Assembly (NCBI GenBank): GCA_009602725.1 | Contig: WELB01000141.1 | Location: 289,749-353,748 of the forward strand | DNA from: Spirogloea muscicola | Lineage: Eukaryota; Streptophyta; Zygnematophyceae; Spirogloeales; Spirogloeaceae | DNA: 64,000 bases | Reading direction: 5' to 3' | In this document: piece after piece, positions 1-64,000 of the stretch | How positions within the stretch are numbered: the stretch's first letter is position 1 | Layout: each line of letters begins with the position of its first letter | Made by a program: the position numbers and the translations under genes | Notes under the pieces: model-generated | The model's database searches: none | The model's input: the letters and a program-made list of their open reading frames with translations, nothing else | Told to the model about the DNA's origin: nothing

Positions 1-1032
1 GCTGCCCGTGAAGACAGGAGGCGCTTGGTAGGGGAGGACGAGCTCGGCTCCCGCCGGGGTAGAGGAGGCCGGGGCGCCCGAGGCCGCCGCCGCGGGGCTT
101 GAAGCGTCGGGAGGAGCAGCTGTCGCTGGCGCAGGCACGGGGAACTGCTGCCCAGCCGAGGGTGACCGGGGGAACTCGGCAGCGGCGAGGCAACCAGAGG
201 GGCGGGGGCAGGGTCTGGCGCGGCCTTGAGCGTGGCGCCCGAAGAAGCCCCGGGGCCTGGCGCGGCCATGAGCTCGTCGGCGCCAGCTCGCCAGCCGGCG
301 GCAGCGGGGGGCGAAAGGACCGCCGCCGCCGCCGCGGCGGCGGCGGCGGCGGCGCGGGGGGCAAGCGCGGGCGCGCCAACGGTCGGGTTGGGGATTGAAA
401 AAAGGCAAAAACGGGCGTTACCCACTGCGGCCACGCCGCCTTTGCCGTCGATGCTGGCATCCGACGGCGAGGAAGCACGTGGGAGCAGCGGGGGGGGAGG
501 GCCCCTTGCTGGCCGCTAGTTGGTGAGCATCGACGGGTGCTATGTCGTCTGCTTCTCTGTCGTCGATGCAAGGCATCGGACGGCACAGAAGGGGGTTGGT
601 TGCGCTTTTACCAGCCGCTTCCTTGGACGGGAGGGGGTGTGGGGCGGTGTGGCCGCCGCCACGCGGCGCCCGCGGACGAGCTGCCGTGCGACCGGGCGCC
701 GTGCGACGCTAAAGCGACTGCCGGGCGACCGCCGCGCGACGCTTTCTCCCCTGATGACTCGCTCGCTCGCTTCCCGGCCAGGCTTGTCCGCCTGCCCCCC
801 GCGATTGAAATTGACCGCTTGTGTACCAGCAGCTTAGCGCTTGTGCCCGGCAGCTTAGAGGGGCTCGCATTAGACGACTGATTTGCCACAAGAAACCCCA
901 GCCCCCCTTCTCAACAACTTCCGGCGCAGCCTTGCTGCGTGACTGCCCTCCATTCCCCACCCCATCCCTCCCGCGCTTCGTACCCTAGCCGCCGTCGCCG
1001 CCGCCGCCGCCCGCCGCCGCCGCCGTCACCCG

Positions 1033-1066
<34 letters not shown>

Positions 1067-1164
1067 TCTGCGCTCGCCGCCGCCGGCACGCACCTCGCCT
1101 TCCTGCCTCGCACCCGTCGTTGCCACTGCAGCGCACGTTGAGGAACCAACCCCCGCGTGCCAAA
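1..1164. other. GC-rich 5' flank and leader exon of the AdoMetDC-ODC gene
   Basis: No recognisable protein domain. It holds CCG/CGG tracts at about 313-360 and 990-1067. The part from about 900 to 1164 probably contains the promoter and non-coding first exon of the gene downstream, because a good donor (caaa|gtgagt) follows at 1165. On the minus strand, bases 1-160 read as an Ala/Pro-rich open stretch with codon choice like a gene 5' end, so a divergent gene may leave the window on the left. No start or domain confirms this. Confidence 0.4.
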
Positions 1165-1718
1165 GTGAGTCATGCAACCCGCTGCTCTGCCGGATGGTCG
1201 GGCGTCTGTGTGCTTCTGACATATGGCAGTCGAGGACTGTCTGAGGGTGTGATGACCCCGCCGCTTCGCTTCGGTGGTCTTTGACTCCATGTGCACACCT
1301 TTGGCACTGTGCGCTGCTATTGCTTAGAGCGCATAGCAAGTTGCTGTGCTGTTAGGTGCCAGGAGCAGGTGTACCTCATAGTCTAATTTCAGGATACTTC
1401 GCATAGATACTCTTACTAGCAAGCGCAAAGCTTTTTCTACGGACGTCGTGGCTAATCTCTAGCCTGGTTCAACAGCGTCAGATTGTCATAAGAAACATCA
1501 TTGTGATCAGAAACAGTACCTACTTTGGCCTTGTTACGAGCCCTCAGCTTGAGCAGTTGCGCGTCGTCTATGTATTGTTTCTTGTCATGTACCAATCTTA
1601 ATGTCTGACATGCATGAGGCCTCGTGGTTTGACTAGACATTTGTGCATTTCGACATGTATAAGTGGCTTCGTCATGCCCTCTGACTGTCTTGCCCTGCCT
1701 TATAATCTTCAACAACAG
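1165..1718 (+). other. Probable 5' leader intron of the AdoMetDC-ODC transcript
   Basis: The donor caaa|gtgagt at 1165 and the acceptor aacaacag|gc ending at 1718 bracket a stretch with many stray ATGs that would be harmful in a leader. Removing it places the tiny uORF 8 nt into the next exon. Plant AdoMetDC genes are known to carry leader introns. The exact borders are inferred. Confidence 0.5.
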
Positions 1719-1725
1719 GCACTGA

Positions 1726-1734
1726 ATGACATAA
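1726..1734 (+). promoter_or_regulatory. Tiny uORF (Met-Thr-stop) overlapping the conserved AdoMetDC uORF
   Basis: ATG ACA TAA. The last A of its stop codon is the A of the next ATG (taATGgag), a 1-nt overlap. Land-plant AdoMetDC mRNAs carry just this arrangement of a tiny uORF overlapping a small uORF by one base. There the tiny uORF is thought to take up scanning ribosomes when polyamines are low, so that the repressive small uORF is bypassed. Recognition rests on position and overlap, since three codons carry no sequence signal of their own. Confidence 0.85.
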
Positions 1735-2258
1735 TGGAGTCAGCATCAAGCGAAAAGGACTCTAGTAGCAGTAGTTCCATGCAGTACGAGCTGCCTCTTG
1801 GGTACGTCATTGAGGACGTACGCCCTGACGGAGGAGTAGACATCTTCCGTTCGGCTGCTTACAGCAACGTAAGCTATCCTTACACCCCTGTGCATGTATG
1901 TCGTTCGAGTGATAAGTTGATCAGCTGCTAAATAATCAGTTCTAAGTGACGTGAAGAAGCATTAGAAGCAGCTGTTGTAGGCGTCTCACTTGAGGTGGTC
2001 ATGTAGTAAAGTATCTGATGTCGTTGCATGATGCTCGTGCTCATGAGTCAGTGTCAAGACTTGCCACTGGTGACAGTAGACAAGCTATTTTGCACTCCTG
2101 TGTGGTGGAAAGTTTCCTTGGGCGTGGGTGGTCGTGTTGCACGATGCTTTGTCTGCACAATCATAGTCAGGAGAAGCTGAGTGGCAAAGGAGCCTTATTT
2201 ATTTTCTTACTAACAATGTGTCTTCATTCACTTGCAGTGCGTTCGCAAGCCATCCTGA
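1734..2258 (+). CDS. Conserved AdoMetDC small uORF (51 aa, spliced)
   Basis: Exon 1734-1868 gives 45 codons that include PLGYVIEDVRPDGG and FRSAAYSN. A phase-0 intron (AAC|gtaagc to cttgcag) joins 2238-2258, which adds CVRKPS and a stop. The product is 51 aa. It matches the land-plant small uORF peptide, whose hallmark blocks are LGYSIEDVRP, FRSAAYSNC and the RKPS C-terminus, at nearly every conserved place. In plants this peptide stalls ribosomes when spermidine or spermine is high and shuts off the main ORF. Between its stop (2258) and the main ATG (2359) there are 100 nt without an ATG, which suits reinitiation. Left unspliced, the frame would run on to a different C-terminus, so splicing inside the uORF is needed for the conserved end. 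Confidence 0.93.
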
Positions 2259-2358
2259 TATTCAGCTAGTGGTGTACAACTTATTGCTCACGTGCCGAGG
2301 GCATACCTAGGCGGCCCACCTCCCACACCTGTGGGGTCCTCCATTTGCTGCCTCAGAC

Positions 2359-5349
2359 ATGGGGATCCTGTCACAGCAGGATGTGGAGGGGGGCGCTGCT
2401 CATGCGCCATGCTCGCTGCCCTGCTTCGGCTTTGAGGGCTTTGAGAAGCGGTTGGAAGTGGAGTTTTCTCCTGCGCCCTTCTTGAGCAACAACAATAACA
2501 AGGCTGGCCTGCGGGCGCTGTCTCGCGCAGCCATTGATGGCTTCCTCGGGGCTGCTGAATGCACCATCGTCTCGCAGCTTTCCAACGAGCTCATGGACTC
2601 GTATGTCCTTTCTGAGTCCAGCCTCTTCATCTACCCTCACCGGGTCATTGTCAAGACCTGCGGCACCACACGGCCTCTGCAGAGCATCCCATTGCTGCTG
2701 GAAAGTGCGGCGGACTTGGGCATGGCGCCCATGCGATGCAAGTATACACGCGGCTCCTTCCACTTTCCCGAGGCCCAGCCATATGGTGGCAATTTTGCAG
2801 AGGAGGTGAAGGTCCTGGAGGAGCATTTTGGCCACTTGGGGTCTGGTGGTCAATCATATGTGCTGGGGAACACACTTCAATTGCCCAACTGGCATGTGTA
2901 TAAGGTCAGCGCTGAGCAGGCGGCAGGCTGCAAGCCCCTGTACACCTTGGAGATTTGCATGACCAAGCTGGACCGCAAAGTGGCCAGCCAGTTCTATCAG
3001 GGTGCAGGCTATGACTCCCCGGCGGCACTCACCAAGGCCTCGGGGATTAGGGATCTGCTCCCGCTATCGGACATCAATGACTATTGCTTCGAGCCCTGCG
3101 GGTACTCCATGAATTCGATCGAGCAGGCGTCTCATTCAACCATCCACATCACGCCTGAGGAAGCCTTTAGCTATGCTAGCTTCGAGACCCAGGGGTATGA
3201 CGCGGAAAATGTGCAGCTGGGGGAACTTGTCAAGCAGGTGGCTGAAACTTTCAAGCCTGGCTGCTTCTCGGTGGCCTTGCATGCCACTGGCCTATTCAGT
3301 ACCACAGTCAAGGGTGACTCCTGGGCCAAAGCTGTTCCTATTCCTGAGCCCTATGTGTGCAGTGGGACTAGCCGGCAAGATCTACCTTGTGGAAGTGCCT
3401 TGGTCTTTCACAATTTCAAGCTGCGCAAGTCAGTGGAAGCAGGGCAAGAGTGTGTGCCACTGTCTTTGGCCCCCCCAGAGCCACTGTCTATGAAGCCATT
3501 GCCACAGCCCACTGAGCCGTTTGGTAAGTCCATGGGATATTGCTGTGTGTGCATAAGTTGTGTATGAAGCCGCTGCTTCTTCCTGGCTTTGTGTTTGTTT
3601 CATATCTCCTGCTTGTTACTTGAGCAATTTGTTATCCTATTACCCGTCTATTCAATACGCCTTGCAGTCAGCCTCTACTAACCCCGTGTGTAAGCAATAT
3701 GCAGTCCATATTTCTCATGTGACAGTCTCCTTTGTGGTCATGCGCTCTTTTCTTTTACATGTGCCTCAGCCTGTCATGCCACCTTTTGACTTATCCTTCG
3801 GGCCACACTTACCTTGTCATTGATGGTCTTGTTGCCTTTGCAGGTAAAGCCAAGTTTGATGCGATTGGCTCAACCGTGACTGACATGGACTCGTACATTC
3901 GAGCTGTTGTGAAATCTACCAAGTCTGAGGATGCATTCTACGTGCTGGACATTGGCCTGCTGGTTCGCCTTTATCACCAGTGGCAGGAGGCCCTGCCGCG
4001 TGTGCAGCCCTTCTACGCTGTCAAGTGCAACCAGGATGCTACGCTCCTTGCCGTCCTAGCATCGCTGGGTGCCGGTTTTGATGTTGCCAGCAAGGCAGAG
4101 ATGGCAGCTGTGATGGCTTTGGGTGTACAGCAGGGCAACATCATTTACGCCAATCCCTGCAAGCTCCCCTCCCACATCGAGGAGGCGCGGGATAGGGGCA
4201 TCCGTCTGACAACATTTGACAGCGAGGACGAGCTTTACAAGCTGAAGAAGATCTACCCGGACGCCCGCGTTGTGCTGCGCCTGCGGGCTGACGACCTGAA
4301 TGCACGCTGTCCCCTGGGGACAAAGTACGGGGCGAACATGGACGAATGCGAGCGGCTCCTCGCCGTGGCAGCCTCTCTGGGCCTGCATGTTGCTGGGGTC
4401 GCCTTTCATGTCGGCTCGGGAGCATCTGACGGTCGCTCGTATTTTGACGCCATCGCTGCTGCCAAGGACATCTTTGACATGGCAGAAAGCATGGGTCTCC
4501 CCAAGATGACCATTTTGGACATTGGCGGAGGCTTCACTTCAGCTGGCGGCCATGGAGCAAGCTTTGAGAACGCCGCCGCTGCTATAAATGAAGCACTTGA
4601 GAAGTTCTTCCCTGAAGATCTGGGAGTCAAGGTGAGCAAGTCAGCAATGTTTGCATATAGTGGCTTTGTGGACGTGTCGAAATGTATTATGGTGATTAGC
4701 TTTCTCAGCACTGTTGTTAAGAAAGCACGTTGCCTGGCCTTTGCAGGTGATTGCAGAGCCAGGCCGTTTCTTCACTGAGGCACCAGTTACTTTGGCAACG
4801 CAAGTCTTCGGTCGCCGCATGCGGGGCAGGTCTCATGCTCGTTGCGCAGAATATTGGATAAACGATGGCATTTATGGCTCGATGAACTGTCTGCTCTACG
4901 ACCATGCAGAGCTGACAGTCAGGCCCCTGCAGTGTGCTGCCGCACCATTGGCTGCTCCTGCACCAACTATCAAGTCCACCATCTTCGGGCCAACATGCGA
5001 CGGCCTTGATACGGTGCTGCGCGATGTGTGGTTGCCGCAGCTTGAGTGCGGCGACTGGCTTGTTTTTCCTCGAATGGGCGCATATACGAAGGCCGCCGGA
5101 TCAAGCTTCAACGGCTTTGACACGGCCAACATTCGCACCCTCTACATCTACTCTGAGGAGCAGGGCGGTGACGACGAGGCAGGAGAATCGTTTGAGTCAG
5201 ACGGCGAGGGGACCACAGATGACGACGATGACCGTCATGCAGGGAGTGACGATGCAGACTCTTCTGATTCGTCGCATGCCGTGGGTTTATCTGCTCACCA
5301 CGCTGGCAGCAGCAGCGAGGACGATGAGGATGCATATGACCTGCCTTAG
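2359..5349 (+). CDS. Bifunctional S-adenosylmethionine decarboxylase-ornithine decarboxylase
   Basis: Exons 2359-3523, 3844-4631 and 4747-5349 give 851 aa with all junctions in phase (phase 1, then phase 0). Residues 1 to about 355 are a full plant-type AdoMetDC: FEGFEKRLE near 25, the autocleavage site YVLSESS (Glu86-Ser87, Ser87 becoming the pyruvoyl group), KTCGTT, and the processing residues in EPCGYSMN and TIHITPE. A Pro-rich linker of about 45 residues follows. From about 405 comes a fold III PLP-dependent ornithine decarboxylase: PLP lysine in YAVKCN (about Lys449), FHVGSG, DIGGGF, EPGR, NDGIYGSMNC and the catalytic cysteine in FGPTCDGLD. The last 65 or so residues are an Asp/Glu/Ser-rich tail. 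The enzymes make decarboxylated AdoMet and putrescine for spermidine synthesis, probably in the cytosol. Fusion in this order is known in Plasmodium. In-frame ATGs (e.g. about 3759) inside the 320-bp first intron mean that a separate ODC start cannot be excluded without RNA. Confidence 0.88.
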
Positions 5350-6080
5350 CTTAGTTCAGGCTTAGGCTCTTCGTGCACCTGTCCTGCTAGGTGCTCTTTA
5401 GGGGCCACTCTTTCTAGCCTAGTTGCATGTCTGGCTTTCAAAATCTGGTGCTAGCTCCCCTGCCCCTGCCCTAGGGTGGGAAGCTTGCATGTCTGCATGC
5501 ATGAGAAACGAATTTTACACATTTTTGCAACATGCCAGTGCATAACCGCACGTGATTGCTGGCAATGTATCTGGCATTGCACTGCGGGGCTTTGACATCT
5601 TCCATTGGAGTCAATTGGGAGTCCGGCAGATCTGTTTATGCTCATCTCACTCATAATGTGAAAATGATAATCCTGTCTTATTTGTAAGCTTTGCAGTCAG
5701 ATAAATGCACTAGTGTGTTGTGGACCCACCTGCAATGAGCACCTATACCACCCACCCATACAGCTCTATGCAGCATAGTTTTCTGTTACATATATCAGTC
5801 CACTGTCTAAAGCTCACTGTTGATGATCTGAATGACCACGCAAATTTGTGAAGCCATACAGGCTTGAAAGGCATTGCCTTTGAGGCTCCGCAGCTGTACA
5901 ACTTATTGTCATTGGGCTCCTAGAAGAGAATAAATGAAATGAATCGCCTTGTAACAATTAAAGACTGGTGGGTGCAGGCACTACATAATATGCTTAGATT
6001 TCACGCAGCAACATTCTAACCCGGTGCCTAAGTTGGCAAGGGAGCGGCTAAGGGCAAGGTTCATGGACATGTGGCAGTGA
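5350..6080. other. Convergent 3' flanks
   Basis: This holds the 3' UTR of the decarboxylase gene and the 3' end of the minus-strand nucleotidase gene. TGTAA motifs, the usual chlorophyte polyadenylation element, occur on the plus strand near 5682 and 5950. The choice between them is a guess. No other gene is seen. Confidence 0.45.
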
Positions 6081-9000
6081 TCAGTTGGCGACCTGAAATA
6101 TTTCCGCCAGGAGGTCATTGACTGTGGTCATGGGGCCGTCATCCTGTGAACATGCAACGTATGGTCAGGATCGAGCACAGTGGTCGCCCTGTGCAGCTCG
6201 AGCCCTTAAACCCTCAGTCCCATCTAAAGCAGCGCATGAGGGCTCATTCGAGGCACACAGGCTTGGTTACATTCAGGGGAAAGTCAGCAAGTGTAGCTGC
6301 AGAGAGCTCGGGTCCAGCACACGAAGCAAATTAGCAAAACAAAGGCACGCCTGAGCTCGGGCATCGCCAACGACGTGTACCATACCAGGATGACAATATC
6401 AAAGGAGGCCACATAGGTGTCGAACCACTTGTTGACATTGTCATTCCTGCATCGAAGGAGACAGAATGGCCCTTGCTTGAGTCCACAGCAGCAGCGCAGC
6501 GACAAATAACAGCGCTGGCAAGTTCACAAGCAAATTCTCAGCATGTTGTTGAGGAGCTGCTTTAACGATGCCTGGCACACGTAGAAGATCTGCAAGTTCT
6601 CTGGCTACACATGTCCTGCTAGTACTTAAGCTACTTTTGTGTAAGTCATGGGCTTAGATTAGACATGCTTGATGGCAGGAGAGTGTAGGGACGTGAAGGA
6701 TGATCTCACAGGAAGCCAACTGTGATGCGGTTCTCGCATGGCATGCCATTGGACATGCCCAGGTCGCCGAGGTGGTCCCCAAGAAGCAGGACATTGGTCC
6801 GCCCCTTGACAATGGCATAGCCCGTGTCATCGATGTCGGTCCCCGCCCCATCGTCACAGCTGTCTCCCTCCTCGCCAGGGAGTGGCGCTGCCAGCTCAAG
6901 CGCGTGCTCGTTCTTGTTGAGCACGTGAATGATCCGCCCTGCAAGTCAACAAGCCTCATCCATAAACATCAGATGACATCTCTCAGGGCTTTGAATTCGA
7001 TATTTATTAGACTCAAGCTACGGCATGTCATCATAGACTTCTGGTGCATGCAAGAATCGAGTGCTCGAAGATTTAATCACTGCTCCTTGACTTAGTACTG
7101 TCAAGCTTGTTAAGGAAATGGCGAATTCCTTGTGGACATAGTCAAGAGGCTGAAATGTAGCAGCTTGCATCAAGGTCGGCAGCCGCTTCTAACAGACCTC
7201 TGAAGGTGGTCAAGTTGCCAGCATCATCGAAAACCATGCGATTTGAGACTACGCGGATGTTGGAAAATGTGCGGTGCAACTTCTGCCGCACCACCTGCGG
7301 GGCCGCTTTACATGTACAAACTGAGAAAGATTCTGGAGCAGCATGCCCAAGCAGGCAGAGCAGAAAGTCTGCACACTTTGCATGCCATTGCTGCTGGCAG
7401 CTCTGCAGATTTGTAGTCCAGGAAGGAGCTGCAGAGAATCTGCTGCTCAGCATGTAGACTTGAGCCCTGAATCTGAAAACCCATTATCCCTAACCACAAA
7501 GATGGTGAAGCCTGAGGCGCACCTCTTCGATGACGTCAGCGAGCCCAGCTGAGAATATGAGCAGCGGCACATCCCATGCCTGAAGCAGCCGCAAATTTGG
7601 GGCTTGAGTAGCAATTCCTGTCAGGAGCAATTGAACGCTGCACGTGTGACTGCTGGCGACCCTAAGCTCCACACACAGCTGGCTAAAATGAGAAATCTAT
7701 GGACTTAGATAGACACAACACACTGCTTTTACTGCTTGACTAAGTTGACTGATCAAAACAGCTTGAGTCAGCTTGCATGAAGCAAAAGCTCCATTGAGCA
7801 GTGGTCGAAGTAGTCAGAACCGCAAGGGCCTCAAAGAGGGCGACACAGTCGTCCCGGAACGCGATGTTGCTGCCGGCCACGGAGCGCTCAATGGCCGCCC
7901 GTGTCAGGCCGCCCTCGAGCAGCACTGCGTGGCAGGCCGACCACCTACATCCACCGAAGGCCAGGCGCAGAGCAGACACGTGAGCCCAAAAGACTGAAAG
8001 CAATCTCAGATCCTAACTCACTCTCTTAGCTCCAAACCTGCGCTAAACCTTGACTCATCTTAGGTATCTCTCTAGGTAACTCTTGTACTTGCTGGTCTAG
8101 GATGAGCTATTAAAGTGGGGCTGCTCTGAATACAATCAATAGATTGCTTACAGATCCTAAGCAGTCGTACTGCTTAGCTAATCTCTAAAATGGTCTGCAA
8201 TCAGGGCTTACTGGTGAAAGAGTGCAGAGCTCACCACTCGTCCATGAGCCGGAACTTCTCCGCAAACGGGATGGCGGGGTCGACCTCCATGGGGTAGTAC
8301 TTCTCGTTCAGCTCGCGCCGCCGGTCGTTGTAGCGCGCATCGCCCTGGTCGACCAGGGCATGGCTGCCTGGCAAGACAGCGGCGACGCGCGCGCTTGCGG
8401 TTGAGCTCCCTCGGAGAAGCAACTACAGGGCGGCTCTCGGGCAGCTTATCAACGGCCAAAGCAGGACCTGCTTTACACTTCGTGCAGCCTGAGCTCACAC
8501 GCTGTGGCGTGTTATCAAGCTGGCAACTGAGTACAATAAGAGACTGACGTTTCAAGTCACACCCGTTGGACACAATTGTACACAGATTCAGCGGTCGTTT
8601 CTTCTGTAGAGGGTGTCATAAGGTGCTCAAGGAGCTAGTTGGGCTGCCTGAGAAGGAGACTTGGGGTCGCAAGAACTCACTCTGGCCGCGCCGGCCGCCG
8701 ACCATGAACTTGGTCAGCGTCATGTCGAAGTCGGCGACCACCTGGCAAGGCGGGCGCGGGATGGGCTCTCAGTGGGTGCCGGGCAACGGCCGCTCCAGTC
8801 CAGCAGCACCACGGCGTGACTGGTGGACCAGCCAGCTGCTGCCTCCGCTCGTCCGGCGCTCGTCTGGGGGATTAGGATTTAAGGTTTAGGATGTAGACCT
8901 TCAAGATCTAGGGGTTAGGTTGCATGTATTGGAGTCAAGGCTACAATCTAGGGGTTAGGTCATATGGTTCAGAGTCAGGATTCTAGGGTTTGTGTTCTAG

Positions 9001-9222
9001 GGTTTGGGATTAGGGGTTAGGATTTCAGGGGTTTAGGGATCGCGGCGAGGTGATGTCTGTGCCGGGGTGTGACGCCTGAGCCATGATGCATGTACTGGAT
9101 AGCATGCCCGGTGACCCAGACCCGCCTGCAGCTTGGCGACGCCGGCGCGCCGGAAGGCCGCCTTCTTGCGCTCCAGCGCCGCGGGGTCGCCGACGACCAC
9201 GCCGCCGGGCCGCCGCGACGCC
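6081..9222 (-). CDS. Cytosolic pyrimidine 5'-nucleotidase (UMPH-1/NT5C3 type), 5' end missing
   Basis: HAD-superfamily nucleotidase that removes phosphate from pyrimidine nucleoside monophosphates. On the minus strand the pieces run: 9222-9126 (VVVGDPAALERKKAA, AGVAKLQ), 8741-8681 (VVADFDMTLTKF, the HAD motif I nucleophile DxDxT, then GRRGQ), 8367-8235 (ELNEKYYPMEVDP), about 7955-7823 (LLEGGLTRAAIERSVAGSN), about 7645-7530 (IFSAGLADVIEE), about 7300-7200 (VVSNRMVFDDAGNL), about 6938-6707 (HVLNKNEHALE and LLLGDHLGDLGMSNG, motifs III/IV), about 6450-6380 (NDNVNKWFDTYVASFDIVI) and a last exon ending QVAN-stop at 6081. A low-complexity acidic insert (GEEGDSCDDGAGTD) follows the NKNEHALE block. 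The first intron has a GC donor. The exon upstream of 9222 is cut by adapter sequence, so the start codon is unknown. An Ala/Pro-rich stretch up to about 9335 may be the true N-terminus. Confidence 0.88.
8868..9041. repeat. Degenerate TTTAGGG-like tract in nucleotidase intron 1
   Basis: Repeated imperfect variants of the plant-type telomere unit (ggattta, aggggttagg, tctagggttt, gggattaggggtt) appear at irregular spacing over about 170 bp. It lies in the first intron of the minus-strand nucleotidase gene. Similar tracts lie near 20045, 26625, 43080 and 51940. Confidence 0.65.
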
Positions 9223-9238
9223 AGATCGGAAGAGCGTC

Positions 9239-9269
<31 letters not shown>

Positions 9270-9270
9270 N
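9223..9270. other. Sequencing adapter, poly-A run and N: assembly artefact
   Basis: Bases 9223-9242 equal the first 20 bases of a standard Illumina TruSeq adapter (agatcggaagagcgtcgtgt). A run of 27 A (9243-9269) and one N follow. A read that ran off its insert into the adapter has been built into the contig. It interrupts the 5' exon of the nucleotidase gene. Confidence 0.95.
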
Positions 9271-9442
9271 GGCGGCGGCGGCGGCGCGCGCGAGGCGCGA
9301 CGGCGGGGGCGGGGGCGGCATCGCCATGGATCCCCGGCCGGTCACGGCGAGCGCTGACAGCGGTGGCTGCCGTTTGTGCCCGCCGTTAAATGGCGTCGCT
9401 GCCATTCCACTCCTTCCTCCGCTTCTCGGCCACATTCTTCTC

Positions 9443-9477
<35 letters not shown>

Positions 9478-9616
9478 ATTGGGCGGCGGCGGCTCGGCCG
9501 CGGGACCTGCGGCCTCCGGCGGCGGCGGCCAAGGCCTGACTCGCGCCGGCCGCCTCTCCCGGACTCTCCGGGGGTCTCCCGGCCTGCGGGAGCGCCCGGA
9601 AGACTAGCCGGGGGCC
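9271..9616. promoter_or_regulatory. Divergent promoter region with CGG tracts
   Basis: This short GC-rich stretch lies between the 5' ends of the minus-strand nucleotidase and the plus-strand sphingosine kinase. It contains (CGG)n just after the N (9271-9285) and (CCG)n at about 9448-9478. It probably serves both genes, but no core promoter motif can be named. Confidence 0.4.
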
Positions 9617-12600
9617 ATGGAAGCCGCGGGCGCGACGGCGGACGTGCGCGCCGACGGCGAGCCCGCGACGGCCACCCTCGGCCCGCGGGGCGTCCTGCGG
9701 CTCAGCGGCGGCCGGCGGCCGCCCGCCGAGATCAATCTGCAGGTGCGCTGATCACAGCGCTGCCACCTCTGCCTGTCGGCCACACCGACCGGGAAGCAAT
9801 GTGCATCCGGGACGTTGCCTCTACGGCCTGCTTCACCTTGCGAAAGACAGCGTCAAACTGCGTGGCTGCGAGTCTTGAGACGAGGTTCAAGCCTCAGCTC
9901 ATGCAGCTGGCTCCTTGGCCATGGAGATGGAGCAGGAGGACGCCCTGGGGTTCAAGCTCGAGAAGGCGTCCTTGAGCTTGACGCTGTTCCGGCTGGAGAG
10001 GCGGGGCTGCTTTGGCGGGCAGAGGAGAGTACGCCGGGACCTCCTGCTCGAGTTTGACAGTGCCGCGGCCGCCACTGACTTCTGCGCCCAAGTGGAGAGC
10101 GTTTTCGAACGCTTTGGTGAGATCACTCAGCCTTCATTGCAGCTTTGATTGCAGGCGAGAATTGCTGAAAGTCGTTGTAGGCACAGGCTCACTACAGTAC
10201 TCTGTGAGGTAATCCCGCTGCATTGGTTTAGATGCTGTGGCATTTCATACTGATGATTGCGGCTGATATGGAGGTCACATAGGCCTTCATGCACTCACTA
10301 TAAGAACCTTAAGATCACCTTGAGGTGACGCATACTGTGCTGCAGATAGGTAGCTTATATCTCTGCTTATACACAATTGTGTGCGTCATGACAATAGGAC
10401 AGGAAGTCATAGGTCTGACAGATATCCTTCTGTTACACTGCGTCAGGGCGTCCAAAGCGCTTGTATGTGATACTCAACCCAAAGGGTGGTCAGGGCAAGG
10501 CGAGACAAATCTTCAAGAAGGACGTGGAGCCACTCTTCCAAGCTGCCAATATCGACTACAGTATACAAGGCATTGCATCTCCCCTAAGCACTTACCTTGA
10601 CACGATTGCTTGCCTTGTGAGATAGCTATACTTTTTTTAACTATCATCATAGCCATCTTACTGTAGATCAGGTAAGTAGTAATGGCAGAAGGTTAGATAG
10701 CCAAAAGTCCCCAGGTATTGCAAATCAGGAGCTGTCTATCTCTTGCACATCCTACTTCTACTCCTGAAGTCTTATCCGGGGGTTCACTGAGCAGCAGTAT
10801 GCTTGATGCAGAGACGCAGTACCACAGGCATGCCAAGGAGCTGGCAGAAGAGCTTGAGGTAGAGGTTTATGATGGGATTGTGTGCGTCAGTGGCGATGGC
10901 ATTCCGGTGGAGGTCTGTATGACATTATAACTGGGGCATATTTCACATTTACTGGAGAGCTGAATTGACTGTGTTTGCATAATGGTTTGAAAGTCCCCCA
11001 TTGCTATTCGAATATTCATTGCAGTGACTGCCACTGTCATAAAACGTATTATATACAAAGAACGCGTGATACTGGAGGTGCAGGTTGTCAATGGTCTGCT
11101 TCAAAGAAGTGATTGGGAAAGGGCAATCAAGATCCCCATAGGGCACATTCCTGCAGGCAAGGCCGTTCTCCGCAGCAATTATAAGATTTTCCAGATTGAG
11201 GCAATTGCATTCGTTCATTGAAGTTTGGCACTTAGGCTGCTTCTCTGCTGGCCTGCACATGCGCTGCACTACAAAGCTGTATTCCCTACTACAATGTACA
11301 TTCGTTTGCATGTCTCATGGCAGGCAGAAGTGCAATAACCTTGCTTGCTGATGGTTCTGAGCTCGTGAGGTCTGAGCTCTGAGGTCTGCGACCTGAGCTC
11401 TGAGCTTGTGCCAGTCCTCCGACATGGGGCATGCTGTGGGCAGGTTCCGGCAACGGCTTGGCTAAGTCTGCCTGTCACTTAAGTGATGAGCAGTGCACAC
11501 CAGGCAATGCTGCGCTCCTGGTCATAAGAGGTACGTGCTTCCTAGCACTTCTAGATGCTTTCAAGCACGTTACCTGCTAGATCTCAGCAGCCATACTGTC
11601 TCAACAGCCACACGATAAACATTGTTCGCTGTTAGCAAGCCACTTGCTTGGACCTAGGAATTACAGACAACTACATGATTACTGAGCCATTGCAGCATAT
11701 CATTCTTACAACAGGCAATACAAGAAATATGGATGTGGCCACTGTTTCTCAAGGGGACATCAACTTTCGGAGTATTCTCAATATCACATGGGGTATGTAG
11801 TGGGCTGCCTTAAGCTTGCAGGCAATCCCAGATTGAAAGAATCTCAGTAAAGGGTTTACAGAGGCTGTGAGTTTCATTGCTCCTGAAGTCGTCTGACAAG
11901 CTTACCAAAATAACACTGACTCAAATGAGGATGCTGCAGGTTTGACGAGCGATGTTGATGTGGAGTCTGAGAAGTATCGATGGATGGGGGGCTTCCGCCT
12001 GACATTTCAAGCTATCATCCGAATCCTGTTTCTCAGGCGATACCGTGGTACCTTTACTTATATTCCAGCTGAAGATGCACGTGCAACAGAAGAAGTACGA
12101 GTTGACATACCCTCAAGCCAAGGTCCGCATTGCATCTTCCTTCCAGTCGGATTCTATGCAGCTTCAAATTTGCAGCTGTACACTACATCCTTCACCAGTT
12201 GCAACACCGTTGAGCCTGAGGGCTTCTGTACTAGGGCCTTGGCAGGTGTGCTACGGGAGAGCCTGCTGGCAGGAGATAGCGATCCCGTTCGATCTGATTC
12301 AGCTCGAAGTCTTGGTCTGGACACAGACACAAGTCTCGCAGCAGAAGAGGGCGGCCAGTGGAAGACCATAGGCGGCACTTTTGTCCTGGTCTGGTTGCAG
12401 AATACACAGTGGGCAGCAACAGACATGCGAGCAGCTCCCAATGCAGAGGTCTGCACACTCACTGCGGTGCAGAAAGAGCAACCAGTTACTAAGTTCTGGC
12501 TGCATAGCCAAGCTGGAGCAGCATACTTTGAAATCCTTAACAAGTGATGAAATAGCATGTTTTAGCAAATCAAGATAAAGCAGGGAGAGTTCTCCGAATC

Positions 12601-13107
12601 CCATGCAGATAACATATCAATTCTGATTGTTGGTTGATTGCAGTTGTCAGATGGATGCCTTGATGTATTGATTGTACAAGACTGTAGCAGGCTACAGCTG
12701 CTTAAACTTTTCTTGAAGATTGAGGCAGGAGACCATGTGAAGTCCAAGTTTGTGCAGTATTTCAAGGTGAGTCAGCAATTACTTTTCTCACTTGCCACAT
12801 TGTCCTGATTGTCTGGTGCTGCACTAGAATGGACTTCGCTTCTCTTAATGAGAAGTTGCACCATGTGCAAGCATGTCGTATCATGTACTCACATCCATTG
12901 TGTTATCTGTACCAGATTCGTGAGGCCAAGTTCCTGCCAGGCAACAGGCTGGGGAGCAGTGGGCACGGAGGGTACATCTCTGTTGATGGCGAAGTTGTGG
13001 CGCGGGGGGAGGGCCTGGCGCCCCACCTGCGCGACTTGATGGAGTACTCAGTGCCGCTGCAGGTCACTGTCAACCAGGGGGTTGCAGCAGTTTTCTGCTC
13101 AAACTGA
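9617..13107 (+). CDS. Sphingosine (long-chain base) kinase
   Basis: ATP-dependent phosphorylation of sphingoid long-chain bases. Exons: 9617-9742, about 9927-10116, 10447-10560, 10812-10912, 11084-11156, 11444-11530, 11715-11792, 11940-12448, 12644-12766, 12916-13107 (530 aa, all phases agree). Family blocks in order: RLYVILNPKGGQGKA (nucleotide-binding loop), YHRHAKELA, VCVSGDGIPVEVVNGLLQR (catalytic SGDG with Asp), IPIGHIPAGSGNGLAKS, DVESEKYRWMGGFRL, GGTFVLVWLQNTQW, LSDGCLDVLIV and QVTVNQGVAAVF at the C-terminus. The intron after 11156 has a GC donor (CAG|GCAAGG). The region between YRGTF and GGTF is long and variable, as in the plant enzymes. It is read here as continuous coding sequence, but an in-frame intron could be hidden in it (a gtacga donor near 12095). 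The start of exon 2 is the least certain border. The first exon gives an Ala/Arg-rich N-terminus. Confidence 0.9.
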
Positions 13108-13919
13108 GCTGCTGCCCCTTCTATGTTGCTGTTAATGTGTTTCCAGACTGTGATGTGCGATAGGTGGGGTACAGCAGTCGCCATCAAGGTCGCTCTGATC
13201 CACCTTTGCACTGCGGACTGTACAAGCTGTAGAAGCTGCTCACATGGGGTCCTCTAGATTGTCTGTCACGTGAAAGTGGGTGGAGCATTCAAAAAGGGCA
13301 GACTTGTGGTACATCTTTAGTTGACTTATTGTCAGAGTGTCAGAGCCATTTACCAATCCCTCAATCAAAGGCTTGGTTGGTGGTAAAGTGGCTGTGCTCC
13401 TCAGCTGGAGCAGATGAGAGAATGTAGGCTACCTAGGCTCCTTGGATTTGGAAAAGTAGCAAACAATTTAGAAGAGTAAATCAACTGGGAACGGTCGATC
13501 TGGAACGAGCAAAGCAGAGGAGAAAAGCCGGCTGCTGTGAGAGTCCCTTGGGAAGCTTTTGCCCCGAGAAGCGAGGCCTGGGGTGATCACCCCCATGCGA
13601 ATCAAGCCCTAGTCCCAAGAGCAGCCAGCGCGAGTGCGACAGCCTAAGGCCAGTGTTTTGGATGGCGTGCTTATCAGTGGAAGCATGCGAATGCCAGTGC
13701 TTATGCTTGAGCTGCTTATACCAACGAAGAGGTGGAGGGTCCAAGGCAGGAGGGTGGTTCAGGACGGCAGCTATTGGCTTGTGGGACAAGGGAGTGGGAC
13801 TGCAGACATGAAGCTTCTTATTTCTTGCTTACTTACAAGTATCTATGATCCTCTTCACAACTTGCCAATGTTCTCAACCAGGACACTGTCCAAATTGAGC
13901 AACCACTCCCACTGCTGCA
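13108..13919. other. 3' flank of the kinase gene, no gene seen
   Basis: Apart from the kinase 3' UTR, no coding exon, repeat or RNA gene is recognised here. Confidence 0.4.
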
Positions 13920-14190
13920 GATCACCCCACAAGCGAGGAATTCGCGGCCCTTGCCATCAACGTCCACGGTGCTTATGGCAGCGGCTGGCTGGATCTCCTC
14001 CTGCGGCTTGCCCGGCAGGCCATCGAGCGGCGGCCGGGTGCCTGGCCCGCCAGGGGGGGCTACCCGGCTTCAACGCGGCCGGCTCCCTGGCCCAAGTCTT
14101 CCGGATGCGGCTCTCCGCGTCCCTTCCGCTTGAATTGGCCTCGCTTCAATTTCATGCGCACCGCACGCCTTCTGTCTCTTCAACGCTCCC
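13920..14190 (+). mobile_element. Probable LINE remnant with family-2 repeat tail
   Basis: One frame reads EEFAALAINVHGAYGSGWLD followed by an Arg/Ala-rich stretch. It ends in the complement of the family-2 repeat (ttggcctcgcttcaatttcatgcg at about 14130), which elsewhere follows LINE C-terminal coding ends. The protein piece has no motif I can name, so the LINE call rests on the tail. Confidence 0.35.
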
Positions 14191-14447
14191 TCGCTCATGC
14201 CGTCCAGTCGCACGCGGGCCTGCTATCGTTGCTGCTTTGGGTCTCGTCTGCCTGCATCTTTTCCAGCTTTGAGCTACTCTGACCTGATGTTGCTCACCGG
14301 CGGGTATTGAGCTTCCTGTGGTTCCGTCGTATCTAGTTGCCTAGATGCCTAGCTGTGTATTTCCCTTCTTTCCGGCACCTGTTGTGGCTCTTTGGTTTTT
14401 TGTCCGTTCTTTTTTGGCTGGCTTCTGCCAGCTCCTCTTTTCAAGAG

Positions 14448-14564
14448 AGAAGGCGCGCGGGGCGCATGAATTGAAAGGGAGGCCAATTCAAGCCAATACA
14501 TTGTTCAGGCAGAGTCGAGTGCAGACTAAACAATGCTACATAATACGGAGACCTAATCTAAGGT
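14448..14564 (+). repeat. Family-2 repeat copy
   Basis: Starts gagaaggcgcgcggggcgca and contains ccaattcaagccaatacatt and gttcaggcagagt. Related copies lie at 28338, 38428, 43781, 51783, 52190, 57439, 57820 and 62803. In the reverse direction it looks like the 3' UTR of a LINE (see the copy at 52190-52560). Confidence 0.75.
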
Positions 14565-14957
14565 ACAAGAAGAAAGTGCTCGCCCATTGAGAATAGGGGC
14601 TGGAACAACCAGCCCGAAAAAGAATGAACAGAGTACGAGAAGGGGGCCAGGGGAAGCGCTAAGTAACAGAAACAAAGCAGCTACGAGACACTCAGTAACC
14701 CCTGCTAAGCAGCCGCAGATCAGAGATGCTGGGCTCCTGGAAGTGGGTCCCCTGGCCAGAGCCAGAGGCAGCAGCGAGGGCTCTGCCGGCACGAAGGTGC
14801 AGCGCCCGGGCCTTTTCTAAGGTGAGTGTCTCGTAGCAGCTTTTTTCTGTTACTTAGCGCTTCCCCTGGCCCCCTTCTCGTACTCTGTTCATTCTTTTTC
14901 GGGCTGGTTGTTCCAGCCCCTATTCTCAATGGGCGAGCACTTTCTTCTTTTTCTAAG
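14565..14957. repeat. Long inverted repeat (foldback element)
   Basis: The left arm at about 14565-14699 and the right arm at about 14820-14957 are reverse complements over some 130 bp with few mismatches. The spacer is about 120 bp. The arms carry the cgcccattgagaatagggg and ccgaaaaagaatgaacagag modules, which are also seen singly at 35010, 51838 and 52690. It could be a non-autonomous foldback transposon or two copies of one repeat inserted head to head. Confidence 0.85.
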
Positions 14958-15670
14958 GGCGAGCTCCTCTCTTCCAGTACCTGAGCTACCTACGGAGGAA
15001 ATACTTGTCATTATGACGAAATCCTAGTGGGGGCGGCTGTAGCCTGGTACGGACCTAGTCGGCCGAGAGCGTCTGTAAGGGCCACGTCAGGCGGGCCTCC
15101 CACGCGCGCGCCGCCGTCAGCTTCGCCTTGTCTCGCCGCTGCTGCCGGCGCCGTTTGGCGTGCATGCATTACTGGGTTCAATCGGAAAAGAAAGCCTACT
15201 TTGATGTTTGCCGCGTGGTGGCTCGCTAATTCGAGATACACCCAAGTCCAGCAGTGCTGGAATGGTTGGGCCAGGGAACGACTTCGGGCATGACAGTGGA
15301 CGCGTCGACCGTGGCCGTGCCTCGAGGCGCCCCCGCAAAGTGGTACGGGTCGTGTTCCTAGCCTTCGCCTCCCCAGGCTCAACCCTACTGCATCCATTCG
15401 AGGTGGTATCTGCGAGGCATTGGCTTCTGTATCATGGATTGTTGGTAGCCCCCCCTAAGGGCCACGGCACCTGCATGCCCGCAGCTTCCCGCCCGCCGGC
15501 CCGCCTCAAAGCTTCTTCCCCAAAGCTCCCCAGGAGGTTGTGATTTCCAGGACCAGGCCAGGCCCCCGCTGCGCCACGCCACCATCCGTCACCTGCGCGG
15601 CGTCCGCGGCGCTCTCTGCGGCGCTGCGGCGGCGGCGTCGGCTGCGAGCGGGCTCCCCTGAGCCGCGGCC

Positions 15671-15702
<32 letters not shown>

Positions 15703-15881
15703 CTTGGCGGTACTCGTCTGCCGCTAGAGGGTGGCCTGAGCGCAGCTCACGAACGCCGGGCGCAGCTTCGTCTCGCGGCGCAGCCCGCTGCGGCGTCGAG
15801 GCGAGCGGCGTGCGCGTGTGGCTCAAGCGAGGAGGAGGCGGCAGAAGGCGCGCGGGCTACCAGCCGGCCGTCTTGGCTGCC
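14958..15881. other. Upstream region of the inositol synthase gene, with CGG tract
   Basis: No gene is recognised. A (CGG)n tract lies at about 15665-15705, roughly 180 bp before the inositol synthase ATG, in what is probably its promoter or 5' UTR. Bases 15160-15340 show an open but unidentified stretch. Confidence 0.4.
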
Positions 15882-18821
<2,940 letters not shown>

Positions 18822-19535
18822 CATGCGGGACGGGCTTATTGTGTGACATACAGCTGACGCGTTAAGCAATCTGTAGGCCAGAGAATTGTGCACGACGCCC
18901 ACCCATTACTTGGGCCTCCGGCGCTAGACATAGTGGATTAAGAGTAGTGGCACCTGGGCCAGGCTTGATCTGGTACAGACTCCGTCAGGCCTGCGCCAAG
19001 TCCAGCACGTCATGACCAATTTGTGGAGTCCTGTGCACTTGCAGCTAGATGCACTCCCCGTGCACGACCTCCCAGCTCTAGGTACATTGCTTAGATTCTT
19101 AGTGTAACAGAGTGCTGCTTTTGGCTGGCAGCCCGTGCAGGATGGTAATCTGGGAGTCGCAATTCGAGGACTTTGTCAGCACTTGTGGCTTGCTCAATTT
19201 CATAATAGAACACATTACTCCGAACTCTTCCAGAATGGCAGTATCTAAGCCTTTGTCGGTGAACTCGGTGTGTCACACGTCAGCCCTAGTGCAGATATAC
19301 AGCAGCTCTCCTGTTGCTGACACGGTAGTACTAAGAGCGCCCTGTCTGCCTAGCCTGTGGCTCCCCTAACATATATACATACTAATGAACGTATGTATGC
19401 ACGTGGCTGGCTTTTACAGCAGCTCTTTATATATCAGCAGCCGCATTCGTCACCTAACAGTTGCAGGCAGCCGTGCAGCATCCTCTCGCCGGCCTGCGCC
19501 GCCATCCCACTCGCGGCGGCGTCCGGCGGCGCGCG
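18822..19535. other. Intergenic, no gene seen
   Basis: It holds the 3' UTR of the inositol synthase gene and the promoter of the RCC1-repeat gene. No repeat family, RNA gene or further exon is recognised. Confidence 0.4.
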
Positions 19536-22500
19536 ATGGCCGACGTGCGCTGCGCCGCCGCGGGCGAGGCGCACACGCTCGTCGTGACAGGTGAGACGAT
19601 GCTCCGCCGCGCTCATCAGTGCTTCTCGGAGGCCCCGGCGGCACCTTGACGGTCGCCCCGCCGCTTGGCCTTTCGGCTGGCGGCCTTAGCTGGCCCTCCA
19701 GTGTGCGAAGACGAGAAGGCGGCGCGCGTGTCTCTCGCACTGGCCGCGCCGCAGACGGGGGCCGCCTGGCCGCCTGGGGCCGCGGCGGCTTTGGCCGCCT
19801 AGGCACTGGCGTCTCGGAGGACGCCGCGCTCCCGCGGCTCGTCGCCCTGCGGAGTCCAGCGCCAGAGAGCCGGCCGCCTGACGTCACTCCATTGCCACCA
19901 GGTGCGCATTCCCATGTCTTACTGCGCCAATTACACCAAGTTTGCATGCAGGTCCTGACGCTAAATTGATTGTCGTGATGTTCATAAACACTCAGGCGAC
20001 AACCTCAAAGCTGCATTGCTAAGTGAGCCAGCAGATGGACCTGTAGGGGTTAGGGTTCGATGTTCAGGAGTTTAGGTTATAAGGTCTGGGATTTAGGGTT
20101 CAGGTGACTCGTGCACGTCGCGCGCAATAAGGCCTGACCGTCATCGGCCAGAGGGCTTGGTACAATCAGTGACAGCTGCTGGCGCGCTGAGCTCTGAAGG
20201 CAGGGTTGGAAGCTGCAGAGGAAGAGGAGGAGTGCGTCGTCGCTGCGGCCGCAGGCGCGTACCATGGCCTCGCTCTCACAGGCAAGCAGCCACCCCACCG
20301 AACACCAGCGCATGCTTAGCTTCTGTCAACCCACAGCACTGTCCTGTGCAATGACGGGTGAGACCAGCATCAGCTGTACCTCAACCGAAGTCGAACATGT
20401 TAAGCTCTGTACTCCATACTACCGACTGATTGACTTACTTGCGGCAGCTCGTGTCAGTGTGACAGTCTGTTTAATGATGATCCAGGACCTCTGCCGGCGT
20501 GCTTTGCAGGGCGAGGCACGGTGTGGACTTGGGGCTATGATGCCTGTATCCTGCAGTCTGGGAATACTGGTTAATTACATGCACTCAGTGCTCGATCAAG
20601 CTGCATATGGGCAGCTTTTATCCAGGCAATATTGCAAGCTTTTGTAACAGCAAATCAGTGATGTTTCAAGTCGGCTGAGATCTTGGTTAGCGAGTGAGCC
20701 AAAAGTCGACTTGACTTTCTGTCTCTTAAACAGCACCACAAGGTCAATAGATTACGTTGACCAACCTTGCTCTCGTTTGAATTGTCTGCAATCCACTTTG
20801 AGGGTACGCTTTATCCACCGGCAGGCATGCTTGCATTCCCAAGTCAATCCTTGATGTCAATGTCATGCAGATGGACAGCTCGGGCGTGGCGAGCAGGACT
20901 CGCCGTATTCCATACCCAATCAGGTGCACTTCAGAGAGGCAGGCCAAGACGTGCACATTGCGGCTGTGGCAGCGGGAGGTATGATGTCTATGGCCATCGA
21001 CGCTGATGGCGGCCTCTGGTTATGGGGCCGCTGCCCTGCTCCTGTCCAAGCTTCACCCTTGGGAAGCCTGCTCTATCCGCACACAGGCGTGGAGGCAGAG
21101 AGTGCAGCCGACGACAGCAGTCGCATCGGCAGTGGGGCACAAACAGCAACTCCCTGTGACAATCAAGTGGCAATGTCATCACGCACCGATGCCAGCAGAT
21201 AGCTTGTCGATGGCGTTGAGAAAATACTGATAGTCGAGGAGCTCCAGTCAATCACGATCCCTAAGAAGCTCTGGCTTCCGCTCAGCACTACCATCCTGGC
21301 CGTGGCTTGTGGGACCGAGCACGTGCTGGCCACAATGGCGGTCCTCCCCAGCCGTGCGGTCCCTGCTGACCTCAGTTTGACGGATGGAAAGCATGGCGCA
21401 ATGCCCGCGGAGCTCTATGCGTGGGGCGCGAACCAGCATGGCCAGCTGGGCTTGGGCGATACTGCCTTCCGGAGCACGCCCCAGCTTGTGGTGGAGCTGT
21501 GCACGCCTGCTGCCGGCCAGGTCGTGACCTTTGCTTGCGGTGCCTTCCACAGCGTGGTGGTGACCGGCCCTGCCAAGAGCTCTGCAGACACCCTGCTTGC
21601 AGGTCCCAGTACTCCGGACGCCGTGGCGCCCCTGCCAGCAGGGTGCTCGCGGGGCTCTGTGTGCTGGACCTTCGGCCTTGGCTCAGATGGTCAGCTGGGC
21701 TTGGGAACATCTGCGAGGTAAGACTCTGAGTAATAGTGTGGGTGTCAGTGCGTGTGACTCACATGAATAGAAATATTTCGCGGCAGGCTCACTAGATGCT
21801 ATATGTTTAATGTGTAATGCTACAGCGTAATACTACCGTGACAGTCTCTTTCTCCTCAATACCTTTCGAGTGCAGCCAAGCGCAGCCGAGGCAAGTGCAA
21901 GGCCTGCCAAGGGAGGAACCAATTGCTGCTGTGGCTTGCGGTCTCTTCCACTCCTGCGTTGTGGTGGGCGACGGCGCTGTCTTTGCCTGGGGCATGGCGG
22001 GAGGCCTAGGCCTCTGCCCGGACTTGGGGCCTCCGGGGGCCGATGCCGGGCCGGCGTTCGTGCCAGTCCGCGTGCCATTGCCGTATGACTGTGGCCGGTG
22101 CAGAGCATCACCTGCGGTGCTGCGCACACTGTGGCTGTTTGTGACGAGGTGGAGTGTCTAGCCTTTGACACTAAAGCCTAGCCCTGATTTCTGATGAGTA
22201 TCTGGCAGCCTCAAATGTCCACAGCTATTCCTGCAATCACCTCAGCAAAGTTGCATCCTTCTGCAGAAGCCATCAAGTGAGTGAGAGTAGGATTTGTCTG
22301 ACTTACTGAACAAATGTGTTTTGAGTAAGTCAGACAATGTATGCTGGTAACATGTATATGCTGCAGGGAAGGACGTTGTTAGCCTGGGGCCGAAATCAGA
22401 GCGGCGAGCTGGGGAATGGGACCTGCGTAGACAGCTATCTCCCGCAGCGCGTGGCATGGCCGCCACCGCCGGGAGCAAGCTGCCTGTACGCATCGGTGCT

Positions 22501-24031
22501 TTCCTTAACACGTCTGACCAGCATGGCACGGCAACTGTTGAGCTTGACAAGCTGCAAGAGTGGAAGACAGCTGTTAATATGGCTTAGCATAGCTGTTGTC
22601 AATTTCGATATTGAATGACCTGACTAGATTCAATGTTGTCACAGTCAATGTAGCAATAACCTTGACAAGAGTTCTGCCTACCATATCACTATCAATCCAT
22701 CCTCTTCTGTAGATTACTTTTGCAGAAACGTTTCTGAGGCAGTCCAGAACGAAGTGACTCCAAAGAGCGCGCCCACTGCACAGGTACTGACTGCCACTGC
22801 AGACTCTGGTGCGCACAGAGTGCTCCTGCAATGCCTCACTGGCAAGTGCGTTGAGCGCAACGAACTCACTTTGCCACACTGGCAAGATACAGTCCCTACA
22901 TCGGCTCTAGCCTGGGAATACAAAGGTCGCAAAGAGCAGGCCAGGATGTTGCTCTGTATTGCAATGTATCCAAACCTCACTAATCCACTCTGACAGTATG
23001 GGAGAGTGCAGGCTGCAGATGCTGGGCGGCTGGAGAAGGCAGTGGCTGCTCTAACTCGTGAGCTGGAAGAGCTCAGCTCGCATCTCAGCATGCAGCAGCG
23101 CCAGCTTGCGACCATGCAGGCTGGTGAGCTCCCTTGGCTGCCCGAGCAGTAGCTAGATGATACTGTCTTCCTCCTCTCTGCGACAGTCAGCAAAGCTTGC
23201 CTTGGATCGCAGCATTCATGATTCCAGGATCTGCTTGTCAGGGTCAAGTTGACCACAAACTAGGAGGATAGCATGACGCTGCAAATGTCGTTTGAAGTAC
23301 GGGGATCTGAATGCTGTCCTCCACCTTTCTGGCACCTCATCAGCACTTTTTGGCAAACCAGTGGATGGAGGCCCTGCTCTGCTCGAAGACTGGGCCAGGA
23401 GCTTGCAGATTGCTTCTGTAGTGGACCTCACCAAGCTGCAGGTTAGCATTGCACATTGATGCAGCAACATAGTTGAACTTGAATGAACATGCCTTGATTG
23501 GGTTCACACAAGTGATCTAGACTAACTCCTGTGGCTGTCTAAAGCTGATGCATGGTACATTCATATCCGTCCTTATGCCTGATACCTGCAGTCTCTCAGT
23601 TATACACTTCACATATTCAATCATCTGGTTATCATCAACATTCTTAATTTCACAAAAAGCTCACTGCTGTAACAAGCGGCTACATTTACTTGTGCTAGGC
23701 ATTCTATCAGAACATGGCGCGGCAGGTGGATGATGAGATTCTTGATCGCAAGGTGCGCGTGCTCTGCCAGAGGCACCTGGCCGACCGCCTCCCCCTCGCC
23801 ACCACTTCCGCCCTGCCTCCAGAGCTGTTGCCGATTGTATCCTCTTCCGAGACCTCACCCTCGGCTACGCCGTTCGGCACCACTGGCTCAGCCTTGGATA
23901 GATCTCCAACAAGCTTCCAGCAATCTGGATTTCCTCCGAGCACACCCATTAATCCAATGCTGGGCAGGACTGGCCCAGGGCTTCTGCTGCCGGAGCTGGA
24001 AGATCTCCGAAGGAAGATGCATACGCTCTGA
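19536..24031 (+). CDS. RCC1-repeat protein with C-terminal coiled coil
   Basis: Starts MADVRCAAAGEAHTLVVT (19536-19590). The exon at 19755-19901 carries AAWGRGGFGRLG, 20219-20281 carries VVAAAAGAYHGLALT and 20510-20545 carries GRGTVWTWGYDA. From 20871 come YGQLGRGEQD and GLWLWGRC. The exon from about 21202 to 21718 carries LYAWGANQHGQLGLGD, ACGAFHSVVVT and FGLGSDGQLGLG. Then follow VACGLFHSCVVVG, ITCGAAHTVAV and about 22370-22488 with LLAWGRNQSGELGNG. These are successive RCC1 blades of a beta-propeller. After the propeller, about 23000-23125 encodes a heptad-like stretch (LEKAVAALTRELEELSSHL), and the last exon, 23698-24031, gives QVDDEILDRKVRVL and a Ser/Pro-rich end. The intron after 20281 uses a GC donor. 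Near 22095 the frame must shift by one base to reach ITCGAAHTVAV, with no room for an intron, so an indel error or real break is likely. The function is unknown. RCC1 propellers serve exchange factors, UVR8-like sensors and scaffolds. Confidence 0.82.
20045..20105. repeat. Degenerate TTTAGGG-like tract in RCC1-gene intron 2
   Basis: Variants such as aggggttagggtt, agtttaggttat and gatttagggttc occur within 60 bp of intron 2. Confidence 0.6.
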
Positions 24032-24324
24032 GCCCTCGCGTGTTATTGCGTATCTTGCTCGATGGTGCTCTTTCCAGTTCTTTGCATTAAGTCGATGCCC
24101 CTTCTCTCCTCCCATAGGCTTGGGTCAGGGCAAGGCCAGGTTCAAACTGCCTCTCGGCCAGCTTGGGTGCTTGGGTCTCTTAGTGTGCAGCTTGTGGAGG
24201 GCCAAGCAAAGCAGCGCAAGCTCTTTTGGCAGATGAGGATCTTGCAAGCACATGCGCTGAAGAGTTGCCCACATTCGATTGCAATGACTGGGTCGACCAA
24301 ATCGAACAAGGGGGCAGGCGACCT

Positions 24325-26595
24325 TCAAGTCCCATCTTCAAAGCGCGGTTGCAAGCTCTTCACCATATCCACAACATCAGCCAAGCTGATGGTGAGCGGT
24401 GTGGTCTTATTGCCATTGCCGTAGAGCAGAAGGTAGTCAAGCTGGCAGATTGCGGCAAGGAAGTGGAAGACGCCGTTGTTGTAGCCACGCGGTCGGAGCT
24501 CCAGAACAGCAGCGGTTGGCGGGAGGTAGAGCATGTTGGTCAGCGCGGAGCCGTGGACGCCCAGGAGGAGCCTCGCCCGCCCAAACAAACGCCACGCATG
24601 CTCCACCGGTGTGAACCCATCGTGAAAGACCTGCAGAGCCAGCAAAAAGACTGAAACACTTCATGATTGATCTTGAAGGTACTGATCTAAGCTCAATCTA
24701 GGCACGACTTACGGAAGGAGTGGACTTGAATTGTACACAGGACAGGAGCTCTGAAGCGTACCTCGATGCGGTGGGGAGGAATGATCTTGGCTAGCTCTCT
24801 CAGGAGTACGTCAAAATCGTCGACGTCGACGTGCGGTTGACAACGACAATGCACCACGACGGGAGCTCCTCGTCGCCACTGCCGCCCGGTGGTGCCTCGC
24901 CCTGCTCCCACGTCTCAGTGGCCCGCTCAGCAGCTTGCGCCCGGGCGTCCAGGATGGCCGCCGGCAGCCGGCTTGCCCGGTATCGGTGGCGGCCTGAGCC
25001 CGTGCCTGGGTTGCTCCGCGGCAGGATGTAATTATCCCGCAGATGAGATATGAGTGCGCGCGAGGGCCGCCCGCAGCGCGACTGCGCAGGTAGCACCAGC
25101 CGCTTTGCAAAAAAGAGCTCGCCGGGCTGGATGGCATACGTGTTCACCGTTTCTCTCGCAAACCCCACGATTCCAAATAGGTGGAAGTGCGCTTCCTGTC
25201 CCATGGAGCACAAAGAAAACCACGGGCGGCGAGCAAGGTAGCGTTAAGGGCTCAAAGACTCCTGTTTGCGCAACCAAAGCTTGCTTGAGCCTGAGCAATA
25301 TAACCAGCCGACATCTGCATTAAGTGGCCGCCCAACCTGGCCAGTGCGATGTGCAACTGGTATGCCGTGCTTGGCAGCGAGCACATCCCGAAGGAGCATC
25401 ATCTGCAGTGTGGTCTCGGTGAAGGAGTGGAAGTAGACGGCGGCATTCCAATTGGCGATGCTGACAAGGTCTTGGAAGGCCGTCACACGCGTCGTGTTTG
25501 GCGTGTACGTCCCCCAGTCACACGGGCACGACCTGCAAGCGCTCTTCGGGGTCCAGCCTTATTGGCTGGGGGTACTCTTTTGCCCTCAACTCTCAAGCCC
25601 TACAAGCTTGCACCTGCTGCTGCTGGTCACATGAGGTCCATAGACTGCTGAATGAAATGCTAAAACCAACAAGACAAGGCCAGCTATTCTTTGGTGTGAG
25701 ACCTGTCTTGGCGATTTCGACTTCGATTCAACAAGAGATTCAGGCCGTCGGCGGCCGCATCAAAGGCAAGTGGGCGTGCTGAGAAGGCGCGGCCCTCACT
25801 TGCAGACAAAGCCGTGGATGTAGAGGTTCTGGTCATCGAAGACGCTCCCACGGTCGTTCACGTACATGTCGTGCAGCACGTATATCTAGCGGCGGCAACG
25901 GCGGCGGCGAGAGTGCTGCTGCATCAGCGCAGACTCCGGCTAGAATTGAAGCCGGACGGACAGAGTGTATAACCTCCAAGCTTAAGTATAGAATACTGTG
26001 TATAGACTTCGATATATGTATGTGTAAGTATATATACATGACATAAGTAAGTAACATGTGTAAGATAAGGTTTGGCATTGGCGTGCCTGGCCAGCAAAGG
26101 GCTCCGCCTCCCAGTCGTCGTCGGCCGCGGCGGCGGCGGCGTCCACGGCGGCGGGGACGTTGAGCGGCCGCGGGCCTCGCACCGGTGCGGGGTCGACGAG
26201 GCCGGCGGTCCAGCACGCTGAGACAGGGCCGCCGACTTTGCCGCCGCCGCCGCCGCCAGTGACTCCCTGGCACGCGCAGAAGTGCGGGCAGTCGCCGCCG
26301 CGGCAGGCGATGCCCTGCGCAGCCAGCCGCGCCGCCATTTCCATCCCCAGCGTCGGCAGCGGGCGGCGGCGGTTGTGGCGGCATCGTGGGCGGCAGTGGC
26401 GGCGGCGGCNNNNNNNNNNNNNNNNNNNNNNNNNNNNNNNNNNNNNNNNNNNNNNNNNNNNNNNNNNNNNNNNNNNNNNNNNNNNNNNNNNNNNNNNNNN
26501 NNNNNNNCGCCGGCCAGCAGGAGCGCCGCGGCCGCCGACAGCAGGAGCGCTGCTGCGAGCGCCGCCGGCGGGGCCCCCCCCGGGCGCGCGAGCAT
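24325..26595 (-). CDS. GT61-family glycosyltransferase (DUF563), type II membrane protein
   Basis: The minus-strand start at 26595 gives a short N-terminus and one hydrophobic segment (PPAALAAALLLSAAAALLLA), a Golgi-type signal anchor. A 98-N gap interrupts the first exon. Next come a Cys-rich stretch (QGIACRGGDCPHFCACQG, about 26330-26280), an exon with VLHDMYVNDRGSVFDDQNLY (about 25862-25805), an exon with NAAVYFHSFTETTLQMMLLRD (about 25546-25350), and one with FFAKRLVLPAQSRCG (about 25195-24830), then LLRELAKIIPPHRIEVRF. The final exon holds the GT61 signature LLGVHGSALTNMLYLPP and VLELRPRGYNN, ending at 24325. Family members add xylose, arabinose or GlcNAc to proteins and wall glycans. 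The sugar cannot be told from this sequence. Around 24815-24845, in a GTCGAC repeat, VVNRTS and FDVLLREL lie in different frames without space for an intron: an assembly indel or a real defect. Confidence 0.82.
26410..26507. other. Assembly gap (98 N) beside CGG tract
   Basis: The run of N follows directly on a ggcggcggcggc tract, within the first exon of the GT61 gene. Confidence 0.99.
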
Positions 26596-26680
26596 GACCA
26601 GCAGCCCCAACCCCTACTCCGACGACCTACACCCTAAACCTAACCCCTTATTCACCCTAACCAAGCCCTACTCACAACAC

Positions 26681-26717
<37 letters not shown>

Positions 26718-27049
26718 GGCGAGCGGCCGTCGTGGCCAAGAGCGCGCACGGGCACACCTGCTAGGCTAATGCTCAGGGGATTTCAACAGTGGTGTCCGAC
26801 GATGGCCATTGGAGGGGATCCTGACCAGGTGTCTGGCAGGTCATTAACGGTCCAAGTGTGGGGCTCTGCTGGCGGTATAGTATGAGGGCAAGCAGGCCGC
26901 GAGGTGCCGGCACCAGCAGGCTGGACGGGTCCGGCCGTATTGGGGACTCGGGAACTTGACGCTTTTCAAGCCCACTCGAACAAAGTTCGAACGTTTTCCG
27001 TGTTCACTTTCTGGGCTTGCCATCACAGCCATCGCCCTCTGCTAAGGCC
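26596..27049. other. GT61 upstream region: telomere-like tract and CCG tract
   Basis: Bases 26620-26680 carry ccctaaacctaacccctt and caccctaaccaagccc, degenerate CCCTAAA units. A (CCG)n tract follows at about 26682-26716. The rest to 27049 holds nothing recognised. Confidence 0.5.
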
Positions 27050-27215
27050 ACAAGGGCTTGTCAATGGCCGTCCGGTATTTGGGCATCACTTAGCGACCTC
27101 TGTGTGCTGACTCGTGGTTACTGAGTGGGTCAGCTTAGCAGCAGGTGATGTGCATCTGCCAATGTGCTTTCCTATATACTTGGCCACTCAGGCCCTTCAT
27201 CACTCGATACAGACT
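27050..27215 (+). mobile_element. LINE 3' end copy (family 1)
   Basis: Shares ggccgtccggtatttgggca, cttagcgacctctgtgtgct, actgagtgggtcagcttagc and acttggccactcaggccctt with the copies at 36925-37165 and 43875-44040. In the fuller copy at 36780 this block is the end of a LINE reading frame plus its 3' UTR, so this is a 5'-truncated insertion. Confidence 0.75.
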
Positions 27216-27540
27216 CCTTGCCGACTAGAAGAGCCTTCATATATGGTGGCGCACCTCGGTCATGGTGGCGAGGGCCCAGCGCTCGGGCCTGCAGCTCGCA
27301 GCTCGGAGGCGCCTTCTCCAGGAGCCGCAGGGTCCATCCAGCCCTCGCTAATTCGTCGCGGAGCCGACCACTAGCATACGCAATGGGAAGAGGTGAAATT
27401 CTGCTGGAGCTGTCAAGGCAGTCCTTATGAAAGCAGATGTGCTGGGTTGCTACGGCCTTCATCAATGACACATCATCTTCCTCAAGGTTAGCACTATTGG
27501 TTCTAGAGAAAGCCGAGAAGGCTTCCTCTGATATGACAGA
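27216..27540. other. Unassigned stretch between LINE pieces
   Basis: The minus strand is open here (27172-27471) but has no domain I recognise. It may be more decayed transposon sequence. Confidence 0.3.
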
Positions 27541-27542
27541 CG

Positions 27543-28200
27543 TTGTTGAGGATGTCTTTGAATGATGAGGGTTTATTTCCCCTCAGCCACGGTGGTCTCG
27601 GCCCGCGCCCGCTCGCTTGTTCTTGCCGGGCTGCAAACCTCGGCAGCTGGGCGCAGACTGCCGCCTCCGTGGCCCAGCGCTTCATGGTTCACGGCCGGCG
27701 TGCACTGGAGCAGGCGGTAGTGGAGGTCGACATGGGCGCGCTGCCGTTCCAGGCGTCGCTTCGCTCCGCCCACCAGGAGCTGCTCGCGGCGCACCCGGAC
27801 CTGGCAGGCCAGGCGGTCTCCTTTGCGCACCTCGCGCACACCGCTGATCTGCGCGTCCAAGCGCGCTTCGCGGCCGTGGTCGACAAAGCCGACTACACCA
27901 CGGCCGTGCTGCAGCTCCCCGAGGCCGACCTGCGCGGGCGCGCGAGACTTCAATTGGCCTCCTGCCCGGGGGCAGCGGCGTGGCTTCAGGCCCTCCCCAT
28001 CAATGACGCCCTCACTCTCCCCGATGAGCTGCAAACTAAGTGAGAGCCGCATTCTATAGTATGCAACTAAGGCCTGCGGAATGCTGGAGTGGCCCAAGCT
28101 GCCCCCCCGACTTTGACGACGCGCATCAACCAGCCGGGCCAGGTGCTGGATCAGGGAGGAAGGAACCACTTGCTTCTTCCCAACGAAGCAAGTGGTTCTC
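27543..28200 (+). mobile_element. Remnant of the C-terminal part of a LINE reverse-transcriptase protein
   Basis: The frame from 27543 to 28043 includes FPLSHGGLGPRPLA, NLGSWAQTAASVAQRF and ARLQLASCPGAAAWLQALP. I recognise this pattern as the region after the RT domain in algal and plant non-LTR elements (G-G-L-G...A-Y-L-G-S-W; S...A-A-W-L-x-A-L-P). The homology to the right edge copy at 63020-63170 continues past the stop (agccgcattctatagtatgc and the following 100 bp). The RT core itself is absent, so it is a 5'-truncated or broken copy. Confidence 0.7.
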
Positions 28201-28217
28201 CAAAAGGGGGCAAGGGC

Positions 28218-28468
28218 TGTGAACTGCCAGCCCGAAAAGCTTGACAAGGTTCGAAGGGGCCAAAAAGCGCGCTCTCAAAGCGTGAAGGCACACTCAGCGG
28301 TTAGCAAGGACGCGAGGTGTGAGTCGGGGCCCAAGGAGAGAAGGCCCGCGGGGCGCAAGATATGCAATGGAGGCCAATTCAAGCCGACACATTGTTCAGG
28401 CAGAGTCTAGGGCAAACTAAACAGGGCTACATACTACGGAAACCGAAACCAAGGTGCCTAAGGTGACA
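28218..28468 (+). repeat. Family-3 module followed by family-2 repeat copy
   Basis: Bases 28218-28265 carry agcccgaaaagcttgacaag and ttcgaaggggcc (family 3). Bases 28338-28468 are a family-2 copy almost identical over about 130 bp to 52190-52322, including acacattgttcaggcagagt and aaggtgcctaaggtgaca. Confidence 0.8.
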
Positions 28469-28684
28469 AGGAGGCGTGCGAGCTGCCGTTGCCGCGTCGC
28501 CCGTGCCAGTCGCCGTAGAGTCGCGGCCCCGGTGGCCGCACCCACGCAGCCTGTTCTCAAATCTCTGGCCTCCCGAGTATGACCGTGCCCGACTCCCCCT
28601 TCCACCCCTCCATTCCTCCTGGCACAGCTGCTGCCTCACTCCACTAGCAGCTCCAGTAGCTGCTAGATGCTAGCTGCTACGTCA

Positions 28685-28830
28685 TAAGATGTGCTTACCT
28701 CTGTACTTGGCCATACTGGCCTTCGATTGTTTCAAATACACGAAATTTCCTTGTGTAGACGTGCGCGCCTTCGTACTGGGAATTTGGCCCGCCTTCACTC
28801 CATATACAGACTTCTTGTCGACGTACCACC
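28685..28830 (+). repeat. Two tandem LINE tail units directly upstream of the PES start
   Basis: Units at 28687-28750 and 28757-28828 each resemble the family-1 3' tail (gtgcttacctctgtacttgg and gtgcgcgccttcgtactggg, each followed by a ggcc...tc...atacac-like end). They end about 20 bp before the phytyl ester synthase ATG. An in-frame upstream ATG (28689) lies inside the repeat. Confidence 0.65.
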
Positions 28831-28850
28831 CTTCGACCGGAGGCCCCGCC

Positions 28851-31800
28851 ATGGCTTCCGCAGCGGCCGCCTCCGTCGCGGCGGCGGCCCCTGCCGCCCG
28901 CGCCGCTTCGCTCGCGCCGCTGCCTCTGGGAGCTGCGCTTCTCCGCCGGCCAGCCGGCGCCGGCCTCGGCCTCCGCGCCAATTGCAAAGTCGGCCGTGCT
29001 GGCCTCCGGCCCGGCTTCGTCCAGCGCTGCAAGGCTTCCTCTGCGACGACCGAACGCGGCGCGACGGCCGTGGCTGCTGAAGCGCAGAAGGCGGTGCTGC
29101 AACGGAAGCTTCCAGCTGCAGATCTTGCTGCTCCAAGCAGTCGCAGCAATGGCAAGCCCGAGGCTGAAGCTGGCAAGGCTTGGTGCGACGAGAGCACGGA
29201 AAGTGGCGCAGCTCCGTGGGAAGGCGACAGCGGCGGCGGTGGCGGGCCCGTGGGCGGGCTGCCGCCGAGCCGCGTGCGCACAGTGCGGGACTACTTGAGC
29301 AGCACGGGTGACATAGTGAAGCCGGATGGGGGGCCACCGCGATGGTTCACGCCACTGGACGTGCGCCCGGCCAAGCCTGGCCTTCCACTCCTCTTCTTCC
29401 TCCCGGGTACGTCCGCTTTGAGCTCTTGCAAACATGCGCTCGCAAGCCCCTGCGATGCAGCTAAGCGGCAGTTTTAACTGCCTGCCTGCTGCACATCAGC
29501 AAAGCCAGGAAGTGAGGTTCTATGAGCACTAGCGTCTATAGGAGACGAGAGCCTGCTAATCTTTTCGAGAATGCATGAACCTTGTGCAGGCATCGATGGT
29601 ACTGGGTTGGGATTGGTCTTGCACCACGAGTCGCTTTCGAGGTCTTTGCCCATCCTTGCAATTTCTAGACTACAATCTTGGTTGCCTGTCATGCGTTGTA
29701 TTGTTGTCAATATGCTTCAGAAGCTGGCTTATGACTTTCGTTGTGGATAGATCGTCAGGCTGGCAGCCCTTCTATATTGATGTGCTCTCTCGTGGTCTTG
29801 CCCAGTGTGGCTGCAATTGCTGTTTTTGACTTGCTGTCATTGCATATCCTTGCCATTATGACTGTGCAGGATGTTTGAGATGAGCTGCCTGAATATACCC
29901 ACATCTGACCGCACCACATTTGCAGGTGAGCGTCTCTCCAAGCCTTGACTTTGTGCATATCATCAAGCCAAGTAGACGCTCCTTGAAGATGGTTCCTTGG
30001 CTGCAGGAGGGAAGTGTACTGTCATTCATCCCAACTCTGATTGCTTGCACCTTTGCTGATTATTGACTTGGTCAGGTCTAGTAGAGTTGGTGGAACAGAG
30101 GCTTATTGAGGAGCGGAAAAAGGCCCCGAATAGGCCTCTGTATATTATTGGAGAATCCTTTGGTGGGACCTTGGCGCTTGCTATCGCTGCTAGAAACCCC
30201 TCTATGGACCTTCAGTTGGTGGTTGTCAATCCGGGTAAAGTGCTTGCTGCTTGCTAATTGCTTGGTATTTGGTTTTTATTGGCTTGTCGTGGCCTATGCA
30301 TTTTCTAGGCCCCTCTGTTGTCAGGGTGGCATTGAAGAAGAGATAAGTAGGCAGGATTCCAGGCTTTGTCTGATGGGATCTTCATTTCTGATTGCTATGC
30401 AGCTACATCCTTTGACCGCACCCCCCTCAAGCCCCTTTTCCCATTCCTGCAGAGCATTCCTCCTCTACTTTACCGGGTGGTTCCTTTTGCTTTGAGTACA
30501 ACATTAGGTAAGCACCACAGTTGTAGAATTGTCGCTCTTATGAATCTGACTTTAAGCACGTGCTGAGCTTGCATTTTCATGCAACTTAGCTTATTGAACA
30601 CAATCTGGTGTGTGTAGGCGACCCCGTCCGAATGGCGGCAGCAGGGCTGGACGGCGAAGAAGGTACTTGTGCGCAGCTGTTCTCGATGAACAGTCCACAT
30701 ATGTGCTGCTGTTTGGTGATACTTAGCAATGGGTAGTTGAACGTCAAGTCTGGGGGAACAAAGAGTTGGGCAAGTCCGTCATCGCTCTTGTTTCATGAGA
30801 AATTTTCTTCTGCTCATCTTGCCACTTTGTTCAATCATTGGCCTTCACAGGATTTGCTAGTGCTGCACCTTGGGAGCGAGCCTTGAAAATACGGGATAAT
30901 TTAGTGGCTATGCTACCCCAACTTCCCGTACAGTCTTCCCTTCATCCTTGCAGACTTTGATCAGTAGTCTGAATATTCCTGTTGTTGGTATGCTGTTCCG
31001 GAAGGCAGCTGTGCTGGGAGGTGTGGGTGCCCTGTTTAATCCTGCACTTGCAATGTTGCAGCTTATGGCCGACATACTGCCACAAGAGACACTGGCGTGG
31101 AAGTTGAAGTTGCTCAAGGAGGGCCAGGAGTACACAGAACCCCTACTGCCCTTGATAGAAAATTCTGTTGTCATTGTTGCCAGGTATGTGGTTTCCATGT
31201 GCTCGTTTACAATGGGTGGAAGTGATAAAGTACCCCTCCTCAAAATGATCAGAATATGGGTTGGTCAACAGTATTTGCTTCACATGTATGACCAGGCATA
31301 TCGGCATGCGCTCTAAAGGAAATGCTGAGATCCCAATAGCAAACAATCTTATGAGCACCTTGGTGTGTGTGCTTGCGCTGGTCCATTTTTGCAGTGGCAA
31401 GGATGGCCTGCTCCCCAGTGCAGAAGAGGCCAAGCGGCTGAGGACGAAGTTGAAGAAGTGCAGAGTGCGCAACTACAGGGATGCCGGCCACTCCATTCTC
31501 CTAGTAAGTCACCAGGCGATATGGGATCGTTTTCACCATTCAATATGTGATCTTTCAACCCTTCCGTTAGGGGTGTTTGGTCCTTGCTCCTAGTTGCACT
31601 GTGTTAGCATATTCAGGTGACTTCTCAAGGAGACTATTTCTAGACATGATTTCCAACAAGATCTTGCCAGATATCTCGCTTGTTGTCTTTCAGCCACCTG
31701 CTACTGTTTGTAGCTATGACAAGCTGGTGCCTTGATCTATGAGCTAGCTCAGGACTGCAACCTTTTGAACTTAGTACTGAAGATAGACATATTGATTATC

Positions 31801-34015
31801 TCTTGGTCTATTTCTGGTGGGACAAGATTAGTACCAGATCATGGAAGGCTCACGACAACAGTGTTGTGATTCATTGCATACTTCAAGCCATGGCTTGCAT
31901 GGGAAGCTATAAAGGAGAAGTCTCACCTGCAAAGACAATGCTCTTCAGGAGGAGGGCTTGGACCTGGGGTCCCTGATCAAGGGGGTCGGCATGTACAAGC
32001 GAGGCAGTGGCAACAGCGATCCAGTGCTTGACTTCGTTCCTCCTTCTCCTGCTGAGGTGTATCGTGGAGGTGGCATTGTCAGGTGTGTATAATAGCACAT
32101 GGATTTGGAGGGGTCTCACAAAAGGCATCCATAGTTGCAAGCTGAGCAGGATCTGTAGTGTTATGCTTCAATCAATCTCATAGATTGATGGTCTAAGAGA
32201 GCAACAGAGACCCCTGCTGCCCCCAATGATAGCCACTTCAGCGACTCAGTCTAATCAGCACACACTGATGTGCTTGCTGGGGTTTGCAAGTCCAGGTTCT
32301 TGAGGCAATTGACCAGCCCAGTCTTCTTCTCCACCTGCGAAGAGACTGGCAAAGTGATCCAGGGGCTCAGCCACCTGAGAGTCAAAGAAAATACACCGCT
32401 CCTTTTTGTCGGCAACCACCAGCTGTTTGCAACAGATCTTGGTGTTCTGGTAGAAGGTGTTCTACGAGAGAAGAACTTACTCCTCCGAGGCCTGGCACAC
32501 CCTGCAGCTTTGGGAATCATAACCAGAGACGAAGAGAAAGGGGGCTCTGAGGAGACGTCATTTGACCAAGGGGGCCTGGGAGACTTCTTCCGGACCTTTG
32601 GTGCAGTCCCAGTATCTGGAAACAGCTTATACAAGCTCCTACAAAGCAAGCAGGCAGCACTGCTCTACCCTGGTGGAGTCCGCGAGGCATACAAACGCAA
32701 GGTCTCATCCCGGACGCCAGACTTGCATCCTATTATTGTTTGCTGAAAGTGGGCTTACCGTATGAATACCCACCAGAGACAACCCTTCTACGTCACTTGC
32801 AGCTTCTTTGCTTACATACTGATCCCTGCCCTTCCAGCTCATTCAATTGCATCAACATCCGTGTGTTGCTAATAGTCTTGGCCCTGTGACTTGCATTTGT
32901 CAGGGCGAGGAGTACAAACTCTTCTGGCCAGAGCGACCAGAATTTGTGAGGATGGCAACCAAGCATGGAGCAACAATCATCCCTGTTGCTGCTATAGGTG
33001 CTGATGACGGTCTGCAGGTGCTAATGGAAATCTGACTTTGCACAAAGCAACTTTGGTCTGCTCAAGTTGAGGTTGCAATTGATGGCGACTCTCTCTTCTC
33101 TGGACTAGCTGCTGACTTAGATAGGAGTGCCAGCAAAGTGATTGGGATTGTGATTGATCACAGCATCAGGATGTTTGCAGATTGTGTTTGATACTGAGGA
33201 GGTGCTGCAGCTTCCATTCCTTGGAGATCGGGCTCGAAGAACAGCTCAACGAGTACCCTCTGCAAGGTCAGTGCCATGGTTGGCTGCATACTGGCGCTTT
33301 ACTTGGTTGTCTAAGATCTTCTTCCTGGAAGCATAGTGCTAGTATAAGTCGCTTCTGCATGATAACAACGTTCCTTCTTCTTAGTGCTAGTACAAGTCTT
33401 GTCTGGACGTATGCATGGCTGCACAATGGAGTTTAGAGCTATTGGAGTTCGTGTATGAGTAAGTATTATTTGGATTGTGTCCTTTTACGCATATACTCCG
33501 ACATTGATACTAGGATTTAACAGCTTCAGCTAACAAGAGGTGCAAATTTCAGGCCGGGTCGATCAACTCGTGAGGTGGATGAGACATTTGTTGCGCCTAT
33601 TGTGGCACCCAAATTGCCCCGACGCCTGTACTTTCTATTTGGGGCTCCTATCCAGACAGCAGGCAAGTCATGTGAAGAAGCTTGAGTCCTACATGCAATC
33701 ATGTTGCGCAGGTCTTGCTTTTGCAGTGAGAAATGACTGGAGCATGGCATGCTTGACTGGCTTGTCGTGACTGCTGTGAGTGTGATACCAAGGTAGTTAT
33801 TGAGCACTTCCCTGTTAATGACCTGCAGGCCTTCAGCATTTACTGAAAGACAAGGAGGGGACTGAAAAGCTCTATCAGCAAGTCAAAGCGGAGCTTGAGG
33901 ACGGCCTGTCTTATTTGTTGGAGAAACGGGAGGAGGATCCGTATGATTCGTTTGTGTTTCGAGCATTTTTTGAGGCCACATGGGGTGGTCGTCAAGCCCC
34001 AACATTCACTCCTTA
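28851..34015 (+). CDS. Phytyl ester synthase-type acyltransferase (chloroplast, PES1/PES2-like)
   Basis: Makes phytyl esters and triacylglycerol in plastids from phytol and acyl groups freed in chlorophyll and galactolipid breakdown. The first exon (28851-29406) starts with an Ala/Arg/Ser-rich transit-peptide-like region, then VRDYLSSTGDIVKPDGGPPRW and LFFLPG. Then come GIDGTGLGLVLHHESL (29590), PLYIIGESFGGTLALAIAAR (about 30079-30237; GxSxG lipase elbow), PFLQSIPPLLYRVVPFAL, LPQETLAWKLKLLKEG, KDGLLPSAEEAKRL (31398), the acyltransferase half with SPVFFSTCEETGK, PLLFVGNHQLFATDLGVLVE, REKNLLLRGLAHP and ALLYPGGVREAYKRK (32295-32700), EEYKLFWPERPEFVRMA (32906), VLQLPFLGDRAR (33200), RRLYFLFGAPI (33620) and a C-terminal helix ending at 34015. 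The order and spacing match the plant esterase/DGAT2-like fusion. The intron near 33660 has a GC donor (CAG|GCAAGT). Exon borders in 29870-31160 are approximate. Confidence 0.9.
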
Positions 34016-34900
34016 GGTGTTCATTGTGGTAGTCTTGGCCTATACCATTGGTCTTGATTTCTAGCCAAAATTTGGCAGCCATTCTGCCACTATTACTGTC
34101 CTTAATTTGCATTCTTGCTCCTACGCCCTTTCTAGCGCTGTAGGATGTGAAGCCCATACGGCTTGCCTGCTGACTTTGGCTAAAAGCAGTGTATCACTTT
34201 AACGTTGGACAAGCAGCGGTTGCCATTGTAGCCCTTTAAAATGTGACTGATTGTCGGGCTCCTGAGGGCTTGTACACTCCAAGTTGGCAGATCAAGCAAT
34301 TGTATCAACAGACACCTCTGATCCAGAGCAACACGCACTAGAGTTAGCATCAGCCTGAGCAGGGTATTCTCCGAGCTACTCTGCCGGATGCGGAGCTGCT
34401 CAGCTTCGGCTAGTCACGTGCTGCCCAGGCACCCCCTGCAGTGCCTCTTGAGTTGGAGGATCAAGCAACACTGGAGGAATAGGCGTGCTCTCGATTGCAT
34501 GCCATGAGATTGGCTTTCAGCTTCTATATACCCTGGTCAGATGGGCTGACCACATGGGTCAGGCAGTATTCAAAATGCGGCTGGAAACTCAAGAGCCTTG
34601 AGATATGCTTTAAAGAAAGGCCAGCTCAAGTCTTACTACTGTGCCGCTGTGATGGACATGGGTATAAGCGGGGGTCCTCTCACACAGGCCCGCGGCCTCC
34701 TCCTAGCTGCTAAGCAGTGCACTTAAGGCCAGGGCAAGCTGAGCTGACAGTGACTACGAAAGGCCAGCCCCAAAGAATAAAGTAGGTGTTGGTGGAAGGC
34801 CACAACACAGAAGCGCAGACCACGGTGAGAGAAGCTTTTGTAGAAATAGCGAAGGTTTCTAAGCTCCCCTTTGCTGTATCCAGCTGCTTATAATATCAGC
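34016..34900. other. Intergenic, no gene seen
   Basis: It holds the 3' UTR of the phytyl ester synthase gene and AT-richer sequence. No exon or clear repeat copy was recognised. Confidence 0.35.
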
Positions 34901-34914
34901 GCTGTTCGACCCCT

Positions 34915-35490
34915 TCACACCTTGTCCATCCTCTTCGGGCTGGCTTTCACAGCCCTCGCCACCTTCGGATGTGCTCACTTTCACAGGTCAAGGCCCTCTG
35001 GAAGAGCCCCCTTTTCCAGCCCCTATTCTCAATGTGCGAGCACTTTCTTCTTTTCTCTGCGAAGGGCCGGCCCAGAAAAAGGTCGGCCAGGATTTAGGGA
35101 GGAAGCGCCATCACGACTCAACGAACGTAACTTCAGTGGGGAGCTCCAACCACGGGCGGTCGCGTCGCGCTCGAGGAAGCGACTATGCTCGTCTCGGGGG
35201 AGGGCGCCGCGTGCGGCTACCTGGAGGTTATTGAGGCATCCAGGAAAAACAGCTCTTTGAATTGAAGGCAGTGGCTGTGAAAGGCCAGCCCAAAAAGATT
35301 GAGACAAGGTCCAAAGAGCCGAAAGGCGCCTAAACCACACAGCTATGCACGAGGCTACAGCGAAAGGGAGCTTAGTGATCCCGGGTTAGCAGCAGCAAGT
35401 CGGAGTAATTTGCAGCTGGAAAATGAAAGCGCGTCAATAGTGAGAGCAGTGGCAGTGAGAGGCCAACCCAAAAGAATGGACAAGGTCTGT
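34915..35490. repeat. Cluster of family-3 repeat modules
   Basis: Copies lie at about 34915-34995 (minus; ttcgggctggctttcacagc), 35010-35060 (minus; cagcccctattctcaatgtg), 35270-35330 (plus; gaaaggccagcccaaaaaga) and 35455-35490 (plus). They are short and mixed in strand, with no coding content. Confidence 0.65.
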
Positions 35491-35619
35491 CTGTGTTGAA
35501 CATAAAAATATGGTGAATCAGTGGGTCCGTAGAACCATCCATTCCGCTCATTCTGCTAGGGCGATGAGAGTCTCCCTACATAAGGGAGGCCCCGGCAGAT
35601 GATATTATTGGCCCGAACA

Positions 35620-35800
35620 ATCTTGTGGCTCTGTGTGCGGCGAGGCGGCGCTGTGCACGGCGGCTCTGTGTGCGGAGAGGCGGCGCTTAGTGTGCGGCGG
35701 CTCTGCGTGCGGCAAGGCGGCGCTGTGTGTGCGACAGCTCTGTGTGTGCGGCCAGGTGGAGCTGAGTGCTCGCCGGCTCTGTGTGTAATCAGGCAAGCCT
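35620..35800. repeat. Minisatellite of about 35-bp units
   Basis: Four to five imperfect units of the form ggctctgtgtgcggcgaggc plus ggcgctgtgt follow one another. The unit length is about 33-36 bp. The open frames across it are a by-product of the repeat. Confidence 0.8.
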
Positions 35801-36779
35801 TTGTGTTACTCTGAACTCTTTGTGACCATGTCTGCGTCTGCGTCCGCATTTTGCACCAAGGCGAGGACGATCTGCCCGTCCTCCTACCTCAAGACAGGAA
35901 GTGGCTGTAAGACATAGAGGACAGGTACAAAATGTAGATCTGAACAGCAGGTTCAGGTTGCAGATCAAGAAAGACGAGGGCAGGCAGAGCAAGAGTCGTT
36001 TCAGTCTGAAAGAGTTGGATGGCACAAGAAGCAAGATACAAAACGCTAAGACGTCAGCAAGTAGGCTCTCAGTGACCTCTAGTCCGTAAATTGGGGTCGG
36101 AAAGAGGCCCCTTGCAGGAAGGAGAGGCACCTTGGCCTCCCCATCTCTTTACACACACGCATCCTTCCTTGCAGGAAGGTATCCCCAGGGAAGGTCTGCA
36201 CCGCGTACGCCGTTGTCCTAGGGAGCGGGCAGCCAAAACGAGAGCCCGCAGCTCGAGGCATTTACGTGGCGGGGCGTGGTAAAAAGAAGCAGCTCTTTCT
36301 AAGGGGGCGAGGAATGGAAAGCCAGCCCGCAAAGAATGAATACGATGCAGCCAAAGAAAAAGATATTTCGAAGTAAGGCGAGGGCTGTAAAAGGTATAGC
36401 CTGTAGGAATGAAGAACGAAGCTGGAGAGAAGAAGGTGATAATACGGTCGAACAAGCTCCAAATCAGCTCCTGCGGTGAGCATGAAATGCAAGGGAACCC
36501 AAGCCGAGCCAAACAACCTGTTCGCTGGGTAAATTTGGAAGTTGCAGGGATGGGGCTGCAAAGAGAAGAACCCTTGGCTAAGAGGGGTTGAGGGAAAAGG
36601 ACAACAGCTCTTGAAGTGGGGCGATGGCTGTGAGATGCCAGCCTATTAAGGAAAGCACAACTGGAGGAAATAGCTCATCCAAGTTAAGGAAACTACTGGC
36701 AGCTGCTGATATAAGAAGAGCGGCTGTACAAAAAGGGGAAAAGTGGCTCTCCCAATGGCTCTCCCAACTACCCCCGCAG

Positions 36780-37165
36780 TGATCACCTCATACCAGCCGC
36801 CATCGATACCTTTGGCTGCATGGGTCCTCGCTTCCATAACCTATTTGAGAATATAGCGAGTATGGGATATGCACGACGCCAGGTAATGCTTCCAGCCCAG
36901 ATGGGCATGCCGGCAGCCTCTGTTATTTTTGCGATGTCGAGTGCCAGCTTGTCTGCAGCGAGCTCAGGCTCATGCGTTGCATCAGAAAGGTGGTCGAGCC
37001 TTAGCTGGTGGCACAAGAGCTTGTCGATTGCCGTCCGGTATTCGGGCATCAGTTAGCGACTACTATGTGCTAAATCGTTGCTACTGAGCGGGTCAGCTTA
37101 GCAGCTGGTGATGTACATTTGTATATGTGCTTGCCATTGTCCTTGGCCACACAGGCCCTGTAAGG
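36780..37165 (+). mobile_element. LINE C-terminal coding end plus 3' UTR (family 1, fullest copy)
   Basis: The frame reads HLIPAAIDTFGCMGPRFHN, an arrangement I know from LINE C-terminal regions (V/I-P-x-x-I/V-E/D-T-F/Y-G-A). It continues to a stop at 37056 (SIAVRYSGIS). The 3' UTR follows with gctactgagcgggtcagctt and atgtgcttgccattgtcctt. This copy ties the many shorter family-1 pieces in the window to a LINE. Confidence 0.65.
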
Positions 37166-37904
37166 AATGCTGTGGATCGCCAAGCCTGGGCTGCCGGCGG
37201 CGCAAGGAAAAGCGGGGAGGCATTGGGATGGGGCCGCAACGGTGAAGTTGAGCAACGGGTACTGCAGGGGCAAGGAAAAGATCGGCAAGGATCCAGGGGT
37301 CCGAGTTTGGGTGAAGAACTCACCCCCTCTCCCATCTCGGGTGCCCTCTATATAGCCCGACGGACTGCGAGCCCGGCCATACGGGCCCGGGTGGGACATT
37401 TGGCACCTCAGTCTCTCACTGACGACCCGTCCACGACCTGTCGACGGCTATCAACGGGCTACCACCGACCATCTACCCATCCATCGGCAACCACCGCCAT
37501 ACTGACGGTCCCCCGTCACTAGCAGCTGACGGTCACTACCCACAGGGTATCGTCAGCCGTCTATCGTTCCCGCCATCACTAACGGCTAACAACGCCGTCA
37601 AGGCAGTCTACAGCGCTGCCACCTCCCGTCGCCGTTCCAGCGCCAGCACCATGCTGTCTCGCGTGTCACGGCTCCTGGTTGCGCCGCTCTCAGCTCTATA
37701 TTAAAGCCACGCTGCCCAGCCTGGTGAAATTGTCCGTCTCCAGGCATCTGTCAAGCCTTTCCTGCGGCACCGACAGTCAATTTATTCATCAGCCAGATGA
37801 GGTGTCTAGTCTCCAGGCATCTGTCAATACGTTACTGCTGCATTGACATTCCAGCCATGTAAAATCGTTACAAGCCCTCCATCACTCATTATACACTCTT
37901 CACA
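37166..37904. other. Unassigned stretch with promoter-like motifs
   Basis: Bases 37346-37352 read ctctatatagc, and 37340-37860 is rich in short ccgtca/ccatc motifs. Another tatattaaa lies at about 37700. No coding potential is seen. It might be a decayed transposon end, but no partner repeat was found. Confidence 0.3.
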
Positions 37905-38515
37905 ATGATAAGCCAGCCCGAGAATAAACGACAAGGTTCGAGGGGACCGAATTACGAAGGGGCCATAAGCGCTTGGGGCAGGATGGATCACTCGATACAC
38001 AAGAAAACAACAGCGCTTCCAAATTGACTGGTGGCTGTGAGAGGCCAGCCCGAAGGAATGGACAAGGTCGAAAGGACTTAATGACTACGAGTGAGGAGCC
38101 TCAAATCCTACAGACTAGCTGCCGAGAAACTATCCCCCTGACGAAAGCCGGAGGCCGCAGCGAGAGCACGGCCAGCACGCAGATGCAAATAGGAAAAGCG
38201 CGGCCAGATTGACTGCAAGGCGTGGGTCATGGACCGCTGAAGGGGGACGGACAATCGCATCCCCTCCGTCATCTGGCCCCTTCCAACCTTTGTCAATTCT
38301 TTTCGGGCTGGCTTTTCACAGCCCTGGCCCCCATTGGGAGAGCCAATTCTTCTTACAGCCATCGCCCCTTGTGAAAGAGCTGCTTCTCCTCTGGGCTGGC
38401 ATCCGCGTCCATCACCTGATTTTGGGAGAGAGAAGGCGCGCTGTGCACATGAAAGGCAGTCCAAACCAAGCCAGTACAGTGTGTGAAATGAACAAAGAGC
38501 CATTATGGGCTAGGT
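37905..38515. repeat. Family-3 and family-2 repeats with LINE coding end
   Basis: Family-3 modules lie at about 37905-37960 and 38030-38075 (plus) and 38275-38350 (minus). Bases 38090-38210 match the coding end and flank seen at 52320-52450 and 62890-63010 (gagcctcaaa, gaaagccggaggcc, gcacggccagcacgc). A family-2 copy follows at 38428-38490. The insertions are nested and decayed. Confidence 0.6.
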
Positions 38516-38810
38516 GACTGAAGGGGGGGAGGCGCGTCAGCCCCCCCCGACGTGCCTGGGCTCGAACCGCCCCCGCGCCTGCCACGTGGGGCAACGGCAG
38601 TGGGCTCCCAGGATGCGCGCCCCCGCCAGATTGGGCCGCCGCCTGACTCGATCCGGCCCGCCGCGGCTATGGCGGCCAGCGTCCTCATCCCCCCAGCTAT
38701 GGTGCCCGAAAGGTAGGGCTCCGCTGATCTAGGGCGGGCCAGGGTCCCCGCGGCCGCCACCGCCGCCGCCGCCGCACCCACCGCGGCTCATGCGCCGGGG
38801 CCGCGCGCCG

Positions 38811-38813
38811 GCA

Positions 38814-38848
<35 letters not shown>

Positions 38849-38849
38849 C
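38811..38849. repeat. (CGG)n tract immediately before the bHLH start codon
   Basis: About 12 CGG units end at the base before ATG 38850. If translation starts at the upstream in-frame ATG at 38790, the tract is read as a poly-Ala run. Confidence 0.9.
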
Positions 38850-40482
38850 ATGAACTCGCCGGTGAGCGAGGCGCCGTGGAACTGCTACCTGGAGGACGAG
38901 CAGCACATCGACAACCTGGTCGGCATCTGGAACGGCCTCGACGGCGCCGCCAGCGGGTGGGCTCCTCGCAGCCCCGCCCCTGCGTGTGCCCTGCCTCCTG
39001 GCCCGGCTGCCGGCTCGGCCCTCAGAGCTCAAGCTCCTGCGCGCTGGGGTCCGGATGGTGGCGCAGCAGCGGCGGTGACGCGGTGAAGGCGGAGGATGGC
39101 AGCCATGACGAGGAGGTCGAGAAGGAGTCGTCCGTTTCCAAGAAGCGGTGCGGGTCCTTTTCCTCGCCCCCGGCCCCACTCCGCGGCAGTGCTCCGACGC
39201 CCTCGTGCGGCGATGAGCTTGGCCACGGGGTGCCAGGTCTCAGCACAGTCGGGACCTGGCCCCCATTGCCCTCGTTGGCCATGTCTCTGGGCAAAGACAA
39301 GCGAGAGCAAGCAGGTGGTGGCTTGCAGCAGTCACTCTGTGCTGCGTGGACCAGTTGGAACACGTCTTGACCATGGAGGCTCCCTGAGGCTTGCACGCGG
39401 TGTGGGCGGGGCTGGCCTGACCCTGTCCGTGGCAGGTCACGGGACGAGTGCTGCCGCGAGGGCGGCTCTGGCAGCAAGGCCAATCGGGAGAAGATGAGGC
39501 GGGACCGGCTGAATGACAGGTTAAGCTTCTGCCGGCACCCCCTGGAGTTGTCTTAAGTTGACGCTGCCTTGCAGTGTCAGTAGAGGCCTGGCACATCATC
39601 ACAATTTCTGGCAACAGCTACGTAAGCTAAGTTTGGTGCCAAGGGATGGAGTGATACGTGGTTGCCATGTCCAAGCCTCAGCTGCAGCTGCTAGGCCACT
39701 CTGTTTGTGGAAATTGCTCCTGCATCATGGGGTGTAGTCATTATCATACTTTGGGATGCTGGAGCTCTTCTGCCAGTGGCACAAAAGCTAAAACGATGGG
39801 TAACTTTCGCTGGGCATGCAGGTTCGTTGAGCTGAGTCAAGTCCTCGAGCTGGACCCTGGGCGGCCTCCCAAGACCGACAAGGCCAGCATTCTGAGCGAT
39901 GCCGTCAAGGTGGTGGGCCAGTTGAGAACAGAGGCCAAGGAGCTGCGTGCAGGGAATGCGCAGCTGCAGGACCAGATCAAGGAACTGAAGGTACACAGGT
40001 CTTGCTGCTTACAAGCGATGGCATGGTAAAGTAGCCTTGAATGTCAGCCAGCGAAGGTCTTCCCACATCAGGGAAGGTATGGGTCATTGCTGTCAACCTT
40101 CCACCCGGATGCCTTTGCAAGAAGCCCAGCCTGGTGGCAGGTGTTCCTGGCTTGTTGGGTTAATTTCTGACGGGACTGCTTGCTTGTTTCTGCTGTATGT
40201 GACTCTGAGAAATTTTTGCAGGCGGAGAAGATTGACTTGAGGGATGAGAAGGCGAGGCTCAAGTCAGAGAAGGATCGCTTGGAGCAGCAGGTCAAGAGCA
40301 TGGCAGTATCGCCAGGCTTTATATCCCACCCAGCAGCCATGCAGGCGGCTGCCGCTGCGTATGCTGCACAGGGCAAAGGGGCTCCGTATGCCGGCTACCC
40401 GGCCATGCATATGTGGCAGTACCTTCCGCCTGCAGATTTGGACACATCGCAGGACCATGTCCTCCGCCCTCCTGTAGCTTAA
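38850..40482 (+). CDS. Class IVc bHLH transcription factor (ILR3/bHLH105-like)
   Basis: Exons 38850-38956, 39070-39147, 39436-39519, 39822-39990 and 40222-40482 join in phase to 232 aa, the usual length of this class. Residues 1-60: MNSPVSEAPWN and an acidic stretch ending SVSKKR. Basic region: KANREKMRRDRLNDRF, with the Glu and Arg that contact the E-box. Helix-loop-helix: ELSQVLELDPGRPPKTDKASI, then ILSDAVKVVGQLRTEAKEL. A leucine-zipper-like coiled coil (QLQDQIKELKAEKIDLRDE) follows. The C-terminus DTSQDHVLRPPVA is the class IVc tail, kept almost letter for letter. In plants class IVc factors control iron-deficiency genes in the nucleus. That role here is an inference. An in-frame ATG at 38790 could add 20 Ala-rich residues. 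Confidence 0.93.
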
Positions 40483-40888
40483 CCAGCAGGGTTCCAGGGT
40501 TGCGTAGGGTACCAGCGTGTAGGAACACATTTTTGACCCCTGCTCAGATCTTGTTAGATTTTGACATTGTATTTCGTTACTGGGGATTCTATTTCATTCA
40601 CGGTTCACCTGACAGTCATGATCTTCTGCTCCAGAACTTCTTGTAGTGATGTTATTTTTGCAGCTAGCAGTTGATCACCTAACCCTTGCTTTTGGCATTT
40701 GACAGCGTCGAACATCTCGCCTGACCTGAAAAAGCTTGTTGCAGGAAGTTGTTTATTGCACTGTAGGCATTTGGTAAGCATGAACATGCCAAGAACCTCT
40801 AGCTGGCAAAGTTGATCAATTTGGTCCTGCAAAGCAAGGCTGCGGTGGATGTCATGCATCACTGAGCCTCCTGGCCCACACCACCCGG

Positions 40889-43671
40889 TCACCTCGTCAC
40901 CTTGTAGGCCTGAGACATGTACAGGCAACACAGTGAAGTTTTGCATGGCACGAGTCATGCCTTTCTGAGAAGTCTCGCATCAGTTCAAGTGACCAACAAC
41001 AGGTGCCTCGCAAAAGTGGTGAATTGTTGCATCAATGTCGTTGCAATCATTATAGTGGAGGGTGCATCTGGGAAGTGTCGACTTGCTTACCTTCACTTGC
41101 ATGAGCAATTTCTTTGCCTCAGGATCATTCTTGAAGTGGTTGCGCACTGGCTGTCGGTGATGCCGTGGAATGGGAGGGTGAGGCAGAAGTCAGAGACATG
41201 ATTAAAGAGCGGATGTGAAAGCCATGAATAAAGAAGAGGCACCAGATAACGTTGCAAAAGACCAAAATTCGTGCTCGAGATGCAACTTCTTACATTAGTG
41301 CGACGATTACGTAACAATGCAGTGAGTAACACACTGGACTGCTCTCATCTTGTCTACATATATGGGCTATTACTACTCTTACCTGGAGTATCGCGTTAAG
41401 ACCCTTGGCAAGGGCAATCTTAAGGTCCTGTGGGTGGAGCTCGCCGCTCAGATAATCAGAACTGACCTCCTCAAAGGTTGTGTACTCCCTGCCCAGAGAG
41501 CAGCAAGATCTTCTATACTATTACTATTTAGCATGAGACAAACTTGGAGTAGGTCATATTCACTTCTAAGTAACCTATGCATTGCTTTCTGAGCAGAAGT
41601 TGCTAAAAGGACAGCAAACTGACTTGTTACCGCCGTGCAGCTTGCTTCGCTCAATGAGGAGCTTCCCAAAAGTGGGCAGAATTATGTTACTGCACATAAG
41701 CAACGCAAGGGTTGCCTTCCAGCACCTTTTCTGGGCAGAAGGCTTTCTTGATTTTCACATTGACTTCAGCCTGCACATCCAACAGCACTGCACAGGACTT
41801 GATATGTGGATATAGCAGATGCAGCAGAGCACTGGGAAAGTGCCGCATGCTCAGATGTGCTGGTCATTGACCAACAGACAGGGTCTATTGCCTACAGCCA
41901 AGGCAGGGCCGCTAGAGCAGATCCGGCAAGTCTGTGGGAGCGTATAAGCAAGGGCAGTTGCAAGACTCAGGACCTCTTCATCCTCCATGAAGATAGCGGA
42001 ATTTGGGTCACTCTTGGACATCTTTTCTTGCCCTTGCAAAAGACCGGGAAGCATATCTGCTGACTTGTCAAGGGCTGTCACAGCACTGCTGCAGGAACAT
42101 CCTTATCTTTGCACCCTACATTCAGAGGCATAAGCAAATGGGGATTGCAAGAAGTGTATGCCAAAGCCGTAGTGCAGCATTGATCATTGCGGATACGATG
42201 GGAGAGGATGATGGGCTTGTTTTTCCGTTTGATGTCATCGCAGTACTCTCGTGCTAGGACATTGACTTTGCGCTGGTCCATTCCCAGCTGGCAGATGTCC
42301 GCCTGCACTGCACCGCGTAGGCAGCTCAGCGGCAAATGGAAGTAGCTAACTTGCAGCAGCAAAGTCCAATAAATATTAGAGCATGGTGTGGTCTTGACGT
42401 GTTCAGACGGAGTGGAGACATCTGGGCCTCCATCTGGACCACTACAAGCAAGGCCTGAGGTTGACAGGAATGCATGCACCAAAACTCAAGCCAGGATCGC
42501 AGGGTCACCTTGAGGAAGAAGATGTCCGCACACTGCATGCACGGATAAAAGATCTGGGCTGCCGACAGGTCGTCCTGCTCACTCCTCCCCATGATTTGCG
42601 AGCATCTGCCGCCCAGCCCCACCAGGCTGTCTTTACTGCCTGCCCTAGCGATAACTGAGCGGCTCCCGTACACTCGTGTCTCAAAGCTCGCAAACGAACT
42701 CGCGCTCGGTCGTCTGACCTGATGATGCGTGGTAGCTTGTTGCGTGCAGCAATATCCATGACCAGCGGCCAGTATTCCCCCGCCTTGGACGTGATCTCCT
42801 CGGACGACCACAGGAATTGGACACGCTCCAAGTCCATGCCGGCGGCTTTCCAGACCTCGATCATGTAGCGCCCGACGGTCTGGATCTTCTTGAGGTCGCC
42901 CCCCATTTTGTTGTTGAGCTTGGCGAACCAATCGGCCACCCAGAACTTGAAGATGCAGCCAGCCCCCGTCAGCTTGTTGACGTTCAACGCCTTCATGACG
43001 CCCTGCGAGGAGCAGACTGCCATGCAAGGGTCACGACTGTTCGAGTCAAACGTCCAGTTTAGAGGAGCCAAGGCCGTTCTGGGTTTGGGGTCCTAGGTTC
43101 TGGGTTTTGGCTACTTGGGTCCGTGCTTGAGGACGAGGCCACAGGAAGGTAGAAGCATGAGGACGAGCGCGCTCAGATCAGTAGCAACCCTATACATGAG
43201 GGCTCCATGAGCTCCTGATTTGCCTAAGCCCGACAATGGGCAGCACGAGAGGCGCCGAAAGCAAGCCAAGCAAGCCAGAGGCTAAGGCAGTGGGGGCGAG
43301 CGCAGGCTTCACCTGGGCAATGTGCATGCGCCCGGACGGCTCGAAGCCGTCGTAGCAGACGGGGTCGGGCTTGCGGAGCAGCAGCTGCTGCAGCTCCTCC
43401 TCCTGGATGCACTCCTCGCCCACACTGCGCACCTGCGCAAACCGCTCCTCCGGCAACAGCCTGCGGCGACGGCAACGCGGGCGCCGGCGTTGGCGACGGA
43501 CAAGTGCGCCACTGCGACGCCGCGGCGCCGAGAGCCCGGCGTTCCCCGTCGGTGCACGGGGCGCTCGCCTGCCAGCCGCCGCCGCCACCGCAGCCGCCGC
43601 CNNNNNNNNNNNNNNNNNNNNNNNNNNNNGGGGCCGGCCGGGGCGGGGTCCTGCGGCGTGGCGTCCGCCAT
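40889..43671 (-). CDS. Cytosolic tyrosyl-tRNA synthetase (eukaryotic/archaeal type)
   Basis: Charges tRNA-Tyr. The minus-strand ATG at 43671 gives MADATPQDPAPAGP before an N gap. Then exon 43460-43313 (ERFAQVRSVGEECIQEEEL, CYDGFEPSGRMHIAQ; GRMHIAQ is the class I HIGH-like motif), exon 43002-42719 (VADWFAKLNNKMGGDLKKI, YWPLVMDIAARNKL), exon 42605-42509 (QIMGRSEQDDLSAAQIFYP), exon 42302 to about 42200 (ADICQLGMDQRKVNVLAREY) and an exon with LPGLLQGQEKMSKSDPNSA (KMSKS loop). Next follow AEVNVKIKKAFCPEKVLEGNP (about 41780-41690), EYTTFEEVSSDYLSGELHPQD, PVRNHFKNDPEAKKLL and a tiny last exon 40909-40889 that encodes AYKVTR-stop. The order matches the plant cytosolic enzyme, which has no EMAP-like domain. 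The 3' end faces the bHLH gene at a distance of about 400 bp. Confidence 0.93.
43075..43130. repeat. Degenerate TTTAGGG-like tract in TyrRS intron
   Basis: Contains ctgggtttggggtcctaggt and ttctgggttttgg, weak telomere-like variants, between exons 43460-43313 and 43002-42719. Confidence 0.4.
43602..43629. other. Assembly gap (28 N) in the TyrRS first exon or intron
   Basis: The gap follows ccgccgccaccgcagccgcc, again a CCG tract. Confidence 0.99.
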
Positions 43672-43780
43672 GGCGGGCGCGGCCCGTGCGGCGGCGGCAG
43701 CGAGCCCACGGGCTGTGGCTGTGTACAAGGCGAGGGGTTGTGCCTCCGGTGCTGCAGGCCGCCGGCCACGGCTGGGCACG

Positions 43781-44220
43781 AGAGAAGGCGAGCGGTGCGC
43801 TTGAAGCGAGGCCAATTCAAGCCAATACATTGTTCAGGCAAAGAATGCAGCGCAAAGAATGTGGCTACATGAAATGCTCGTCAATCTGCCGTTCGGTGTT
43901 CGGGCATCAATTAGCGACCTCCACGAGCTGACTCGTGCTCACTGAGCGGGTCAGCTCAGTAGCAGGTGATGTACAACTGTCCATGTGCTTGCCTTTGTAC
44001 TTAGCTACTCGGGCTCTTCCATCACTCAAAACACACTCCATCTTGCTGGGCCGTCGAGTCCCACTCCCTTGCGCCGTCGTGTGTTGGCCTGTCTGCAGCG
44101 TGCTCAGGCTCATGCTTTACACAAGAAAGCTGGGCGAGCTCAAATTGGTGGCCGAAAGGCTTGGTGATTCGCCATCCGGGTAACAGGCATCGTGTAGGGA
44201 CCTCTATTCGCGGGTCGAGT
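43781..44220 (+). mobile_element. Family-2 copy followed by LINE 3' ends (family 1)
   Basis: 43781-43870 is a family-2 copy (gagaaggcgagcggtgcgct, ccaattcaagccaatacatt). 43875-44040 is a family-1 3' end (ttcgggcatcaattagcgac, actgagcgggtcagctcagt). 44085-44220 repeats the preceding coding part (gcgtgctcaggctcatgctt, agaaagctgggcgagctc). All are truncated. Confidence 0.7.
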
Positions 44221-44665
44221 CGACATGGCCCCCACCGGCACGGCTCCCCCCGCTGTGTGGCAACTCCGGCTCTCTTTGCCCCCACCCGCCAACTATCCTG
44301 CCACTGCTGCTGCCTCCCTCTCCGCTAGCAGCTCCAGAAGCGGTGCAGGTCGAGTCGACAAGACCCCCATCTGCACGGCTCCCCCCGCTCTGTGGCACCT
44401 CCGCCTTTCCTTTCTCCCACCCGCCTTCCTTCATTCCTTCCTTTCCTTCCTGCCACTGCTGCTGCCTCCCACTCCTCTGCTTGCCTTTGTACTTGGCCAC
44501 ACATGGCCTCCCCATCTCTTAATACACACATCTTCTAGCAGGTCCAAAAGCGGCGCGGTCGAGTCGACATGGCTCCCTGCGGCACGGCTCCCCCTGCTCT
44601 GTGGCACCTCCAGCCCTCCTTTCCCCCACCCATCGTCCTTCCTGCCACTGCTGCTGCCTCTCACT
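44214..44665 (+). repeat. Three spaced copies of a ~115-bp unit, with a LINE tail unit in between
   Basis: Units at about 44214-44325, 44345-44475 and 44558-44665 share ggtcgagtcgacatggcccc, cacggctccccccgctgtgt and cctgccactgctgctgcctc. A family-1 tail unit (gcctttgtacttggccacac) lies at 44486-44540 between units 2 and 3. Confidence 0.8.
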
Positions 44666-44669
44666 CCTC

Positions 44670-45185
44670 TATGTGCTAACTCGTGGTTACTGAGCGGGTC
44701 AGCTAAGCAGCTGGTGATGTCCATTCGTCAATGTGCTTACCTCTGAACTTAGCCACACAGGCCCTCCATCACTTTGGACACACTATTTTTTCTATGTTCT
44801 GAACCGTGCTTACTGATTGGGTCAATCTGCAGTGCGTGATGTACGTTATCAGGTGTGCGTGCTGTTGAACTTGGCCACTTTGGCCTTAACTTAAATCATT
44901 ACACGCAAGCCCGCCCTGCTCCTCGGAGACTCCGCTGCAAGCAAGCAGCCTAATGAAATGGCAACCCGGCTCCATATCACTGCAGGCAAGCAGCCGAACA
45001 AAGCACAAGCAAATTGCTCTACAGTAGGCAATGGCTGCGACGAGCAACCCCATTTGGGTTGGGTATCAATCAGCAATCTCTGTATGCTGACCCGTGGAAA
45101 TAGAGCAAGCGGCAGCGATTGATGTATGCTTGTCGATGTGCTTGTCTTTGCCCTCAGGCGGCTCTGGCCCTCTGACACAAGACAA
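44670..45185 (+). mobile_element. Three further LINE 3' end copies (family 1)
   Basis: Copies lie at about 44670-44790 (actgagcgggtcagctaagc), 44800-44895 (more diverged, ttactgattgggtcaatctg) and 45050-45185 (gtatcaatcagcaatctctg). They stand head to tail. Confidence 0.65.
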
Positions 45186-46180
45186 GCCCTTCTACCCTGA
45201 CCTCAATTTATAGCAGGATGCCGCAGGTGCCCTCCTAGGTAATGCTGGTTCTGCACTGTAATGTGTCTGCAGATGCTGCCGATCAACTATGGAACTTAGT
45301 GGCTTCGTGAGAGTCCTCAAATCTGGCACAACTGTTCTCACTCGACCTCATCCACTCAACTGCGCCGACTGCAGCTCTTTCCCTTCTTCGTAGTTGCTGC
45401 GATTGTCATGCAAAGGCTCTCTACTCGTGTTCTATATACTATCATAGGTTGTTAAGGCTAATGTTCGCAAATCACAGGGAAGCAAATGCATGCACTGGGC
45501 TATCTGCCCACGAGTTGGGGAGCTCTGCAGAATCCTGTACTCTTCAAACCCTGGAAGCTGTAAATATTGCTGATCTCCACTCCGACTTCTCGACTTCCAC
45601 TTAGACTTCCTCAACGACTGTAAGAGACTGCTATTCGAGCAGAATTGTAGGAAAGGGACACTTCAGCGATGAAAATGCGTGTGACCACACATCCTTGGAG
45701 TCCTGTTGCTCTACATAGGTGCTGGAGATTGCATTGAGTAACAACGCCCGGATTTGAGAAGCAGCACAATGGAGGGAGGACAATAACAAGTCACAAAGAC
45801 TCACTAGCTATGGATGTCATCCCTCACTGAGCCCACACAACCCACTCCATCCTGCCTTGACATGCCTCAGAACGATATGAGGGGCTGCTATTGAAAACTC
45901 TGTGCTTACTCCGTGTCATTAAGATAGAGAGGTACTACAATGGATGCCAGATGGGTTCAATTGCCCTAATGAAAGGATAACTTTGGAGTAAGAGCAACAC
46001 AATTTGTCGGCCGATTGACAGCACTATGTAAAAGTTGCTGCGGTCAACAAGCTGAAAGCAATGAGCTCAAGAATGCTGAATGAGCAAAGCAGACACTTTG
46101 CAGCCTACCAAACTACTTCCATTGATCAATGGACCTAGAGAGCTATGCAATGAGCCTGCCCGGCAGCATGCCATAAGCAT
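45186..46180. other. Intergenic, no gene seen
   Basis: AT-richer sequence without a recognised exon or repeat copy. It contains the 3' UTR of the minus-strand ChaN-DUF3411 gene at its right end. Confidence 0.35.
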
Positions 46181-49100
46181 CTAGCGATGAAGCTCCACAG
46201 ACTCCTCACGTTGCCTGGTATCTATACCAATGCCCACGTGCTGCTTGCTGCCTTGGAATGGCACAGAAGCAACTGAGACTTCCAATGTGGAAGGTGGGTC
46301 GCCCTTGGTCTGGCTTGACAGAGGAGGCTTCTCAAGCTGCACGTCGACTTCAACAATAGCTGCTGGCCTCTCCACTGTATGATGTGTAACTTCCTCCTCC
46401 CCCTTGTGGGACTGGAGGCCACACAGTCGAGCCAGATCCACCCATTGCTGCAGACCAAGAAACATTGGGTCATTTGCATGCTTTGTGATCAAGGGACATA
46501 GGTGATACGGATTAGATGAAGGCAAACAGACACGTGGCCAATAGTCAGGTGAGTACCAATGGTTGACTAAAGCTTCACTCAGATAGATAAGTTGCCAATA
46601 TCCAAGGATGATAAGAAACTTACCCCTGTGCCCCAGTATGAGTTTGCAGTGCGAGCCACAAAAGACAGGATGCTGCCCAGTAGAGGCTGGGACGCCAAGA
46701 GGTAATCAGCCCCCCAGTGTTCCACAATGCCAGCAATGGCCTGCACAGGGTAAGTATACTTGAAAAATAACTCATGCGACTAGTCTGACATTGTCAGGGT
46801 GTCAGATAATTGAATGTAGACATAACAAATGCTACAGTGACGCTGCCAACTCGAGCTTGAGTCAAGCTCTCTTGGCTAAGGAGACGACTACTCCACAGCT
46901 CTAACATAGCTGCTTCTAGAGCAGTTCTGCATTCAAGTGCAGCAATTGATGCAACTGCAGTTATGACTTTTCTGGTTGGAAGTCGTGCATAAGAAGTAAG
47001 ACAAGACAGGTGAGCACTACAGCTTGCAGAAGGAGGGAATGCTAACCTGATAGCGCAAGTTGGCAGATGTTCCCAGGAAGGAAGCATACACCACAGCAGT
47101 TTTCACCAGTGGTGATCGTTTGGTCTGTGGCTGTGACTGCAACTCGGGTGTGAGTCTTTGCCTCACTTTCGCCAATCCATTGCTGACTCCAAGTGTTCCC
47201 ATGCTTGACACAAAGCCAACAACAAAGAGTTTCAAGCCACCAATCACCACAGCTCCCACTCGCTGCTCTAAGCTCCAGTAGTCACCCATGGAACTTCGCT
47301 GAAAGGCGTTGTCAGGCAGAGCCCCCAGAAGGCCCTGAAGCCCCTGCAGAGCTCCCTTTGCACCACGCAATGGAGGTGGGTTCAAGGATTGCCGGGAGAA
47401 GGAAAGCCTGCAAAGAGTACGAAGGGCGTGATCACCCAAATGATTGATCATGAATATTGCCATCTACTCCTCATGTGCAATAACTGCAGGAGACTGTAAT
47501 AGTAGCTCTGCCTAGTTGCTGAGTTGATCTTGGGCATCTGTAACCACCTGGGCGCAGGAAGCCAGACTGTGAAGAAGTCAACAACTGCGCCGCGAGTTGT
47601 GTCAGTTATAACATATTCCAACTCCTCCCAGAATCGCTCCTTCCTTCGCTCATACTGAGCAATCAATGTGGTTGTGATGCTAATGGCCTCCTCAATGAAC
47701 AGGCGCTCCAAGAATCGAGGATCTGCAAGCCATCGTTCCCGTAGCCCCTGTGCAAAGCATTGCACCAACCATTAGCTGTCATGATATGAGCAGCATATGG
47801 ACCGTGACTAAGACAGATAGCAGAGACAAGCAGGTAATGTGATCCTATCTGTGGTTTTTCTGCTGCAGCTGCATTGTCTGCATGATGACTTGACCAAGGC
47901 ACATCCACCTTGTTGCGGCTATCATAGGAGTACCTGAAATCTCTTAGTAGCTTCAGCAAGAATGGGGTTCCTGTCAAGCTCAAGGAAACTCTTGAGCGTG
48001 TCAGGTGACACAAGCCCGCTCTCCAGTCCGAGCTGGATGTCCTTTGGCAGAGCATCTCGTGAGCGACCAGCGGCCCCCATGACACGCGCCACTTCCGCTC
48101 GGTCGAAGCAATTGTGAGTGCAAGCCTTGGCGCCAGAGTACCAGAAGAAGTCCGCCTCCGGCACATCTCCCTCAAACCTTGAGTGCTGCCGCTCAGGGTT
48201 CAGTAGCACTACAGCCTGCGTCGACTTCTTCAACCTGCTCTGCACTCGAGCGGGCACGCCCCTTCCTCTGGCACCATACTTGACATGAGAGGCACCTACA
48301 ACAGCGCAAAGCAGGCTGCCTCAGCACACCTACAAGGACTGTCTGGCTGGCATGTTAAGTTTCTCAGGGACGTACATCAGCAGACATTTCACCTATGACT
48401 GCAGAGCATGCCCTCCTCTCCTACCTGTGATTACCACTAGCACTCCCACTGCTCCACCGTCTACCATTGCTTGGGTCACAGCCTGGGCCATTGTATGGTC
48501 CAGTACCATTCGAGCTTGCGCAAACTGATAAGGCCCTGGACCAAATGGAACGGACGTCTTGGGACTGGGAAGCCCCTCTGCCATAGCTGGAGGTTCCAAT
48601 CCCGGTATAGTTATTGGGGTGTCAGCATGCAGTGCACTTCCACCAAAAGGGGGCGGCGCGTACTTCCTCCTCTCCGCGGCAGTCAATCCCTGGACACCCT
48701 TGGCCTGGACCGTGCGCAGGATCTGCATGTGCCAAGTACAGCCTGATGAGAGTGAGCTTCATGGCCATGTCATGCTCATTGCTCTGAGTGTCAAGAAGTG
48801 CAGAGATTATCCAGTCAGCTAAAAGGCCTGTCTCTTCACCTCTTCCGGAGCGCCACACGCAATGAGGCGTGCACCGGCATCTCTGCAGTACTGCAAAATA
48901 GGCAGGACTTCTGACCACCGCCAATCAGACCAGTGAGGAACAAGGGCTCGAAGCTCCTGATCTGAAATCCTGACAATCATATATCGGAGGATTTCTCAGA
49001 GCCTGTTGTTTGCACTTGTGTATGACTACCAATCCAAAGCCTTGGAACAAGTCAAGCCTCCTTCCAACTCTCACCAACAACTTCACGCTCATGCTGCCTT

Positions 49101-50740
49101 TACATACGACAATGCATTCCTCCAAGTAACAACGAAACAAGGAAAGCACTGAGACACAGAAGCTTGACAACTGTGCATAGCTGCTAAGCATATGTATGCT
49201 GCTCTGACGTGCAGTGGAGTATGCATCAAAGGGTTGAGACTGACTTCTTGCCCATGTACAGGTTGAGCTGAGGCTGCATAGGGCGTGGGAATATTGACAA
49301 GGCCACAGATATGGGTCTTTTCTGGCTAAAGCATTCGTCTCGCAAGTGCTGTATTATTTCCAACTCCAAGACCTGCACTGGGAGAATCGGTAACGGAATT
49401 GAGAACAGCGCAGTCATGCTAGTCTAGCAGACTGCTGAGACAGGGTAGCCAACTTCAGCTTCAAAGATTTCCGTGTCACCAGCTTCTAGGCTGACCTTGT
49501 CAGTAGGATCTGGCACCTTCTCAGCCTCCCCAAGGTACACAATCCTTGACGACATCAACCTCTGCCACACTCGAGTTCTGTCGCCAATGGTTCCTGGTTC
49601 ACCAAGGATAGTCGCATCATACACTCTTGATGCCTTGGCCTGCAAAACTCTCGAGACCCAGAGTCATAAGGTGCACACAGGATCATACCCTTTTTTCAGT
49701 GGACTGCAATCCTGTCTGCTTCCTGTGCTACACTATGTCTGTACCCATCAGATTCAACATGCATGATGCTACATCAACAAGAGAGACAAAGTGCAGCTCA
49801 ACAAAGTCGGAGCAGCATCGACACTCCGTACACCAGACTACGTCATGAATGACTCTACTTCCATCAAATCTCAGAGAGCATCTTGAGGTGGTTGAGGCAG
49901 CATCAGAATCTGAAGGCCTACCTTAGCTGCGGCAGCCATGGCAGGGTTGTTGGCAACATCACCCAGGAGCCAAAATTTCCCTGCCGTCTTTGCCTGCCCC
50001 GGAGCTTGTGCTGCAGCCTGTGCCAAACCTGTTTCTGCCAAACTTGCTGCTCCCAAGCCTGCAATAGTCATGGCGAGGAGCCCACGCCTGCTCGATGCCC
50101 ATGGCTTCCTCGATCGTGTCGCTTCAAAGTCCGGAGCACACTTTGAAGTTGACGCAGGTTCGTCTCCAGGAACAGTAGAAGGGCGCTCTACAGCAGTCTC
50201 CTGGCCCTGGCTGCTGCAAGCAGCAGCCGTGCCTGCTTCCTTGCTGCAGTCTCGCGCAGCAGTGCTTGCTATCGCAGTATAGACCCTCCTCCTCTTGTTG
50301 GAGGGCAGCAAGTCAATACGTGCTGGCTCTGAGCTGGTGGCACCAGCAAAGTCCAGTCTGCGCCAAGCCTTGCCATCGCTGCAGCCAATGTGTCCACCAA
50401 CGAACGAGCTGGCTAGCCTGCACCGCTGCTCGCGAAGGGAAGAGCCATGGTCCTTGAAGCTCTCAACCTGGACCGGTGGTCTGGGGGGCTGCCTCCTAGC
50501 TTCAGCCTGCGCTAGTGAGCCTTTGCAGGACGGGGAGGGGCTCGAGAGGCAGGACGACCCAGAGGCAGCGTAGGGGGGCATGCGCCTGGGGGACGCGCGA
50601 GGAGAGTGGCACGGGGAGGACGCCGTGGACGAGGACGGCGAGCAGGCCGGGCTTGCGGGCATGGAGCTGCGCACATCGAGCCACCGGCTGCGAGGACTGC
50701 CGTAGACGGCCTCCAGAGGGGCTGGCAGAGTGGCCAGCAT
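46181..50740 (-). CDS. ChaN (DUF399) plus RETICULATA (DUF3411) chloroplast protein, RER5/RER6-like
   Basis: From the minus-strand ATG at 50740 the first exon (to 49922) encodes a Ser/Pro/Arg-rich transit peptide. It then reads [20 protein letters not shown], a twin-Arg plus hydrophobic segment like a thylakoid targeting signal. Next the ChaN-like domain: [19 protein letters not shown] and [13 protein letters not shown] (about 49630-49490), [19 protein letters not shown] (about 49375), [11 protein letters not shown] and [17 protein letters not shown] (about 48720-48430). Then the DUF3411 domain: [95 protein letters not shown] (membrane segments), and [11 protein letters not shown] with [13 protein letters not shown] near 46640-46430. 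Plant RER5/RER6 have the same two domains. They affect leaf mesophyll growth, and the biochemical role is unknown. Bacterial ChaN binds haem. The start could also be further upstream (the frame is open to 51070, with an N at 50922). Confidence 0.88.
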
Positions 50741-51780
50741 GGCTGGGAGGGCAGTGGCGAGAGAGGTGGGAAGCGGGGGGCCGAGGCTGGGTGGCGATCG
50801 GCTCGGGTCGCCTGGGCTGCAGGCAGCTGCCTCAGCAGCCGCCTGAACGGGCGCAGGGCGAGGCGGGGACGGGGCCGCCGGGGGCGCGCAGGGGGCCGCG
50901 GGCCGAGCAAGCCGCGGGGCCNGCGGCGGCGGAGTGGGGGCTGGGGCGGGGCTGGCCGGACGTCTGCCACGGGCCCGGCGGGCCCCGCGGGCGCATCCAT
51001 GGCGGCACGGCTGGCTGGAAAGACGGACGCGGCTGCTGATGTGAAGCGAGCGGCTGAACGGGCCAGCCACAGGGTGTTGATGGCATCATTTAGCGGAGCC
51101 ACAGGCTCGGTGAAGGCACGGGAGCAGCCGCCGTCAGTAAGGATGCGCTTTGCGTGGCCCCGCCTGACGGGGAGCTTGCATCTATCCAGCCCGCGGCCGA
51201 CGACCACTACGAGCCCGCCACGCGGCCCTCTTCGTCATCCACCGTCCAATCACGGCCTGGCGAGGGCGGCGGGCCTTGCTCGTGCCGGGTCGCCCGTCGG
51301 ATGGGCGCCGCGTGGCGGGCTCGGTGGACCACGTGCGGCTGCGAGAAACTGGCGGGGGGGTCGACGTGGGGGGGCGCGCGGCCAGAGCGTTCGGGCTTGA
51401 GCGGAACACGCGGCGCGCCGCGGCGCGGCCCGACAGTTGGGCTAGACTTGGTCCAAGGCCCACGTCGGAGCCGGGCACCCTTTTCCCATGCGCCCCCGAT
51501 AGCTTTGAAGCACACCACCGCGCCCGCGACGGTTCGGCTGGGCGCGTCGCCTCGTTTGGCTGGGGAGCTGTCATTCAACGCGCAGGGCCGCGCTCCACCT
51601 CCCCACAAGCGCGGCGTTTGTGGGGGCGTGTGGCTCCCCGTGGCGTGTCGCGTGTGGCTTGTCCATTCTTTTGGGCTTGGCCATTCACAGCCATTTGCTA
51701 CAATATGGGAAGGAGCTGTTTTTCCTTTGGTTTCTCGTGCATCGCCACACGGTCAGGAATGAGCTCGGCCAAGGGGGGGG
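50741..51780. other. GC-rich upstream region of the ChaN-DUF3411 gene
   Basis: Both strands are open over much of 50600-51570 because of GC bias, and no domain is seen. There is one N at 50922 within a cggcggcgg context. A family-3 module starts at about 51655 (ttcttttgggcttggccatt). Confidence 0.4.
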
Positions 51781-51782
51781 GG

Positions 51783-52790
51783 AGGCGCGCGGAGCGCATG
51801 AATGAAAGGAAGGCCAGTTCGAGCCAACGCATTGTTCAGGCCCCCTTCTCGTACTCTGTTCATTCTTTTTTGGGCTGGCTTTTCCAGCCCCTATCCTCAA
51901 TGGGCGAGCACTTTCTTCAGGCAGAGTCTAGTGCAAGGGGGTATGGTTTAGGGTGTTGGGTTTAGTGGGTTAGGGCTTTTCACAGCGGGGGCTCTGAAAG
52001 GAAAAAACAAGGTCCAGAGCCGAAAGGCGCTCAAATTACCGCGAAGCTCAGAAAGCGGGTAACCAGGGAGGCCGACAGCCCGCTAACGGACGTGGTACAA
52101 TACAGACGTCTCATCTCTGTTGGGCTCACCGCGACGCCGGCGGCCGAAGCTTCGCTTGCGAGTGGCGTTACGACTGTGACATGTGACGAGAGAAGGCGCG
52201 CGGGGCGCATGAAATGAAATGGAGGCCAATTCAAGCCGACACATTGTTCAGGCAGAGTTTAGGGCAAACTAAACAGGGCTACATAATACGGAAACCCAAA
52301 CCAAGGTGCCTAAGGTGACATCAGTACCCACGGGTGAGCATAAATAAATCCGACAAGCTAACTTGGGGAGCTGGAGCGCCGCCACGAAAGCCGGAGGCCT
52401 GACTTAAAGCGCGCCCTGCACGTTGATGAAGAGCCAATGCTTGCGAGCGCTGCAAACGAGAGAAGAAGACGAGAGAAGAAGTGGCACTCCCAATGGGGGC
52501 AAGGGCTGTGACAAGAGAGCATTGAGGCGAGGCAACAATTGTCCAGCTTAGAATTGGCTCTCCCAATGGGGGCAAGGGCTGTTGAAAGCCAGCCCGAAAA
52601 GGATTGACAAAGGTTCGAAGGGGCCGAATGACGGAGGTGCCTAAAGCGCTAAGCAGCTACGAAGGGGCCTGAAGATGCTATGTAAGAGGAAGAATGAGCT
52701 CGCCCATAGAAGAGGGGCTGGCAGAAGCCAGCCAAAAAAGAATGGACAAAATCCAAAGAGCTACAGGAGAACGGGGGTGGATGGACCACT
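51783..52790. repeat. Nested repeat cluster: families 2 and 3, inverted-repeat arm and LINE coding end
   Basis: 51783-51842 is family 2. 51838-51925 is an arm of the 14565 inverted repeat (ccccttctcgtactctgttc), after which family 2 resumes briefly (ggcagagtctagtgcaaggg). Bases 51935-51980 are TTTAGGG-like. 51985-52030 is family 3. 52190-52322 is a family-2 copy nearly identical to 28338-28468. 52323-52575 read on the minus strand gives a LINE-like coding end (ALALHQRAGRALSQASGFRGG to a stop at 52321), so family 2 lies where its 3' UTR should be. 52560-52640 and 52690-52760 are further family-3 modules. One insertion has landed in another. Confidence 0.65.
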
Positions 52791-52979
52791 CAGTAGTTAC
52801 CAGTGAGGAGCCTCAAACCCGACTTCACCCCGGCTGACGAGGTTGGCCGGCGAAGTCGGTGTGTCCTCGCTCGCCCTGCGCTTGAGCCCCAGTCACGACT
52901 ACGCCTCCCGCGCTTCCGTCGCAGCGCTGCTCCTCCGGCACAGGTCTCAGCGGCCGCCGCAGCTTCGACAGCGGAGACG

Positions 52980-55129
52980 ATGGTGAAGACTGTGCTCTTC
53001 GTCTGCACTTCGTGTGACAAGCTCAGTGATGGCAAGCCGACGGGCTGCTGGTACGGCAAACTGCAGTTCCCTGGACGCAACGTCTGCGGCATGAAGTAGT
53101 GCTTCTCGTTTTTTGACCAGATAGTCAGAAATTGAAGTGCTTGAGGACCTGGTGCTGCTGTCATTGCTACCTCTGTTCACCTTGCGAGATGGCTCCTTCT
53201 ACCTTGCCCTACTCGTACCTTGCGCAGCTCCTATGTGGACCAGGGCTCAGTGGCTGGTAGAGTAGATTCTGACTAGACAGTGCGGTGAGCTTGTGACAGG
53301 GTAGAGGAGGTGGCAGCTCCCTATTACGTTCTCACGGACGCACTTGTCGACGTTGAGGTTGCAAGCATTCAGGGAGGCAAGGTACCATGGGGTGAGTATC
53401 AATTTGCAAAATGACAACCTCGCGCGTTGCAAGTACAGTTGCACATCAGTGGAGAAGGGCGACCCCTTCTCCACTTTCCTCTTTCAGCTTGCTTGCAAAA
53501 TCACAAATCAAGATGGTAACAGTTCCTGAGGCATTCCCGCTAATTTCAGGAGTGCGCTTCTTAATGAAATCGTTGTATCTATTCTACGCTGTGGTGTATC
53601 GTAACCTTGAGGATTTAGACACAATCATTTTGACAATAGACAGTAGTTCTGGCATGATGTGACTCCCTGTGCCCTCGTCCAGATGAAGCTAGCCTGTCGG
53701 GAGACTTCGTGACCAACTTCGTTAGGAAATATCAATCAGACGGTGAGCATTGGACTGCATGCCACATTTACAAATGCAGGTTGATGCGGCTGGCGGAGCT
53801 ACATCTCATAATACGAGAGTCATCACCTGCCCCTGCATTCTCAGTCATTTGTCACAGTCACATTGTAGTATTTGTCCTATTGTACAGTTCCTTGCTGTAA
53901 CCCTTGCTTATGTATGCTTCAGTGCCCACTTCGGGACAGAAGCAAATTTGAGAACCAGCTAATGACCGGTGTACTTGGTTCTGCATTGCAGAGACTCTGC
54001 AGAGCAAGTGCAACAACTCAAAAGCATTGAAGGATGTGTGTGAGAACACTTATGATGCCGTCTTTTTACCTGGTAAGATCAGTAGAATGTGTACTGGACC
54101 TCTTCAGGCGTGTATGAAATTGCTCACTTCCAGGTTTTCCCGTCAGCATGTCCTAATGACACTTCAGAACATGACTCTGTGAAGGACGTAAGGTGAAAGC
54201 TAAGGCCTGCTTGTCCTCCACATCGTATCCAGGTGGACATGGCATTGCTTTCGATGGTCCTGGAGATAAGGATTTGGCTGCACTGTTGAGCAAGACGTGG
54301 AAGGATGGTCATGTTGTGGCAGCTGTTTGTCATGGTCCCTGCGGTCTCGTTGATGCCATCACACCTGATGGTGTGTCGATTGTGAAGGGGAAAAAGGTAA
54401 CACTCAGACTAGGTCAAGGTCATGCCATAGCGTCTCAAGACTTTTAGGATACGCTTTTTGGGACATTGTGGTGCTTTGTGCAGCCAAAAGCAGTATGCTG
54501 TCAGAGCTTCTCTCATGCTAGGCGTGGTCCTCGTGTGACTGGCAACCTGACTGCAGATCACAGGCTTCAGCAATTCCGAGGAGGAGGCAGTAGGGAAGAC
54601 GGATGTTGTACCCTTCCTTCTGGAGGATAAGCTGAAGGAGCTTGGTGGGAAGTACGACAAGGGCCAGAATTGGGTAAGTCGCTACTGCTGGCTGGCTGAA
54701 GTCTAGATTTTCGACCTTAAACCCTGACCCTAAGCAGTCCCTGTCGTCGTCAGCAACAGCTAGTTGTGACTATGACAGCACTGTCCTGCTTTGCTTAATG
54801 ACGTGCTACTACGTGATCTGATGAGGGTATGTTATCATGCACAACAATTGCAGCCAGATCTCTATTGCAGGAAGGCAGATGTCACATGCATGCTAGATTC
54901 ATAGCATATCTAAGTCAAACATCACATGCTGGTCTTGCATATTTGTGTTACCTCGGAATGAGGTTGCTCCTGTGTGACACTGAATCTAATGTACCGCTCG
55001 GTGCAGGGTGAGTATGCAGTTGCCGATGGCCTCCTCATCACTGGTCAAAACCCCCAAAGTTCAGAGAAAGTTGGCAAGCTGATATGTGAAGCTCTTGGCG
55101 TGGAAGATTCGAAAGGAAAATTCATCTGA
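52980..55129 (+). CDS. DJ-1/PfpI (Hsp31-like) family protein
   Basis: Exons 52980-53050, 53300-53391, 53683-53742, 53992-54072, 54233-54396, 54557-54673 and 55007-55129 give 235 aa with every phase agreeing. Order of blocks: TVLFVCTSCDKLSDGKPTGCW, VEEVAAPYYVLTDALVDVEVA, EASLSGDFVTNFVRKY, NTYDAVFLPGGHGIAFDGPG, VVAAVCHGPCGLVDA (nucleophile elbow with the catalytic Cys), ITGFSNSEEEAVGKTDVVPF, LKELGGKY and LLITGQNPQSSEKVGKL. Relatives in yeast, bacteria and plants are glyoxalase III, deglycase or holding chaperones. Which applies here is not shown by the sequence. No transit peptide lies before the first ATG, so it is probably cytosolic. Intron phases are mixed and all donors are GT. Confidence 0.93.
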
Positions 55130-57150
55130 CAGAGGTACAAGTGGTTGGAAATAGGATGGACATCCTGCTGTTGCCCTGTGGCTCCTTGGTGCATCTTTGC
55201 ATGCTTGGACTTTTATAAGGATGCTTGTGCTATTAGTTGGCGAGTTGACGAGGTTGTTGATTGTGCAAGCTTTACAGTTGCCTGTAGTCTTCTGCTACAA
55301 CATCCTATATTTGCTACAAGTTTTTCCAGAGACACCTCACTTGTTACACTTGGATTCCTGGATCATGTACAATTTTGAGTCCTTTCTTGACAACATATGT
55401 GAGAAGAAAGTTTGGCTGTTGGCTTTCTGATCGCATGATGTGTTCTACTTGGTTTTGAGAACGTCAAACCACCTTGAGGTCAAGTTGCCCCAGATATTGG
55501 TGCTGCTCGTGAGTGCAATTTCTATGATCAGCACTAGGAGAAGACCTACTCTTATATGCCGCCTCTGCAGCTTTTGTAAGTGATTCGTGGACAGTCAAAA
55601 CCTGGAAACAGAACCTGCAGTCGGGGGGGTACTGCAATTGGGCCGGTCAGCAGGGCGGTCACATTGCCTGCGTGCTTGGCTCAAGTCTACCGATTATCTC
55701 CATATAGTACCGCAACCCAGGCGTCTGCGTGCTGGCCGTGCCTTGGCTGCCGCAGCCGCATGTAGCAGGACCCCTCCTCCCTCAGTAGAGGCTGAGCATA
55801 GTAGATGCTGATGCCATGACAACGACATTTGACAGCAGCAACCTGGTCCCATTGGCCATGACACATGACACATGGTCGCCACACACGAGTCAAGGTTGTA
55901 AGTCAAGCGGACCACCTGTAAGGATGTTTCGATCACAAGAGAAGTGTACAGTGCGATTGGGGCTTGACAGCTCAAAAACTCCAGCTATTTGCATCTGATC
56001 AGCGGTGGCACAAAGACGGGCAGCAGGGTGACAGCCAGAATGCGATCCATGGGCTCGCTGTCTCTAATGTATTGCCTCCGCCTTCCTCTATGCTGCAGCT
56101 ATGCCAGGCATTACCCTTGCGTCTGGGTGCTGGCCGTGCCTTGCCTGCCGCCTCAAGATACCCGGGCAACACTAAATTGCTTTCTTGACGTGCTGCGAGC
56201 AAAATCGACTTGCAGCTGTCGAGTTTCATTTATGCATGGCAGTCCGTATTTGCCACTCGTTATGCTGAGTGTGTGCGCTTTTGTTTGGGGGCTCCTCTTA
56301 CGCCAAAGGGCGTCAGTTGCCAAACAACGCCGATAGGATATAATTGCAGGCAATTAAGTGACGTGTCAGGATCCAGGTGGCAGGCAGAGCACATCATGTG
56401 CGAAAGCAAAGAGCGTAAAACAAGGGCATACTCTGTGGTAGGATCACGAATAAGCACTTCGATTGCGTGCACAGAGCAGAGACTAAGTATCAGATGACTT
56501 GGTGAATATCACGAAAATGTGATGGATCAATTGTCAACGGATGCCAAGTCACAACTTGGTGGTAGATGGGCACGTCCCTTGACCGAAGTGGAGCTGGAGG
56601 TAATTTGTCAGCCACTCCCTCACACTAAACCAGATATAAGGCCACCTTATCTGTCCATTTTTGCAGCCACCTCATCATCCTCGTCAGATCGACATGGTCC
56701 AGCCACCGACGGACTATTGCACGCTCTACCCAGATGACCAGTCACTTCCTTGGGCTGGCCTTTCACACCCACCTCATCCTCATTGGAAGAGCCTTCTTCC
56801 GAGCCCTTTCCCTCTTTCCCTTCTGCACGTTACTCCAACTTCGGCTGCTGAGAAGGATTTGACGAGTTGTGACCCGTAGTAGCCGCTACTTTTGCCAAGG
56901 GGTCTGTCCTCTCACGTTGGAGACTCTTCCGTTTTGATCTCTTGTCCGTCCGTTTGGGCTGGCCCTCTCCAGCCAACGCCTTAATTGTGTTCGTCGGCCC
57001 CGTCAGAGTCTTCTTGGACTCGCCTTTCACAGGCATCGCTTCCTTCGCTCAGTCGTGTGTAATGAAGCCTCCCTTCAGCTGTGCTTTCACCGTGTTACCC
57101 AGTCCCTCGTTGTCTAGGCCTTCGCTTCGCGGGGTAGACCCATCCTTTGC
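55130..57150. other. Intergenic with scattered repeat scraps
   Basis: Short pieces resembling the LINE coding end lie at about 55690-55760 (cgtgctggccgtgccttggc) and 56090-56160 (gtgctggccgtgccttgcct). Family-3 scraps lie at about 56735-56770 and 56935-56980. No gene is recognised. Confidence 0.4.
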
Positions 57151-57154
57151 GCTA

Positions 57155-58475
57155 ATTTTGGCCTAGGCCAAATTATTGTACAGGCTATTCTTCGTCCATA
57201 GATTAATGCGCAGCGCGCGCCTTCTCTCTCTTTGTGAGAAGGCACATGGTTGTTGGAAGCCGAACCAGCGGCGGCATGGGCGTTGGCAAGAGAGAAGGGT
57301 GGAAGATGTGTGTATTAAGAGATGGGGAGGCCATGTGTGGCCAAGTACAAAGGCAAGCACATTGACAAAGAGAAGGGGGATATCGTGTATTTGAATCGAA
57401 GGCCAATATGGCCAAGTACAAAGGCAAGCACATCTAATGAGAAGGCGCGCGGTGCGCATGAAATTGAAAGGGATTCCAATTCTAGCCTTACAAATGTCCT
57501 GTTAACTGGGTAATGAGCTGGCAAGAGAGAGGAAGTACTCTCTGGCAAGAGAGAGGAAGTACTCCTGTTTGCAGCGTGCTCAGTCTAGTGCCTTGCACTA
57601 GAAAGCTGGGCGAGCTCTAGTAGGTGGCAGAAGGGCTCCGTTCCTGGCATCTAGTATTCATGCATCGAGTAGTGACCTTTATGTTTTGACCCGTGGTTAT
57701 TGAGCGGGTCAATCTGCTGTAGGTTATGTAGATTTTTAGATGTGCTTGCCTTTGTACCTGGCCATTTGGCCTACATTTCTTTCTAATACACGATCTTTTA
57801 TCCTCTGGCCAGACGAGAGAGTAGGCACGCGGTGCAGATGAAACAATATGGAGGCCAGATCAAAGCCGAATGGTTGTGCAGGCGAAAGCGAGTGCAAACG
57901 GTGGGGTTAATTATCAACGAAGCTCCTATGCTGAAGAAATTCCGTGTATTAGAAACAAATGTAGGCCAAATGGCCAAGTACGAAGGCAAGCACATCTAAA
58001 GATCTACATAACCTACAGCAGATTGACCCGCTCGAATAACACGGGTCAAAATATAAGGTCACTAATCGATGCATGAATACTAGATGCCAGAAACGGGAGC
58101 CCTTCTGCCACCAACTAGAGCTCGCCCAGCTTTCTGGTGCAAGGCACTAGCCTGAGCACGCTGCAAACAGGCTGAAACTCGTCGTCGCAAGAGCGACAGA
58201 TATGCAGCTGGCAAGCCCATCTCAGCCGGAAACACATCTGCACGTCGAGTGTAGCCTAGGCTGGCAATGTTTCGAAGAAGCGTGTGGAAACGAGGACCCA
58301 GACAGCCAAAGAAAAAGATCGTGTATTAGAAAGAAATGTAGGCCAAATGGCCAGGTACAAAGGCAAGCACATCTAAACATCTACATAACCTACAGCAGAT
58401 TGACCCGCTCAATAACCACGGGTCAAAACATAAAGGTCACTACTCGATGCATGAATACTAGATGCCAGGAATGGA
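57155..58475. mobile_element. Cluster of LINE 3' ends and family-2 copies in both orientations
   Basis: 57155-57235 is family 2 on the minus strand. 57300-57430 holds two tandem LINE tail units on the minus strand (gccaagtacaaaggcaagca twice, about 60 bp apart). 57439-57515 is family 2 on the plus strand and matches 62803-62885 almost base for base. 57520-57560 holds a duplicated ctggcaagagagaggaagta. 57560-57800 is a long family-1 3' end on the plus strand, and 57820-57910 is family 2. 57955-58170 and 58335-58470 are family-1 3' ends on the minus strand that share tgtattagaaa.aaatgtaggccaaatgg and the cgatgcatgaatactagatg end. The copies near 57655-57800 and 57955-58090 therefore face each other as an inverted pair. 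Confidence 0.75.
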
Positions 58476-58850
58476 GCCAAAGATGAAGGTGGGCCGAGGC
58501 GGAGCTATACGAAAGGCGCCGCCGCCAGCGGCTCGTATTCCCGCCCAGTCGGCATCCGCCACCAACGGCGCTCTTTCGAGCCTCGGAGCACCGGCGTCGG
58601 TCCAGTGAGGCCCGCTGCCGCCGTCGCCGCCGCCGCAAACCTCGCCGGTGCTGTCGCTGCTGCTGCGCGGCCGCCGCAGGCCAGCGGGCAGGCAGGGCCA
58701 AGTGGTGGCGGGAACTGCGCAGCCGACAGTGCCGGGCTCAGCGGTGGCACAGCTGTGAGCGGCTGTACATCTAGCAGCCGCCGGTCACCCTGGCGGCGTC
58801 GCGAGGCGGCGCCCCCGTGCTCGGCCAGCGGCGCCAGCCGTGGCTCCCTG
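58476..58850. other. Promoter and leader of the LCB2 gene
   Basis: GC-rich with several ccgccgcc stretches at 58615-58680. The frame of the downstream gene is open here without an ATG, so it is treated as leader sequence. Confidence 0.4.
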
Positions 58851-62494
<3,644 letters not shown>

Positions 62495-62800
62495 ATATAT
62501 TCACGGCTTGAAATCATTGCCTGCCTCAGCCTGCCTCGTGCTCCAGTCGCATATAATTGAGAGAGGCTGCATGTGCTGTGTGAGAGGGCCGCCCATGAGG
62601 TGTGTGCGCACATGGGAGTCAGGGCTGACCTCTCATAGTCACCGCTCTCTTCTGGCTTTGAGTCTGCTCCCAAGAGCAAGTGCCGGTTACCCATAGGGCA
62701 GTGTGAGAGCGAGCCAACAGTGGCATGGCGGCAACAACGTGGGAAGGTAGGGCGGGGTCCCAAAAGAAAAGCTCTTTCTCTGAGAGGCAATGGCTGTGAG
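62495..62800. other. 3' flank of the LCB2 gene
   Basis: A TGTAAATA stretch overlaps the stop region and may serve as the polyadenylation element. Nothing else is recognised. Confidence 0.35.
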
Positions 62801-62802
62801 AG

Positions 62803-63175
62803 AAGGCGCGCAGTGCGCATGAGATTGAAAGGGAGGCCAACTCTAGCCTTACAAATGTCCTGTTAACTGGGTAATGAGCTGGCTAAGGGGGACACTAATA
62901 TCCCCGAGTGAGCACATGCATATCTGACAAGCTATGCTGAGGAGCCAAACAACCACCACGGAAGTCATTAACCTGGGGTAATGCACGACCAGCACGCTGG
63001 TGTATCGCGAGTGCCTGGGAGCGCTGTAGACTCAAATGATAGCCGCATTTTATGACATGCAACCATGGCTTGCGGGACGCTAGAGTGCCCTAAGCTACCC
63101 GCCCGACTATGTAGGCGGGCATCGACATGCAGTGCCAGGCGATGGAGGAGGGAAGACTACTTTGTTCTGTAGCCG
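62803..63175 (+). mobile_element. Family-2 copy joined to LINE coding-end remnants
   Basis: 62803-62885 is family 2 (gagaaggcgcgcagtgcgca, ccttacaaatgtcctgttaa). 62890-63010 matches the reversed LINE coding end of 52320-52450 (gtgagcacatgcatatctga, gaccagcacgctgg). 63020-63170 matches 28030-28160 (gccgcattttatgacatgca, gagtgccctaagctacccgc). The three pieces come from the same element families as those around 28.0-28.5 kb. Confidence 0.65.
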
Positions 63176-63587
63176 CCATATAAGTCCATGGCGCATGGAA
63201 AGAAGTGGTCGCCCTGGGGTGGTCACAGTAGTGCCTCTTCTTCCTCTTCGCATGATGTGTCGCCCAACCTGGCACAGTCGGTGTGGGTGCCCCTGGTTGG
63301 ATTGCGTCGATGAGGACGACGCCGAGGAGAAGACGAGGCCCACCACTCCGGGGGGTGGCCACCACATCCAGACGCCTGACGAATGGCCTGCCACGCTTCT
63401 GTGAGAGGCGCAAACCAAGAAGAAATGAAGCTAAGCAGAAATGGCTGGGGTTCACAACTGGCTTAGCGGAGCCACAGGCTAGGCAGACGGGACAGGGGCG
63501 GGGGTCTGGGGGAAAGGGGAAAGGGCGCAGGTGGGAAACGGCCCCCGCGGGGCAGCCTGGCCTGCAGCCTGGCCGCCCCACGCACGC
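63176..63587. other. Upstream region of the right-edge gene
   Basis: GC-rich, with no recognised coding exon. Purine-rich runs (gggggaaaggggaaagg) lie at about 63505-63530. Confidence 0.3.
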
Positions 63588-64000
63588 ATGCTCCGCGCCC
63601 GCCTGCAGCCGCCCGACGGCGCCAAGCTTGGCCCGCCCCGCCGCCGCCGNGCCGCCGGGGACGCGGCGGCCGCGGCCTCGGAGCCCCAGTGGGAGCTGCT
63701 GGAGAGCCTCTGCGAGTGCCGGGAGGAGTTCTTCCTCACCACCTGCGACGCCTCCGGGGAGGACGCTGCGGCCAGCGGGGCCGCAGGTGCCGGCAACTGC
63801 GGCGGCTGGATGACCGTCTCGGACTTGGAGCTCCTCGGCACCGTTGGCACCTCGAACGATGGCAGCAGAGCGGATGCGGCGGCTTCAGCCGACACCATGC
63901 TTCGTCACCAGGGCCTCTTGCGCGACGATGGCCGCGAGCTGGTGCAAGAATGCACCGACGACAGCGCTGATCAAGGAAGCCAAGTACGGGGCAACGGCAT
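63588..64000 (+). CDS. 5' part of an unrecognised protein gene (runs off the window)
   Basis: From ATG 63588 a frame stays open to the window end (137 codons) across one N at 63650. It begins MLRARLQPPDGAKLGPPRRR. After an Ala-rich run comes EPQWELLESLCECREEFFLT, an acidic Ala/Gly stretch, WMTVSDLELLGTVGT and RHQGLLRDDGRELVQEC. Codon choice and amino-acid make-up fit a gene of this genome better than the two competing frames. No domain is recognised. A CCG tract with an N sits at the 5' end, as in several other genes here. Confidence 0.5.
   Translation, partial: MLRARLQPPDGAKLGPPRRRXAAGDAAAAASEPQWELLESLCECREEFFLTTCDASGEDAAASGAAGAGNCGGWMTVSDLELLGTVGTSNDGSRADAAASADTMLRHQGLLRDDGRELVQECTDDSADQGSQVRGNG

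Follow-up and report, generated by a model that had tools for sequence, protein, structure and literature searches.

Plasmodium AdoMetDC/ODC carries AdoMetDC at its N terminus and ODC at its C terminus, the same order that we describe here for a fusion in a green-lineage alga. P. falciparum AdoMetDC/ODC is bifunctional (PMC3912857, PMC1890295), and the algal fusion is predicted to be so. The P. falciparum gene is given in PMC1890295 as 4257 bp long with six parasite-specific inserts, whereas the algal fusion comprises 851 codons with a 44-residue linker; the green leader uORF described below is a feature of the algal fusion that sets it apart from P. falciparum AdoMetDC/ODC. SpeD-SpeDC fusions of bacteria, like the algal gene, join AdoMetDC to ornithine decarboxylase, but both of their halves are described as pyruvoyl SpeD homologues (PMC10407285), whereas the algal ODC would be, by family match, a PLP barrel enzyme.

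Among green algae, ODC and SAMDC of Micromonas pusilla share one accession, XP_003057072.1, in Table 2 of PMC6356823, a 2018 review; the fusion-related passages of that source leave the shared accession without comment. The same table gives separate accessions for the two enzymes in Chlamydomonas, Volvox and Bathycoccus, and SAMDC is listed as absent from Chlorella variabilis (PMC6356823). The Micromonas case, compared by table entry alone, is thus like ours: a green alga with one protein entered under ODC as well as SAMDC. Green et al. (2011, Mol Microbiol) reportedly named Micromonas as having an AdoMetDC-ODC fusion. Because of the table entry and this report, the class of green-algal AdoMetDC-ODC fusions has to be regarded as known, and the view of an earlier, sequence-only reading of this DNA, which knew of none described in green algae, fails on the M. 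pusilla accession.

Plant AdoMetDC mRNAs have a tiny uORF (12 nt in Arabidopsis, 9 nt in cereals) that overlaps a small uORF by one nucleotide; the small uORF is 156 nt long in Arabidopsis and represses at high polyamine, and the tiny uORF relieves at low polyamine (PMC7503886, PMC2527020), an effect that the second of these sources terms controversial. The AdoMetDC leader uORF group is described from angiosperms and out to Ulva and Chlamydomonas (PMC2075485). The plant genes (CPuORF homology group 3, PF08132) and the algal gene have in common the full-length leader of 156 nt, the one-base overlap and an AdoMetDC downstream, but the main frame encodes AdoMetDC alone in plants and has ODC added in the alga. 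With Micromonas apparently on record, a green-algal AdoMetDC-ODC fusion is not unprecedented, and it is the fusion together with the leader switch that appears to be the fresh part. A narrow search of the open-licence literature found no case of the leader uORF in front of fused AdoMetDC and ODC, which leaves its absence from print unproven.

Within the window (the whole 64-kb stretch of DNA that was analysed), splicing and translation of three exons on the + strand gave a joined frame of 851 aa (Table 1). Both domains lie in this single open spliced frame, with a full-length eukaryotic AdoMetDC first, the 44-residue linker next and ODC last, the architecture of a bifunctional AdoMetDC-ODC. 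The sequence-only reading had the start (2359), the stop (5349) and the length of the joined frame right, and its 320-bp, phase-1 GT-AG intron stands; it named no other, however, and with that intron alone removed the frame hits stops inside ODC, so that a second, 115-bp intron is required. All GT and AG dinucleotides in the + strand of the window were scored against a generic splice consensus, and the second intron ranked 8th among the 3449 GTs for its donor and 41st among the 4591 AGs for its acceptor. There is good support for a fused AdoMetDC-ODC gene in a genome of the green lineage. Judged from sequence, we put the probability that it is a single nuclear gene of a green-lineage alga, which would yield a bifunctional polypeptide from one mRNA under the control of the uORF pair in its 5' leader, at about 0.83; that the fused protein as such is made seems very likely.

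Table 1. Positions in the window of the exons and introns of the AdoMetDC-ODC gene and of its leader uORFs
Feature	Positions	Strand	Description
Tiny uORF	1726-1734	+	ATGACATAA, ATG ACA TAA, Met-Thr, 9 nt
Small uORF, exon a	1734-1868	+	Residues 1-45 of the AdoMetDC leader
Small-uORF intron	1869-2237	+	369 bp, AAC/GTAAGC...TTGCAG/TGC
Small uORF, exon b	2238-2258	+	CVRKPS and stop
Exon 1 of the fusion	2359-3523	+	Whole AdoMetDC domain; residues 1-388 plus base 1 of codon 389
Junction intron	3524-3843	+	320 bp, phase 1, ends GTAAGT...TTTGCAG
Exon 2	3844-4631	+	Rest of the linker, then the N-terminal part of ODC (PLP-binding barrel)
Second intron	4632-4746	+	115 bp, AAG/GTGAGC...TTTGCAG/GTG
Exon 3	4747-5349	+	C-terminal ODC, then 66-residue acidic tail, stop

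The AdoMetDC half matched PF01536 (eukaryotic, class 2 AdoMetDC) over residues 24-354, corresponding to profile positions 3-343 of 343 (E 1.3e-98), with the motifs YVLSESS, KTCGTT, FEPCGYSMN and TIHITPE at residues 82, 99, 244 and 261. Its match in the PDB to 1mhm, which we take to be potato AdoMetDC, had an E value of 8.4e-67. Bit scores were 229 against 1mhm_A (presumably the potato alpha chain), 163 against the proenzyme 1msv (presumably human AdoMetDC S68A) and 80 against the alpha chain 5tvf_B (which we take to be that of trypanosome AdoMetDC), and the half is plant-like in sequence. The 1mhm beta-chain match stops at query residue 86 and position 2 of the alpha chain falls on query residue 88, so that self-cleavage would occur at E86/S87; the letters changed in 1msv and in 1jl0 (presumably human H243A) sit at query S87 and H263, respectively. 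This is a full-length class 2 AdoMetDC with the E/S self-cleavage site and the processing residues in place.

The ODC half is covered by PF02784 (ODC barrel; residues 428-661, E 2.7e-74) and PF00278 (ODC C-terminal sheet; residues 664-762, E 1e-18), and its motifs FYAVKCN, FHVGSG, AEPGR, LLYDHAE, FGPTCDGLD and MGAYT are located at residues 445, 576, 654, 700, 731 and 761. A fourth listed Pfam match, to PF01261 (E 0.0001), was below its cut-off and overlapped the ODC barrel. Against 1f3t, which we take to be T. brucei ODC (E 2.4e-104), the printed alignment keeps the residues of an alanine-racemase-fold ODC from the PLP lysine through PTCDGLD: the lysine, the histidine, FYAVKCN, FHVGSG, GGGF, AEPGR, LYDHA and PTCDGLD, with MGAYT there as well. 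By family match, we predict a PLP barrel ODC. The Asp of LYDHA, D703 of the fusion, corresponds to position 332 of the 1f3t chain, and Asp332 of T. brucei ODC is presumably linked to a preference for ornithine over arginine. The ODC-like ADC of a chlorovirus is an example of how the substrate can change within this clade (PMC9992855). Similarity to ODC extends back to residues 396-398 (2oo0, 7odc), and the linker between the homologous regions counts 44 residues (355-398), in line with the "about 45" given earlier; the earlier claim of a complete AdoMetDC and a complete ODC was likewise borne out by the three Pfam matches and by the location of the motifs that it had named. The C-terminal tail contains 24 D/E among its 66 residues.

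At the junction, the donor at 3524 ranked 18th of the 3449 GTs and the acceptor at 3843 6th of the 4591 AGs on the + strand. They are the top donor in 3420-3700 and the top acceptor in 3560-3960, and as a pair they lead the 25 phase-compatible open pairs with a score of 21.0 (13.85 for the runner-up). GTAAGT occurs once within 1500-6500, at this donor. The G+C content is 0.45 in the junction intron, 0.45 in the uORF intron and 0.44 in the second intron, and it is 0.54-0.57 in the open frames that hold the exons.

The same stretch could instead separate two adjacent genes, with AdoMetDC ending at a stop or poly(A) site within 3524-3843 and ODC having its own promoter there and starting at the ATG at 3759 or 3885. 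Both of these ATGs are in the ODC frame and are possible ODC-only starts; in unspliced DNA the frame from them is free of stops until 4776-4778, and the unspliced AdoMetDC frame stops at 3565-3567. The ATG at 3885 (residue 403) precedes the residues aligned with 1f3t (from 415) and lies close to residue 398, where similarity to 7odc begins. The motif TGTAA, a poly(A) signal in Chlamydomonas, is present at 3689 within the junction intron and 35 times on the + strand of the window. Two genes would, however, have just 191 bp (ATG 3759) or 317 bp (ATG 3885) for the 3' end of the first and the promoter and 5' leader of the second, where the median spacing of monocistronic collinear genes in two green algae is given as 3415 and 2518 nt (PMC11291117, a preprint). 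They would also give no reason for the top-scoring donor and acceptor to bound this stretch in matching phase, or for its G+C content to equal that of the two other introns; we consider such an arrangement improbable. The coding score of 3759-3842 was -0.02, a value that marks it neither as exon nor as intron, with 18 of the 145 exon-3 scoring windows at or below this value, and the 549 intron scoring windows (that stretch included) had a mean of -0.51 and a maximum of 0.18. Together, the two ATGs, the coding score and TGTAA would be compatible with a minor transcript of ODC alone, though not with a main model superior to the spliced fusion.

Upstream of the fused frame, the spliced small uORF encodes a peptide of 51 aa (MESASSEKDSSSSSSMQYELPLGYVIEDVRPDGGVDIFRSAAYSNCVRKPS; 156 nt including the stop) that matched PF08132 (AdoMetDC_leader) with an E value of 5.2e-27 and 93.9 bits (cut-off, 25 bits) over 51 of 51 profile positions. 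This full-length match was obtained once the 369-bp uORF intron was removed (donor ranked 101st of 3449, acceptor 31st of 4591). The stop codon of the tiny uORF and the start codon of the small uORF have one base in common (ATGACATAATGG at 1726-1737), and 100 nt lie between the small-uORF stop and the main ATG. With its peptide conserved over the whole length and its one-base overlap with a tiny uORF, this is an AdoMetDC leader uORF (CPuORF HG3), and the PF08132 match anchors the gene in the green lineage. The translational switch by which AdoMetDC responds to polyamines probably now extends to ODC, the action of the uORFs in the alga being predicted by homology. The leader and tiny uORFs, at 1726-2258, were absent from the sequence-only reading.

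Since the AdoMetDC half is plant-like and the leader is green, it is plausible that the fusion arose separately from that of Plasmodium. The domain order, which is the same in Plasmodium, would also fit a single old fusion event common to the apicomplexan AdoMetDC/ODC. Such an event sits poorly with the scores of the AdoMetDC half, which fall from potato through human to trypanosome, and with the green-plant leader upstream. The separate accessions of Chlamydomonas, Volvox and Bathycoccus (PMC6356823, Table 2) also speak against one shared event, to which we give an outside chance. Among the PDB matches listed for the fusion, none was recognised as Plasmodium. Linker length, from which an independent fusion had been argued earlier, is by itself weak evidence.

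Retention of the junction intron in a bicistronic mRNA, with a 402-aa AdoMetDC as ORF 1 and ODC reached as ORF 2 by leaky scanning, would find some precedent in the short spacers of known algal cases: ATG 3759 would lie behind a spacer of 191 nt, and inter-ORF medians of 183 and 40 nt are given for Chlamydomonas and Auxenochlorella (PMC11291117, a preprint). In such algal mRNAs, ORF 1 is described as short and as starting in a weak context, the 5' UTR as short, and ORF 2 as preceded by few ATGs (PMC11291117). The locus has instead an ORF 1 of 1209 nt whose start carries G at both -3 and +4; a raw count gives 29 ATGs in 2359-3758, that start among them, and uORFs precede ORF 1. Because of the long ORF 1, the strong start context and the many ATGs, this model fits badly, and we regard it as very improbable. 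An assembly or sequencing artefact joining two unlinked genes is hardly credible: five N runs occur elsewhere in the window, but none is inside the gene and a misjoin is unlikely because the first 9269 bases (1-9269) are N-free, the exon frames are intact, and the junction lies within an intron whose splice sites are sound and is untouched by the first 40 self-matches listed.

Searches for relatives covered viral_contigs and genome_contigs (viral, prokaryotic) and phage records, algal nuclear genomes lying outside these collections. No relatives of the fusion junction were found in the viral, prokaryotic or phage collections. The whole fusion gave 0 relatives from 8 pattern stretches in viral_contigs, the ODC stretch 0 of 12 in viral_contigs and the AdoMetDC half 0 of 30 in genome_contigs; the DNA pattern of the leader uORF had 0 matches in each of viral_contigs and genome_contigs. 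Four phage records matched the ODC half at 27-31% identity, none reaching 80% coverage (best, 42%). The AdoMetDC stretch (5 pattern stretches) returned a single locus from viral_contigs, L001, with a 13-residue match (E 2e-4 among candidates) that looks like chance, the best tblastn hit of the whole fusion there having an E value of 0.014 over 10 residues.

The fused protein under leader uORF control would, as a whole, be a likely model. Its proenzyme would self-cleave between E86 and S87 into an 86-residue beta chain and an alpha chain, the latter bearing the pyruvoyl group and, across the 44-residue linker, the PLP-dependent ODC; an ODC dimer would thus carry two AdoMetDC modules. ODC would supply putrescine and the AdoMetDC half decarboxylated AdoMet, both of them substrates of spermidine synthase, in a fixed ratio. 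At high spermidine/spermine, ribosomes that read the small uORF would stall where it ends and fail to reach the main ATG; at low spermidine/spermine, the tiny uORF would divert ribosomes and the main frame would be translated. Because ODC is fused downstream, the leader switch would govern both committed steps together. We give even odds to the idea that, through the fusion, a nascent-peptide switch controls both committed enzymes of spermidine synthesis, so that putrescine and decarboxylated AdoMet are co-regulated at one ribosome-stalling point. Joint control of this kind could reduce the need for separate regulation of ODC, for example by antizyme, and the fusion may have been favoured by shared translational feedback rather than by substrate channelling. 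If the fused protein is made, it offers a direct route to asking why AdoMetDC and ODC fuse, with a testable regulatory reason in an alga: a single polyamine-sensing leader for two enzymes. Next to Micromonas, it would also be a further case from green algae, and the leader uORF could serve as a marker for tracing how old the fusion is and how widely it occurs in Chlorophyta.

Further ATGs are present upstream of the two uORFs, those at 1614 and 1674 being in frame with the small uORF.

Upstream of the predicted AdoMetDC-ODC fusion, the AdoMetDC leader uORF is interrupted by a 369-bp intron and overlaps a tiny uORF. This leader was absent from the sequence-only reading of the fusion. At the C-terminus of the predicted protein, the ODC half closes with a tail dominated by Asp, Glu and Ser, in which 24 residues are acidic.

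The window has 210 stop-to-stop frames at least 100 aa long, and a Pfam scan for neighbouring coding matches covered 20 of them. One match is probably an exon of a pyrimidine 5'-nucleotidase, and this candidate lies on the strand opposite to the fusion. The tRNA synthetase match fell narrowly below the cut-off.

The self-matches listed for the window include clustered copies that share 92-99% identity, together with a dispersed three-copy repeat (85-95% identity). The latter and the adjoining inverted self-match could possibly represent a small transposable element.

Features of the window, with the basis for each
Feature	Position	Strand	Basis
Plant-type AdoMetDC leader uORF, complete, and tiny uORF	1726-2258	+	Sequence reading, Pfam match
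ODC-half tail, 66 residues	5149-5346	+	Residue count
Pyrimidine 5'-nucleotidase exon, probable	7145-7483	-	PF05822, E 4e-07
Myo-inositol-1-phosphate synthase exon	17097-17483	+	PF07994, E 2.6e-40
Class I Trp/Tyr tRNA synthetase, weak match	42329-43030	-	PF00579, E 0.0007
Dispersed repeat, ~120-133 bp, 3 copies	14445-14564, 28336-28468, 52188-52320		Self-comparison
Inverted self-match, 80%	14567-14949		Adjoins repeat copy 14445-14564
Clustered copies, direct and inverted, ~160-230 bp	57564-58478		Self-comparison
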